Assembly: GCA_024694055.1 (NCBI GenBank)
Contig: JAILKC010000143.1
Coordinates: 1-64,000 of the forward strand
Direction: 5' to 3'
From: Lachnospiraceae bacterium
GTDB taxonomy: Bacteria > Bacillota > Clostridia > Lachnospirales > Lachnospiraceae
Length of the DNA stretch: 64,000 nt
Positions within the stretch are counted from its first letter, which is position 1. The number at the start of each line of letters is the position of its first letter. Below the pieces are notes generated by a model. That model made no database searches and had not been told where the DNA came from. It saw nothing but the letters and a program-made list of their open reading frames with translations. A program made the position numbers and the translations under genes. Positions 1 to 64,000 of the stretch are shown here, in pieces.

Positions 1-1176
1 CACGTCGGCATCCTGCTCTATGGCTCCGGACTCTCGTAAGTCTGACATCATAGGACGTTTGTCATTACGTTTCTCAAGATCTCGGTTAAGCTGAGAAAGG
101 GCTATAACGGGAACGTTAAGCTCTCTTGCGAGACCTTTGAGCGAACGGGAGATATCTGATATCTCCTGCTGTCTGCTGTCTGTTTTGCCGCTTCCGGACA
201 TAAGCTGCAGGTAGTCGATGATGATAACGTCCAATCCTTTTTCAAGCTTGTGTTTTCTGCATTTGGAACGAAGTTCGGATACCTTGATACCTGATGTATC
301 ATCTATTACAAGATTGGAATCACCTATGGTATTGGCGGCTTCTGCGAGCTTGTCCCAGTCGGAATCATCAAGTTTGCCGCTTCTTAACTTCTCACCGGGA
401 ATATTGCCTTCGAGTGATATAAGACGGTTGACTAACTGTTCCTTGGGCATCTCCAATGAGAAAATGGCTACGTTCTTATGCTTCTTAAATGCCATGTGCT
501 GAGCAATATTGAGGACAAAAGCAGTCTTACCCATGGAAGGTCTGGCAGCGATCAGAATAAGATCGGAAGGCTGCAGTCCGGCTGTCATGTAATCAAGATC
601 AATGAATCCGGTGGGTATACCTGTGATACTGCCGCCTGCCTTGAATGCTGCTTCTATTCTGTTGACGGTATTAAGGACAACCTTGTCGATAGGCTCGAAG
701 TCTTCGAAACTTCTGCGTTGAACTATCTCAAATACTTTCTTCTCTGTAGAATCAAGTATCTCATCCAAGCTTTCCTTTTCTTCATAGCACTTATTCTCGA
801 TATCTCCGGTGGTTCTTATAAGATTACGAAGAGTAGACTTCTCGGCTACAATTCCTGCGTAGTATCTTATATTGGTAGAAGTGGGCACCGAAGCGATGAT
901 ATCGCGCATATAATCAAGACTGCATACGTCATCCGGTACTTCTTTTTCACGAAGCTTATTCTGTAGTGTGACGATATCAATCTGTTTGCGTTCTTTATTC
1001 AGTTCAAGCATTGCATCAAAAATGATGCCATATTGTTTGTTGTAGAAATCTTCGGGACCTATGATCTCGGATGCGATGGTGGTTGCTTCCTGATCTATGA
1101 GTATTGAGCCGATGACAGCCTGTTCTGCTTCGGTGCTGACCGGCATGGTCCGTCTGAGTGCTGATTCTTCGGGCAT
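1..1176 (-). CDS. dnaB: Replicative DNA helicase DnaB (C-terminus truncated by window edge)
   Basis: Reverse-strand reading from ATG at 1176: MPEESALRRTMPVSTEAEQAVIGSILID...AARPSMGKTAFVLNIAQH...SLEMPKEQLVNRL...IIIDYLQLM...ALSQLNRDLEKR; Walker A and DnaB motifs. Confidence 0.96.
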   Translation of the reverse strand, partial: MPEESALRRTMPVSTEAEQAVIGSILIDQEATTIASEIIGPEDFYNKQYGIIFDAMLELNKERKQIDIVTLQNKLREKEVPDDVCSLDYMRDIIASVPTSTNIRYYAGIVAEKSTLRNLIRTTGDIENKCYEEKESLDEILDSTEKKVFEIVQRRSFEDFEPIDKVVLNTVNRIEAAFKAGGSITGIPTGFIDLDYMTAGLQPSDLILIAARPSMGKTAFVLNIAQHMAFKKHKNVAIFSLEMPKEQLVNRLISLEGNIPGEKLRSGKLDDSDWDKLAEAANTIGDSNLVIDDTSGIKVSELRSKCRKHKLEKGLDVIIIDYLQLMSGSGKTDSRQQEISDISRSLKGLARELNVPVIALSQLNRDLEKRNDKRPMMSDLRESGAIEQDADV

Positions 1177-1623
1177 TTATTTCTCCTGAACCTTAACCTT
1201 TAATGTACCGGTTACCTGTGGATGAAGCTTTATATCCACATTGTGAACTCCGAAGCTTCTGATGGGCTCCTCAATGAGCAGCTTCTTTTTGTCTATCTCC
1301 GCACCATACTTGTCCTTATATGCCGCGGCTATCTCTTTACCTGATACGGAACCGAAAGTCTTGCCGTTCTCACCGGCCTTTATGGTAAGGACTATCTCCT
1401 GAGACTTGAGTTCCTCAGCAAATGCCTTGGCTGCGGCGAGTTTTTCTGCCGCCACTTTTTCTTTGTTTGCATTCTGGAGTTTGAGATCGTTTAAATTCTT
1501 GCTGTTAGCCTCTACAGCAAGCTTCTTGGGAAGAAGGAAGTTACGTGCGTAGCCATCATTGGCATCTATTATATCTCCCTGTTTGCCTACTGATTTAACA
1601 TCCTGTAAAAGTATGACTTTCAT
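1177..1623 (-). CDS. rplI: 50S ribosomal protein L9
   Basis: MKVILLQDVKSVGKQGDIIDANDGYARNFLLPKKLAV, classic bL9 N-terminus. Confidence 0.98.
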   Translation of the reverse strand: MKVILLQDVKSVGKQGDIIDANDGYARNFLLPKKLAVEANSKNLNDLKLQNANKEKVAAEKLAAAKAFAEELKSQEIVLTIKAGENGKTFGSVSGKEIAAAYKDKYGAEIDKKKLLIEEPIRSFGVHNVDIKLHPQVTGTLKVKVQEK

Positions 1624-3671
1624 TATGATAATTCTCCTTCTTCTATCATCTTGTCGATGACTTTCTTGAGTTCGTTCATTCCGTCTTCCACTGACATGCC
1701 TTCAAGCTGACATGCAGCTACATTCATATGGCCGCCTCCGCCGAGTCTCTCCATTACGACCTGTACGTTGGCTTCGTCTATGGATCTTGCACTTACATTG
1801 ATAAGACCCTGATATTCGGTAAATACAAAGCTGGCCTTAATGCCTTTGATGTCGAGCAATTCATTGGCTGCCTGTGCACCGATGATGGTTGGGCTTGATA
1901 TCTCGGGACCCGGTTCACATTTGGACATGGCGTAGTAGCCTCTGTAAACCTCAGCCTGTCTGATACAGTCTGCTTTGGCCTTGTACTCGTATACATCATC
2001 TCTGAAAAGTTTGCGTACCCTTGTCACATCTGCACCGGCACGTCTTAAATACGCAGCGGCCTCAAATGTACGTACACCTGTCTTGGTCATGAAGTTGTTC
2101 GTGTCTATCATCATGCCTGAGTACAGGCAGTCAGCCTCATCGGAGGGAATCTTGATGCCATCTGAGATGTACTGGAGAATCTCAGTAACCATCTCACAGG
2201 CTGAGGATGCATAAGGCTCAACATATGAAAGCGTAGCATTCTCGATCGTCTCGGTACCCTGTCTGTGATGATCAAGTACGACTATTGATTTGCACATGCG
2301 TAAAAGCTCGGGATACTCAGTGATACTCGGCTTATTGACATCGACTATGACAAGGACGGTTCCGCCGCCCGCCAGATCCATGGCCTGTTCGCCGGTAACT
2401 ATCATATCATCCTCATATTCACCGCCGTTAAAGAGTTCGGCGAGAGGCTGGATGGATGTGGTTACGTCATTAAGTATGATATTGGCCTTACGATCAAGAG
2501 TTCTGGCAATACGATATATTCCGACTGCGGCACCGAAACTGTCGACATCTCCGTTACGATGACCCATAACAAGAACTCTGTCTTTGGATGCAATGATCTC
2601 ACGAAGGGCGTGGGCTTTAACTCTCGCTTTGACGCGGGTATTCTTTTCGACTGACTGGCTCTTGCCACCGTAGTATATGATCTGGTCGCCTGTCTTGACC
2701 ACTGCCTGATCGCCGCCGCGACCAAGAGCAAGATCGATCGCCGTACGCGCGAATTCATAGTTCTGTGCATATGTAAGTCCGTCAAGTCCCAGACCGATCG
2801 ATATGGTCATGGCCATTTCATTGCCTATATTGACTGTCTTGACTTCGTCGAGTATATCGAATCGATTCTCCTTGAGAGTCTCAACACTTTTCTTGCGTAA
2901 TATGATAAGAAATTTGTCTTTTTCAAGTTTCTTGGCGATACCGTCGATGGATGATATATACTTGTTGATCTTACGATCAATAAGCGCGGTCAAAAGGGAT
3001 CTTCTGACTTCTTCGACACTCTCAAGCGCTTCATCATAATTGTCCATATATAAAAGAGCTATGGCGAGAGACTGATCGTCATTCTCGCGCAGGGCAAGTT
3101 TAAGAGCTGTCTCATCGAAAAGGTAGACGGCGATCAGATATCCTTCGTATCCGTCCGCTGCTATGATGTCGCTGTTTGCTGCCATATCCCTGAGGGGAAC
3201 CTTGTGCAGCTTTACATTGAAGTCCCGTTCCTCAAAATGTATATCATACTGAGCATCGTCTTCTTCGTCGGGAAGCTTATCCGGAGTGAGCTCCGGAAAA
3301 ATTGTAGTGATTGACTTGCTGTAGCCCTTCTTTTTGTGTACCAGATTCTCAAAGGCTTTATTTGTCCACATGATCCGGCCTGTATCGTCGAGCAATACAT
3401 AGGGAAGAGCAAGCTCGCGTAAAAGCTTACGCTGTATCTGACCGTATTCTGTGGCAAAACTTACCAGCTCATTCATGATGATGGGCTTGTTCCTGAACAT
3501 CAGAATGCCGATGATAGACATGTATATCGCGGTAAAACCGGCCATCAACATACCTGCCCTATACTCGATCATCCATACTGCTATGGTAACGAATATCATC
3601 AGTATGCCCAGATATAATGATGCCTGAAGATATGTCTTTAGTGTTCCTTTGATCTTAACCCGATTTTTCAT
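1623..3671 (-). CDS. gdpP: GdpP-type c-di-AMP phosphodiesterase (two TM, degenerate PAS/GGDEF, DHH-DHHA1)
   Basis: N-terminal TM helices, VMGHRNGDVDSFGAAVG and VVLDHHR DHH motifs, GGGGHMNVAACQ DHHA1 motif; conserved synteny with rplI-dnaB. Confidence 0.95.
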   Translation of the reverse strand: MKNRVKIKGTLKTYLQASLYLGILMIFVTIAVWMIEYRAGMLMAGFTAIYMSIIGILMFRNKPIIMNELVSFATEYGQIQRKLLRELALPYVLLDDTGRIMWTNKAFENLVHKKKGYSKSITTIFPELTPDKLPDEEDDAQYDIHFEERDFNVKLHKVPLRDMAANSDIIAADGYEGYLIAVYLFDETALKLALRENDDQSLAIALLYMDNYDEALESVEEVRRSLLTALIDRKINKYISSIDGIAKKLEKDKFLIILRKKSVETLKENRFDILDEVKTVNIGNEMAMTISIGLGLDGLTYAQNYEFARTAIDLALGRGGDQAVVKTGDQIIYYGGKSQSVEKNTRVKARVKAHALREIIASKDRVLVMGHRNGDVDSFGAAVGIYRIARTLDRKANIILNDVTTSIQPLAELFNGGEYEDDMIVTGEQAMDLAGGGTVLVIVDVNKPSITEYPELLRMCKSIVVLDHHRQGTETIENATLSYVEPYASSACEMVTEILQYISDGIKIPSDEADCLYSGMMIDTNNFMTKTGVRTFEAAAYLRRAGADVTRVRKLFRDDVYEYKAKADCIRQAEVYRGYYAMSKCEPGPEISSPTIIGAQAANELLDIKGIKASFVFTEYQGLINVSARSIDEANVQVVMERLGGGGHMNVAACQLEGMSVEDGMNELKKVIDKMIEEGELS

Positions 3672-3706
3672 AAGGTAAATTATAGCACAATAATATCAAA
3701 AAAAAA

Positions 3707-3729
3707 ACTGCGGCAGGTCATGCCGCAGT
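3707..3729 (-). terminator. Intrinsic terminator of mecA (minus strand)
   Basis: ACTGCGGCA-GGTCA-TGCCGCAGT hairpin flanked on the plus strand by poly-A at about 3698-3706 (poly-U on the minus transcript). Confidence 0.85.
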
Positions 3730-3743
3730 ATAGTGTCGTGATG

Positions 3744-4586
3744 TCAGATTCCACCAAGAGTCTTAATGGCATCTGTTCTTATGATGTTCTCAAAATGCTC
3801 ATCGAAGTAGGATTCGGATGCTGAACTTAAACGCTCAAATCTGCCGTACTCGGACAGGATATTGCAGGTCTTGTTGAAACCTTCCTTGGCAGAGCCGGCC
3901 ATGTTGAGAACAAGCATGTATCTGCCGGTTGAAATGTTGCGATACAGAGAACTCTCGCCTGTATATATGTCCTTTACGATCCTGGCAGGATCTATGATGG
4001 ATGTCATAGAGTCAAAAGAGAAAATCTTGGTAACGGGAGCCGGATCAGTACTGTGCTGATGAGCTGTGCCGTCTTCTCTGATCTCCGTAACCGATACCGA
4101 AACATCCGAAGGCGCGGCACCGATGAGATTGGCTGCTTCCTGTCTTATCTTATTGAAAAGATCGATTATCTCACTCTTACCTGCAACATCATCATTGCTG
4201 TCAGGAACATGATCGAGTCCTTCGCTTACCTCTTCTTCATATTCGTATGTATATTCTTCATCGTCATCATCCATAACCGACGGAGCGAATCTTGAAAATC
4301 TGGTATCCAACTCCTCGGGATCCTCGACTTTGGTGATGATAAGAACGATACAGTCAGAATTAAGCGGTATGGCTTCTATCATAAGAGGAATATCCTCGGC
4401 GTCGAAGCCGAAACTTAACGATGCCTGCTGTATCATATCACGGAAGAGATTCTTGGCCTTCTCCGTACCATAAGCAAGCTCGCTCAACTTAAGTTGTCTG
4501 TCTGCCAGATCCGCTCTTGTAAGAGTACAACGAATCTGATGATCATTGACTTTTTCTATCTTCATATTCTGTTGTCCTCCTCTCAC
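3744..4586 (-). CDS. mecA: Adaptor protein MecA (clostridial type); start likely at the MKIEKVNDHQIRCTLTRADL Met, about 4565
   Basis: MKIEKVNDHQIRCTLTRADLADRQLKLSELAYGTEKAKNLFRDMIQQA matches the MecA N-domain; C-domain ...LSEYGRFE...YFDEHFENIIRTDAI. Confidence 0.9.
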   Translation of the reverse strand: MRGGQQNMKIEKVNDHQIRCTLTRADLADRQLKLSELAYGTEKAKNLFRDMIQQASLSFGFDAEDIPLMIEAIPLNSDCIVLIITKVEDPEELDTRFSRFAPSVMDDDDEEYTYEYEEEVSEGLDHVPDSNDDVAGKSEIIDLFNKIRQEAANLIGAAPSDVSVSVTEIREDGTAHQHSTDPAPVTKIFSFDSMTSIIDPARIVKDIYTGESSLYRNISTGRYMLVLNMAGSAKEGFNKTCNILSEYGRFERLSSASESYFDEHFENIIRTDAIKTLGGI

Positions 4587-4596
4587 TTTTACATGT

Positions 4597-4624
4597 ATTG
4601 TAGCAGAATAAGTATCTAAGTCAA
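4597..4624 (-). promoter_or_regulatory. Putative sigma-A promoter for mecA
   Basis: Minus strand TTGACT-N16-TACAAT. Confidence 0.55.
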
Positions 4625-4693
4625 GTATATCAGTTTATGAGCACTCAATTTTAAGAATTTTTTTATAAAAGCTGTAGAATTATAAAAAAGTAC

Positions 4694-4722
4694 TTGCGTT
4701 TCATGCGTATTGCATTTATAAT
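4694..4722 (+). promoter_or_regulatory. Strong sigma-A-type promoter driving the candidate ncRNA
   Basis: TTGCGT (4694-4699)-N17-TATAAT (4717-4722); expected start site about 4729-4731. Confidence 0.7.
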
Positions 4723-4730
4723 GTGCCCAC

Positions 4731-5016
4731 AAGAGATCAGTTGGACAATCTATACCGGAAGGAGGGTTGTTCACATCTGATCATATCAGATTGATCTGTG
4801 TTTCGGTGTACAACGGAACACATCATAAAAGTGGCATTTCGCCATGTTTTTCACATTTTTACATTTATATATATGGAATAGCCTTACAGGCAACATATCC
4901 ATATCTACAGCCTATGCGCTGTTTGTATAACGACATTTTGAGACCTTCTGTAAAGTTTTTCGACAAATTATTTCGCAGTTGGGTTAAAAATTCTTAGTAT
5001 GTCTGACTGATCTCTT
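4731..5016 (+). ncRNA. Candidate structured non-coding RNA, family unassigned
   Basis: 5' arm AAGAGATCAGTTGGACA (4731-4747) pairs over 17 uninterrupted positions (two G-U) with TGTCTGACTGATCTCTT (5000-5016); internal hairpins at 4775-4791, 4797-4822, 4831-4845, 4871-4904 and 4907-4922; promoter correctly placed upstream; no convincing ORF. Confidence 0.6.
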
Positions 5017-5230
5017 AATATATTTATCGGCTGGTTCAGTACTTTTTTGAAGATGAATTATATATCACGATAACCTTTTGGTCTCGATGTGAAGGCCATA
5101 CTAAATGAAGAAAAAGAAAGGATTATAAAGCGAGGTACCCCCAAGTACTAATAATATGAAAAAGTAATGACTATGCAGATAAAAACTGATATAATAGGGC
5201 AGTCTAAGTGATTTGAAAGGAAGTATATAA

Positions 5231-6976
5231 TTGAAAAAGATCATTCCGGCGATCATTGCGATTGCCCTTATTATCATTATACTGGCGGTGGCAGGGGGAT
5301 CCACGCTGTTTTCTAAATTTTCATACAGCAACGAGCACAGAGATCTTAAGGATTATTATAATCTGACGGCTGAGAACGAAGTTGCGATAGTATTACAGGA
5401 CGAGATCCTTGACATAAAAGGCAGACTTGCAGAGGGACAGGTATACTTAAGTTATAAGGATATATGTTCGCTTCTTACCGACAGGTTTTATGTGGATGAG
5501 AATGACGGTCTGCTGATCTACGCGATGGCAGATGGCCTTCGCATCAACAGAATAGGAGAAAAGGGATATTATCCGAGTGCATCGGTGTCATTCACCGGGG
5601 CGGGAGGAGACGGTGTACCCGTATATGAGATAGACGGGGAATTCACTGATACGACTTATCCGGTGACTTTGGAGAAGGACGGGCAGCTCTATATTGCGCT
5701 TGAATATGTAAAAGATTTTGCAGATTTTTCATATGAACTGTTTACAGGGCCGAACCGCATACAGCTTAGGACTGAGTGGGGCAGCAAAAAGGTCGTTACG
5801 GTTAAGAAAGACAGCGCCGTCAGATACCAGGGAGGTGTCAAGAGCGATATCTTAAGAGAAGTGAAAGACGGAGAGGAACTGACCGTTTTGGAGGAACTCG
5901 AAGAATGGGACAAGGTCAAGACTTCGGATGCTCTTATAGGATATATAGAGAAAAAGCATGTATCTGGAATTAAAGATGAATCTGAGCAGGCTGTTACAAC
6001 CCGTATAGCGGATGAATACACAAGGATACAGAAGAACTATAAGATCAACATGGCATGGCATGCAATATATGCCACCTCGGGTAACGATACATTCGATGAT
6101 GCCGTAAATGGAACGGGTACAATGAGTATAATAGCGCCCACATGGTTTTCAATATCTTCCAATGATGGAACATACAGGAGCTTCGCAAGTGCAAGTTATG
6201 TAAACAAAGCGCATGAGCGCAACATGGAAGTATGGGCAGTACTTGATAATTTTAATGCCGGAGAGATAAGTACATATGAAGTGATGTCTTACTTGGGCAA
6301 GCGTCAGATTCTTATAAAGAACCTTATGAGTGAGATTACCGACTACGGAATAGACGGAATCAATCTGGACTTCGAACTGGTTCCCTCCGAGGCAGTTCCC
6401 CATTATGTGGAATTCATAAGAGAATTATCCATTGAGTGCCGCAGGGCAGGAATTGTTCTGTCGGTAGACAATTATCCTCCGCAGGGCGGTAATGATTACA
6501 ATCTGAAGGAGCAAGGGATCTGTGCGGATTATGTGGTTATAATGAGTTACGACGAGCATTGGGGCAGCGGTGGCGTGGCCGGAAGTGTTGCGTCCATAGG
6601 TTTCGTGGAGCAGGCCATTCAGATGGTATTAAGTGATGTCAGTGCGGACAAGATCATCAATGGTATTCCTTTCTATACCAGAGTTTGGAAGTCCAAGGGC
6701 GGTGATGTTACCAGTGAAGCGCTTGGAATGGGACAGGCTAAAGATTTTATCGCCAAATATGATGTATCGACCGTATGGGACGAGGAAACGTGTCAGAATT
6801 ACGGCGAAAAGGAAATGAACGGTACACTGTATCAGATCTGGCTTGAGGATGAAGAATCAATAGGAACCAAGCTTAATATAATGAAGAAATACGGTGTCGC
6901 GGGTGTGGCCGAATGGCAGCTCGGTATGGAAGATAAGGCGATATGGAGTACCATAGACACCTTTGTTAAAAACTGA
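5231..6976 (+). CDS. Glycoside hydrolase family 18 protein with SH3 domain, membrane-anchored or secreted
   Basis: N-terminal TM, SH3 segment AVRYQGGVKSDILREVKDGEELTVLEELEEWDKVKTSDALIGYIEKKHV, GH18 active-site motif DGINLDFE; TTG start. Confidence 0.92.
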   Translation: MKKIIPAIIAIALIIIILAVAGGSTLFSKFSYSNEHRDLKDYYNLTAENEVAIVLQDEILDIKGRLAEGQVYLSYKDICSLLTDRFYVDENDGLLIYAMADGLRINRIGEKGYYPSASVSFTGAGGDGVPVYEIDGEFTDTTYPVTLEKDGQLYIALEYVKDFADFSYELFTGPNRIQLRTEWGSKKVVTVKKDSAVRYQGGVKSDILREVKDGEELTVLEELEEWDKVKTSDALIGYIEKKHVSGIKDESEQAVTTRIADEYTRIQKNYKINMAWHAIYATSGNDTFDDAVNGTGTMSIIAPTWFSISSNDGTYRSFASASYVNKAHERNMEVWAVLDNFNAGEISTYEVMSYLGKRQILIKNLMSEITDYGIDGINLDFELVPSEAVPHYVEFIRELSIECRRAGIVLSVDNYPPQGGNDYNLKEQGICADYVVIMSYDEHWGSGGVAGSVASIGFVEQAIQMVLSDVSADKIINGIPFYTRVWKSKGGDVTSEALGMGQAKDFIAKYDVSTVWDEETCQNYGEKEMNGTLYQIWLEDEESIGTKLNIMKKYGVAGVAEWQLGMEDKAIWSTIDTFVKN

Positions 6977-7000
6977 CGGACAGGAGATACTTAAGCGGAT

Positions 7001-7972
7001 ATGAAGTGGACGAAGATCAGGATCAAGACTGTTACCGAAGCAGAAGATATCATTATAAGTGACCTTTATGATATAGGACTTGAAGGTGCGCAGATAGAGG
7101 ACAAGGTACCGTTATCACCTTTAGAGAAGGAGCAGATGTTTGTAGATATAGCTCCACAGGCTGAGGAGGACGACGGTATTGCCTATCTGAGTTTTTTTGT
7201 AGAGAAGAATGATGATACGGATGTAGACGGCATAGTATCGGGAGTCAGGCAGGTACTTAACGATATCAGCTCTTATATGGACATAGGTGAGGGAAGTGTC
7301 ACTGTGGATGAGACAGAGGACCTGGACTGGATCAATAACTGGAAGCAGTATTTCCATCAATTCTATATAGATGATCTTTTGGTCATTCCCTCATGGGAAA
7401 AAGTGTCAGAAGAAGATAAGGACAAAATGATCCTTCATATCGATCCCGGTACGGCTTTTGGCACAGGTATGCATGAGACTACCAAGCTATGCATCAGAGC
7501 AATGAAGAGATATCTTAAGCCCGGTGACAGGATACTTGACGTGGGAACGGGAAGTGGCATTCTCTCGATCCTGGCGATCATGTACGGGGCCGGATACTGT
7601 GCGGGAACGGATCTTGACCCTTGCACAATAGAGGCAGTGAAAGATAATAAGACTGCCAACAATATAAAAGATGATGCTTTTGATCTTATAATAGGCAATA
7701 TCATAGATGATGCCGCTACACAGGCGACGGTAAGAGAACGTATCGGAGACAAAGGCGCTGACATAGTGATGGCCAATATACTTGCGCCTGTTCTTATAGC
7801 GCTGGCACCGGTGATACCTGATTTCATGCATGAAGGCAGTGTGCTCATTACTTCAGGTATCATAAATGATAAGAAACATGATGTGGCAGCGGCTTTTGAA
7901 GCGGCAGGACTAAAGGTTGAAGAGATCAATGATCTTGGCGAATGGAGCAGTGTGGTTGCCAAGAAGATCTGA
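7001..7972 (+). CDS. prmA: Ribosomal protein L11 methyltransferase
   Basis: MKWTKIRIKTVTEAEDII...FGTGMHETTKLCIRAMKRYLKPGDRILDVGTGSGILSI...ANILAPVLI. Confidence 0.96.
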   Translation: MKWTKIRIKTVTEAEDIIISDLYDIGLEGAQIEDKVPLSPLEKEQMFVDIAPQAEEDDGIAYLSFFVEKNDDTDVDGIVSGVRQVLNDISSYMDIGEGSVTVDETEDLDWINNWKQYFHQFYIDDLLVIPSWEKVSEEDKDKMILHIDPGTAFGTGMHETTKLCIRAMKRYLKPGDRILDVGTGSGILSILAIMYGAGYCAGTDLDPCTIEAVKDNKTANNIKDDAFDLIIGNIIDDAATQATVRERIGDKGADIVMANILAPVLIALAPVIPDFMHEGSVLITSGIINDKKHDVAAAFEAAGLKVEEINDLGEWSSVVAKKI

Positions 7973-7987
7973 CGGACAGAGGAGTAT

Positions 7988-8767
7988 ATGTATCATTTTT
8001 TTGTCAGGCCACAGAACATAACTGCAGACAGAGTCGTGATCGATGGAGATGACGTCAATCATATCAAGAATGTCCTTCGTATGAAGCCCGGCGATGAAAT
8101 AGCGGTAAGTAACGGAACAGACGGCAAAGAATACCGATGCGGTATATTGAGTCTTGGTGAGGTGATAGAGTGTGAACTCAGATTCATAAAAGAGGCGGAT
8201 ACTGAGCTCCCGGTTAGGGTTCATCTGTTTCAGGGGCTTGCCAAGGGCGACAAGATGGAGACCGTGGTTCAGAAAGCCGTAGAACTTGGTGCTTATGAGA
8301 TCATACCAGTAGCCATGAAGCGAAGTGTAGTCAGATATGACGACAAAAAGTCCAAAGCCAAGACGGCCAGACTTCGTACCATAGCAGAAGCGGCAGCCAA
8401 ACAGAGCACTCGGGCAGTCATTCCTGACGTCCATGATGTGTTAAGTACCAAAGAGGCAATAGAATATGCGAAGAGTTTTGATAAGATACTGGTCCCATAT
8501 GAGCTTGAGGGAGTGAGCACGGATGAAGGTGGGGCCATGGACTTTAGGGCGGACGTTTTTGCAAGGACCAAAAGGGTTATGGAAAGCTTAAAGGACGTAT
8601 CTTCGGTAGGCATATTCATAGGACCGGAAGGTGGTTTTGACTGTGCGGAGATAGAGGCGCTTAAAGCGGCCGGAGCAGATATCATCACTCTCGGAAGAAG
8701 GATATTGCGCACTGAGACGGCGGGTATGACTGTGCTTGGCTGGCTTATATATATATTGGAAGCGTAG
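7988..8767 (+). CDS. rsmE: 16S rRNA (uracil(1498)-N(3))-methyltransferase
   Basis: MYHFFVRPQNI...HIKNVLRMKPGDEI...IGPEGGFDCAEIEALKAAGADIITLGRRILRTETA. Confidence 0.96.
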   Translation: MYHFFVRPQNITADRVVIDGDDVNHIKNVLRMKPGDEIAVSNGTDGKEYRCGILSLGEVIECELRFIKEADTELPVRVHLFQGLAKGDKMETVVQKAVELGAYEIIPVAMKRSVVRYDDKKSKAKTARLRTIAEAAAKQSTRAVIPDVHDVLSTKEAIEYAKSFDKILVPYELEGVSTDEGGAMDFRADVFARTKRVMESLKDVSSVGIFIGPEGGFDCAEIEALKAAGADIITLGRRILRTETAGMTVLGWLIYILEA

Positions 8768-8787
8768 GACGTATAAGAAAGATAATT

Positions 8788-9939
8788 ATGGAAGTATATC
8801 TTGATAATTCGGCGACTACCAAGGCAAGACCGGAAGTGGCTGACATAATTCAAAAAGTGATGCTTGAGGACTATGGTAATCCAAGCAGTATGCATATCAA
8901 GGGTGTTGATGCAGAGAGATATGTTAAAGATGCAAAAGACAAAATAGCCGCAACACTTAAATGCAAACCGGATAATATAGTTTTTACATCAGGCGGAACG
9001 GAATCCGACAATCTCGCGATCATAGGAAGTGCCGAAGCTAGGCAACGAAGCGGCAAACATATAATAACTACCGTTATAGAACATCCTGCAGTCAAGGAAA
9101 CATGTGCTTTTCTTGAAAAAAAGGGCTATGAGATCACCTATCTTCCCGTGGATGATGAAGGTGTGGTCAATACGAAGGTATTACGGGATTCCATAAGATC
9201 GGATACGATACTCGTGTCGATCATGCATACAAATAACGAGATAGGTTCGATTCAGCCAATTGAGGAAGCAGGCAGGATCGTACATGAGGTAAATCCCGAT
9301 ACATATTTTCATGTGGATGCGGTCCAGGGCTATGGTAAGTGTCGTATCATTCCCAAGAAGTGCGGTATAGATCTTATGTCAGTGAGCGGACATAAGATAC
9401 ACGGACCTAAGGGAATCGGTTTTTTGTATGTAGGCGACAGAGTGAGACTTCTGCCGATAGCGTTCGGCGGAGGCCAGCAGAAGGGACTGAGATCGGGTAC
9501 GGAGAATGTACCGGGTATAGCCGGACTTGCCAAAGCTGCAGAACTTATATATAAATCCCTTGATGATGACACTGCGAGATTATATGAATTACGAAAGAGA
9601 ATGACAGACAGGATATCTGTCATGGAAGGCGTGACTGTCAATGGAAGTAAGGATCATGCGGCGCCTCATATAGTAAGTATCTCAATAGCAGACGTCAGGG
9701 CAGAGGTCATGCTGCATGCGCTTGAGGCGAAGGGAGTGTATGTGTCTTCGGGAAGCGCCTGTGCATCCAATAAACCTGCTGTTTCGGCCACGCTTAAAGC
9801 CATAGGACTCAAGGAATCGCTTCTTGATTCCACGATCCGAATAAGTATGTCGGTTCATACCACGCAGGAAGAGATAGATTATGCGATGGACTGCATTGAA
9901 GAACTTGTGCCCAAACTTAGGAAATATACGAGAAAATAG
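8788..9939 (+). CDS. Cysteine desulfurase (NifS/IscS family)
   Basis: MEVYLDNSATTKARPEV...FTSGGTESDNLAIIG...HVDAVQGYGK...SGHKIHGPKGIGFLYV...SSGSACAS; adjacent to thiI. Confidence 0.95.
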   Translation: MEVYLDNSATTKARPEVADIIQKVMLEDYGNPSSMHIKGVDAERYVKDAKDKIAATLKCKPDNIVFTSGGTESDNLAIIGSAEARQRSGKHIITTVIEHPAVKETCAFLEKKGYEITYLPVDDEGVVNTKVLRDSIRSDTILVSIMHTNNEIGSIQPIEEAGRIVHEVNPDTYFHVDAVQGYGKCRIIPKKCGIDLMSVSGHKIHGPKGIGFLYVGDRVRLLPIAFGGGQQKGLRSGTENVPGIAGLAKAAELIYKSLDDDTARLYELRKRMTDRISVMEGVTVNGSKDHAAPHIVSISIADVRAEVMLHALEAKGVYVSSGSACASNKPAVSATLKAIGLKESLLDSTIRISMSVHTTQEEIDYAMDCIEELVPKLRKYTRK

Positions 9940-9974
9940 TCCGCATTCGGCAGATATTCAGAGGATAAACAGTC

Positions 9975-11168
9975 ATGGAATACACATCATTTTTGATAAA
10001 ATACGGTGAGATAGGTGTCAAGGGCAAGAACAGGTATCTCTTTGAGAATGCCCTTGTGAAGCAGATCAAATATGCGCTTAAGAGATGTGAGGGTGAATTT
10101 AATGTACACAAGGCAGAGGGAAGGGTGTATGTGGATGCGCTCTCTGACTTTGATTACGATGAGACGGTAGAAAGACTTAAGTCGGTGTTCGGTATAAGCG
10201 GAATATGTCCGGTCACTTTTTCCGAGGACGAAGGTTTTGATAAGCTTAAGGCGTTCGTAGTCGAATACATGAATAAGGTATACGGCAATATCACGGATGG
10301 AATGACGTTTAAGGTACATGCCAGACGTTCCAACAAAAGATATCCCTATGACAGTATGGAGATCAATGCGCTTTTAGGTGAAGCCATACTTGGTGCGATC
10401 CCTGCACTTAAGGTGGATGTGCATGATCCGGATATCATATTATATGTAGAGATAAGAGAAAAGATATATGTGTATTCCGAGATCATACCGGGGCCGGGAG
10501 GAATGCCGGTCGGTACAGGTGGCAAGGCTATGCTGCTTTTGTCAGGCGGAATTGACTCGCCTGTAGCGGGATATATGATAGCCAAGAGAGGTGTCAAGAT
10601 AGACGCGGTCTACTTCCATGCTCCGCCGTATACTTCGGAAAGAGCCAAGCAGAAGGTGATAGATCTGGCCAGGATCGTATCCGAATATACGGGTCCAATC
10701 TACCTTCACATAATCAATTTTACGGATATTCAGCTGGCGATATATGAGAAATGTCCGCAGGATGAACTTACTATCATCATGCGAAGATATATGATGAGGA
10801 TAGCAGAGACTTTGGCTAAACAGACGGAGTGTCTGGGACTGATCACCGGAGAGAGTATAGGACAGGTGGCGAGTCAGACCTTGGCTTCGTTGGCCGTTAC
10901 GAATGAAGTATGTACGTTGCCGGTGTTCAGGCCGTGTATAGGAATGGATAAGCTTGAGATAGTGTCCATATCCGAAAAGATCGGAACCTACGAAACTTCG
11001 ATCCTGCCGTATGAGGATTGCTGTACCATATTTGTTGCCAAGCATCCTGTCACGAAGCCGAGCTTGGAGATCATAGCCAAACATGAGCACAATCTTGATG
11101 AGGTGATAGATGAACTTGTGAAAGAGGCACTTGATAAAGAAGAAGTGATCGTAGTTAGCGCAGAATGA
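9975..11168 (+). CDS. thiI: tRNA 4-thiouridine synthase
   Basis: THUMP region plus PP-loop LLLSGGIDSPVAGYMIAKRGV. Confidence 0.97.
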   Translation: MEYTSFLIKYGEIGVKGKNRYLFENALVKQIKYALKRCEGEFNVHKAEGRVYVDALSDFDYDETVERLKSVFGISGICPVTFSEDEGFDKLKAFVVEYMNKVYGNITDGMTFKVHARRSNKRYPYDSMEINALLGEAILGAIPALKVDVHDPDIILYVEIREKIYVYSEIIPGPGGMPVGTGGKAMLLLSGGIDSPVAGYMIAKRGVKIDAVYFHAPPYTSERAKQKVIDLARIVSEYTGPIYLHIINFTDIQLAIYEKCPQDELTIIMRRYMMRIAETLAKQTECLGLITGESIGQVASQTLASLAVTNEVCTLPVFRPCIGMDKLEIVSISEKIGTYETSILPYEDCCTIFVAKHPVTKPSLEIIAKHEHNLDEVIDELVKEALDKEEVIVVSAE

Positions 11169-11195
11169 AAGGAGCAGGCATAAAGCCTGCTCCTT
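11169..11195. terminator. Bidirectional intrinsic terminator between thiI and the HPr-like gene
   Basis: AAGGAGCAGGC-ATAAA-GCCTGCTCCTT, 11-bp perfect stem between convergent genes. Confidence 0.8.
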
Positions 11196-11220
11196 AAAGA
11201 ATTCATAATGTAGGGATATA

Positions 11221-11451
11221 TTAAACTACGTAAGGCTTAAGTATATCCAATACTGAATCGATATTCTCCTCTGCATGGATATTCAGGTCTATGGGCTTAG
11301 AAAGATCCAAGCTGAAGATACCCATGATAGACTTGGCATCTATTACGTATCTGCCTGAAACCAGGTCAAAGTCATAATCAAACTTTGTAATGTCATTAAC
11401 AAATGACTTTACCTTATCGATTGAGTTAAGTGAAATCTTTACTGTCTTCAT
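11221..11451 (-). CDS. HPr-like protein lacking the active-site His segment
   Basis: 76 aa; DAKSIMGIFSLDLSKPIDLNI aligns with the HPr Ser46 region (KSIMGVMSLG), but GLHARPA is absent. Confidence 0.8.
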   Translation of the reverse strand: MKTVKISLNSIDKVKSFVNDITKFDYDFDLVSGRYVIDAKSIMGIFSLDLSKPIDLNIHAEENIDSVLDILKPYVV

Positions 11452-11550
11452 AAATATATACCTCCTTAATTATTCATACCTTCGTTATATTATAGTAAAT
11501 AACGCAGGGATAAAAGTCAACTGAAAAAACAGACAAAAAAATCGGAGATA

Positions 11551-12963
11551 TTGATGAAAACTGTGTCATTCCACAATCTCGGCTGCAAGGTCAATTCGTA
11601 CGAGATGGAAGTTATGCAACAAAATTTCATAAAATCAGGTTACACTATTGTGCCATTTGACAGTAAAGCAGATGTATGTGTGATAAATACGTGCACCGTT
11701 ACCAATATTGCCGACAGAAAATCAAGGCAGATGCTCCATAGAGCAAGGAAACTCAATCCCAAGGCCGTGCTTGTGGCAGTGGGATGTTATGTGCAGTCGC
11801 TTGCACAGAATGATAAAACAGGCCGTCATGACCTGTATATGCTTAAGGATGAAGGTATAGATCTGTGTATAGGCAATGACAGAAAGAACATGATAGTGGA
11901 AGTGGTGGAAGGTTATATTGCGGCAGGCAAAAATGCAGGTTGCGACAGAACACTTAACCTTACTGATACGGTCACGGACATGAAAAATGTATGCACCTAT
12001 GAGGATATGCAACTTGAAAGTACGGTGGAACATGTGCGTGCTTACATAAAGATCCAGGACGGATGTGATCAGTTCTGTACATATTGTGCCATACCGTATG
12101 TAAGAGGAAGAGTACGAAGCCGTGATGTGCAGAGCGTGATAAAAGAGATAGAGGGCTTGGTAAAAAATGGATACAGGGAGTTTGTTCTGACCGGAATACA
12201 CGTAAGTTCATACGGAATCAATCACAGCGAGGGTGATAAGCCCTATAATGTGCTTACACAGGATGCCGACTATACCAATCATGCATTGCTTGATCTCATA
12301 GACAGGATATCTGCCATAGACGGAGTGGAGAGGATCAGATTAAGCTCGCTTGAACCAAGAGTGATCACTGATGAATTCTTAAAACACATAAGCAGTAATG
12401 CCAAGATATGTCCGCATTTTCACCTAAGCCTCCAAAGCGGATGTGATGACACCTTAAAGAGAATGAACCGCAGATACACGACGGATGAGTATTTAAAGAA
12501 GGTCAGTCTTGTAAGGAAGTATTATGATTCTCCGGCTGTTACCACTGATATCATCACAGGCTTTCCCGGAGAGGATGAGGAAGAGTTCGCCCGGACCGTG
12601 GAGTTTGTTAAGAGAGTGGGCTTCTATGAGACCCATATTTTCAAATATTCAAAAAGAAAGGGCACTGTGGCAGCAGGCCTTCCGAAACAGAATACGGAAG
12701 CTGTCAAGCAGTCAAGGAGCGCGGTTTTGGCGGATATCAATGAGCGTAACGGTCTGGCATACAGAAAAGCTCATATTGATAAGAAGATACGCGTTCTTAT
12801 AGAAGAGGCAAAGGAGATCAAAGGTGTAACGTACATGGTCGGATATACGGATGACTATGTGATGGCTGCTTTTAGGGAGGACATAAAGCCGGGAGAGATC
12901 GTGACGGGTACAGCGGTCGATATGATAGATGAACAGACGCTTTTGGCAAGGCCTGCGCAGTAG
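11551..12963 (+). CDS. mtaB: tRNA N6-threonylcarbamoyladenosine methylthiotransferase MtaB
   Basis: TVSFHNLGCKVNSYEMEVMQQ...QDGCDQFCTYCAIPYVRGRVRSR...ITGFPGEDEEEF. Confidence 0.95.
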   Translation: MMKTVSFHNLGCKVNSYEMEVMQQNFIKSGYTIVPFDSKADVCVINTCTVTNIADRKSRQMLHRARKLNPKAVLVAVGCYVQSLAQNDKTGRHDLYMLKDEGIDLCIGNDRKNMIVEVVEGYIAAGKNAGCDRTLNLTDTVTDMKNVCTYEDMQLESTVEHVRAYIKIQDGCDQFCTYCAIPYVRGRVRSRDVQSVIKEIEGLVKNGYREFVLTGIHVSSYGINHSEGDKPYNVLTQDADYTNHALLDLIDRISAIDGVERIRLSSLEPRVITDEFLKHISSNAKICPHFHLSLQSGCDDTLKRMNRRYTTDEYLKKVSLVRKYYDSPAVTTDIITGFPGEDEEEFARTVEFVKRVGFYETHIFKYSKRKGTVAAGLPKQNTEAVKQSRSAVLADINERNGLAYRKAHIDKKIRVLIEEAKEIKGVTYMVGYTDDYVMAAFREDIKPGEIVTGTAVDMIDEQTLLARPAQ

Positions 12964-13054
12964 CGGTTAGTCTTGAATAATAACGTGTTTTAGAGTAATA
13001 TTATGAAGAAGTAGCATTTTGGCTATCGGAATCAGTGTGAAAAAGAGGACCAGT

Positions 13055-13318
13055 ATGCAGGAATTAGGCAATACACAGTTTTTCAAAGTGGCAGTGGAAA
13101 AGGAGATCAGTGTCAAAAGTGTGCTTAAGCATGTATTTGATGCGATGACCGAGAAGGGATATAATCCCGTCAATCAGATCGTGGGATACATTATGTCGGG
13201 AGATCCTACATATATCACCAGCCATAACGGAGCAAGAAGCATGATCATGAAGGTTGAACGCGACGAGCTTGTGGAAGAACTGTTAAAGGATTATATAGCT
13301 AATAATAATTGGGGTTGA
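13055..13318 (+). CDS. IreB-family regulatory protein (UPF0297)
   Basis: [67 protein letters not shown]-track start trimmed to the better-conserved Met. Confidence 0.92.
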
Positions 13319-13322
13319 GAAT

Positions 13323-13778
13323 TTGGAACAGAAGAGGATCATGGGACTTGACTTCGGTTCCAAGACATGCGGAGTGGCACTTAGTGACCCTTTATGCATT
13401 ACCGCGCAGAGTTTGGAGACTATCAAAAGAGACGGTGCGAATAAACTTCGCAGGACATACGCAAGACTTGAGGAGATCGTGGATGAGTATGGAGTATCTG
13501 AGATTGTCGTGGGTCTGCCCAAGCATATGAATGCAGATGAAGGTGACAGAGCAGAACTTACAAGGGAATTCGCAGAGAAACTTTCTGCCAGGACCGGACT
13601 TAATGTAGTCATGTGGGATGAGAGACTGACAACCGTGGCGGCGGAACGCGTACTGCAGGAATCAGGTGTCAGAAGAGAGAACCGCAAGGATTATATAGAC
13701 AGTATTGCAGCCACGCTTATTCTTCAGGGATATCTTGATTATCTTAAGAATCGTCAGGTGGGCAATGATGAGAAGTGA
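13323..13778 (+). CDS. ruvX: Holliday junction resolvase RuvX / pre-16S rRNA nuclease YqgF
   Basis: IMGLDFGSKTCGVALSDP...VVGLPKHMN...WDERLTTVAAERVL. Confidence 0.95.
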   Translation: MEQKRIMGLDFGSKTCGVALSDPLCITAQSLETIKRDGANKLRRTYARLEEIVDEYGVSEIVVGLPKHMNADEGDRAELTREFAEKLSARTGLNVVMWDERLTTVAAERVLQESGVRRENRKDYIDSIAATLILQGYLDYLKNRQVGNDEK

Positions 13779-13805
13779 TACACCCGATATTGGCAGGGTG
13801 TCGAG

Positions 13806-14075
13806 GTGACTGATATGAAACTTGAGAAAATTACTTTTTGCCCGGACGGAGATGAGCCGGTAGAATTTTTTGTGTTGGAACAGACCCGGATATCGGGAAC
13901 AGATTATATTCTGGTGACTGATTTTGAAGAAGGCGATGGAGAGGCTCTTATCCTTAAGGATATGTCAGCAGCGGATGAGCCCGAGAGCAGATATGCCATC
14001 GTGGATGACGACACCGAGCTTAAAGCAGTAGCGGGTGTCTTTGAAGGCCTGTTGGAGGATGTAAAGTTTGTATAG
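13806..14075 (+). CDS. DUF1292 family protein
   Basis: Small acidic protein in the canonical ireB-ruvX-DUF1292 arrangement. Confidence 0.85.
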   Translation: MTDMKLEKITFCPDGDEPVEFFVLEQTRISGTDYILVTDFEEGDGEALILKDMSAADEPESRYAIVDDDTELKAVAGVFEGLLEDVKFV

Positions 14076-15735
14076 TGATAGAGGTGCATCCAAGCTTAAG
14101 ATCATTCCTTTGGGAGGCTTGGAACAGATAGGTATGAACATTACTGTCTTTGAATATGAAGACAGTATTATTATAGTGGACTGCGGTCTCAGTTTTCCGG
14201 ATGATGATATGTTGGGTATAGATCTGGTCATTCCGGACGTAACATACCTTGAAGACAATATAGACAAAGTTAAAGGATTTATCATCACTCACGGTCATGA
14301 GGACCATATCGGTGCGTTACCGTATGTTCTTCGCCGTGTTAATGTACCTGTCTATGCGACCAGGCTTACAATGGGGCTTATCGAGCATAAGCTTACGGAG
14401 CACGATCTGCAGGACAGCGTCAGACGAAAAGTGATCAAATTCGGACAATCTGTCAATCTCGGTGAGTTCAGGATCGAGTTTATCAAGACCAATCACAGTA
14501 TAGTGGATGCAGCTGCGCTGGCCATATATTCGCCGGCAGGTATTGTAGTACACACAGGAGATTTCAAAGTAGACTACACACCGGTATTCGGTGATGCGAT
14601 AGATCTGCAGAGATTTGCCGAGATTGGTCATAAGGGCGTGCTCGCACTAATGTGCGACAGTACCAATGCCGAAAGACCCGGTTTTACACAGTCGGAGAAG
14701 ACTGTGGGAAGGACTTTTGATTCCATATTTACAGAGCATACGGACAGGCGGATCATCATAGCGACGTTTGCTTCAAATGTGGACCGAGTGCAGCAGATTA
14801 TTAATTCAGCATTTAAGTTCGGACGCAAAGTTGTGATCGAGGGACGCAGTATGAACTATATCATGGAGACTGCGCAGAACCTCGATTGTATCAGTGTTCC
14901 GGACAATACACTGATCCCGATAGAGCAGCTTAAAGATTATCCTTTGGAGAAGACTGTTATCATCACTACGGGATCTCAGGGAGAGAGTATGGCTGCCTTA
15001 AGCCGTATGGCATCCGACAGTCACAGAAAGATATCGATCACACCAAATGATCTTATTATTTTCTCTTCTCATCCGATACCCGGTAATGAGAAGCCTGTTA
15101 CAAGGATTATCAATGCATTACTGTCCAAGGGTGCAGAGGTTATCTTCCAGGACGCACATGTATCAGGACATGCCTGCCAGGAGGAGATCAAGCTTATCTA
15201 TACGCTTGTTCGCCCCAAGTATGCGATACCTGTTCATGGAGAATACAAGCATCTTATGGCGCAGGCAAGACTGGCTGAAGAACTTGGGATACCTCATGAA
15301 GATATATTCATATTAAACAGCGGCGATGTACTTGAACTCAATGGAGAAGGCGCAGAAGTTACGGGCAAGGTTCCTGTAGGTGATGTACTCGTTGACGGAC
15401 TTGGAATAGGAGACGTGGGTACAGCTGTATTAAGAGACAGACAGTCTCTGTCGGAGAATGGTATCATTATGGCTGTAATGGCCATAGAAGGCGGATCTGG
15501 CATGTTGGTATCCGGCCCGGAGATCGTGACCAGAGGATTCATATATGTCAAAGAATCCGATGACATGATGGATGAGATGAGGGAACTGTCTTTTGAAGCC
15601 TTGGAAGATCAGATAGACAGAGGAGTTAAGGATTTTAATAAGCTCAGAAGTTCAGTGCGTGATGCGTTGAGTGATTATGTATGGAAGAAGACCAATAGAA
15701 GACCCATGATCATGGCGGTAATATTGGAGGTCTGA
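14068..15735 (+). CDS. Ribonuclease J
   Basis: LKIIPLGGLEQIGMNITVFEYEDSIIIVDCGLSFPDDDMLGIDLVIPD...ITHGHEDHIGALPYVL...VHTGDFKVD. Confidence 0.96.
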   Translation: MYSDRGASKLKIIPLGGLEQIGMNITVFEYEDSIIIVDCGLSFPDDDMLGIDLVIPDVTYLEDNIDKVKGFIITHGHEDHIGALPYVLRRVNVPVYATRLTMGLIEHKLTEHDLQDSVRRKVIKFGQSVNLGEFRIEFIKTNHSIVDAAALAIYSPAGIVVHTGDFKVDYTPVFGDAIDLQRFAEIGHKGVLALMCDSTNAERPGFTQSEKTVGRTFDSIFTEHTDRRIIIATFASNVDRVQQIINSAFKFGRKVVIEGRSMNYIMETAQNLDCISVPDNTLIPIEQLKDYPLEKTVIITTGSQGESMAALSRMASDSHRKISITPNDLIIFSSHPIPGNEKPVTRIINALLSKGAEVIFQDAHVSGHACQEEIKLIYTLVRPKYAIPVHGEYKHLMAQARLAEELGIPHEDIFILNSGDVLELNGEGAEVTGKVPVGDVLVDGLGIGDVGTAVLRDRQSLSENGIIMAVMAIEGGSGMLVSGPEIVTRGFIYVKESDDMMDEMRELSFEALEDQIDRGVKDFNKLRSSVRDALSDYVWKKTNRRPMIMAVILEV

Positions 15736-15742
15736 CGGTATA

Positions 15743-16282
15743 ATGAACAGTTCGAATACAAAAGAGATAATATTGTCGGTTTTTTCCGTGGCACTTAAAG
15801 TGGTAGTTATAGTGATAGCCGCCATGTTCATATACAAATACGCGGCCATAGGATATGACTACGGATACAGGATATTTGGTGAGAAGCCGGTATCGTCGGG
15901 AGAGGGAAGAGATGTCTCTGTTACGGTAGGCCCTGACATGAGTGTTCGTGAGATAGGGCAGTTGCTAGAGAATAAGGGGCTTATCAGAGATGCCAATCTT
16001 TTCTTTATACAGGAGAGACTGTCTGAGCATCATGGCAAGATCGAACCGGGTGAATACACCCTGAGCACAGCGATGACAGTTGAGCAGATGATCACAGCCA
16101 TGGCCTCTGATACTGCAGAGTCAGAGGAAGATACGGATACAGGCAATGATGTGCTTCCGACGACAGAGGACGATCTGTTTATGGAGGGTGATTCAATAAC
16201 AGATGATATAATACCGAATTCCGGTGAAGATATGGAGCTGTCCGAAGATGAGGATTCTTCGGTAGGAGAAGTGTCAGAGTGA
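15743..16282 (+). CDS. MltG/YceG-like N-terminal fragment protein lacking the catalytic domain
   Basis: One TM, then VTVGPDMSVREIGQLLENKGLIRDANLFFIQERLSEHHGKIEPGEYTLSTAMTVEQMI, then an acidic tail. Confidence 0.7.
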   Translation: MNSSNTKEIILSVFSVALKVVVIVIAAMFIYKYAAIGYDYGYRIFGEKPVSSGEGRDVSVTVGPDMSVREIGQLLENKGLIRDANLFFIQERLSEHHGKIEPGEYTLSTAMTVEQMITAMASDTAESEEDTDTGNDVLPTTEDDLFMEGDSITDDIIPNSGEDMELSEDEDSSVGEVSE

Positions 16283-16917
16283 TAGTCGAAGAGAGAATGA
16301 CCACTTTTATAAACTCTTTGGATGAAGGGTTGCCCGAGTGGCTTTTAGAACTTGAGAAGGAAGCAGTTGCGGATTATGTACCCATAGTACGTAAGGATAT
16401 GCAGGCTTTCCTTAAATATATGATGTACAGGTGCAAGCCTGAAAGGATATTGGAAGTTGGAACGGCTATAGGCTTCTCGGCTCTGCTCATGAGCGAGTAT
16501 GCGCCGCAGGCTCATATCACTACAATTGAGAATTATGATAAGCGTATACCAATAGCAAAGGAGAATTTCAAACGTTTTGGCAGATATGAGCGTATAGAAC
16601 TGGTGGAAGGCGATGCACTCAAGATCCTTCCTAAGTTAAAAGGAAGATATGATTTTATCTTCATGGATGCTGCCAAGGGTCAGTATATTAATTATCTGCC
16701 GGATATCCTAAGGCTTATGGATGAAGGAGCAACACTCGTATCCGATAATGTCCTGCAGGATGGTGATATAATAGAATCCAAGTATGCGGTGGTGAGAAGA
16801 GACCGCACTATTCATACGCGGATGAGAGATTACCTGTATGAGCTTAAGCATCATGAGAACTTGATGACGGTCATACTGCCGGTCGGAGACGGGATCACGG
16901 TGAGCATTAAGAAATAA
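16279..16917 (+). CDS. O-methyltransferase (TrmR / class I SAM family)
   Basis: RILEVGTAIGFSALLMSEYA...YDFIFMDAAKGQYINYLPDILRLM...LVSDNVLQDG. Confidence 0.9.
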   Translation: MIVEERMTTFINSLDEGLPEWLLELEKEAVADYVPIVRKDMQAFLKYMMYRCKPERILEVGTAIGFSALLMSEYAPQAHITTIENYDKRIPIAKENFKRFGRYERIELVEGDALKILPKLKGRYDFIFMDAAKGQYINYLPDILRLMDEGATLVSDNVLQDGDIIESKYAVVRRDRTIHTRMRDYLYELKHHENLMTVILPVGDGITVSIKK

Positions 16918-16975
16918 GCATAAGTACCTGTACAGTGCCGGATGTTAGAATACACAATGATATGAGGAGCATAAA

Positions 16976-19114
16976 ATGTCTGATCTGAGCAAATCTTTTG
17001 AAAACAATGAGCGCATCGATGTGGAGGAACTGTTCGGAAACAACGTATTCTCTTTGGGTGTTATGAGAGAGCGTCTTCCCGAGAGCGTCTTTACTGAGAT
17101 AGAGACTGTCATTGAGCATGGAGGAGAACTGTCGCTTGCCACTGCCGATATTGTGGCCCGAGCCATGAAGGAATGGGCTATAGAAAAGGGAGCGACACAT
17201 TATACTCACTGGTTCCAGCCTCTTACGGGCATTACGGCAGAGAAACATGATTCATTTGTGTCACATCCGGACAGAGAAGGTCGGATGCTTATGGATTTCA
17301 GAGGCAAGGAGCTTATCAAGGGTGAGCCGGATGCATCTTCATTTCCTTCGGGTGGATTAAGGGCTACATTTGAAGCCAGAGGCTATACAGCGTGGGATCT
17401 TACATCTCCCGCGTTTATCAAGGAAACGGCTACCGGCCCGACCTTATGTATTCCTACGGCATTTTGTTCATATACTGGAGAAGCTTTGGATAAAAAGACT
17501 CCCCTTTTGCGTTCGCTTGAAGCACTTAGCACTCAGGCACTCAGGATCGTCCGCCTTTTCGGCAATACCGAAGCCACGAGTGTCAATGCGTCTGTTGGAG
17601 CTGAGCAGGAATATTTCCTTGTAGACCAGGCCAAGGCCTTGAAAAGAGAGGATCTTATCTTTACCGGAAGGACTCTTTTCGGTTCACCTGCGCCTAAGGG
17701 ACAGGAACTTGATGATCATTACTTCGGCGTAATAAGAGAACGTATCGGTGCATTCATGCATGATGTCAATATAGAGCTCTGGAAACTTGGTGTTACTGCC
17801 AAGACGCAGCACAATGAGGCAGCTCCGGCTCAGCATGAGATCGCACCCATATATGAATCTGCCAATATCGCGGTAGACCACAATCAGCTTGTAATGGAGA
17901 CTCTTAAGAGAGTGGCAGGCAAGCATGGACTTCGCTGCCTGTTGCATGAGAAGCCTTTTGCAGGAGTAAACGGTTCGGGCAAGCATAATAACTGGTCTAT
18001 TACTACAGATAACGGTATCAACCTTCTTGAACCGGGTGAGAGTCCCAATGAAAATGTTCAGTTCCTTTTGGTACTGGCCTGTATCATGAAAGCTGTGGAC
18101 ACGCATGCGGATCTTTTGAGACAGAGTGCATCCAATGTCGGCAACGATCACAGATTGGGAGGATTCGAGGCACCTCCGGCTATTATTTCGATGTTCCTTG
18201 GCGAGCAGCTTGAGGATGTGGTGCGTCAGCTCGTGGAGACCGGTAAGGTTTCAAATATCAAAGAAGGCGGCACCCTGCAGACAGGCGTTTCTACGCTTCC
18301 CGATTTTGAGATAGATGCTACGGATCGTAACAGAACATCGCCCTTTGCATTTACCGGTAATAAATTTGAGTTCCGTATGGTGGGAAGTGAGGATTCGATA
18401 GGAAGTCCCAATACCACCCTTAATGCCATAGTTGCCGAGGCCTTCTGCGAAGCGGCAGATCGTCTTGAGGCGGCAGAAGATTTTGATCTTGCAGTTCATG
18501 ATCTGATCAAGGAGTATATGACCAAGCATCAGCGCATCATATTTAACGGCGACGGATATTCTCCTGAATGGGTAGAGGAGGCAGCCAGACGCGGACTGCC
18601 CAATATTCCGTCCATGGTAGAGGCGGTGGGTACACTTGTCACGGACAAATCCATAAAACTGTTTGAGAAGTTCGGTATATTTACCCGCAGTGAGCTTGAA
18701 TCCCGTGCGGAGATACTGTATGAGACATATGCCAAGGCTATTAATATAGAGGCGCTTACAATGGTGGACATGGCCAATAAGCAGCTTGTGCCCGCGGTGA
18801 TCAGATTCTCAGGCAAACTTGCCGATACTGTCAATGCCACTGTGGCAGCAGGCGGTGATGCAACGGTTGCTTCAGATCTGCTTAAGCGTGTAACGGGATT
18901 GCTTACCAAGATGCAGGAAGCAAGAGTCAATCTCTCTATCATAGAAAAGGAAGGTTCGGCGATGGAACGCGGCAGACAGCAGGCATTCTACTACAGGGAA
19001 AAAGTTGTACCCGCCATGGAAGAACTGCGTAAACCGGCCGATGAATTGGAGCGTATCGTAGATAAGTCATACTGGCCTTTCCCGACATACGCTGACCTGA
19101 TGTTTGAAGTATAA
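16976..19114 (+). CDS. glnN: Type III glutamine synthetase
   Basis: 712 aa; [17 protein letters not shown]...[25 protein letters not shown]...KHNNWSI. Confidence 0.96.
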
Positions 19115-19122
19115 AAAAGGTC

Positions 19123-19151
19123 TTGCATTTTACGTAGAATTGAGTTAATAT
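19123..19151 (+). promoter_or_regulatory. Putative promoter for the tRNA gene
   Basis: TTGCAT-N17-TAATAT. Confidence 0.5.
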
Positions 19152-19191
19152 AAGCAGGTGCTTGCAACAAAGGCAGGTATTTGCTTAATAT

Positions 19192-19263
19192 AGCGCTATC
19201 GCCAAACGGTAAGGCAACGGACTCTGACTCCGTCATTTCTTGGTTCGAATCCAAGTAGCGCTG
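19192..19263 (+). tRNA. tRNA-Gln (anticodon CTG)
   Basis: Acceptor AGCGCTA/TAGCGCT, anticodon arm ACGGA-CTCTGAC-TCCGT, T-loop GGTTCGAATCC; CCA not encoded. Confidence 0.92.
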
Positions 19264-19266
19264 CTT

Positions 19267-19296
19267 AAAAAACCAGTGAGATTTCACTGGTTTTTT
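19267..19296 (+). terminator. Intrinsic terminator after tRNA-Gln
   Basis: AAAAACCAGTGA-GAT-TTCACTGGTTTTTTG. Confidence 0.85.
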
Positions 19297-19306
19297 GTTG
19301 CCGGGT

Positions 19307-19861
19307 TTATATTTGGCCGTTTATGAACCTGCCGGTTATATCCATAATATTACGCAGGTTTATAAGATTCTGATCTATATCATCGCATTCGAGCGAATGA
19401 TTGCATAATGGATAGGAATGCAATTCTATTTTCTGTTGGGCGGCGAGCTTTTTAACCAGATCAACATTCGACCAAGGGTCGTCGTCTCCGATAAACGCTA
19501 TTGCACCATGTGTTCCCGAGGAAAATGTTGCCTCAACAGGCGTATACCAGATCTGTCTTGCATTGATCCCGCAAGCGGTTGCGTACCTGGTAAGTACTAC
19601 TGTACCGATGCTTTTGCCAATGAACAGTACATCATCATAATCGGAGAAGACAATATCGTCCAGCTGTTCTTTGGTCTGCATAAATGCAAGCGCAGCCGCT
19701 TTTTTCATCATTTCGAGATTGCCCATTATCTTCTGCGGCATGTCGTGGTATTCGATATAGCGTGTTTCGTAGCCTGAATTTTGTGCAATTCTGGAGGAAT
19801 AGTATAAAAGCGGTTTATCCTTGTGATAACCTATTCCCGGGAATACTACAGCAAGTTTCAT
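19307..19861 (-). CDS. Alpha/beta hydrolase-like protein
   Basis: VVFPGIGYHKDKPLLYY...VLFIGKSIGTVV (GxSxG)...IGDDDPW...NHSLE. Confidence 0.65.
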   Translation of the reverse strand: MKLAVVFPGIGYHKDKPLLYYSSRIAQNSGYETRYIEYHDMPQKIMGNLEMMKKAAALAFMQTKEQLDDIVFSDYDDVLFIGKSIGTVVLTRYATACGINARQIWYTPVEATFSSGTHGAIAFIGDDDPWSNVDLVKKLAAQQKIELHSYPLCNHSLECDDIDQNLINLRNIMDITGRFINGQI

Positions 19862-19876
19862 GATGATCCTCCATGC

Positions 19877-20152
19877 CTATTTTTCTAAAGGTACCCTTCT
19901 GTAGGAGCGATGGCCGTATTCGTCGTATTCAAGTATCATTTCGTATTGATCACTCGAAGAATCATTGCCATTCTCGGCCTCCTTGGAGTATTTGATCACG
20001 GCCTCATGAAGCTTTTCGGCAGATATGGGAAAATCAAGGCGACTTAACATCTCTTCCTCGGAATAACCGAGCTCCATCAGATGTCGGATCGCTGCCCCGC
20101 AGGCCATATCAAATGTAAAATCTTTAAGCGCATCTTTTAAATATTCACCCAT
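19877..20152 (-). CDS. Hypothetical protein (91 aa)
   Basis: Intact ORF immediately upstream of 19307-19861 on the same strand. Confidence 0.65.
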   Translation of the reverse strand: MGEYLKDALKDFTFDMACGAAIRHLMELGYSEEEMLSRLDFPISAEKLHEAVIKYSKEAENGNDSSSDQYEMILEYDEYGHRSYRRVPLEK

Positions 20153-20195
20153 AATCTGATTATGCTCTTAGGCGAATGTTCAGTCAAGATATGCT

Positions 20196-20236
20196 GACCG
20201 CTGTGCTTGACAATAGCGGTCTGTTCACCATATAAT
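20196..20236 (+). promoter_or_regulatory. Promoter with overlapping inverted repeat (putative TetR operator)
   Basis: TTGACA (20207-20212)-N18-TATAAT (20231-20236); GACCGCT (20196-20202)-N12-AGCGGTC (20215-20221) spans the -35. Confidence 0.65.
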
Positions 20237-20292
20237 GACTAAAAAAATAAAAATGGTCAGAAAGATTGTTTGCAGGAATATGGCCAGATACT

Positions 20293-21183
20293 ATGGAGAG
20301 ATATATGAAAAACAAGTCAATATACAAATCCGAAGAAGGCAAAAAGCAGATACTCGATCTGTATGATGCACAGCTTAAAAGACTGAACATACCATATAAG
20401 GATCTTTATGTTGATACATCTTTCGGAAAGACTCACCTTATAGAAACGGGTAATCCTAAGGGGGAACTGCTGCTTGTTTTTCATGGCGGCAATGCCACAT
20501 CGGCATATAACCTTTTATCTTGCGGATTCTTATTTGATGACTTCCATATATATGCACTTGATACCATCGGACATCCGGGAAAGAGTGCTGAGAACAGCTT
20601 AAGTTCATCAGGATACGATTACGGCAAGTGGACAGGAGAAGTCATTGAGGCACTGGGATTTGATAAGATATCTCTTTTCGGAGGATCCTTTGGAGGCGGT
20701 GTGATCGCCAAGACCATGTGCGCGGTGCCTGACAGGATAAAGAAGGTATTCATGATCATACCGTCCGGAATAAAAAATGCACCGGGTATTAAGAGCATCT
20801 CCATGCTTTTTCCCATGATCATGTATTGGACGACCGGTAAAGAAGAGTGGCTTAAAAGGACATTTATGCCGTTAGCTCCCGCGGGCGGTACGATAACCGA
20901 TGACATGTATGAGACTGCAAAGCTAAGCATAGAATATACTAAAGTAAAGACAGCTATGCCGAGCAATGTAAGTGCATCATTGATGAAAAAGTGTAAGGCT
21001 CCCACGCTTGTCATGGCTGCGGAGCTTGATATACTTTTCCCGGCCAAGGGAGTTTTAAAAAGAGCAAAGAAGATCATACCGAACTGCGAGACATATCTGT
21101 TAGAAAACAGAGGTCATGTGCATGATCTGACGGAAGAAGAAAAGCAGATGATCGTCGAATTTTTAAAAGAGGAAAAGAGGTAA
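20293..21183 (+). CDS. Alpha/beta fold hydrolase
   Basis: LLLVFHGGNATSAYNLL...ISLFGGSFGGGVIAKTM...LVMAAELDILFPAKGVL...ENRGHVHDL; start chosen at MERYMKNKS. Confidence 0.88.
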   Translation: MERYMKNKSIYKSEEGKKQILDLYDAQLKRLNIPYKDLYVDTSFGKTHLIETGNPKGELLLVFHGGNATSAYNLLSCGFLFDDFHIYALDTIGHPGKSAENSLSSSGYDYGKWTGEVIEALGFDKISLFGGSFGGGVIAKTMCAVPDRIKKVFMIIPSGIKNAPGIKSISMLFPMIMYWTTGKEEWLKRTFMPLAPAGGTITDDMYETAKLSIEYTKVKTAMPSNVSASLMKKCKAPTLVMAAELDILFPAKGVLKRAKKIIPNCETYLLENRGHVHDLTEEEKQMIVEFLKEEKR

Positions 21184-21186
21184 TAT

Positions 21187-21813
21187 ATGCCAAAGATATA
21201 TACGGATGACGAAAGAGCGGATATACGTACAAGACTTAAAAAAGAAGCCAATATTCTCATGCAGAAAAAAGGTGTGAAGAAGACTACGGTGGATGAGCTG
21301 GTTCGTAGGGCGGGAATACCCAAGGGAACTTTTTATCTGTTTTATCCGTCAAAGGAGATGCTTCTTTTTGACTGTGCGCAGGACTTTCATGAGCAGGTGG
21401 ATGAGTATCTGACGGAAGGCATGAAGAGCATCGTATGCAAGTATAAGATAGATGTCGATAAAAAGGACGCGCTTTCAGGATATGTGGATGAGATTACGGA
21501 TGTGATCATCGGGGCGATGAAGATTGTACAGAATTCGTGCCTGAAAGTACTTCTTGAACCGGAGGCCATGAAGCTTATCCTGGATAAACTGCCTAAGGAC
21601 GTTTTGGAAAAACACAGAAAGCAGGATAATGATTCCGAAAATGGTATGTTTAAGGAACTGATATCAGGCAGGGGAATGGATATTGAAGAGATAACAGGTG
21701 CTTTTACAATGGTGATCTTCGGCTCCATGTACAGGCAGGTGATTGGGCAAGAGAATATGGAAGCCGCAACAAGATATCTGGTAAAAGGTCTTGTGATACA
21801 GATATTCGGGTGA
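21187..21813 (+). CDS. TetR/AcrR family regulator
   Basis: N-terminal HTH: LKKEANILMQKKGVKKTTVDELVRRAGIPKGTFYLFYPSKEMLL. Confidence 0.93.
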   Translation: MPKIYTDDERADIRTRLKKEANILMQKKGVKKTTVDELVRRAGIPKGTFYLFYPSKEMLLFDCAQDFHEQVDEYLTEGMKSIVCKYKIDVDKKDALSGYVDEITDVIIGAMKIVQNSCLKVLLEPEAMKLILDKLPKDVLEKHRKQDNDSENGMFKELISGRGMDIEEITGAFTMVIFGSMYRQVIGQENMEAATRYLVKGLVIQIFG

Positions 21814-21965
21814 GAAACTTCCTTCTCCTGAGATCATTGAAGAAGTCTGTCGTTTGTTCTGACAGCTTCAACCGGGGTGATGGTGGGAAAAATCCGTTGT
21901 CATACATAAAACGCGGTGATATCATAGAATAAGCGTGAAAACGCGTGATATAACAGAGTACAACT

Positions 21966-22985
21966 ATGGAGAGACAGAGTATGAAAAAGACACACATAAT
22001 TTTATTGGCAACTGTGGCAATGTTAATGTTACTTGTCGGATGCGGTCATGAACATGATTTTCAGCCGGTAAGCTGCGATGCTCCTTTGACATGTACGATA
22101 TGTGGCAAGACGCAGGGAGATGCCGTGGGACATGATTATGCAGAGGCGACCTGCACAGAACCCAAGACCTGTGTAAGATGCGGGATCACGGAAGGAGAAG
22201 CTCTTGGACATGACTATGCAGAGGCTACATGTACAGAGCCCAAGACATGTAAAAGATGTGGAGATAAGCAGGGTGAGGCTTTGGGACATAGATTATCCGA
22301 GGCGAATTATCAGGATGCACCGACATGTTCTGTCTGCGGAGCCACTGAAGGCAATCCTTTGACTGCGGGATTTGAGGAACATGGTCTTAAGATCAATGCC
22401 GAGTTTGATAAGGATATACCGTACATCACCGACACCTATGAAAACAGTAAGCTACAGACGACAGCTACAGTTCGATACACTGATTTTAAGGTATTCAAGG
22501 GCGATGACAGATTACCGGAAAAGGATGGATATATCTGGATATCTGTACATGCAGACGTTGACTATACGGATGATGCTGCATGGGATTATGGATATATGAC
22601 GGGAGAATGTATTGAAGATTATTACGATATAGAAGGACATGATAAGTCTGTTGTGTATTATGAGAAAAAAGACATTCCGGAAGAATATAAGGATTTCTCT
22701 GACTACATGACCTACACGACCTACACGGTAAATTTCCATGGAAAAGATTATGACTGCGAAAGACTTTATGCAGCAGATGAAGGAAATGGCTGGATCGCAG
22801 AAAAACATGCACGTTATGGATTCACATATTGCTTCCACATTCCCGAAGGATATGACGGAACGGTTCTTGGCTTCTATCATAAAAAACTTGACCATCCATG
22901 GGAAGAAGGAATGTATATTTATGACATGGCAGACGAAGATACGATCTTTATAAGACTTGATCCGGAACTGGCAGGCAGGGTGTAA
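21966..22985 (+). CDS. Lipoprotein with tandem CxxCG modules
   Basis: Lipobox LLVGC; repeated GHDYAEATCTEPKTCxRCGxxxGEALG units. Confidence 0.85.
   Translation: MERQSMKKTHIILLATVAMLMLLVGCGHEHDFQPVSCDAPLTCTICGKTQGDAVGHDYAEATCTEPKTCVRCGITEGEALGHDYAEATCTEPKTCKRCGDKQGEALGHRLSEANYQDAPTCSVCGATEGNPLTAGFEEHGLKINAEFDKDIPYITDTYENSKLQTTATVRYTDFKVFKGDDRLPEKDGYIWISVHADVDYTDDAAWDYGYMTGECIEDYYDIEGHDKSVVYYEKKDIPEEYKDFSDYMTYTTYTVNFHGKDYDCERLYAADEGNGWIAEKHARYGFTYCFHIPEGYDGTVLGFYHKKLDHPWEEGMYIYDMADEDTIFIRLDPELAGRV
22131..22286 (+). repeat. Two tandem 78-bp coding repeats (26-aa CxxC module)
   Basis: Copies at 22131-22208 and 22209-22286, in frame and exactly 78 bp apart; more diverged half-modules flank them. 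Confidence 0.85.
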
Positions 22986-22989
22986 ATAT

Positions 22990-24243
22990 ATGAAACGACC
23001 AGAATTACTTGTGCCGGCAGGCAGTCTCGAAGTGTTTAAGGAAGCGGTGTATTACGGCGCAGATGCTGTATATATAGGCGGAGAAGTGTTCGGACTCAGA
23101 GCAAAGGCCAAGAATTTTTCGCATGAAGAGATGAAAGAGGCGGTTGCTTTTGCCCACGAACGCGGAGTAAAAGTGCATGTGACCGTCAATATACTGGCAC
23201 ATGATAAAGATCTGACGGAAGCAAGAGAGTACCTTGAAGAACTGCGTGAGATAGGTCCGGATGCACTTATCATTGCTGATCCCGGCATATTTACTCTTGC
23301 CAAAGAGATATGTCCGGATATAGAAAGGCATATATCCACACAGGCCAATAATACCAATTATATGACTTATCGTTTCTGGTATGAACAGGGTGCAAAAAGA
23401 GTGGTATCTGCAAGAGAGTTGTCTCTTGAGGAGATTGCGGAGATCAGGAAAAACATACCGGAGGATATGGAGATAGAGAGCTTCATACACGGGGCAATGT
23501 GCATATCATATTCCGGACGATGCCTGTTGAGCAACTATTTTACCGGCAGGGATGCCAATCACGGGGAATGTACTCATCCGTGTCGCTGGAAATACGCAGT
23601 GGTCGAAGAACAGCGCCCCGGTGAATATCTGCCGGTTTATGAGAATGAGCGAGGCACGTATATATTCAACAGTAAAGATCTGTGTATGATAGAGCACATT
23701 CCGGAGCTGATTGAAGCGGGTATAGACTCTTTCAAGATAGAGGGTCGGATGAAGACGGCTCTTTATGTGGCGACGGTTGCGAGGACCTACCGTAAGGCGA
23801 TAGACGATTACCTTGAGGCACCTGAACTTTATGAATCAAAGCTTGACTGGTACCGTGCGGAGATATCCAAGTGCACATACAGAGACTTCACTACGGGCTT
23901 TTATTTTGGTAAGCCCTCAGAAGAAGCTCAGGTATACGGAACCAACACATATATCAATGAATACACATATCTTGGAATAGTGTATGAGACTAAGGATTCG
24001 AACATTGTAAGGATCGAACAGCGTAATAAGTTCTGCGAGGGAGACAGGATTGAGATCATGAAGCCGGATGGTCGCAATATTGAGACTGTAGTCAGATCCA
24101 TATGTACGGCCGAAGGCGAAAGAGTAGAATCGGCACCGCATCCCAAGCAGGTATTGTATGTGGAACTTACACAGGAGGCTGAGGTCGGGGATATCTTAAG
24201 ATGTCCCTCGGTAAGTGTGCAAAAGAAAGAGACTGACATATAA
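22990..24243 (+). CDS. Peptidase U32 family protein
   Basis: MKRPELLVPAGSLEVFKEAVYYGADAVYIGGEVFGLRAKAKNF...SIEGRMK-type motif FKIEGRMKTALYVA; start trimmed from the ORF track. Confidence 0.94.
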   Translation: MKRPELLVPAGSLEVFKEAVYYGADAVYIGGEVFGLRAKAKNFSHEEMKEAVAFAHERGVKVHVTVNILAHDKDLTEAREYLEELREIGPDALIIADPGIFTLAKEICPDIERHISTQANNTNYMTYRFWYEQGAKRVVSARELSLEEIAEIRKNIPEDMEIESFIHGAMCISYSGRCLLSNYFTGRDANHGECTHPCRWKYAVVEEQRPGEYLPVYENERGTYIFNSKDLCMIEHIPELIEAGIDSFKIEGRMKTALYVATVARTYRKAIDDYLEAPELYESKLDWYRAEISKCTYRDFTTGFYFGKPSEEAQVYGTNTYINEYTYLGIVYETKDSNIVRIEQRNKFCEGDRIEIMKPDGRNIETVVRSICTAEGERVESAPHPKQVLYVELTQEAEVGDILRCPSVSVQKKETDI

Positions 24244-24269
24244 GTTATGTCAACCGAAAGGAAATACAA

Positions 24270-24839
24270 ATGGCATTATCATCATACGAAGAAGAATTGA
24301 AGGAACTGGGGGAAAAGCAGGTATACTCCGAAGAGATATTTAATGGTCTGGTTCTGCATGTAAAAAATGATACAGTGAGCCTTCCCAACGGCAATACGGC
24401 TACCAGGGAACTGATAAGACATATCGGTGCGGTATGTGTGGTTCCGGTAACTGATGACGGTAAAGTGATAATGGAAAGACAGTTCCGCTATCCCATAGAC
24501 TCTGTCATAACCGAGATACCCGCGGGTAAACTGGACAGCAAAGATGAAGACAGATTGGATGCCGTTAAGAGAGAACTTCGCGAAGAGACGGGATATGAGG
24601 CGGCAGAATGGACGGATATGGGAATCTATTATCCGGCACCTGCCTACAGTGATGAAAAGATCACCATGTATCTTGCCACAGGGCTTACAAAGGGAGAACG
24701 GGATCTTGACGAAGATGAATTTCTTAATATAGTACAGATACCCATCACAGAGCTTAAGGATGATATTTTATCCGGAAAGATCACGGACGGAAAGACACAG
24801 GTGGCCATACTCAAAGCCATCCATTTTTTGGAGCAGTAA
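24270..24839 (+). CDS. NUDIX hydrolase (ADP-ribose pyrophosphatase-like)
   Basis: Nudix box GKLDSKDEDRLDAVKRELREETGYEA. Confidence 0.94.
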   Translation: MALSSYEEELKELGEKQVYSEEIFNGLVLHVKNDTVSLPNGNTATRELIRHIGAVCVVPVTDDGKVIMERQFRYPIDSVITEIPAGKLDSKDEDRLDAVKRELREETGYEAAEWTDMGIYYPAPAYSDEKITMYLATGLTKGERDLDEDEFLNIVQIPITELKDDILSGKITDGKTQVAILKAIHFLEQ

Positions 24840-24886
24840 GAAGATAAGGTTATTTGACGGACAGGTGTTAGAGGGGAATTAAGAGT

Positions 24887-25951
24887 ATGGTTACGATCAA
24901 GGACATTGCCAAAGAGTGTAACGTATCAATCGCTACCGTATCCAATGTGGTAAACGGCAAGAATAAGGTCGGAGCGCAGACACAGAAGAGGATACTTGAG
25001 GCAATAGAAAAATACGGATATAAGCCGAATCTTGTTGCCAAGGGATTAAGGAGCAAGAGATCCGGAGTGATCGGTATCATAGTGGAGGATATGGCGCAGT
25101 TTACGACGCCTGATATAGTAGAGGGCATCATGCATCGAATAGAGGATTACGGTTACAAGTCGGTACTTGTGAATCTGAGATTCTATTCAAGATGGTCTGA
25201 TACCTGGTTTAATGACGAATCCATGCTTGAATCCACCATAAAACAGTCACTTTCCGAGATAAGTTCCATGCAGGCTGACGGACTTATATATGTGGCGGTT
25301 CATGGCAGAAATGTGACCAAGATACCGGAAGATATAGGTATTCCTGCAGTGATGACATATGCCTATGAACAGAATCCTCAGGTTCCGTCGGTGGTAATAG
25401 ATGATGAATTGTCCGCATATACGGCGATGAAATATCTGCTGGAAAAGGGCCACAGAGAGATTGCCATAATAGGTGGAAGAACTGACAATCTGCATACGCA
25501 GCTAAGACTTAAAGGTGCTGTAAGAGCTTTGGATGAATACGGTGTGACCGTTCCGGATGACAGGCTTTTCTATGTAAAATGGAACAGGGATGACGGATAT
25601 AAAGCGGCTGAGGAACTCTTTGGCAGAGATAAGAAAGTGACAGCAGTTTTCTGTATGACTGACAGGATGGCCGGTGGTGTATATCAGTATCTTTATGATA
25701 ATGGTAGGGTGGTCGGCGGAGATTGCTCTGTGATCGGGTACGATGGTCAGAGTATCTCGGATTATTTTATTCCGGGACTTACTACCATGGCACTTCCGCT
25801 TGACAGGATAGGCGATTGTGCAGCAAGACTTCTTATGGAAAAATTGGAGGGGATTCAGAGCGGTATAGAGCTTAAAGACAATATCCTGGCCATACCATGC
25901 GAATTCGTGGAAAGGGAATCGGTCAGGGACTTAAATGCTGACAAAGGATGA
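24887..25951 (+). CDS. LacI-family transcriptional regulator
   Basis: VTIKDIAKECNVSIATVSNVVNGKNKVGAQTQKRILEAIEKYGYKPN. Confidence 0.95.
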   Translation: MVTIKDIAKECNVSIATVSNVVNGKNKVGAQTQKRILEAIEKYGYKPNLVAKGLRSKRSGVIGIIVEDMAQFTTPDIVEGIMHRIEDYGYKSVLVNLRFYSRWSDTWFNDESMLESTIKQSLSEISSMQADGLIYVAVHGRNVTKIPEDIGIPAVMTYAYEQNPQVPSVVIDDELSAYTAMKYLLEKGHREIAIIGGRTDNLHTQLRLKGAVRALDEYGVTVPDDRLFYVKWNRDDGYKAAEELFGRDKKVTAVFCMTDRMAGGVYQYLYDNGRVVGGDCSVIGYDGQSISDYFIPGLTTMALPLDRIGDCAARLLMEKLEGIQSGIELKDNILAIPCEFVERESVRDLNADKG

Positions 25952-25979
25952 TATTACGTACGGTGCGTGATCTGTGATA

Positions 25980-26984
25980 TCACAGACCTGATAATTCAAT
26001 AAGCAATATATATATTACGGCTGATATAACTCCGATGATCAGAGGAAATGTCCACACGGAACGGCGGGTACGCTCGTATTCTCTGTTGGCAAGGATCAAG
26101 CGCAGAGGGTTGTATCGGCCTTCGTTTTTAGCGATCCACGATATAATAGCACCCGCTATTATAATGCAGAATACGGAAATAACTGCATATATAGGTATGA
26201 CCGGATACATGGATTCAGAGAGGAAATCTTCATTTTCAAGATATTCTTCAAAGAACCCGTTGTTAAAATGCTCGGTTACGAACATTCCTATAACTGAACG
26301 AGCGTTGATGATGAAATGTACCATGATAGCCGGCCATATGCTTCCTGCGGCTTCGGTTAACAGTGCTAAAGTGATTCCTATTATGAATGTATAGCAAAAC
26401 TGGTTGAAGTTTAAGTGCATGAGTCCGAACAGCAAGGCTGATATGATTGTTGCACCAAGTGGTCTGCAGTCTTTTCTGAATCCGCCGTATACCAATCCTC
26501 TGTATGCGAATTCCTCAATAAAAGCCGGAATGACCGCGCTGAAAAAGACGGAAGGAATGACGGGCAATGATAATATGTCCGAGGACATATCCAACATGGT
26601 GTTGTCCACAAATATAAGAGAGATCGCGTTGGATAGGATAATGATCGGAGTGATTGCGGCAACGTACAGCAGAGTCATGAGAAGGGTCGATACCTTTATT
26701 TCTCTGAACATGAATCTGTCGGCAAGAGAGATGGGCTTATAGTCCTCTACGGTATTCTTTCTGTGTTCGCGAATGATGATCCATATTCCCATGATGAGTA
26801 ACGCCGGAATTATGATCATGGATTCGGACACAACCGTATTGACGGTCAGATTGTCCACAATCCCTTCAATGATCGATGTCGGAAACAATCCAAAACTCCA
26901 TGCAGCTATCATATATATAAAGAAAAATATACCGGCCAGATTCCGGTCTATGGGAGCAAGTGCTCTTTTTTGGTACTCAGACAT
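25980..26984 (-). CDS. CPBP-family intramembrane metalloprotease
   Basis: FIEEFAYRGLVYGGFR...FGLMHLNFNQF motifs, multiple TM segments. Confidence 0.88.
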   Translation of the reverse strand: MSEYQKRALAPIDRNLAGIFFFIYMIAAWSFGLFPTSIIEGIVDNLTVNTVVSESMIIIPALLIMGIWIIIREHRKNTVEDYKPISLADRFMFREIKVSTLLMTLLYVAAITPIIILSNAISLIFVDNTMLDMSSDILSLPVIPSVFFSAVIPAFIEEFAYRGLVYGGFRKDCRPLGATIISALLFGLMHLNFNQFCYTFIIGITLALLTEAAGSIWPAIMVHFIINARSVIGMFVTEHFNNGFFEEYLENEDFLSESMYPVIPIYAVISVFCIIIAGAIISWIAKNEGRYNPLRLILANREYERTRRSVWTFPLIIGVISAVIYILLIELSGL

Positions 26985-27014
26985 ATATCTCCTGACTTAC
27001 ATGAATAATGTGTA

Positions 27015-27860
27015 TTATCTGTTCTTATCCTGCAAAAGTATAATCTTTCCGTTTCTTAACTCTATCATATTGTTTTTTAAAAGTCGGCCGACAGCTCTTT
27101 TAAATTCATTTTTGGACATGTCGGTCTTAGCTCTTATCACGGAAGGATCCGCTTTGTCATCAAAAGGAAAACTTCCGCCACAAGCCTTTAACATATTTGC
27201 CAGACGGTCGGCGTCAATATCCATCTGTATGTGAGCCGGTTCTTTTACACTTAAATCGACTTTGCCATCCGGTTTTACTGCAGTTACTCTGGCTGTGATC
27301 CTGTCGCCGGCATGAATGGAGGAGTTCATTTCTCTTTTTGGAATCAGGCCTTGATAAAGGTCATCTATTGCGACGAATGCCCCGAAGTTGTCGCTGATCT
27401 CATATACGATGCCGGACACTGTGTCGCCCTTTTTGACATCCGTTGCATACTGCAGATATTTATATAATTTCATCGTGGCGCAGAGTCTGTTGCTCTTATC
27501 AAGATATAATGCAACGGGGATCTGCATTCCGATCGTAAGCTCGTAAGTCATCTCCCTGAAAGGAAGAAAGAGATCTTTTTCAAGTCCCCAGTCTAAGAAT
27601 GCACCGATATTACCTATCTCTTTTACCGTGCAAATACCCACTTCTCCGAGGGTCATGGCCGGAGTCTTAAGCGTGGCTATCGGTCTGTCCTTACTGTCCC
27701 TGTATACAAAAACGGTCAGAGTATCACCTATATCCGTACCTTCCGGAACCTGATTGTTCGGAAGCAGGATCATATCCGCGTTTTCTTTGTCGTTTGCAAG
27801 ATATAAGCCGAAATCTGCACGTTTTATTACTGTAAGAGTCTGTGTTTTTCCAATATTCAT
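27015..27860 (-). CDS. S1 RNA-binding protein, CvfB-like
   Basis: MNIGKTQTLTVIKRADFGLYL...VGICTVKEIGNIGAFLDWGLEKDLFLPFREM; start trimmed to MNIGKTQ. Confidence 0.88.
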   Translation of the reverse strand: MNIGKTQTLTVIKRADFGLYLANDKENADMILLPNNQVPEGTDIGDTLTVFVYRDSKDRPIATLKTPAMTLGEVGICTVKEIGNIGAFLDWGLEKDLFLPFREMTYELTIGMQIPVALYLDKSNRLCATMKLYKYLQYATDVKKGDTVSGIVYEISDNFGAFVAIDDLYQGLIPKREMNSSIHAGDRITARVTAVKPDGKVDLSVKEPAHIQMDIDADRLANMLKACGGSFPFDDKADPSVIRAKTDMSKNEFKRAVGRLLKNNMIELRNGKIILLQDKNR

Positions 27861-27886
27861 AGTGTATCCGTCCTTTCGTATACGGC

Positions 27887-28603
27887 TTATCTGCATGTAA
27901 ATTCCGTCACACAGTAAGCGCTTCCGTCTTCCTTATTAAGGCATACGGTGTAGGTATTGTCCTGATGATATATCACGGGATCGATGCGGTCACCGAGGTG
28001 CGCCTGACTGCGATATTCAACCCGCATGTGCGCTATATCTGAGATGTTGTCCAAAGCTCCGAAAGCAAGTTTGACATACTGACCGTTGTTGACGTGTCCG
28101 TTGCAGTCGAGATGATGCCGCATGATCACTATACCGTCAGAATGAGTTATGTCAACCGAATCTCCTTCGGGAAGCGTGATCTTTCTGGAATTATATGACA
28201 TATTAAGTTTCTCTTCGTTGATGTAGGCGGCTGTCATCTCGGGAGTGACTTTGGTCGGACGCATGTTGTTCCAGTCCATAAGTGTCCACATCGAATTAGC
28301 TTTAACGAGGTATTCGTCACCGGATCTTAAATAGAAGTTCCTGTATCCTAAAAAACCCTTAAAGTCATATGAGAATGTGCCCACTGTCAGCTTCTCGCCG
28401 TAATCCGGAGTCCTAAGTATGTCAAGTTCCCAGTAATTGATGACCCATACAAGGCTCTTCGGGCGAAGATAGTCAAAACCGACCCCTATGTCATCTGAAT
28501 GGAAACATGAGCAATCCTGAAAAACATCTATAATGGATGTTACGGCCATCATGTGCCGATCATCTGACTGACTTAAGCTGACGCGAAAATCATATTCGTA
28601 CAT
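27887..28603 (-). CDS. Acyl-ACP thioesterase
   Basis: YEYDFRVSLSQSDDRHMMAVTSIIDVFQDCSCFHSDDIGVG...WVINYWELDI...HLDCNGHVNNGQYVKLAF. Confidence 0.9.
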   Translation of the reverse strand: MYEYDFRVSLSQSDDRHMMAVTSIIDVFQDCSCFHSDDIGVGFDYLRPKSLVWVINYWELDILRTPDYGEKLTVGTFSYDFKGFLGYRNFYLRSGDEYLVKANSMWTLMDWNNMRPTKVTPEMTAAYINEEKLNMSYNSRKITLPEGDSVDITHSDGIVIMRHHLDCNGHVNNGQYVKLAFGALDNISDIAHMRVEYRSQAHLGDRIDPVIYHQDNTYTVCLNKEDGSAYCVTEFTCR

Positions 28604-28885
28604 ATTTCATACTGCACGCCGTATATAACAGGTCAGTCGGCGTCCCCCTTTTGTTTGTTGATATTGATGTTTGACCTGTGAAGGATAGTATAGTCCAGAT
28701 TAAGAGTTAAACGCAAGTATTAATTGACATTGGACATTGTATGTATATTTGCAAAATTATACACAAAATCAAATAATTTATATAGAGAAAAAGCGGACTA
28801 TATGATATTATATCAATAATAAGCAGAAAGGCAGGGGGTAATGCTTTATCTGCACAGTTTAGGGGTACAGGAGGGTTATATATTC

Positions 28886-30751
28886 ATGAAAGAGAGAAGC
28901 ATCAGGGCTACACTGATAATGATCATTTTTCCTCTTTTAATCGCGCTGATCGTCAGCATCGCATTTTTCTCAAGCAGACTTAAATCAATAAGCGCAAGTG
29001 ATAAGGAGCTGTATTATGACAAGCTCTATAATATCAATGCGGCACTTATCAATGCCGACAGAGATTTCTACCGTGCCATGCTTGCGGCTGACCAGTATCA
29101 TCTGGAGATAGAATTACTGTCTGCTACAGATCTTGAGACACGTAAGCAGATATATAAGGAGAATAAGGAAAGTGCCATAACGAATGTTCGAGCTGCGGTT
29201 GAGATCGCCAAGACGGATCCTTCGCTTTTTACCGGGACTGTTTTGGAGGAGGATGATTCCACATTCTCTGATTACTATGATCGTTTCGAAGCCAATTACG
29301 GATTCTGGGATTCCATGTATTCCATAGATGAGGACAGAGGATTCTGGAGTAATTACTGCAGTCAGTTTGAGGTTACCAGGAAGACTTTGGTGAATCTTAC
29401 CGACATCACGCTGCTGTGGGCGGATCGGCAGATAGAACAGCAGAAGGCCAAAGTTGCCGGAGTGATCAAGGCTGCCATAGTTATATTTGTGGTTGTTTCT
29501 GTGGTTCTGATATTCTTTGTGTTTGTAGTCATGAATCTTATTATCAAGGCCATTACACAGATAGACGGAGCCATATCCAATATGGCAGACGGTGACTTTG
29601 TGACAGAGGTTCGTGTCAAGACGTCTATCAAGGAATTCAATAATATTGCGGCGGCTACGGATGGTATGAGAATACGTCTTAAGGATGCACTGCTTAAGGT
29701 TGTGGGACATGCTGAAGCAGTTAATACCGGAGCTGATGTTACTGAAGAGAGTATCACCAATTCCAGACGTACCACCGGTGATATATCTTCAGCCATAGAC
29801 GGAGTTGCTCACGGAGCCACTGCCATGGCGGATGATGTTCAGAATACGAATTCCATTGCCGTGGATATGGGTTATGCGGTCGGCAATGTTATAGATGCGG
29901 CGAATGCCAATATGGAAAAAGGCCAGGCTGTGTATGACGAGTCGCTCAGAGTTCAGAAGCAGCTTGAAGAACTTAAGGCTGCAGATCTTGAGACAGACAG
30001 AATGGCCGGAGAAGTTGCGGATTCGGTTCATGAGACGGCCACCGTTGTTGATGATATCAGCAATGCTGCCAAGGCAATCATAGGTATAGCTCAGCAGACC
30101 AACCTCCTTGCACTTAATGCAGCAATCGAGGCAGCCAGAGCAGGCGATGCCGGCAGAGGCTTTGCTGTTGTGGCCGACAATATCGGACAGTTGGCTGCGC
30201 AGTCCAATCAGACAGCAGGCCAGATCACGGAGATGCTTGGTCGCATCACTGCTCTTTCTGAGCATAATAAAGAACTTACCAATGTCATCAAGGAAGCTAC
30301 GGCAAGAGAGAATGTTGCTTTGGATGAGATGGTTACATCCTTTGACGGAATGCTCACCATGCTTAAGGAGACAGAGGTCGGCAACAGAAGTATCATGGAT
30401 CTTGCCAAGTCATTGGATGATGCCAAGAATAAGATCACTGAGGCAGTGGAGAGTCTGTCAAGCATATCACAACAGAATGCGGCATCCACACAGGAGACCA
30501 ATTCTTCGGTTCAGCAGCTTAATGCCAACATGGAGAATATCGTGGCTGAGGCACAGAATCTTAAGGCCATTGCCGCTGAGCTTCAGGCCAATATAGGATA
30601 CTTCAAGGTTGAAGGTGGCGAAGAAGAATTCGTGGCAGATAGCACAGAAGGCGGTGAGGCTGACAGCACTGACGGAACAGGCGCTGCAGATGAGAATTCC
30701 GGTGCGGATATATATGATGCACAGACGGATGTGACACTATCAGAAGAGTAA
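28886..30751 (+). CDS. Methyl-accepting chemotaxis protein
   Basis: Two TM segments, HAMP, signalling hairpin [40 protein letters not shown]. Confidence 0.95.
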
Positions 30752-30774
30752 TTGCGGTATGCTATAGAAGTATG

Positions 30775-30814
30775 AATACAAAATGACGTGTCTTACGACA
30801 CGTCATTTTGTATT
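30775..30814. terminator. Bidirectional terminator between the MCP and yjfB-like genes
   Basis: 18-bp perfect stem AATACAAAATGACGTGTC-TTAC-GACACGTCATTTTGTATT. Confidence 0.88.
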
Positions 30815-30824
30815 TGCTGATTGA

Positions 30825-31016
30825 TCAAACACGCATATCGAAGTTAGAGCCGACAGCAGGATTGACGCTTGTCTCGGTCGGAACCGAAGCTATCATATTG
30901 ACGATACCTGCACCCTGGATCTCATTCTGATCCAAAGCTTTGCCCAACACTGCCGTTCCTACTTCGCTTGCTGTCTTGACATTGGATAATGCCATCGATA
31001 AAGCAGGAATGTTCAT
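30825..31016 (-). CDS. YjfB-like putative motility protein
   Basis: 63 aa MNIPALSMALSNVKTASEVGTAVLGKALDQNEIQGAGIVNMI, resembles the YjfB family. Confidence 0.75.
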   Translation of the reverse strand: MNIPALSMALSNVKTASEVGTAVLGKALDQNEIQGAGIVNMIASVPTETSVNPAVGSNFDMRV

Positions 31017-31135
31017 AACGACTACCTCCTTGTAATAAACATGACCGCAGTCATGCGCCGTTAATGTTGCTCTACATGTATTATCGTATCATAATCGACT
31101 TTTATTTACAATGAAATTGTCTTATAATTGGTGAT

Positions 31136-32836
31136 ATGGCAAAAGAAGGAAAAAAGGAGATCGGCGGCAAGCCGGGCAATTTCATATTCCAGGCGGGAAT
31201 TCTTGCGGCTGCCGGTATAATAGTCCGAATCATAGGCATATTGTACAGAAGCCCGCTCGTTGCGATCATCGGTGACGAGGGTAACGGATACTATAATACT
31301 GCCTATGTCATATATACCATCATTCTGTTGGTGTCATCCTACAGTATCCCCTCTGCAATATCCAAGGTTATAGCCGGAAGACTGTCTGTCGGCGAATACC
31401 GTAATGCTTTCAGACTGTTTATAGGTTCCATAGTATATGTTGTTGTAATGGGCGGCATAGGAAGCGTAATATGTTTTGCATTTGCGGATAAGTTGGTGGG
31501 TGCCAATTCGTCGCAGGTACTGCGAGTCTTCGCTCCCACGATCTTTTTGTCCGGATTGTTGGGCTGCCTTAGGGGATATTTCCAGGCTCATCATACGATG
31601 GTCTATACTTCTTTTTCACAGATCCTTGAGCAGATAGTCAATGCCATAGTGAGCATAACGGCGGCTTTTATATTTGTAAAGGTGCTTTCCGGAAGCGATG
31701 AGACGGCTATAGCCATAGGTGGTGCTAAGGGAAGCGCGATCGGTACGGGTGCGGGCGTTCTGGTCGCGCTCATTTTTATGATATTCGTATACATATCCAA
31801 CAGACCGCTTATAAAAAGACGTCTTGAACAGGACAGGACAAGTGAGATGAAGATCATCTCTCCCTTACATATCGCGGGCATTATATTTGCCATGGTAACA
31901 CCCGTTGTCATGAGTACATGCATCTATAATCTCAGTACGGCATCCAATCTTAAGATATATCAGGAGATAGTTCAGGCGCATTCGGGATATACCGAGGCAG
32001 CAGCTACCACAGGCTATGGTCTTTTTTCGGGTAAAGCCATGCAGATCGTTAATATCCCGATAGCTATAGCGACGGCCATGTCATCGGCCATTATTCCGGC
32101 AGTTGCTCATTCGCATGAAAGAGGTGAAAGCAAAGAAGAGAAGCGTAAGATCGCCTACGCCATGAAGGTGACGATGTTAATTGCTTTGCCGTCTGCATTT
32201 GGGCTCATGGCTTTGGCGGAGCCTGTGACCATGCTTCTCTATCCGCAGAGGGCGTCTTATGAGATGGTGGCAAGCCTTATCAGAGTGCTCAGCATTACTG
32301 TTGTATTTTACTGCATATCTACGTTGAGCAATGCAATATTGCAGGGAACCGGCAATGTGGGTGTTCCGGTAGTCAATTCTCTTATATCGCTGGTTGTTCA
32401 GGCGGGAGTACTTGTACTGCTTTTGCGCAAAACAGGATTGGATCTTTATGCACTTTGCATAGCTACAATAGTCTATTCGCTTATGATGTGTATACTTAAT
32501 TCTCATGCGATCAGAAGGCGTCTTGGCTATGTGCAGGAATACAAGAGAACATTCATTATGCCGGGGCTGTCGGCACTTGTAATGTGTGCTGTGGCTATAG
32601 CCAGCAATACGTTTATAAGTTATATGATAAGAAGATCGGCCGGAGACCCTTATATGGTGATCTCGGGAATGAATAATGTGCTGCGTCTTATTGTTAGCAT
32701 GTTTATGGCTGTAGTGACTTACGGCCTGCTTACTCTTAAGCTTGGCATCATAAGGGAGAGTGAGATCCTTGGTATGCCGGGTGGCGTAAGAATAGCTGAA
32801 TTCTTTAAAAGGATCGGGCTGCTTAAGCCGACTTAA
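31136..32836 (+). CDS. MOP-superfamily polysaccharide/lipid flippase (SpoVB/MurJ-like)
   Basis: GKPGNFIFQAGILAAAGIIVRIIGILYRSPLVAIIGDEGNGYYNTAYVIYTIILLVSSYSIPSAISKVIA; many TM segments. Confidence 0.92.
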   Translation: MAKEGKKEIGGKPGNFIFQAGILAAAGIIVRIIGILYRSPLVAIIGDEGNGYYNTAYVIYTIILLVSSYSIPSAISKVIAGRLSVGEYRNAFRLFIGSIVYVVVMGGIGSVICFAFADKLVGANSSQVLRVFAPTIFLSGLLGCLRGYFQAHHTMVYTSFSQILEQIVNAIVSITAAFIFVKVLSGSDETAIAIGGAKGSAIGTGAGVLVALIFMIFVYISNRPLIKRRLEQDRTSEMKIISPLHIAGIIFAMVTPVVMSTCIYNLSTASNLKIYQEIVQAHSGYTEAAATTGYGLFSGKAMQIVNIPIAIATAMSSAIIPAVAHSHERGESKEEKRKIAYAMKVTMLIALPSAFGLMALAEPVTMLLYPQRASYEMVASLIRVLSITVVFYCISTLSNAILQGTGNVGVPVVNSLISLVVQAGVLVLLLRKTGLDLYALCIATIVYSLMMCILNSHAIRRRLGYVQEYKRTFIMPGLSALVMCAVAIASNTFISYMIRRSAGDPYMVISGMNNVLRLIVSMFMAVVTYGLLTLKLGIIRESEILGMPGGVRIAEFFKRIGLLKPT

Positions 32837-32956
32837 GTGTTTGGATTTTGAGACTTGACGCGGATCATCCTGGGAAAAAGAAGTGGATTTTTTCCTATAT
32901 AAGATGTAAAATGACTTGTATCTATGTGCAGGTACATGGTTGTGAATGGAGTGAAT

Positions 32957-34183
32957 ATGCGTAACAGCATGATATATAAGAAGTTGATACCGATATTTTG
33001 CATCTCTTTTATGCTTATGCTGACGGGATGTGATACTTCTGTGATCGCTCCTACTTCGGGAGTGCTTGAAGGCAGACAGGAAGAGGAACAGGCGGCAGAA
33101 GAAGTGCAGCAGGCAGCTTCAGATGACACGGATGATGGTGAGCAGGCATCGGTTTCTGATGAGGATACGGCATCCGGAGATGATGCAAAAGAGGATGGAG
33201 AGAAAGAAGAGGCACAGGTATTCAGATCGCTCTTCACGGGAGAAGAGATCACGTATAATTGGCTTGACCACAGACCGCTTGCGGTTATGCTCAATAATAT
33301 AGAGGCAGGATGCCCTCAGTCGGGTATAGCCGAGGCTTCTATCGTATATGAATGTCCTGTTGAAGGACGTATCACCAGACTTATGGGGATCTTTGAAAAA
33401 TACGAGGAGATTCCCAAGATTGGATCGATCAGGAGCAGCAGGGATTATTTTGTATATTATGCACTTGAGTTTGATGCGATATATGCACACTTTGGACAGG
33501 CTACTGCTTACGTGGGTGAGTTACTTAATTCCGATGCAGTCGATAATATATCGGGGGCTGTATCCGGTATCAATGAGCCTGCGACCAATGCCTTCTACAG
33601 AAGTTCTGACAGAAAGGCGCCTCACAATGTATATATAGATAATGAGGGACTTATAGCAGACAGAGAAAAGTTCGGATATCGTACGGCACTTCGCACCGGC
33701 TTTGTGGAGAAATTCTCATATCCGGAACTTGGACAGAGGGTGACCTATGATGATGCACAGGATGCTGCCGTGTTATATCCCGGCGGCAAAAGTTCATCAG
33801 CTGCCAATGGTTTTTCACGCGTTCAGGCAAGATTTGAGTATAATCCGTCTGACGGCAAATATTACAGATATCAGTATGGCGGAAAGCATATAGACGGTGA
33901 GACCGGGCAGCAGCTTACATATGACAATGTAGTATTCCAGTATGTGGACGGTATTGTGCGTGACAGTCATGATTATCTGGGCTTCGGTGTCATGGGCGGA
34001 AGCAATGACAAGTGCATAATATTTACTGCAGGCAAAATGATCGAAGGTACATGGTCAAGACCTGATGTGTTTGGCCCTGCCAAGTATTATGATAAAGACG
34101 GTAACGAGATAGTTATCAATTATGGTAAGACATGGATATGTACCATATGGAACGACTATGCGGACGACGTTGTTATAGAATGA
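32957..34183 (+). CDS. DUF3048 domain lipoprotein (YerB-like)
   Basis: Lipobox MLTGC, acidic linker, RPLAVMLNNIEAGCPQSGIAEASIVYECPVEGRITRLMGIFE; start trimmed to MRNSMIYKK. Confidence 0.9.
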   Translation: MRNSMIYKKLIPIFCISFMLMLTGCDTSVIAPTSGVLEGRQEEEQAAEEVQQAASDDTDDGEQASVSDEDTASGDDAKEDGEKEEAQVFRSLFTGEEITYNWLDHRPLAVMLNNIEAGCPQSGIAEASIVYECPVEGRITRLMGIFEKYEEIPKIGSIRSSRDYFVYYALEFDAIYAHFGQATAYVGELLNSDAVDNISGAVSGINEPATNAFYRSSDRKAPHNVYIDNEGLIADREKFGYRTALRTGFVEKFSYPELGQRVTYDDAQDAAVLYPGGKSSSAANGFSRVQARFEYNPSDGKYYRYQYGGKHIDGETGQQLTYDNVVFQYVDGIVRDSHDYLGFGVMGGSNDKCIIFTAGKMIEGTWSRPDVFGPAKYYDKDGNEIVINYGKTWICTIWNDYADDVVIE

Positions 34184-34212
34184 TTGAAGAGATGTTAGGA
34201 GGATAGTCTGAT

Positions 34213-35019
34213 ATGAAAAGTATCGGCAGAAGTTTTTTGATGGCATTTTCCGGCTATTCGATAAGCCCAAAGTCATCTATGGACAGATCAAAGGAAAATT
34301 GCGGTTTCATACTTATATTCATACCGCTTATCGGTGCTATAATCTGTACCGTTCTTAACAGATGGGCAGTATTGTATCCGTATGCATGTGACTTTCAGAT
34401 CCTTCCCGCGGTTGTCGGAGCGGTGGTTCCTACCATTCTTTCGGCCGGCGCTCATCTTGACGGTTTTTTCAGGACAACGGATGCCCTAAGTTCACACAAA
34501 TCCCGTGAGGAAAAATTAAAGATATTAAGAGAAGATGCACATGGTGGATACTCTGCAATAATGATGTGCATATGCTACTTCATGATAGCGATAGGCATAT
34601 GGAGCGAGATGCCCATAGACGGGATCTTTGTGATAGCTTTCGGCTATATCATATCGAGGGCACTTTACGGTATATCCATCCTTACAATGAAGCATGCAGC
34701 GTATGACGGTATGGTAAGCAAGATTGATGCGTATGTTCCGGACAGCGCTGTCGGCAGGTGGATACAGGTGCTTATCAATTTAGGATATATAGTGATAAGT
34801 GCGGTGCTTATGTATAACATCGCATGCACCTACAGTGTCCCCAAACCGTCGGTAGCCATTGCCTGCCTTGTCGGTGCGGCAGTGTCTTACATTTATTATC
34901 TTATAATCTCATATAAGAATTTTGGAGGTGTGACTGAAGAGAGCGGAGGATTCTTTGTTATGCTCTGTGAAGTGATCATACCCATAGCGGCCCTGGCTGC
35001 TTTCAAGAGTCCTTTTTAA
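34213..35019 (+). CDS. cobS: Adenosylcobinamide-GDP ribazoletransferase
   Basis: ILSAGAHLDGFFRTTDALSSHKSREEKLKILREDAHGGYSA, the CobS signature. Confidence 0.88.
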   Translation: MKSIGRSFLMAFSGYSISPKSSMDRSKENCGFILIFIPLIGAIICTVLNRWAVLYPYACDFQILPAVVGAVVPTILSAGAHLDGFFRTTDALSSHKSREEKLKILREDAHGGYSAIMMCICYFMIAIGIWSEMPIDGIFVIAFGYIISRALYGISILTMKHAAYDGMVSKIDAYVPDSAVGRWIQVLINLGYIVISAVLMYNIACTYSVPKPSVAIACLVGAAVSYIYYLIISYKNFGGVTEESGGFFVMLCEVIIPIAALAAFKSPF

Positions 35020-35036
35020 ATCTACGGAGGATTAAG

Positions 35037-36221
35037 ATGTTAGCACAGAAATATATTGATATGCTTTCCAGAAAATCTGTTATAAGGGAACTGTCCGAGT
35101 ATGCGGTTGCCAGAGGCAAGGAGATAGGATACGAGAATGTATTTGACTATACACTGGGCAATCCTTCGGTGCCCGTACCGCAGAGTTATAATGACAGTAT
35201 TGTCAGATTGATATCCGAGAAGTCGGGCATGGATCTTCATGGCTACAGCCAGAGCCTTGGAATAAGGGAAGTGAGAACTGCAGTCGCGGAGTCTTTGAAC
35301 AGACGATTTGACATGAACTACAAGGCTGATCATATTTTTATGACCAGTGGAGCGGCAGGAGCTATTGCACATGCGGTAAGGCTTGTTACAGTGCCGGGTG
35401 ATGAGATCATCACTTTTGCTCCATACTTCCCCGAATACGGTCCTTACGTGACACACAGCGGAACTGAACTTAGAATAGTCCCTCCCAATACCGAGGACTT
35501 CCAGATCAACTTCGAAGCTTTTGAGGAGATGATATCCGCAAAGACCATGGCGGTACTTATTAATACTCCCAACAATCCTTCCGGCATAGTTTATTCGACG
35601 GCCACTGTTAAAAGACTGGCCGATATACTTCGACGCAAGAGCGAGGAGTTCGGACACATCATATATCTAATCTCAGATGAACCGTACAGAGAGATAGTAT
35701 TCGACGGAGTGGATGCTCCTTATGTGGCAAAGTATTATGATGCCACCATCACCTGCTATTCTTTTTCGAAGTCATTGTCAGTGCCCGGAGACAGAATTGG
35801 ATATGTAGCGATCAATCCGGCATGTCCTGACGCGGATATGATGATAGTAATGTGCGGACAGATATCAAGAGGTATAGGACATAATTGTCCGTCTGCCATC
35901 ATTCAATGGGCTGTATCGGAGAACCTTGATATCACTGCAGACATTTCCGTATATGAGAAAAATATGAATATACTTTATGATGCACTTACTGATCTGGGAT
36001 TTGAAGTGGTACGTCCCGGCGGAACATTTTATATATTCCCCAAGGCACTCGAGGATGATGCCGTGGCATTCTGTAATAAGGGTAAAGCATATGACTTTAT
36101 CGGTGTTCCGGCGGACTCGTTCGGATGCCACGGATACTTTAGATTGGCCTATTGCATAGAGACCGAAAAAGTAGAGAGATCATTGGAAGCACTCAAGAAA
36201 TTTGTTCGCAGTGAATACTAA
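35037..36221 (+). CDS. PLP-dependent class I/II aminotransferase
   Basis: TLGNPSVPVPQ...INTPNNPSGIVYS...SFSKSLSVPGDRIGY. Confidence 0.93.
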   Translation: MLAQKYIDMLSRKSVIRELSEYAVARGKEIGYENVFDYTLGNPSVPVPQSYNDSIVRLISEKSGMDLHGYSQSLGIREVRTAVAESLNRRFDMNYKADHIFMTSGAAGAIAHAVRLVTVPGDEIITFAPYFPEYGPYVTHSGTELRIVPPNTEDFQINFEAFEEMISAKTMAVLINTPNNPSGIVYSTATVKRLADILRRKSEEFGHIIYLISDEPYREIVFDGVDAPYVAKYYDATITCYSFSKSLSVPGDRIGYVAINPACPDADMMIVMCGQISRGIGHNCPSAIIQWAVSENLDITADISVYEKNMNILYDALTDLGFEVVRPGGTFYIFPKALEDDAVAFCNKGKAYDFIGVPADSFGCHGYFRLAYCIETEKVERSLEALKKFVRSEY

Positions 36222-36356
36222 TGACACATGTGTCATATGGCATAATGCACAAGAAATGCCATGATGCATGCTCAAAATTCGGCCTAGTACTATTGACACG
36301 TATGTTAAAAAGAAGTACACTCACGTTAAGCAAACGTAAGTTACGACATGTGTCGA
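36221..36356. promoter_or_regulatory. Regulatory region with paired palindromes flanking a promoter
   Basis: ATGACACATGTGTCAT (36221-36236, perfect), ATGGCAT...ATGCCAT (36237-36262), TTGACA-N17-TACACT (36293-36321), CGTAAGTTACG, CGACATGTGTCG (about 36345-36356). Confidence 0.6.
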
Positions 36357-36436
36357 GTGTTTCGATTATATGATTGTAATGCAACAGAGATATATGTTGA
36401 TTGTGATTGTATGAGTTTTTGAGAAGGGAGAACGAT

Positions 36437-36940
36437 ATGGCAATCGAGAAAGTAACAGCTACTCTTAAGAAGGACGTAGCTCCGGTTAAGGCAACAGCCA
36501 CAGTTAAGACAGACGCACTTAAGACAGACATTAAGACAGAAGCCAAGGCAGAAGTTAAGCCCGCAGCTAAGAAGACAGCAGCCAAGAAGCCTGCTACTAC
36601 AAAGACCGCTGCAGCCAAGAAGGCAACAGCAGTTAAGGCTACAGCAACTAAGAAGCCTGCTACAGCAGCCAAGAAGGCAACTGCATCCAAGAAGCCTGCA
36701 GCTAAGAAGCCTGCTACAGCAGCCAAGAAGGTTGAGCTTAAGACAAAGGTTGTTCTTCAGTTCGGTGATGATAAGTCATATACAGAGGCAGATCTTGTTA
36801 AGATCGCCAAGGATGTATGGAAGTATGATCTTGGCAAGAAGGTATCTGATGTTAAGAGCATCGACCTCTATGTTAAGCCTTTTGAGAACAAGGCATACTA
36901 TGTTATCAACGGAGATGTTGCAGGAGATTTCAACATCTGA
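36437..36940 (+). CDS. DUF6465-like protein with histone-H1-like Lys/Ala/Pro-rich N-terminal region
   Basis: AKKPATAAKKATASKKPAAKKPATAAKK repeats followed by a folded domain TKVVLQFGDDKSYTEADLVKIAKDVWKYDLGKKVSDVKSIDLYVKPFENKAYYVINGDVAGDFNI. Confidence 0.85.
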   Translation: MAIEKVTATLKKDVAPVKATATVKTDALKTDIKTEAKAEVKPAAKKTAAKKPATTKTAAAKKATAVKATATKKPATAAKKATASKKPAAKKPATAAKKVELKTKVVLQFGDDKSYTEADLVKIAKDVWKYDLGKKVSDVKSIDLYVKPFENKAYYVINGDVAGDFNI

Positions 36941-37026
36941 TCTTCACATAACAGGTATATTTGGACAGGTCCGTATCACAGGATACGGACCTGTTTTTTC
37001 TTTATAAATTGTTAATAAATAAGGTG

Positions 37027-37055
37027 TTGACACTTATCTCCGAGGGGTGTATCTT
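37027..37055 (+). promoter_or_regulatory. Sigma-A promoter of the hrcA operon
   Basis: TTGACA-N17-TATCTT. Confidence 0.75.
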
Positions 37056-37070
37056 ATGATTCAGAGGATA

Positions 37071-37097
37071 TTAGCACTCGATTTTGATGAGTGCTAA
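37071..37097 (+). promoter_or_regulatory. CIRCE element (HrcA operator)
   Basis: TTAGCACTC-N9-GAGTGCTAA, perfect consensus. Confidence 0.98.
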
Positions 37098-37121
37098 CAG
37101 ATTGGATCAGAGGGACAGAAC

Positions 37122-38156
37122 GTGAGAGAAATGGAACTCAGTGAACGTAAGATGAAGATCCTTCAGGCGGTTGTAAGGAATTATCTGGAGACCGGCGAAC
37201 CTGTGGGAAGTCGTACGATATCCAAGTACACAGACCTCAATCTGAGTTCTGCGACCATACGTAACGAGATGGCTGATCTTGAAGAGATGGGGTATATTGT
37301 TCAGCCTCATACTTCAGCAGGTCGTATTCCTTCGGATGCGGGATACAGACTCTATGTCGATACGATGATGCAGGACAAAGAGCGTGATGTGGCAGAGTTA
37401 AGGGACAATCTTCTTGAAAAAGAGGAGAGACTTGATCAGCTGCTTAAACAGACTGCGAAGTTACTGGCCACGGTCACCAATTATGCCAGTATGGTGTCGG
37501 CTCCGTCGATACATCAGAACAAGCTTAAGCTCATTCAGTTGTCGAGGGTCAATTCGGATCAGTTGCTCGCTGTCATAGTGGTAGAAGGCAATGTGATCAA
37601 GAACACACTGCTTGATGTGGAAGAAGAACTGGATGATGAGACTATACTAAAGCTTAATATTTTGCTTAACACTCATTTAAACGGTCTTTCCATAGAAGAG
37701 ATCAATTTAAAGCTCATAACGACGCTGAAGGCACAGGCAGGTATCCATTCGGATATAATAAGCAATGTTATAGATGCGGTAGCCAAGGCGATCCACGAAG
37801 AAGATGACCTTGAGATATATACATCCGGAACGAACAATATATTTAAGTATCCCGAACTTACGGATGGTACGAAGGCCAGTGAACTGATAGGTACTTTTGA
37901 AGAGAAGCAGGCACTTAATGAACTTGTTGTAAGAAGCTTGGCCGAGGATAACGGCACGGGTATACAGGTATATATCGGTGATGAATCTCCGGTAGAGTCC
38001 ATGAAGGATTGCAGTATAGTGACTGCAACATATGATCTGGGAGAGGGAATGAAAGGTACAATCGGTATCATAGGTCCCAAGCGAATGGACTACGATAAAG
38101 TGGTTGATAATCTGAAAGATGTTATGCATCAGTTGGATTCAATATATAAAAAATAA
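37122..38156 (+). CDS. hrcA: Heat-inducible transcription repressor HrcA
   Basis: LSERKMKILQAVVRNYLETGEPVGSRTISKYTDLNLSSATIRNEMADLEEMGYIVQPHTSAGRIPSD. Confidence 0.97.
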   Translation: MREMELSERKMKILQAVVRNYLETGEPVGSRTISKYTDLNLSSATIRNEMADLEEMGYIVQPHTSAGRIPSDAGYRLYVDTMMQDKERDVAELRDNLLEKEERLDQLLKQTAKLLATVTNYASMVSAPSIHQNKLKLIQLSRVNSDQLLAVIVVEGNVIKNTLLDVEEELDDETILKLNILLNTHLNGLSIEEINLKLITTLKAQAGIHSDIISNVIDAVAKAIHEEDDLEIYTSGTNNIFKYPELTDGTKASELIGTFEEKQALNELVVRSLAEDNGTGIQVYIGDESPVESMKDCSIVTATYDLGEGMKGTIGIIGPKRMDYDKVVDNLKDVMHQLDSIYKK

Positions 38157-38170
38157 TGTGAGGATAAGTT

Positions 38171-38806
38171 ATGGTAGACATTGAAGAAGAAGTAGTAAGT
38201 GAAGAACAGACTGAGAACAGCGATTCTGTCGAGTCAGCGAATGAGGCTTCCGAAACTTCGACTGATCAGGTGACGGAAGAGGCCTCGGAGGAAAAAAAGG
38301 ACGAAGAAGATAAGGCGGAAGATGCACCTTCCAAAAAAGGCAAGAAGAATCGTCACGATAAGAAACTTGATGCACTGACGGCCAGGAATGAAGAACTCGA
38401 AGACAGAGTAAAACGTCAGATGGCAGAGTTTGAGAATTTCAGAAAGCGTACCGAAAAAGAGAAATCCGTCATGTTTGAGATGGGAGCCAAGAGTGTGATA
38501 GAGAAACTCCTGCCGGTGGTAGACAATTTTGAAAGAGGATTGGCGTCAACACCCGATGATAAGAAATCGGATCCGGTATACGAAGGAATGAATCTCATAT
38601 ACAAGCAGATGATGGATGAACTTGATAAGCTCGGAGTCAAGCCGATAGAGGCTCTCGGAGCAGAGTTTAACCCTGAATTCCACAATGCGGTGATGCAGGA
38701 GGATTCTGAAGAATTCGAGGAAGGCTATGTATGTAAGGAACTGCAGAAGGGTTACACATACAGAGACTCGGTTGTGAGACACAGTATGGTGGCGGTAGCA
38801 AAATAG
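38171..38806 (+). CDS. grpE: Nucleotide exchange factor GrpE
   Basis: RQMAEFENFRKRTEKEK...LLPVVDNFERGL...LGAEFNPEFHNAVMQ. Confidence 0.96.
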   Translation: MVDIEEEVVSEEQTENSDSVESANEASETSTDQVTEEASEEKKDEEDKAEDAPSKKGKKNRHDKKLDALTARNEELEDRVKRQMAEFENFRKRTEKEKSVMFEMGAKSVIEKLLPVVDNFERGLASTPDDKKSDPVYEGMNLIYKQMMDELDKLGVKPIEALGAEFNPEFHNAVMQEDSEEFEEGYVCKELQKGYTYRDSVVRHSMVAVAK

Positions 38807-38815
38807 AATGGATGA

Positions 38816-40759
<1,944 letters not shown>

Positions 40760-40795
40760 AGAACTATAAAGTGCTACGCATAATTAGCAATTTTG

Positions 40796-40823
40796 ATAAG
40801 GGGACAGAATGTTGTCCCCTTAT
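40796..40823 (+). terminator. Hairpin between dnaK and dnaJ (partial terminator or processing site)
   Basis: ATAAGGGGACA-GAATGT-TGTCCCCTTAT. Confidence 0.6.
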
Positions 40824-40849
40824 AATAACGATATTGGAGATAACATATC

Positions 40850-42022
40850 ATGGCAGAACAGAAAAGAGATTATTATGAAGTGCTGGGGGTCGACAGGAAT
40901 GCTGACGAAGCAGCGCTGAAAAAAGCATATCGTGTCCTTGCCAAAAAGTATCATCCCGACATGAATCCGGGTGACGCAGATGCGGAGAAGAAGTTTAAAG
41001 AAGCATCTGAGGCATACGCTGTCCTAAGCGATCCGGAGAAGAGAAGGCAGTATGATCAGTTTGGACATGCAGCCTTTGAAGGCGGAGCGGGAGCAGCCGG
41101 CTTCGGCGGTTTCGATTTTAACGGAGCTGATTTCACTGATATATTCGGCGATCTGTTCGGCGACCTATTCGGTGGCGGACGCAGAAGCAGCGGAGCAAGC
41201 AACGGCCCCATGAAGGGAAGCAATGTGCGCACGAGTGTGCGTATTACTTTCGAGGAGGCCGTATTCGGATGTGAAAAAGAGATCGAACTCACGGTAAAGG
41301 AAGAGTGTAAGAGCTGTAAAGGATCCGGAGCAAAGCCCGGGACCAGTCCTGTTACATGTGCCAAGTGCGGAGGAAAGGGTCAGGTTGTATTCTCACAGCA
41401 GTCATTCTTTGGAACGGTGAGAAACGTACAGACGTGTCCGGACTGTCAGGGACGCGGTAAGGTGATCAAGGAGAAATGTCCGGACTGTCATGGTACGGGT
41501 TATATCCCTATGAAAAAGCGCTTCGCTGTAGACATACCCGCGGGTATAGATAACGGGCAGTGTAAGAGACTTTCAGGACAGGGTGAACCCGGCATCAACG
41601 GAGGCCCCAGAGGCGATGTTCTTGTAGAAGTGATCGTGGGAAGACATCCTATATTCCAACGTCAGGACGTCAACATATTCTCTACGGTTCCGGTATCTTT
41701 CCCTGTAGCGGCACTTGGCGGAGAGATAGTCATCGATACGGTAGACGGAAAGGTAATATACGAAGTCAAGCCCGGTACGCAGACTGATACCAGAGTGCGC
41801 TTAAAGGGTAAGGGAGTTCCTTCGCTGCGCAATAAGAACATCCGTGGTGATCACTATGTAACATTGGTTGTTCAGGTTCCGGATAAGCTTTCGCACGAAG
41901 CAAAAGAACTTCTGATGAAGTTCGATGAAGCCAACGATGATTCATTGAACGCCGCGAAGAGATATACTGACAGCAAGAACAATGCGTCCGGCGGATCAAA
42001 AAAGAAAAAGAAGATATTCTGA
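40850..42022 (+). CDS. dnaJ: Molecular chaperone DnaJ
   Basis: J-domain [39 protein letters not shown] region, four CxxCxGxG zinc motifs. Confidence 0.98.
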
Positions 42023-42061
42023 TCCGGGTCAAGTCGATCCCGGAATGGATAAAAAATGATA

Positions 42062-42097
42062 AAAGCCTGAGGTGATGATGGTCACCTTGGGCTTTAT
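42062..42097 (+). terminator. Intrinsic terminator after dnaJ
   Basis: AAAAGCCTGAGGTGATGATGGTCACCTTGGGCTTT imperfect hairpin. Confidence 0.65.
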
Positions 42098-42131
42098 CAG
42101 TTAATAAAAATATGGTAGAATAATTAAGATT

Positions 42132-43205
42132 ATGGATACACTCGTAGGAAGAATAGACAGAGAAGATATAGACGATAATATTCTAAAAAAAGGTGGAGAT
42201 ATTATAAGGGCCGGAGGCCTTGTGGCTTTCCCGACAGAGACCGTATACGGCCTCGGAGGAGATGCGCTTAATCCGGCTTCCAGCAGGAAGATATATGAGG
42301 CCAAAGGCAGACCGAGTGACAATCCACTCATAGTTCACATAGCTGATATCGGAGCGTTAGCGCGTATCGCTTCTATGAAGGATGAAGATTATTCTATTCC
42401 CGGAATTTACGATAAGGTAGTAAGACTTGCAGATTCATTCTGGCCTGGTCCGCTTACCATCATATTAAAGAAGACTGATGCTGTTCCGTATGAGACCACG
42501 GGAGGCCTTGATACGGTGGCTGTCAGGATGCCGTCCGATCCTATAGCGTTGGGACTCATAAGCGCTTCAGGCGGATATATAGCCGCGCCCAGTGCCAATA
42601 TATCAGGCAGACCGAGCCCCACCAGAATAAATCATGTCATTGAAGATATGGACGGCCGTATTGATATGATACTTGACGGCGGTGATGTGGATATCGGAGT
42701 AGAATCCACCATCGTAGATCTTACAGAAGACAGACCTGTGATCTTAAGGCCGGGAGCTGTAACGGCGGATGACCTTGGTACGATCCTCGGGAAGGTGTAT
42801 ACGGATCCGGCCTTGGCCGGGGATACGGACAAAGCACCCAAGGCTCCGGGAATGAAGTACAGGCATTACGCTCCCAAGGCTGACCTCACGATCGTCAAGG
42901 GAGATTCCGATAAGGTCATGGCTTATATCAATGAACAGGCAGCGATCAACAAGTCCAATCTTCTTAAAACAGGTGTAATCTGTGTTAATGAGCATTTACT
43001 GGATTATACGGCCACATCCGTCAAGTGCGTGGGCAGGAGTGACGACAGGGCGTTGACTGCGCATAAGTTGTATGCGATCTTGAGAGAGTTTGACGATGAG
43101 GATATGGATATTATCTATTCTGAAGCGTTTGACCCTGACGGTATCGGACAGGCTGTCATGAACAGACTGACGAAGGCTGCGGGGCATAAAATAATAGAAC
43201 TGTAA
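42132..43205 (+). CDS. L-threonylcarbamoyladenylate synthase (Sua5/TsaC family)
   Basis: LVAFPTETVYGLGGDALNPASSRKIYEAKGRPSDNPLIVHI and C-terminal Sua5 domain. Confidence 0.95.
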   Translation: MDTLVGRIDREDIDDNILKKGGDIIRAGGLVAFPTETVYGLGGDALNPASSRKIYEAKGRPSDNPLIVHIADIGALARIASMKDEDYSIPGIYDKVVRLADSFWPGPLTIILKKTDAVPYETTGGLDTVAVRMPSDPIALGLISASGGYIAAPSANISGRPSPTRINHVIEDMDGRIDMILDGGDVDIGVESTIVDLTEDRPVILRPGAVTADDLGTILGKVYTDPALAGDTDKAPKAPGMKYRHYAPKADLTIVKGDSDKVMAYINEQAAINKSNLLKTGVICVNEHLLDYTATSVKCVGRSDDRALTAHKLYAILREFDDEDMDIIYSEAFDPDGIGQAVMNRLTKAAGHKIIEL

Positions 43206-43221
43206 GGGAGGATATAAGGAG

Positions 43222-43653
43222 ATGAAAGTAGCGTTAGGCAGTGATCATGGCGGCTACACCATGAAAGAGCTCATTAAGGCTCATCTAAATGAGAGGGGGA
43301 TCGAAGTTAAGGACTGCGGATGCAATGACTTGAGTTCATGCGACTATCCCATATACGGCAAGGCTGCAGCCGAGGCGGTGGCAAAAGGAGAGTGCGACAG
43401 AGGCATAGTGGTATGCACCACAGGGATAGGCATATCGATAACAGCCAATAAAGTTAAGGGTATCAGATGTGCTCTGTGCAGTGAGCCTCTTTCGGCCAAG
43501 ATGACCAGACTCCACAATGATGCCAATATGCTTGCCATAGGCGGCGCTTTGATAGGCCCCAATATGGCATATGATATAGTGGATACTTTTTTGGACACAC
43601 CTTTTTCGGGTGAAGAAAAACATGTAAGAAGGATCAAATTGATCGAGGGTTAA
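43222..43653 (+). CDS. rpiB: Ribose 5-phosphate isomerase B
   Basis: [22 protein letters not shown]...[26 protein letters not shown]. Confidence 0.96.
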
Positions 43654-43672
43654 GAGGTTAGGAGGTATCAAA

Positions 43673-44302
43673 ATGGCAAAAGTAATGATCATGGATCATC
43701 CGCTGATCCAGCACAAAATCGGTTACATCAGAAGAGAGGACACTGGTACCAAGGATTTCAGACAGACGGTATCTGAGATAGCAATGCTGATATGCTACGA
43801 AGCCACAAGAGATCTTGAACTTGCTGACGTGAATATCAAGACACCTATCTGTGAGACCACAGTAAAGGAACTCAAGGGAAGAAAACTTGCAGTCGTTCCC
43901 ATATTAAGAGCAGGACTCGGAATGGTGGACGGCATGCTTACTCTTATTCCCACAGCCAAAGTGGGGCATATAGGTCTTTACAGAGATCCGGAGACACATA
44001 AGCCCGTTGAATACTATTGCAAGCTTCCGGCTGACAGCGCATCAAGAGAAGTATTTGTTGTAGATCCGATGCTTGCTACGGGAGGATCGGCTTCTGCTGC
44101 CATACAGATGCTTAAGGATAAGGGTTGTAAGAAGATTCACTTTATGTGTATCATCGCGGCTCCGGAAGGTGTAAAAGTGCTCCAGGAAGCACATCCGGAT
44201 GTGGATATATATATCGGAGCTTTAGATGAGAAACTTAATGAGAATGCATATATCGTTCCCGGATTAGGTGATGCCGGTGACAGAATATTCGGTACGAAAT
44301 AA
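43673..44302 (+). CDS. upp: Uracil phosphoribosyltransferase
   Basis: [40 protein letters not shown]...[16 protein letters not shown]. Confidence 0.97.
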
Positions 44303-44321
44303 CCTATCATATGAGGTGATT

Positions 44322-44804
44322 ATGGGTAAAAGAGAGGACTACATCCGCTGGGATGAGTATTTTATGGGCATATCCAAACTGGCCGGTATGAGATCAAAAG
44401 ATCCCAATACGCAGGTGGGAGCCTGTATAGTAGGAGAGGATAATAAGATCCTTTCAATGGGTTACAATGGTTTTCCCAATGGCTGTTCCGATGAAGACTT
44501 TCCGTGGGAGAGAGACGGGGACATGCTTGAGACGAAATATGCCTACGTTACACACAGTGAGCTTAATGCGATCCTTAATTACAGAGGCGGATCTTTGGCA
44601 GGATCAAAACTGTATGTCTCACTTTTTCCGTGTAACGAATGTGCCAAGGCTATTATACAGAGCGGTATCAAGACCGTGATATATGACAGCGACAAATATG
44701 CAGGCACTCCGGGCAATATTGCGGCCAAGAGAATGTTTGATGCTGCGGGTATCGTATACAAGAAATACGAACCTTCCGGCAGGACATTGACGATAGAAGT
44801 ATAG
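44322..44804 (+). CDS. dCMP deaminase / ComEB-type cytidine deaminase
   Basis: SKDPNTQVGACIVGEDNKILSMGYNGFPNGCSDEDFPW...HSELNAILNY...LFPCNECAKAIIQSGI; start trimmed to MGKREDY. Confidence 0.94.
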   Translation: MGKREDYIRWDEYFMGISKLAGMRSKDPNTQVGACIVGEDNKILSMGYNGFPNGCSDEDFPWERDGDMLETKYAYVTHSELNAILNYRGGSLAGSKLYVSLFPCNECAKAIIQSGIKTVIYDSDKYAGTPGNIAAKRMFDAAGIVYKKYEPSGRTLTIEV

Positions 44805-44820
44805 AGGATTCGGTGATCGG

Positions 44821-45987
44821 ATGAGACTGCGATTGCTTAGATCTGTTGCGGGATGTGTTGCCGTAGCCGTTTTGTGTGCATCCGTGCCGGTAATTAATGT
44901 GCGGGCAGATATCGAAGATACCAAGGAGAAGATCAGACAGGCGGAAGAAGAGCATCAGGCTACCACACAGATATTAAGTGACACAAAAGATAATATTGAT
45001 TCCCTGAGTAATACCAAGGGCACTCTTGAAGGCCAGCTCCATCAGCTTAATGTGGAACTGGCTACTGTCAGTGATAATCTTGCCGAACTTGAAGATGCCA
45101 TCGAGGAGAAGGAAGAAGAGATCGAGCAGACTACTGCTGATCTTGAGGAGGCATTACGCATAGAGGAAGCTCAATATCAGGCCATGAAGCTTCGCATCAG
45201 ATTCATGTATGAGAAGCAGGAATTTACCTATGCGGATATGCTGTTTAACAGCAAGAGTTTTTCGGAGTTTCTGAATAAAAACAATTATATAGAGAAACTG
45301 TCGGAGTATGACAGACGTCAGTTGGATCGTTTTAAGGAGACCAGGAAGAACGTGGAAGACACCAAGGCCAAGCTTGAAGGCGAGAAAGCTGAACTTGATG
45401 CTTATCATGCGGAAGTTGCCGAACAACAGGCCATGGTAACCGGATATGTCAATGCGACGTCGTCAGAGATAGGGAGATACTCCAAGGAGATCAAGAATTT
45501 TGAAGCTGTAGCGGATGCCTATGCTGCCAAAGCGGCGGAAGAAGAGGAAAACATTGCGGCGCTCAAGAAACAGCTGGCAGAAGAGATAGCCATGTCCAAG
45601 CTGGCTGCACAGTCCAAATGGCGAGATATATCTGAAGTATCTTTCGAAGATGGAGACAGGATGTTACTCGCCAATCTGATATACTGTGAGGCCGGCAATC
45701 AGCCTTACGAAGGACAGTTGGCTGTAGGTGCCGTGGTAATAAACAGGGTGTTAAGCAGCGTCTATCCGGATACAGTGGTGGGCGTGATATATCAGTACAA
45801 GCAGTTTTCGCCGGTGGGAGACGGGCATCTTGCTCTTGCACTTGCGGAGGACAGAGCTACTTCAGCCTGTTATAAAGCGGCTGATGAAGCCATGAGCGGA
45901 CAGACCAATGTGGGCAATTGTGTATATTTCCGTACTCCCATTGAAGGTCTTTCGGGCATACAGATTGGGGCGCATATATTCTACTGA
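44821..45987 (+). CDS. Secreted coiled-coil (CwlO-like) plus SleB-type cell wall hydrolase
   Basis: Signal peptide, long coiled coil, Hydrolase_2 domain LLANLIYCEAGNQPYEGQLAVGAVVINRVLSSVYPDTV. Confidence 0.9.
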   Translation: MRLRLLRSVAGCVAVAVLCASVPVINVRADIEDTKEKIRQAEEEHQATTQILSDTKDNIDSLSNTKGTLEGQLHQLNVELATVSDNLAELEDAIEEKEEEIEQTTADLEEALRIEEAQYQAMKLRIRFMYEKQEFTYADMLFNSKSFSEFLNKNNYIEKLSEYDRRQLDRFKETRKNVEDTKAKLEGEKAELDAYHAEVAEQQAMVTGYVNATSSEIGRYSKEIKNFEAVADAYAAKAAEEEENIAALKKQLAEEIAMSKLAAQSKWRDISEVSFEDGDRMLLANLIYCEAGNQPYEGQLAVGAVVINRVLSSVYPDTVVGVIYQYKQFSPVGDGHLALALAEDRATSACYKAADEAMSGQTNVGNCVYFRTPIEGLSGIQIGAHIFY

Positions 45988-46004
45988 TTGGGGAGGAAAA
46001 GCGT

Positions 46005-46484
46005 ATGTATCCTACATTGTATCGCAAAAGAATTATACCGGACGAATGTGTAAAATTAAAGGACGATATAATTTTACATTGGGACGACGAGATGATCGTT
46101 ACCAAATGGAACACTCTTAAACCGCGCACGGATTTCCATCACGGCTATTCCCTGTATATGTTAAAGAAGGGGATCAAGGTAAGCAAATTCCTGCGTGAAG
46201 ATGATTCGCTGTTTTATTGGTACTGCGATATAGTGGAATATGAAGAAGATAAAGAACAGAACAATATGGTCGTAACGGATCTGCTTATCGACATCACGGT
46301 GGATGGAGAGGACAGGCTTAAGGTCTTGGATGTGGATGAACTCTGTGAGGCACTTGAGACCGGTCTTATCACGGACGATATGTTTCATACTGCGATCAAG
46401 AGATTTGGTACACTTGTGGCAGAGGCTCAGTCCGGTGAATTTTCGAAATATACGGATATTATTGAGAAATACATAGCCGACTGA
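46005..46484 (+). CDS. DUF402 domain protein
   Basis: RKRIIPDECVKLKDDIILHWDDEMIVTKWNTLKPRTDFHHGYSLYMLKKGIKVSKFLREDDSLFYWYCDIVEYE. Confidence 0.8.
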   Translation: MYPTLYRKRIIPDECVKLKDDIILHWDDEMIVTKWNTLKPRTDFHHGYSLYMLKKGIKVSKFLREDDSLFYWYCDIVEYEEDKEQNNMVVTDLLIDITVDGEDRLKVLDVDELCEALETGLITDDMFHTAIKRFGTLVAEAQSGEFSKYTDIIEKYIAD

Positions 46485-46533
46485 TCACTCGGCGAGAGTG
46501 ATGATGTTTTTTGTGTATTGTGTTTTCGATTTC

Positions 46534-46562
46534 TTTACACAGGATGGTTTTTCTTGTATAAT
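46534..46562 (+). promoter_or_regulatory. Promoter of the ATP synthase operon
   Basis: TTTACA-N17-TATAAT. Confidence 0.7.
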
Positions 46563-46591
46563 ATTGCTTAAAATGATGAAGGGAACAATGA

Positions 46592-46822
46592 GTGAAGGAA
46601 ACTAGGGGCAACAACATAAAGATACTTTCTTACATATCCCAGTTTGCCATCAATATGTTGGTTCCCATTTTTTTATGTTCCGCTTTGGGCTATTATATAG
46701 ACAATAAGATCGGTACTGACTTTTTCTTTATCCTTCTGTTTTTTGTCGGGGCTGCTGCGGGAGCCCGCAACATATATATTTTGGCGAAGAGAGAATACTC
46801 CGATGAAAAAAAAGACAGATGA
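46592..46822 (+). CDS. AtpZ/AtpI-family small membrane protein
   Basis: Two TM helices, LGYYIDNKIGTDFFFILLFFVGAAAGARNIYIL; first gene of atp operon. Confidence 0.8.
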   Translation: MKETRGNNIKILSYISQFAINMLVPIFLCSALGYYIDNKIGTDFFFILLFFVGAAAGARNIYILAKREYSDEKKDR

Positions 46823-47219
46823 GGAATTGGCTGCATTTATTGCCGGCATAGTGATATACGGAATATTATGTCAACTTACAGTTCTGTGGTTTGTTGATGA
46901 TAAGGCAGGATACAGTATGGGGCTCTGGGCCGGGATAGCAGTTGCATGCGGATATGCGTCGCACATCAGATGGTCATTGTGGCGCAATCTCACGATCAAT
47001 GCTGACAATGAACGGGCTGCCACTGCTTTTTCGTTAAAACACAGCGTGATAAGATATGCAGCTGTGATTGTGACATTGCTTCTACTGTGGTATTTTGGTG
47101 GCAATACTATGATGCTGGCGGGTTTTTTGGGTATTATGGGTGCCAAGGCCGGAGCATATATACAACCGATCGTGAAGAAGTTTTATGACAGATATATTGA
47201 CAAGGAGGTGGGTCTATGA
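46803..47219 (+). CDS. ATP synthase subunit I-like protein
   Basis: Four predicted TM helices between atpZ and atpB; start trimmed to MKKKTDEEL. Confidence 0.75.
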   Translation: MKKKTDEELAAFIAGIVIYGILCQLTVLWFVDDKAGYSMGLWAGIAVACGYASHIRWSLWRNLTINADNERAATAFSLKHSVIRYAAVIVTLLLLWYFGGNTMMLAGFLGIMGAKAGAYIQPIVKKFYDRYIDKEVGL

Positions 47220-47932
47220 TGCCGATATTGCTTGCGGCAGATGATGAAGTGGATTTTATGATACACGGCATCTTCTCCTATGATTTCTTCGGGCAGAAGG
47301 TGTGGATCACCACGACTCACGTAAGTACACTTATAGTCCTTATCACACTCATGATATTCATGTATGTGGCAGGAAGAGCAATGAAAAAGGGCAAGGAGAT
47401 TCCTGAAGGATTCCAGAATGTAGTGGAGATCATAGTGGAGAAACTTGACGGAATGGTCGAATCCACCATGGGATCCAAAGGAAGGAATTTCAGGAACTAC
47501 ATCGGTACCATTTTTATTTTCATCATATTCAGCAATATTTCGGGACTGTTAGGCTTGCGTCCGCCTACGGCTGATTATGGCACGACGCTTCCGCTCGGAC
47601 TGATCACCTTTACGTTGATCTTCATCACGAAGATCAGATATCAGAAGGTTTCGGGCTTCCTTAAGGGCCTGTGTGATCCTTGGCCGTTTTGGGCGCCTAT
47701 CAATGTCATAGGTGATGTGGCTGTGCCCATCTCGCTTTCGCTTCGTCTGTTTGCCAATATCCTTTCGGGTACGGTCATGATGGCTCTTATATACGGGCTG
47801 TTGAGCAAGATCGCTATCGTATGGCCGGCAGCGTTGCATGTATATTTTGATCTGTTTTCAGGAGCAATACAGACATATGTGTTCTGTATGCTGACGATGA
47901 CATACATAGCCGATGCTATGGGAGATAACTAA
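47216..47932 (+). CDS. atpB: F0F1 ATP synthase subunit A
   Basis: VPISLSLRLFANILSGTVMMALIYGLL, conserved a-subunit Arg motif. Confidence 0.97.
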   Translation: MMPILLAADDEVDFMIHGIFSYDFFGQKVWITTTHVSTLIVLITLMIFMYVAGRAMKKGKEIPEGFQNVVEIIVEKLDGMVESTMGSKGRNFRNYIGTIFIFIIFSNISGLLGLRPPTADYGTTLPLGLITFTLIFITKIRYQKVSGFLKGLCDPWPFWAPINVIGDVAVPISLSLRLFANILSGTVMMALIYGLLSKIAIVWPAALHVYFDLFSGAIQTYVFCMLTMTYIADAMGDN

Positions 47933-47959
47933 CATTTTTACTAAATGGAGGAATGGATT

Positions 47960-48214
47960 ATGGAATTCAACACAAACTTTATTCTCGGATGTTCGGCAAT
48001 AGGTGCCGGCCTTGCAGTTATAGCCGGTATCGGACCCGGTGTAGGCCAGGGTATAGCAGCAGGACATGCTGCATCAGCAGTCGGACGTAATCCCGGCGCC
48101 AAAGGTGATATCACGGGTACCATGCTTCTTGGTCAGGCCGTTGCGGAGACCACAGGTCTTTATGGTCTGCTTATAGCTATGATACTTATCTTTGTTAAGC
48201 CTCTGGCAAAATAA
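47960..48214 (+). CDS. atpE: F0F1 ATP synthase subunit C
   Basis: [62 protein letters not shown]. Confidence 0.98.
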
Positions 48215-48251
48215 AGCCTTCAGGTAATATCACGGAAAGGAGGCAAGAAGG

Positions 48252-48805
48252 TTGAATCTATATACTAATGCAGGTTATATACTTGCGGCAGCAGAAGAGA
48301 TGAGTCCGAGACTGTTCGACCTTGACATGCAGTTGTTGCATGATGCGCTTTTGACACTTATTGCGGTCATAGCACTGTTTTTCTTTGCATCATACTTCTT
48401 CTTCAATCCTGCGAGAGAATTCCTTAGGAAACGTCAGGAGAAGATCAAGAGTGAACTTGAAGAGGCTAAAGAGAATCTTGATCATGCCAGAGCTCTGAAG
48501 AGTGAATATGAACAGAAACTTCATGATATAGACAAAGAGGCGGAATCTATCTTAAGTGAGGCCAGACGTAAGGCCTTGGACAGCGAGGCTGCTACAATAG
48601 CCAAAGCCAAGGAAGAAGCTTCAGGCATCATAGCAAGAGCCGGTGTTGAGGCAGAGCTTGAGAAGAAGCGCGTGGCCGATGACGTCAAGAAAGAGATGAT
48701 CTCTGTGGCTTCTGCTATAGCAGGCAAAGTGATCGGACAGAACATGGATACGGAAGTTCAGAGCAAGCTGGTAGAGGATACACTAAAGGAGATAGGTGAT
48801 AGCAC

Positions 48806-48818
<13 letters not shown>
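48252..48818 (+). CDS. atpF: F0F1 ATP synthase subunit B
   Basis: TM helix plus charged coiled coil FFFNPAREFLRKRQEKIKSELEEAKENLDHARAL; TTG start. Confidence 0.93.
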
Positions 48819-50891
<2,073 letters not shown>

Positions 50892-50919
50892 CTTTTACAT
50901 GATTGGATGGTGATTATAT

Positions 50920-51789
50920 ATGGCGTCTATGAGAGATATCAAAAGACGTAGAAGCAGTATACAGAGCACCGGTCAGATCACAAAGGCTATGAAGCTTGTG
51001 TCTACTGTAAAGCTGCAGCGCACGAAGCAGGCGGCACAGAACAGTAAGGGCTATTTTGATTATATGTACCGCACGGTGAGTTCTATGCTTGCCAAAGCCG
51101 GACAGATCGAGCACCCTTATGTAAAAGGCAATGAGTCTGATAAAAAAGCGGTTGTTATGATTACCGGTAACAGAGGTTTGGCGGGAGGATATAATTCCAA
51201 CATAGTCAAGCTTGTTACAAGGGGTGATCTCAAAAAAGAAGACATGATCATCTATACGCTGGGTAAGAAAGGCAGGGAGGCCATGAACAGACACGGCTAC
51301 ACTCTTGCTGAGGACTACTCGACCATGATAGACGCACCGGAGTATGTGGATGCCATGAGATTATCGGCTACATTGCTCAGTGCGTACAGAGCCGGTGAGA
51401 TAGGTGAGATTTATCTGGCTTACACCAATTTTAAGAATACGGTGGTACATGAGCCTAAGCTTATGAAGCTTTTGCCGGTTGATAAGGCCGAGCAGATAGA
51501 GGGACCTGTTGAAGAAATACAGGGATCGGAAGCACCGATGAATTTTGAGCCTGAAGAGGAAGAGGCACTTGATATGATCATCCCCAAGTATGTGACCAGT
51601 ATCATATACGGCGGAATGATCGAATCCGTGGCCAGTGAGAACGGAGCAAGAATGCAGGCCATGGATAATGCGACTACCAATGCCGAAGAGATGATTGACA
51701 AGCTCACGTTGCAGTACAACCGTGCAAGGCAGGGTTCCATTACGCAGGAGCTTACGGAGATCATTGCCGGTTCACAGGCGCAGAGTTAA
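50920..51789 (+). CDS. atpG: F0F1 ATP synthase subunit gamma
   Basis: MASMRDIKRRRSSIQSTGQITKAMKLVSTVKLQ...RQGSITQELTEIIAGSQA. Confidence 0.98.
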   Translation: MASMRDIKRRRSSIQSTGQITKAMKLVSTVKLQRTKQAAQNSKGYFDYMYRTVSSMLAKAGQIEHPYVKGNESDKKAVVMITGNRGLAGGYNSNIVKLVTRGDLKKEDMIIYTLGKKGREAMNRHGYTLAEDYSTMIDAPEYVDAMRLSATLLSAYRAGEIGEIYLAYTNFKNTVVHEPKLMKLLPVDKAEQIEGPVEEIQGSEAPMNFEPEEEEALDMIIPKYVTSIIYGGMIESVASENGARMQAMDNATTNAEEMIDKLTLQYNRARQGSITQELTEIIAGSQAQS

Positions 51790-53211
<1,422 letters not shown>

Positions 53212-53232
53212 TACGCGATATTGGAGATACGT

Positions 53233-53640
53233 ATGGCAGAGGAAAACAGCAACATCTTTGATGTGAGGGTGATCACTCCCGACAGAACATTCTATGTGGG
53301 AGAGGCTACCATGGTTGAATTTAATACCACTGAAGGCGAGATCGGAATATATAAGAAGCACATTCCCATGACTGTCATCATCAAACCCGGTGTACTTACG
53401 ATCACCGGTGAGGAGGTGAAGAAAGCCGCATTACATTCAGGCTTTGCGGAGATATTGGGAGACAGCGTTACTATTCTTGCCGAAGTGATAGAATGGCCTG
53501 ACGAGATAGACGAGATGAGGGCGATGGCTGCCAAGGAGAGAGCAGAAAGACTTCTGTTAGAGAGAGATCCCAAGACAGATATTGCCAGGGTCGAGACTGC
53601 TTTGCAGAGAGCTATGGCTCGTATCAATGTGCTTCACTGA
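53233..53640 (+). CDS. atpC: F0F1 ATP synthase subunit epsilon
   Basis: FDVRVITPDRTFYVGEATMVEFNTTEGEIGIYKKHIPMTVIIKPGVLTI; start trimmed to MAEENS. Confidence 0.96.
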   Translation: MAEENSNIFDVRVITPDRTFYVGEATMVEFNTTEGEIGIYKKHIPMTVIIKPGVLTITGEEVKKAALHSGFAEILGDSVTILAEVIEWPDEIDEMRAMAAKERAERLLLERDPKTDIARVETALQRAMARINVLH

Positions 53641-53670
53641 TACGAATATTTGAATTTTGATTGTTGTAAG

Positions 53671-53700
53671 GACCATGCGCTTTTTGTGCATGGTCTCTTT
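53671..53700 (+). terminator. Intrinsic terminator of the atp operon
   Basis: GACCATGC-gctttttgt-GCATGGTC followed by TCTTTAT. Confidence 0.8.
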
Positions 53701-53733
53701 ATCACTGTATTATTAAGGAATGAAATTTAACGG

Positions 53734-56280
53734 ATGAAGAAGACATGGATCGCATGGGGAATATCTATAGTCGTGTTTATAGCGGCATTGATATTCTTCT
53801 CCGTATATTTTAATCAGGGAACAACTGATATGACGGTAGAAATGGCTCCTCCGAGCCTTCCCGTCGCTTATATCGATATAGACGGAATGAGAGTCAATGA
53901 GATGCATGGCTATCTTGAAAGAATGGACTGCAGTACTGTCAGAGATTCCATTACGCCTATAAGTGAAGACAGAACGGTAAGTTTTATAATAGATAAGTAT
54001 GATATCGGAATAACGGACCTGAATGTGGAAGTAAGAAGTGTAGACGGAGAGAGGTTGATAGAAAACACGCGGATCCTGTATTTTGATGATTATAAGAGCA
54101 ATATCAAAGCTTCGATACAGTTAAAAGATCTTATTGAACCCCAAAAGGAGTATAATCTGATATTGGTCGCTACTTTGGCTGATGGAAGAGATGTCAATTA
54201 CTATACCAGGATATTGCTTAATTCAGAGACTCAAGCGAACTCCAAACTTGAATTCGTATATGATTTTAACCGCAAGACATTTTCCAAAGATTATATAAAA
54301 GAACTGTCCACGTACATGGAACCTGACAGTGAGGTTGATAATACCGATCTTGGCAATGTAACGATACACAACAATATGGATCAGCTCACCTGGGGAGACA
54401 TGCCATCTCCGCGTATGGTCAAGACCCCGCTTGCCACCATTAAGGAAGTGGGAGACACCATGGCATCAATAGAACTGAAGTATCTTATGACGTCAGGGGA
54501 TAATAGGGACGAGAGATACTACAATGTGACAGAGTACTATCGTATAAGAAAGACTGATCAGAGGTTTTATCTTCTGTCTTTTAACAGGCGTGTGGATGAG
54601 ATATTCGTGATGGAAAAGGAATCATGTGACGCGGACAGGCTTCTGCTTGGAATACAGGGTAAAGACGGAGAACTGCTGGAGAGTGAGGGCGGTGAGATAG
54701 TTGCCTTTGAAAATGAGGGCAGGTTGTACAGCTATAATACGGTAGACAATAAGCTGATCAGGCTTTTTGCTTTCTTTGATACGGCGCAGGATGATCCTCG
54801 TAACCGCTTCAGAGGCAGCAACATCAAGATCCTCGATGTAGAAGAAAATGGAAATATTTCTTTTCTGGTATACGGATATATGAACAGGGGTATCCATGAG
54901 GGCAGAGTAGGTATAGAGGTATACTACTACGATGGATTGGTAAATACGGTTGAAGAGCAAGCTTTCATACCATACTATAAGTCGTCGCAGATATTAAAGT
55001 GTGACATGGAAAAACTGAGCTTTTTAAATGCCGGTGGAGACCTGTTTCTGTTCCTTGATGGTGTGATATATAAGGTCACTCCCGGCCTGGTAGATAAGTC
55101 TGTTATCACGCAGAATGTCAATGAGGATACGTTTTTTGTATCGGACACACAGCAGACTATAGTGTGGCAGGAACCCGATGAGAATTCGGATGATATGTAC
55201 AGCAAACTGACCGTGATGAACCTTGTCAATGGCGAGACAAGCACGGTTGACGGCAGGAATGGTGAGTATGTAAGGCCTATAGGCTTTATGAATGATGATC
55301 TTATATATGGTGTCTGCAATCAGGATGATCTGATATATAATCGTCTGGGTGATGTGATATTCCCCATGAATAAAGTGATAATACGCTCAGGAGAGGGTGA
55401 AGTACTTAAGGAGTATCATGAAGATGGGATATATGTTACCGGAGGAGTTATAGACGGAAATCAGATCACATTAAAGCGCTCTGTCAGATCGGAAGAGACG
55501 GGAGAACTTTCGGATACGGATGATGATCATATTACAAGTAATGCCGAGATAAAAGAAGGGAAGAATGTATACGCCTATTCCAATGATGAGCAATATGGCA
55601 GGATCAGGGATCTGAAGGTAAAAAGAGAAGTGGATATACGTTCGCTTAAACTTCTCACCCCCAAGGAAGTTCTCTATGAGGGCGGACGAAATATAGAGCT
55701 TGCGGGAAATGAGCTTAAGGACAGATTCTTTGTATATGGTGACGGGGAGGTTGTAGGCATATATGACAAGCCTGCAAAAGCCGTGGAAAGTGCTTATTCC
55801 ATAAGAGGAACCGTTATGGATGTATATGGCAATGAGATATACAGGCGAGGAGAAACGGTTCCCAGAAACCAGATAATGTCCATTGGTGAAGCCCAGACTA
55901 CAGAGACCAAGGATTCCCTGGCGGTATGTCTTGATACTGTACTTTCACATCAGGGAGTGTCAAGAAATACAGAGTATATGCTTGACAGAGGAGACAGCGC
56001 ATATCAGGTGTTATATAATAATCTGAACGATGTATATGTACTAAATCTGACCGGATGTAATATGGATATGATGTTGTATTATGTCAACCAAGATATTCCG
56101 GTACTGGCGTACCTGGATGATGATTCTTCGATGCTTATCATAGGATTCAATGAGCAGAATATTGTTGTAATGGATCCTAATGAAGGTACGATATATAAGA
56201 TCGGAAAGCATGATTCCAGGGATATGTTTGAAGAAAACGGCAATCATTTCCTGACATATGCCAAGAGATATTCGGAATAA
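53734..56280 (+). CDS. Large membrane-anchored extracytoplasmic protein with C-terminal C39-peptidase-like segment
   Basis: 848 aa, N-terminal TM; C-terminus DSLAVCLDTVLSHQGVS...IPVLAYLDDDSSMLIIGFNEQNIVVMDPNEGTIYKI. Confidence 0.8.
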   Translation: MKKTWIAWGISIVVFIAALIFFSVYFNQGTTDMTVEMAPPSLPVAYIDIDGMRVNEMHGYLERMDCSTVRDSITPISEDRTVSFIIDKYDIGITDLNVEVRSVDGERLIENTRILYFDDYKSNIKASIQLKDLIEPQKEYNLILVATLADGRDVNYYTRILLNSETQANSKLEFVYDFNRKTFSKDYIKELSTYMEPDSEVDNTDLGNVTIHNNMDQLTWGDMPSPRMVKTPLATIKEVGDTMASIELKYLMTSGDNRDERYYNVTEYYRIRKTDQRFYLLSFNRRVDEIFVMEKESCDADRLLLGIQGKDGELLESEGGEIVAFENEGRLYSYNTVDNKLIRLFAFFDTAQDDPRNRFRGSNIKILDVEENGNISFLVYGYMNRGIHEGRVGIEVYYYDGLVNTVEEQAFIPYYKSSQILKCDMEKLSFLNAGGDLFLFLDGVIYKVTPGLVDKSVITQNVNEDTFFVSDTQQTIVWQEPDENSDDMYSKLTVMNLVNGETSTVDGRNGEYVRPIGFMNDDLIYGVCNQDDLIYNRLGDVIFPMNKVIIRSGEGEVLKEYHEDGIYVTGGVIDGNQITLKRSVRSEETGELSDTDDDHITSNAEIKEGKNVYAYSNDEQYGRIRDLKVKREVDIRSLKLLTPKEVLYEGGRNIELAGNELKDRFFVYGDGEVVGIYDKPAKAVESAYSIRGTVMDVYGNEIYRRGETVPRNQIMSIGEAQTTETKDSLAVCLDTVLSHQGVSRNTEYMLDRGDSAYQVLYNNLNDVYVLNLTGCNMDMMLYYVNQDIPVLAYLDDDSSMLIIGFNEQNIVVMDPNEGTIYKIGKHDSRDMFEENGNHFLTYAKRYSE

Positions 56281-56296
56281 AAGTATCATTACAAAC

Positions 56297-56334
56297 GCGG
56301 CTATTTGTTATATCTTGATATAACAAATAGCCGC
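56297..56334. terminator. Terminator between convergent 53734-56280 and prs
   Basis: GCGGCTATTTGTTATATC-TT-GATATAACAAATAGCCGC, long perfect stem. Confidence 0.85.
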
Positions 56335-56373
56335 ATTTCATTACAATATCTGATATTCAAAAATCTGTTTATC

Positions 56374-57573
56374 TTACAGTTCACCGTTTTTGTATCTGGC
56401 GACTATGTTCTGTATTCTTTCGTTCGGTATGAGCAGATCGCTTATGGATGAATCGTGATTCAGAGTATCGATGATATAAGCGATATACTTGCTCATATCA
56501 CAGCTTATGTACCACTCACGGTTAAGCAGCTCTTCGGGCTGATAGATAAGGTTTGTTGTAAGGATCTTGGTGATGATTCCTTTATCGTATGCTTCATCGA
56601 ATCTGTCCAGTCCATTGGTGAAGAGTCCAAAGGTAGAGAAGATGAATATCCTTCCTGCCTTGCGCTTTTTGAGCTCTCCGGCTACTTCAAGTACACTGTC
56701 CCCGGATGAGATCATATCGTCAATTATTATGATGTCCTTGCCTTCCACACTTGAACCGAGGAATTCGTGTGCGATTATGGGATTGCGTCCTCCAACAACT
56801 CTGGTATAATCTCTTCTCTTATAGAACATACCCATATCAAAGCCTAAGACATTGGCGATATATATGGCTCTGCCCATACCGCCCTCATCGGGACTGACTA
56901 CCATCATATGGTCTGAGTCAAGCTTAAGGTCGTTGACGTTATTAAGTAAGCCTTTAATAAATTGGTACGCAGGCTGTATTGTCTCAAATCCGTTCAATGG
57001 GATAGCATTCTGTACTCTGGGATCATGTGCATCAAATGTGATGATGTTATCCACGCCCATTTTGACGAGTTCCTGAAGAGCAATGGCACAGTCAAGAGAT
57101 TCTCTTGCGGTACGTCTGTGCTGCCTGCTTTCGTACAGGAATGGCATGATCACCGTGATTCTTCTGGCTTTACCGCCAACAGCGGCTATTATTCTCTTAA
57201 GATCCTGATAATGGTCATCGGGCGACATATGATTGATGTTACCACCCATGGAATACGTGAGAGAATAATTACATACATCGACCAATATGAAGAGATCGGA
57301 ACCTCGAACTGATTCCAATATCTCGCCCTTGCCTTCACCGGTACCGAATCTCGGAACTCTGGTGTTGAGTATATATGAGTCACGCTGATATCCTGCGAAA
57401 GCTATGCTGTTCTTGTGCTCGTTCTCACGCTCGGTACGCCATTTGACCAAATAGGAATCAATGCTTTCTCCGAGTTCCTTACAACTGCTTAAGGGTATGA
57501 TCCGTAAAGAACCTACGGGAATGGACTCCAGATTGCGTTTTTCTTCACGCTTTTCGGCGCTTGTGCTGCTCAT
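56374..57573 (-). CDS. prs: Ribose-phosphate pyrophosphokinase
   Basis: MSPDDHYQDLKRIIAAVGGKARRITVIMPFLYESRQHRRTARESLDCAIALQELVKMGVDNIITFDAHDPRV...DDMISSGDSV. Confidence 0.92.
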   Translation of the reverse strand: MSSTSAEKREEKRNLESIPVGSLRIIPLSSCKELGESIDSYLVKWRTERENEHKNSIAFAGYQRDSYILNTRVPRFGTGEGKGEILESVRGSDLFILVDVCNYSLTYSMGGNINHMSPDDHYQDLKRIIAAVGGKARRITVIMPFLYESRQHRRTARESLDCAIALQELVKMGVDNIITFDAHDPRVQNAIPLNGFETIQPAYQFIKGLLNNVNDLKLDSDHMMVVSPDEGGMGRAIYIANVLGFDMGMFYKRRDYTRVVGGRNPIIAHEFLGSSVEGKDIIIIDDMISSGDSVLEVAGELKKRKAGRIFIFSTFGLFTNGLDRFDEAYDKGIITKILTTNLIYQPEELLNREWYISCDMSKYIAYIIDTLNHDSSISDLLIPNERIQNIVARYKNGEL

Positions 57574-57598
57574 ATAAGCTCGTCCTCACTTTCTTTGC

Positions 57599-58594
57599 TT
57601 AAGAGATTTGATTGTCAAATTTATGTGCTATCCTGATATCCGGGCCGGACATCCTGCAAAAAGTATATCCGCCGGTGAGTCGGGAAAAGATTCTGTCCGT
57701 ATATCTGTCGCGCAGTTCTTCCAATGAGAGATTGGTCGATATGATCACAGATCTCTTCTTGAGCGCGCGTTCATTGATCAGGTTAAAAAGCGATGATATG
57801 GTGAAACTGTTGGTAAGTTCTGTTCCAAGATCATCTATGATCAGCAGCTCACTGTCAAATATAGGATTGTCTGAAGATACGCAGTCCCTGCTGTTCCGGT
57901 CGTTCTTATCAAAGGCATTCCTTGCCAACTCATCCATCAGAGCTATCGTGCTGAAATATACCACGGAGTGGCCTTCTTTGATAAGCTCCTTGGCTATACA
58001 TGAGGATAACAATGATTTGCCAGTACCAACTGTACCATAGAATAAAAGATTTTGGTAGTCGGAATTGAAATTCTTAACAAAAGAAAGAGACTTATTCTTG
58101 GAATCTCTGAAATTCTCAAGATCGTCTCCACTGTAATACTTCTCTGATACCATGTCAAAACCGGCCTCTTCGAGAGACTGTTTGATGCCTGACTGATCAA
58201 ATAGTCTTGAGATCTGAAGTGACATTTCTTTCTTTTTAAAACAATGACACTTGACACCGTTGCTGTATCCGGTGTCATGGCAATCACCGCACTTGTATAT
58301 GGGGTCAAGATAGTCATCGGGAAGGCCGGCCTCGGACAGAAGTGCCTTTTTCTTCGCTGAAAGTGCACGGATCCGTTCAGAAACGGGCTCTGCAGGAGCA
58401 TCAGAACCTGACAGGGCATGTCTGGCATATGCCACACTTAATGATGCTATCTCTTCTGAAAGCTCCCTGTAGCCGGGAACATTCGAATAGACATATGCCT
58501 TTCTTCTGTCCTGCTCCCTGGCAGAATCCATACGGTCTTCTTCGTATCCTCTTAATATAATATCAACATCTGCTCTGGAAAGTGACATTATCAT
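57599..58594 (-). CDS. DnaC/DnaI-like helicase-loader ATPase
   Basis: CGDCHDTGYSNGVKCHCF zinc motif, LLFYGTVGTGKSLLSSCIAKELI Walker A, LLIIDDLGTE Walker B. Confidence 0.93.
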   Translation of the reverse strand: MIMSLSRADVDIILRGYEEDRMDSAREQDRRKAYVYSNVPGYRELSEEIASLSVAYARHALSGSDAPAEPVSERIRALSAKKKALLSEAGLPDDYLDPIYKCGDCHDTGYSNGVKCHCFKKKEMSLQISRLFDQSGIKQSLEEAGFDMVSEKYYSGDDLENFRDSKNKSLSFVKNFNSDYQNLLFYGTVGTGKSLLSSCIAKELIKEGHSVVYFSTIALMDELARNAFDKNDRNSRDCVSSDNPIFDSELLIIDDLGTELTNSFTISSLFNLINERALKKRSVIISTNLSLEELRDRYTDRIFSRLTGGYTFCRMSGPDIRIAHKFDNQIS

Positions 58595-58621
58595 CTCCGT
58601 CCCACGCCATTAGGCGTCTGT

Positions 58622-59527
58622 CTATTTTCTCAAAAGCTGTTTCTCAAGCTTGCCGAAATCATAATCATTTTGTTCAAACTGGTGGAACATGGTAGCCGGA
58701 GTCTTCTTCTTGGTGGCGGAAGAACTCTTGGCACGAGCCTTACCTGAGGAAGAAGGATCTCCTTCAAAGTCCGAAGTATATGCACGCGCTTTCTTCACGG
58801 AATCTATGTCGTGTTCCGCCCAGTCGATGGCCACTTTGTCCATATATGCAAAACTGTACTTGCCGCGTGAAACACAAAACTGAAGAAGATGGTCTATAAG
58901 TTCCGACGAAAAGCCGAGCTCATCACAGTAGAACATGATGGAACGGATATCGGAAGCACTCAAGGGCTTCTTAAGATATTGTTCCGCTACAAAAATAAGC
59001 TGAGAGGTCTCTTCACGCTGCTTAAATTCTTTGAGGGCAGCAGCGGAATAAGAAGGCTTATGATAGGTCAAAGTCTCATCGGATACAGATGTATCGACCA
59101 TAGCAGATGCCCTGTTGCCCGGGAAATCCACCATAGATGTGATGGACGCGGGAGCTGACACTGCCGCAGGTACCGGTGATACAACCGGTGATATCACGGG
59201 CATGGGTGTTGCTACAGGTGCAACAGCCATGCGTGTAGGTTCGTGCATGCGTATCCCGACTATTCCCCCGTTACTGTCATAGTCAAGAGACATGATGCCC
59301 TTCTTTTCCCAGTAGCGAAGAGCACGACATACGTCCTTCTCCGTATGGTTGAACATATCGGCTATATCACTTATATTGGTGAGCTTCTTGGCGCTGAGCA
59401 TGCGAATAAGGTACAGGTATACCTTGATCTGGCAGTCGTTCGCATCAGCGAGATATTCATCAATGAAAAAATTGGATACTGTGATACTGCCGGGATCACA
59501 GTCTCTGTAAAGCGTTAATTCACACAT
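58622..59527 (-). CDS. DnaD domain protein (primosome component)
   Basis: MCELTLYRDCDPGSITVSNFFIDEYLADANDCQIKVYLYLIRMLSAKK...LSASDIRSIMFYCDELGFSSELIDHLLQFCVSRGKYSFAYMDKVAIDWAEHDI. Confidence 0.9.
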   Translation of the reverse strand: MCELTLYRDCDPGSITVSNFFIDEYLADANDCQIKVYLYLIRMLSAKKLTNISDIADMFNHTEKDVCRALRYWEKKGIMSLDYDSNGGIVGIRMHEPTRMAVAPVATPMPVISPVVSPVPAAVSAPASITSMVDFPGNRASAMVDTSVSDETLTYHKPSYSAAALKEFKQREETSQLIFVAEQYLKKPLSASDIRSIMFYCDELGFSSELIDHLLQFCVSRGKYSFAYMDKVAIDWAEHDIDSVKKARAYTSDFEGDPSSSGKARAKSSSATKKKTPATMFHQFEQNDYDFGKLEKQLLRK

Positions 59528-59637
59528 TTCTACTCCCACATAAAGTTTTTCGACAAGATGGATTATAGCATAGACATATCCAAAATAAAATAGGTCCGAA
59601 GCCCGCAAACACTGATAAAACAGGCGTTTTTGGACTA

Positions 59638-59774
59638 TGTGGATTGTGTGGACAATGTGGATATCTTAAAAATGTATCGGGAAAACATCGGTGTTATGCG
59701 AAAAGAAGGAAATAAAAATATCCACAAAAGAAAGTATCACATACGACACTTAAATTTGTGGATAATGTGGATAA
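59638..59774. promoter_or_regulatory. Cluster of six DnaA-box-like 9-mers
   Basis: TGTGGATTG (59638), TGTGGACAA (59647), TGTGGATAT (59656), inverted ATATCCACA (59718-59726), TGTGGATAA (59757), TGTGGATAA (59766); consensus DnaA box is TTATCCACA / TGTGGATAA. Confidence 0.85.
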
Positions 59775-61151
59775 TTATAAGCCTAAGAGATTATCTCCGA
59801 CTTTAACGATATCTCCGGCACCCATAGTTATCAACAAGTCGCCGGGAATACATTTTTCCAAACAAAAATTTTCTATCTCGTCAAATGTAGGGAAATAATA
59901 ACATTCGGTACCTAATGTGCGAAGTTCGTTAAGTAGGTCAACGGAGCTGATACCGATAGTATTCTTCTCTCTGGCTGCATATATATCTGCCAAAACAACA
60001 ACATCTGCTATTGACAGAGCTTTGGCGAAATCACTCAAAAATGCCTTAGTCCTTGTATAGGTATGAGGCTGGAATACAACCCAAAGGCGGTTATGTTTGC
60101 AGGCCTTGGCGCTGGTAAGAGTGGTTGCGATCTCCGTGGGATGGTGAGCATAGTCGTCTATTACGGTAACTTCACCTATGCAGCCTTTGTATTCAAAACG
60201 TCTGGCTGTTCCGCCGAAGTCGGATATAAGACGGATCGAAGTGTCTGTAGGTATACCGCAGAGATCACAGCAACAAAGCGCAGCCATGGAATTGGCAACA
60301 TTATGTCTGCCGGGAACCTTAAGACTCACGGTCTTTGTGCCGCCCGGGAAATGTAGCGTGTAGGTGGCATGGCAGAGTTCGTCATAAGTGATGTCGGTGG
60401 CATAATAATCGCAGCTGTCATTGAATCCGAAAGTATATATGTTGCATGGAAGCTCGGATGTGATGGCATCAAGATTGTCTATCTCGCCGTTGATCACCAG
60501 GGATCCGTCCATGGGCAGAAGTGAGGCGAACTCGGTGAACGAATGCCTGATATCGTCTATATCCTTGAAGAAATCCATATGGTCTTCTTCTATATTTAGT
60601 ATCAATGCTATACGTGGGAAAAATGACAGAAAACTGTTGGTGTATTCACATGCCTCCGTTACGAAATACTCGGAATGGCCTATACGTACGTTGCCGCCTA
60701 TGCTGCTTAACATTCCGCCTACGGTCAGGGTAGGATCCATATCGCAGCCTACTAAGATCTCGGATATCATGGACGTAGTCGTGGTCTTGCCGTGAGTACC
60801 TGATATTGCTATGGGCAGACCGAAGTTCTTCATGATCTCACCGAGTAGCTGCGCGCGTGTGAGAGTGGGGATGCCCAATCTTCCTACCTCGACCCACTCC
60901 GGATTGTCCGGATGTATGGCTGCGGTGTATACGAAAAGATCGATATCCGGCGTGATATTGGTCTTGCGCTGGCCGATATATACCTTGATCCCCTTCTCTT
61001 CCAATGAAGAAGTGAGTTCGGATGCTTTCATGTCTGAACCCGAAATCTTAAATCCGCGGCTGTGAAGTATCTCGGCGAGTCCGCTCATGCTTATGCCGCC
61101 TATTCCGCAAAAGAAAACATTAACAGGTTTGTTAAAGTCTATCTGGTACAT
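59775..61151 (-). CDS. murC: UDP-N-acetylmuramate--L-alanine ligase
   Basis: FFCGIGGISMSGLAEILHSRGFKISGSDM...ISGTHGKTTTTSMI...VIDDYAHHPTEI. Confidence 0.97.
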   Translation of the reverse strand: MYQIDFNKPVNVFFCGIGGISMSGLAEILHSRGFKISGSDMKASELTSSLEEKGIKVYIGQRKTNITPDIDLFVYTAAIHPDNPEWVEVGRLGIPTLTRAQLLGEIMKNFGLPIAISGTHGKTTTTSMISEILVGCDMDPTLTVGGMLSSIGGNVRIGHSEYFVTEACEYTNSFLSFFPRIALILNIEEDHMDFFKDIDDIRHSFTEFASLLPMDGSLVINGEIDNLDAITSELPCNIYTFGFNDSCDYYATDITYDELCHATYTLHFPGGTKTVSLKVPGRHNVANSMAALCCCDLCGIPTDTSIRLISDFGGTARRFEYKGCIGEVTVIDDYAHHPTEIATTLTSAKACKHNRLWVVFQPHTYTRTKAFLSDFAKALSIADVVVLADIYAAREKNTIGISSVDLLNELRTLGTECYYFPTFDEIENFCLEKCIPGDLLITMGAGDIVKVGDNLLGL

Positions 61152-61281
61152 TTTGTCCTCGTATTCATGATGTATTCCATAATGTTACGTCTAATATTTT
61201 AACGCAAAAAACAGCCAATTACAATTGTATGGAAAATTAACTAAAAATAGTGTTGAATTTCTCTGATTTTTGTAAAAATTA

Positions 61282-61310
61282 TTCACAATTTAGAAGCGAT
61301 ATGCTATAAT
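61282..61310 (+). promoter_or_regulatory. Promoter of glgCD
   Basis: TTCACA-N17-TATAAT. Confidence 0.6.
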
Positions 61311-61347
61311 TTCTATACATTTACTTCTTTTAATATGGAGGAAGCGT

Positions 61348-62616
61348 ATGATCAAAAAAGAGATGATAGCTATGCTGCTTGCGGGCGGGCAGGGCAGCAG
61401 ACTAGGGGTATTGACATCCAAGGTTGCCAAACCGGCGGTTTCTTTCGGCGGCAAGTACAGGATCATAGATTTCCCTTTGAGCAACTGTATCAATTCAGGA
61501 GTGGATACGGTCGGAGTTCTTACACAGTACCAGCCCTTGAGACTGAATACACATATCGGTATAGGCATACCGTGGGATTTAGACCGTAATATAGGCGGAG
61601 TTACGATTCTTCCTCCCTATGAGAAGATATCGAATACAGATTGGTACACGGGTACGGCCAATGCCATATATCAGAATATAGATTATATTGACAGCTTTAA
61701 TCCCGAATATGTACTGATCCTTTCCGGCGATCATATATATAAGATGGATTACGAGGTGATGCTTGACTTCCACAAGCAGAACAAGGCGGATTGTACGATA
61801 GCGGTTATGCCTGTTCCCATGGAAGAAGCCAAGCGTTTTGGTATCATGATCACCGATGAGAACAGGAAGATCACGGATTTCGAGGAGAAGCCCGAGAATC
61901 CGAGAAGCAATCTTGCTTCGATGGGTATATACATATTCAACTGGGATGTTCTCAGACAGGCCATGGTGGAGAAGGCACAGGTTCCGGGACTTGACTTTGG
62001 CAAGCATATCATTCCGTATTGCCATGAGAAGGGTTCTCCGATGTACGCATACGAGTTCAATGGATATTGGAAGGATGTCGGTACTCTCAATTCGTACTGG
62101 GAAGCCAATATGGAACTTATCGATATAGTGCCGGAATTCAATCTGTATGAAGAATACTGGAAGATATATACTCACAGCGAGGCACTTCCTCCGCAGTATT
62201 ATGCACCGGGCAGTGTTGTAGAACGCAGTATTGTCGGCGAAGGCAGTGAGATATACGGACAGATATACAATTCGGTGATCGGCTGCGGTGTCACAATCGG
62301 CAGGGGTGCCGTTATCAGAGATTCGATAGTCATGAACAATACCGTCATCGGCGAGGGCTGCGAGCTGTACAAGACGATCGTGGCTGAGAATGTCGATATT
62401 GGTTCGGGCAGCAGGTTCGGTATAGGTGACGAGGTCGAGAATGAGACCGATCCTCATATATACAATCACGGACTTGTGTGCGTGGGCGAGAGAAGTATTA
62501 TTCCTTCGGGTATTACGGTCGGTAAGAATGCATGCATATTCGGAGAGACCGACTTGACAGATTATGAGAATGCGTCACTTGGAAGCGGCAAGACATTGAT
62601 CAAGGCGGAGGATTAG
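61348..62616 (+). CDS. glgC: Glucose-1-phosphate adenylyltransferase
   Basis: [53 protein letters not shown]. Confidence 0.97.
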
Positions 62617-62618
62617 AT

Positions 62619-63737
62619 ATGAGAGCGATAGGTATCATACTTGCGGGTGGAAATAATCACCGAATGAAAGAATTGTCCGCCAAGAGGGCGGTAGGAGCCA
62701 TGCCGATAGCCGGCAGTTTCAGAGCGATTGATTTTGCCCTGAGTAACATGTCCAATTCCCATATTCAGAAGGTTGCGGTATTCACACAGTACAATGCGCG
62801 CAGCTTAAATGAGCACCTTAGTTCTTCTAAATGGTGGGATTTCGGTCGTAAGCAGGGTGGACTATTTGTCTTTACTCCTGCGGTCACTGCAGACAACAGC
62901 CTGTGGTTCAGAGGCACGGCAGACGCCATATACCAGAATCTGGACTACCTTAAGTCCAGCCATGAGCCGTACGTGGTTATCGGTTCGGCAGATTGTGTAT
63001 ATAAACTGGACTATAACAGAGTTTTAGAGTATCATATTGAGAAGAAAGCCGATATCACGGTAGTATGCAAGGATATGCCGGCAGATATGAAGGTGGAGAG
63101 ATACGGCACCGTTAAGATGAACGAAGAGTGCAAGATACTTGAGTTCGAGGAAAAACCTATCGTTGCCAAGTCCAACACCATATCATGCGGTATATATGTG
63201 ATAAGGCGCCGACTGCTCATTGAGATGATAGAGAGATGTGCGGAAGAAGACAGATATGACTTTGTCCGTGATGTGCTCATCAGATATAAGGATCAGAAGG
63301 ATATATACGGATACAAGCTCAAGAGTTACTGGAAGAACATCTCTACCATTGAGGACTATTTTGCAGCCAATATGGATTTTCTTGAAGAAGATGTACGAGA
63401 TTACTTCTTTAGGCAATATCCCGAGATATATTCGAAGGTGGATGATCTGCCGCCGGCTAAGTTCAATACCGGTGCACATATATCCAACAGCCTTATAAGC
63501 AGCGGTACCATCGTGAATGGTTCCGTTGAGAATTCAGTGGTCTTCCGTAAGACATTCATAGGCAACAACTGTACCATTAAGAATTCTATTATACTGAATG
63601 ATGTGTATATCGGAGACAATTCATATATAGAGAACTGTATAGTGGAGAGTCATGGTACTGTAAGAGCTAATTCATATCACAAGGGGGAGAATGGTATAGA
63701 GATAGTTCTGGAGAACAGTGACCGCTATGTAATGTAG
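62619..63737 (+). CDS. glgD: Glucose-1-phosphate adenylyltransferase subunit GlgD
   Basis: IGIILAGGNNHRMKELSAKRAVGAMPIAGSFRAIDFALSNMSNSHIQKVAVFTQYNARSLNEHLSS. Confidence 0.96.
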   Translation: MRAIGIILAGGNNHRMKELSAKRAVGAMPIAGSFRAIDFALSNMSNSHIQKVAVFTQYNARSLNEHLSSSKWWDFGRKQGGLFVFTPAVTADNSLWFRGTADAIYQNLDYLKSSHEPYVVIGSADCVYKLDYNRVLEYHIEKKADITVVCKDMPADMKVERYGTVKMNEECKILEFEEKPIVAKSNTISCGIYVIRRRLLIEMIERCAEEDRYDFVRDVLIRYKDQKDIYGYKLKSYWKNISTIEDYFAANMDFLEEDVRDYFFRQYPEIYSKVDDLPPAKFNTGAHISNSLISSGTIVNGSVENSVVFRKTFIGNNCTIKNSIILNDVYIGDNSYIENCIVESHGTVRANSYHKGENGIEIVLENSDRYVM

Positions 63738-63786
63738 CGCCATAGTGCAGGTTTAGGGTCAACATGTCACAATTGGAGGTGCTGTT

Positions 63787-64000
63787 ATGGAAATCACTAA
63801 TGTTAGAGTGCGTAAGATCGCCAAAGAAGGCAAGATGAAGGCGGTCGCATCTGTCACTTTGGATGATGAGTTTGTTGTACATGACATCAAAGTCATCGAA
63901 GGAGATAAGGGACTGTTCATTGCCATGCCGAGCAAGAAGGCTACCGACGGAGAGTATAGGGATATAGCTCATCCCATCAATTCTTCGGTGCGCGAGAGAT
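63787..64000 (+). CDS. spoVG: Septation regulator SpoVG (3' end outside the window)
   Basis: [71 protein letters not shown]. Confidence 0.97.

Follow-up and report, generated by a model that had tools for sequence, protein, structure and literature searches.

A covarying RNA element behind a conserved promoter, a candidate autonomous RNA gene upstream of GH18 in Lachnospiraceae

Comparison with homologous loci shows that the forward strand of the window, as we call the whole 64,000-nt stretch of DNA analysed, carries an RNA element that is conserved and covaries, with a promoter of its own that is likewise conserved, a long closing helix around several hairpins, and conserved single-stranded motifs. 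The host is a rumen Lachnospiraceae bacterium, the genome assembly of which is incomplete. We consider the element both real and new, because its position is retained in dozens of relatives, its mutations there compensate one another, and no catalogue match was obtained. In our reading it is an autonomous structured RNA gene of ~353 nt here, running from about position 4729 to at least 5081, which would belong to an uncatalogued Lachnospiraceae RNA family and act in trans, and we put the chance that this whole reading holds at about even. The original prediction, made from the letters of the window, was a novel structured non-coding RNA of ~286 nt with its own promoter. Its novelty, structure and promoter are supported by the negative Rfam searches and by the conservation of promoter, helix and hairpins, whereas its 3′ end at 5016 has to be moved, as the conserved unit reaches at least 5081. 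That first reading had overlooked the 3′ pseudoknot strand, the association with GH18 in place of mecA, and the small open reading frame (ORF) that follows in relatives.

The element would represent a new, large RNA family, supported by covariation and not included in Rfam 15, in common gut and rumen bacteria whose RNAs have received little study. Expression, pseudoknot and function are directly testable, since Kineothrix alysoides, Eisenbergiella tayi and Lachnospiraceae bacterium 28-4 are carriers in culture.

Promoter, fold and terminal helix

A sigma-A type promoter, TTGCGT-N17-TATAAT, can be read directly from the sequence at 4694–4722 on the plus strand, with TTGCGT at 4694–4699, a spacer of 17 nt and TATAAT at 4717–4722, exactly as first proposed, and across 54 homologous sequences the TTG and TATAAT columns were invariant or at least 90% conserved. 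An 11-bp inverted repeat, AAAAAAGTACT and AGTACTTTTTT at 4684–4694 and 5038–5048 of the window, flanks most of the RNA.

The region 4725–5030 folded with an energy of −86 kcal/mol, whereas its dinucleotide-shuffled versions gave −61.4 ± 5.1 (z −4.88; 0/100), and the span 4729–5081 folded with −93.2 (z −4.55). The five internal hairpins of the original prediction all lie on the plus strand where it had placed them, and all are part of the minimum-energy fold. The first, ATCTGA-TCATA-TCAGAT at 4775–4791, keeps its stem in congeners, and the second, TGTGTTTC-N10-GGAACACA at 4797–4822, has a homologous hairpin with other stem sequences in seven related loci (L009–L014 and L027). The stem of the third, GTGGC-ATTTC-GCCAT at 4831–4845, reads GGC/GCC, GACC/GGUC, GGUU/AACC or GGGUG/CACCC in congeners. 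The fourth, ATATGGA..GCCTTACAGGC..TCCATAT at 4871–4904, contains a conserved (U/C)CUUACAG element, and the fifth is ACAGC-CTATGC-GCTGT at 4907–4922. In more distant members, the central GUCUUACAGGC hairpin module had a compensatory change at one of its six pairs, from G-C to A-U, among eight sequences. The third hairpin is followed by GTTTTT and is terminator-like (4831–4851 in all); with its five T it resembles an intrinsic terminator, and a short isoform of ~120 nt could arise there.

RNAalifold on sequence-only alignments yielded little because the fast-changing stems were not aligned by MAFFT, and alignment-free tests of own versus swapped strands were therefore used. The helix that closes the predicted structure, P1a, pairs the 5′ strand AAGAGATCAGTTGGACA (4731–4747) with the 3′ strand TGTCTGACTGATCTCTT (5000–5016) through 17 uninterrupted pairs, including two G-U pairs, in full agreement with the original description. 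Beyond a 4-nt bulge, a second short helix, P1b, formed by AUAC at 4752–4755 and GUAU at 4997–5000, is stacked inside P1a, with U5000 common to both helices. In the minimum-energy fold, the inner end of P1a (GGACA) takes an alternative pairing in a local hairpin, GGACAAUCU/AGGGUUGUUC, over which the comparison across relatives favours P1a together with P1b. The strand-swap test used 22 representatives, one per similarity cluster, with the 3′ strands permuted among species in 2000 permutations. The mean duplex energy of P1a was −20.4 for own strands and −13.9 ± 0.67 for permuted strands, a difference reached in 0/2000 permutations, and for P1b the own and permuted values were 5.12 and 4.75 ± 0.11, again 0/2000. 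The forms that P1b takes in relatives include GUAUC/GAUAC, GUGCC/GGCAC, GUACC/GGUAC, GCACG/CGUGC and GCGCC/GGCGC. Compensatory change, which the original prediction had proposed to look for among homologs, was thus found in both parts of the terminal helix across these 22 representatives.

Homologous loci and the predicted pseudoknot

At least 11 further genomes of the genus have homologs with promoter and fold. A DNA search gave partial matches in five congeners, and a mecA-anchored search recovered syntenic homologs that share the promoter and the 5′ strand in ten (G002, G003, G004, G005, G007, G010, G012, G016, G017 and G018), as well as one in G009, here with a small ORF. An HMM built from ten of these homologs detected further, weaker ones in the same position in Eisenbergiella and in many other members of the Lachnospiraceae. 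Four pieces are conserved, namely the promoter, a 5′ strand that approximates GAGAUGCUUCCGGAUAAUCnGUAUCGGAAGGAGG, the central GUCUUACAGGC hairpin and a tail of the form UAUAUCAC-N(2-30)-CUUUUGG; both conserved ends are present in 50 distinct full-length loci, with unit lengths of 294–499 nt. The collection of homologs envisaged at the outset has accordingly yielded Lachnospiraceae loci upstream of GH18 in which promoter, terminal helix and hairpins are kept.

Genomes were searched with a 97-position sequence model that covers the promoter and 5′ domain and misses diverged members. At this limited sensitivity, the model gave 20 matches at E <1e-6 among 250 Lachnospiraceae genomes, corresponding to about one in twelve genera (~20/249). 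Among 116 sampled genomes of the order, matches at E ≤ 1e-5 were confined to the window's own genome and one other (G041), both of the same family, and the 5′-domain model found no homolog in the sampled sister families. A family-wide pattern search for the tail was noisy.

The tail at the 3′ end of the RNA, UAUAUCAC...CCUUUUGG, is near-invariant. In the window it comprises the element TATATCAC at 5061–5068, itself near-invariant and found at the corresponding position of most loci, and the conserved strand CCTTTTGG/CCUUUUGG at 5074–5081, which lies outside P1. A purine strand, CCGGAAGGAGGG at 4755–4766, is conserved in the alignment and resembles a Shine-Dalgarno (SD) sequence (AAGGAGG). The tail strand CCUUUUGG at 5074–5081 is fully complementary, with G-U allowed, to CCGGAAGG at 4755–4762, giving eight contiguous pairs. 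The longest uninterrupted helix that purine strand and tail can form averaged 7.7 pairs over 50 homologs, whereas other 10-mers taken from these RNAs averaged 4.0, and helices of at least six pairs were found in 44 of the 50 against a background frequency of 0.11. The pairing was equally strong without the small ORF (8.1) as with it (7.4). Because the changes are mostly one-sided rather than double compensatory, the support consists of strong complementarity and not of full covariation. Taking these observations together, a pseudoknot with CCGGAAGG as its 5′ strand and CCUUUUGG as its 3′ strand is strongly suggested by the sequences compared, and the position of the tail outside P1 would give it an H-type topology adjoining P1b.

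Neighbouring genes and proposed mode of action

The constant downstream neighbour of the RNA is a gene for a GH18-family protein (SH3_3 and Glyco_hydro_18 by Pfam; 5231–6976, plus strand), present on the same strand in 20 of 20 strong genome-search matches and also at the pflA locus. On the other side, mecA (Pfam PF05389; 3744–4565, minus strand) is usually, though not always, the divergent neighbour, as in 18 of the 20 strong matches; one exception (L115) ends at a contig edge, and in the other (L126, genome G098) mecA is ~11 kb away. Four arrangements exist in one genus, namely mecA-RNA-GH18 (the window), mecA-RNA-ORF-GH18 (G009), pflA-RNA-ORF-GH18 (G001, G013 and G015) and pflA-GH18 without RNA and without ORF (G006, G008, G011 and G019). 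The RNA therefore travels with GH18 and the ORF and not with mecA, the ORF is not required by the RNA, and the RNA is dispensable for the retention of GH18. The same genus thereby offers natural knock-outs, with RNA without ORF, RNA with ORF, and neither. At seven loci (L156, L157, L158, L172, L174, L175 and L177), GH18, with or without RNA and ORF, lies 3′ of a pyruvate formate-lyase activating enzyme-like gene that takes the place of mecA. At the pflA-side GH18 loci, either the module was relocated or mecA was separated from it.

The RNA invariably precedes GH18 on one strand, also at loci to which the module has been relocated; this counts against an autonomous RNA, as does the interval between the RNA and the downstream gene, which held almost no clear intrinsic terminators across loci, a lack unusual for a stand-alone sRNA. 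The main rival to our reading, favoured by this constant same-strand neighbour and the lacking terminators, is a very long leader of the riboswitch or antitermination kind that would regulate the small ORF and/or GH18 in cis, and in which the pseudoknot between the purine strand and CUUUUGG would switch expression, a tentative possibility that we rate below even. It draws further on the small ORF of ~70 aa, which half of the 50 loci carry on the same strand, with its start 30–100 nt past the RNA tail (directly 3′ of it in loci including L046, L053, L064, L087, L096 and L104), probably on the same transcript as the RNA. In L054, L087, L096 and L104, moreover, CUUUU could also pair with the ORF's own SD, AAAAGG. 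However, the ORF is absent from about half of the loci while RNA and pseudoknot are intact, GH18 is retained where the RNA is lost, an expression platform common to all loci was not seen, and 350–440 nt is very large for a riboswitch.

GH18 itself, 108–680 nt away, also has its own promoter, which counts against such a leader. In the window this separate, conserved promoter is ATGACT-N17-TATAAT at 5167–5195 (plus strand), and a promoter of the type TAATGACG...TGNTATAAT stands upstream of GH18 in most loci. Its core is unusually conserved across Lachnospiraceae, which suggests a site for a shared regulator. In ORF-less loci, the stretch from the RNA tail to the GH18 promoter contains a small C-rich-loop hairpin (GUAC-CCCCAA-GUAC; UAGA-CCCC-UCUA) or a AGACCCCC motif, at 5130–5155 in the window and likewise in four relatives (L044, L051, L065 and L070).

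An autonomous, trans-acting RNA is our preferred reading because promoter, helices and pseudoknot are equally kept without the ORF and GH18 has a promoter of its own. Since RNA, promoter and pseudoknot persist without the ORF, and GH18 survives without the RNA in four congeners, the function would be that of the RNA itself. The folded RNA may act in trans, probably via a protein or ribosome partner, and the pseudoknot would mask or expose its SD-like AAGGAGG strand. A more specific proposal, which we consider unlikely, is a new class of large pseudoknotted RNA with a perfect SD-like strand, AAGGAGG, masked by its own tail, which under some condition would sequester 30S subunits or an RNA-binding partner and would ancestrally have been encoded with a ~70-aa partner.

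The ~70-aa protein is conserved across distant loci, with the consensus LYLEGKxSSPEEIA...YMPDFVTDExGKLxEVRYDxVK, and constitutes a previously unannotated protein family, with no relative in Pfam, NCBIfam, PHROG or PDB. Its AlphaFold model is alpha/beta with a pLDDT of 82 and gave no convincing fold match. We regard as quite improbable a dual-function or protein-associated RNA, that is, an ancestral RNA with this ~70-aa protein as its partner, the protein having been lost in the window's lineage. The conservation of the protein in distant loci, directly 3′ of the RNA tail wherever this was examined, and the joint absence of protein and RNA from congeners G006, G008, G011 and G019 would fit such a pair, but no RNA-binding family or fold was recognised in the protein, and the RNA persists without it in many lineages. 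No copy of the ORF was found in the window's genome, incomplete as the assembly is, or in most congeners.

It is highly improbable that the region has no RNA function and is instead a DNA regulatory region for mecA and GH18 or an unannotated protein gene. Although it is intergenic, lies between divergent promoters and contains a 76-aa ORF in the window (an open frame ending at 4997), its helices covary and its fold z-scores (given above) speak for structure. Protein-coding constraint, raised in the original prediction as a reason for doubt, was not seen, as the congeners have no conserved reading frame, and the 76-aa coding frame was rejected because no frame is common to them across the region.

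Comparison with known RNA families

Searching Rfam, as the original prediction had proposed, matched no family to the RNA. At gathering level, cmscan of the window returned only one tRNA, elsewhere in the window, and with E up to 10 only five chance-level matches fell around the RNA region. The loci of 20 relatives gave no Rfam match at gathering level, nor did the two best-conserved relatives (L093 and L055) at E ≤ 1. In the literature we found no paper describing the RNA, and an unnamed fragment of it may be among the thousands of human-microbiome candidates of PMC8040213. In appearance, it is a large structured Bacillota RNA that belongs to none of the tested families. That it is a known kind of RNA in strongly diverged form (raiA/ModT, 6S or SRP RNA) seems to us scarcely credible, as the general resemblance to raiA/ModT in own promoter, many helices, pseudoknots and partial synteny (PMC11706538) is set against the lack of a useful Rfam match, 6S-like matches elsewhere in five congeners and a separate SRP RNA in the window's genome (C78:3944-4231), by which an SRP identity was rejected.

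6S RNA (RF00013) likewise has a terminal helix, a sigma-A promoter and a length of a few hundred nt, but it is rod-like with a central bubble, whereas the RNA described here has no central bubble and no RF00013 match and is branched in its minimum-energy fold, a contrast with the 6S rod already drawn in the original prediction. Because a 6S-like match lies on a different contig, besides the new RNA, in five congeners (G009, G012, G016, G017 and G018), the new RNA is not their 6S RNA. Riboswitches and other cis-regulatory leaders likewise have a fixed downstream gene on their own strand and may have a pseudoknot with an SD-like strand; by contrast, the RNA here often lacks the ORF, stands before a GH18 gene with a promoter of its own, showed no common expression platform and is unusually long.

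OLE RNA keeps constant gene neighbours. OLE, ROOL and GOLLD RNAs are likewise large and branched (structures in PMC12286853) but differ from the RNA here in their motifs and context, and no Rfam match links them to it.

The original prediction had named raiA as a family to which the RNA might distantly belong, which found no support, since no raiA match appeared in the region up to E 10. The relatives L093 and L055 gave none up to E 1, and a search of 20 congeners with RF03072 was also without a match, the control genomes being equally silent. The raiA motif RNA, or ModT (RF03072), is likewise a structured Bacillota RNA with its own promoter, several helices and pseudoknots, and neighbours that are preferred rather than strict (PMC11706538). 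It differs in having no sequence or covariance-model match here, in an Rfam model of 209 positions compared with ~350–440 nt here, and in its association with raiA or comFC, whereas the RNA described here has mecA (or pflA) and GH18 as neighbours and was found only in Lachnospiraceae. Despite its preferred neighbours, the ModT/raiA RNA is trans-acting (PMC11706538).
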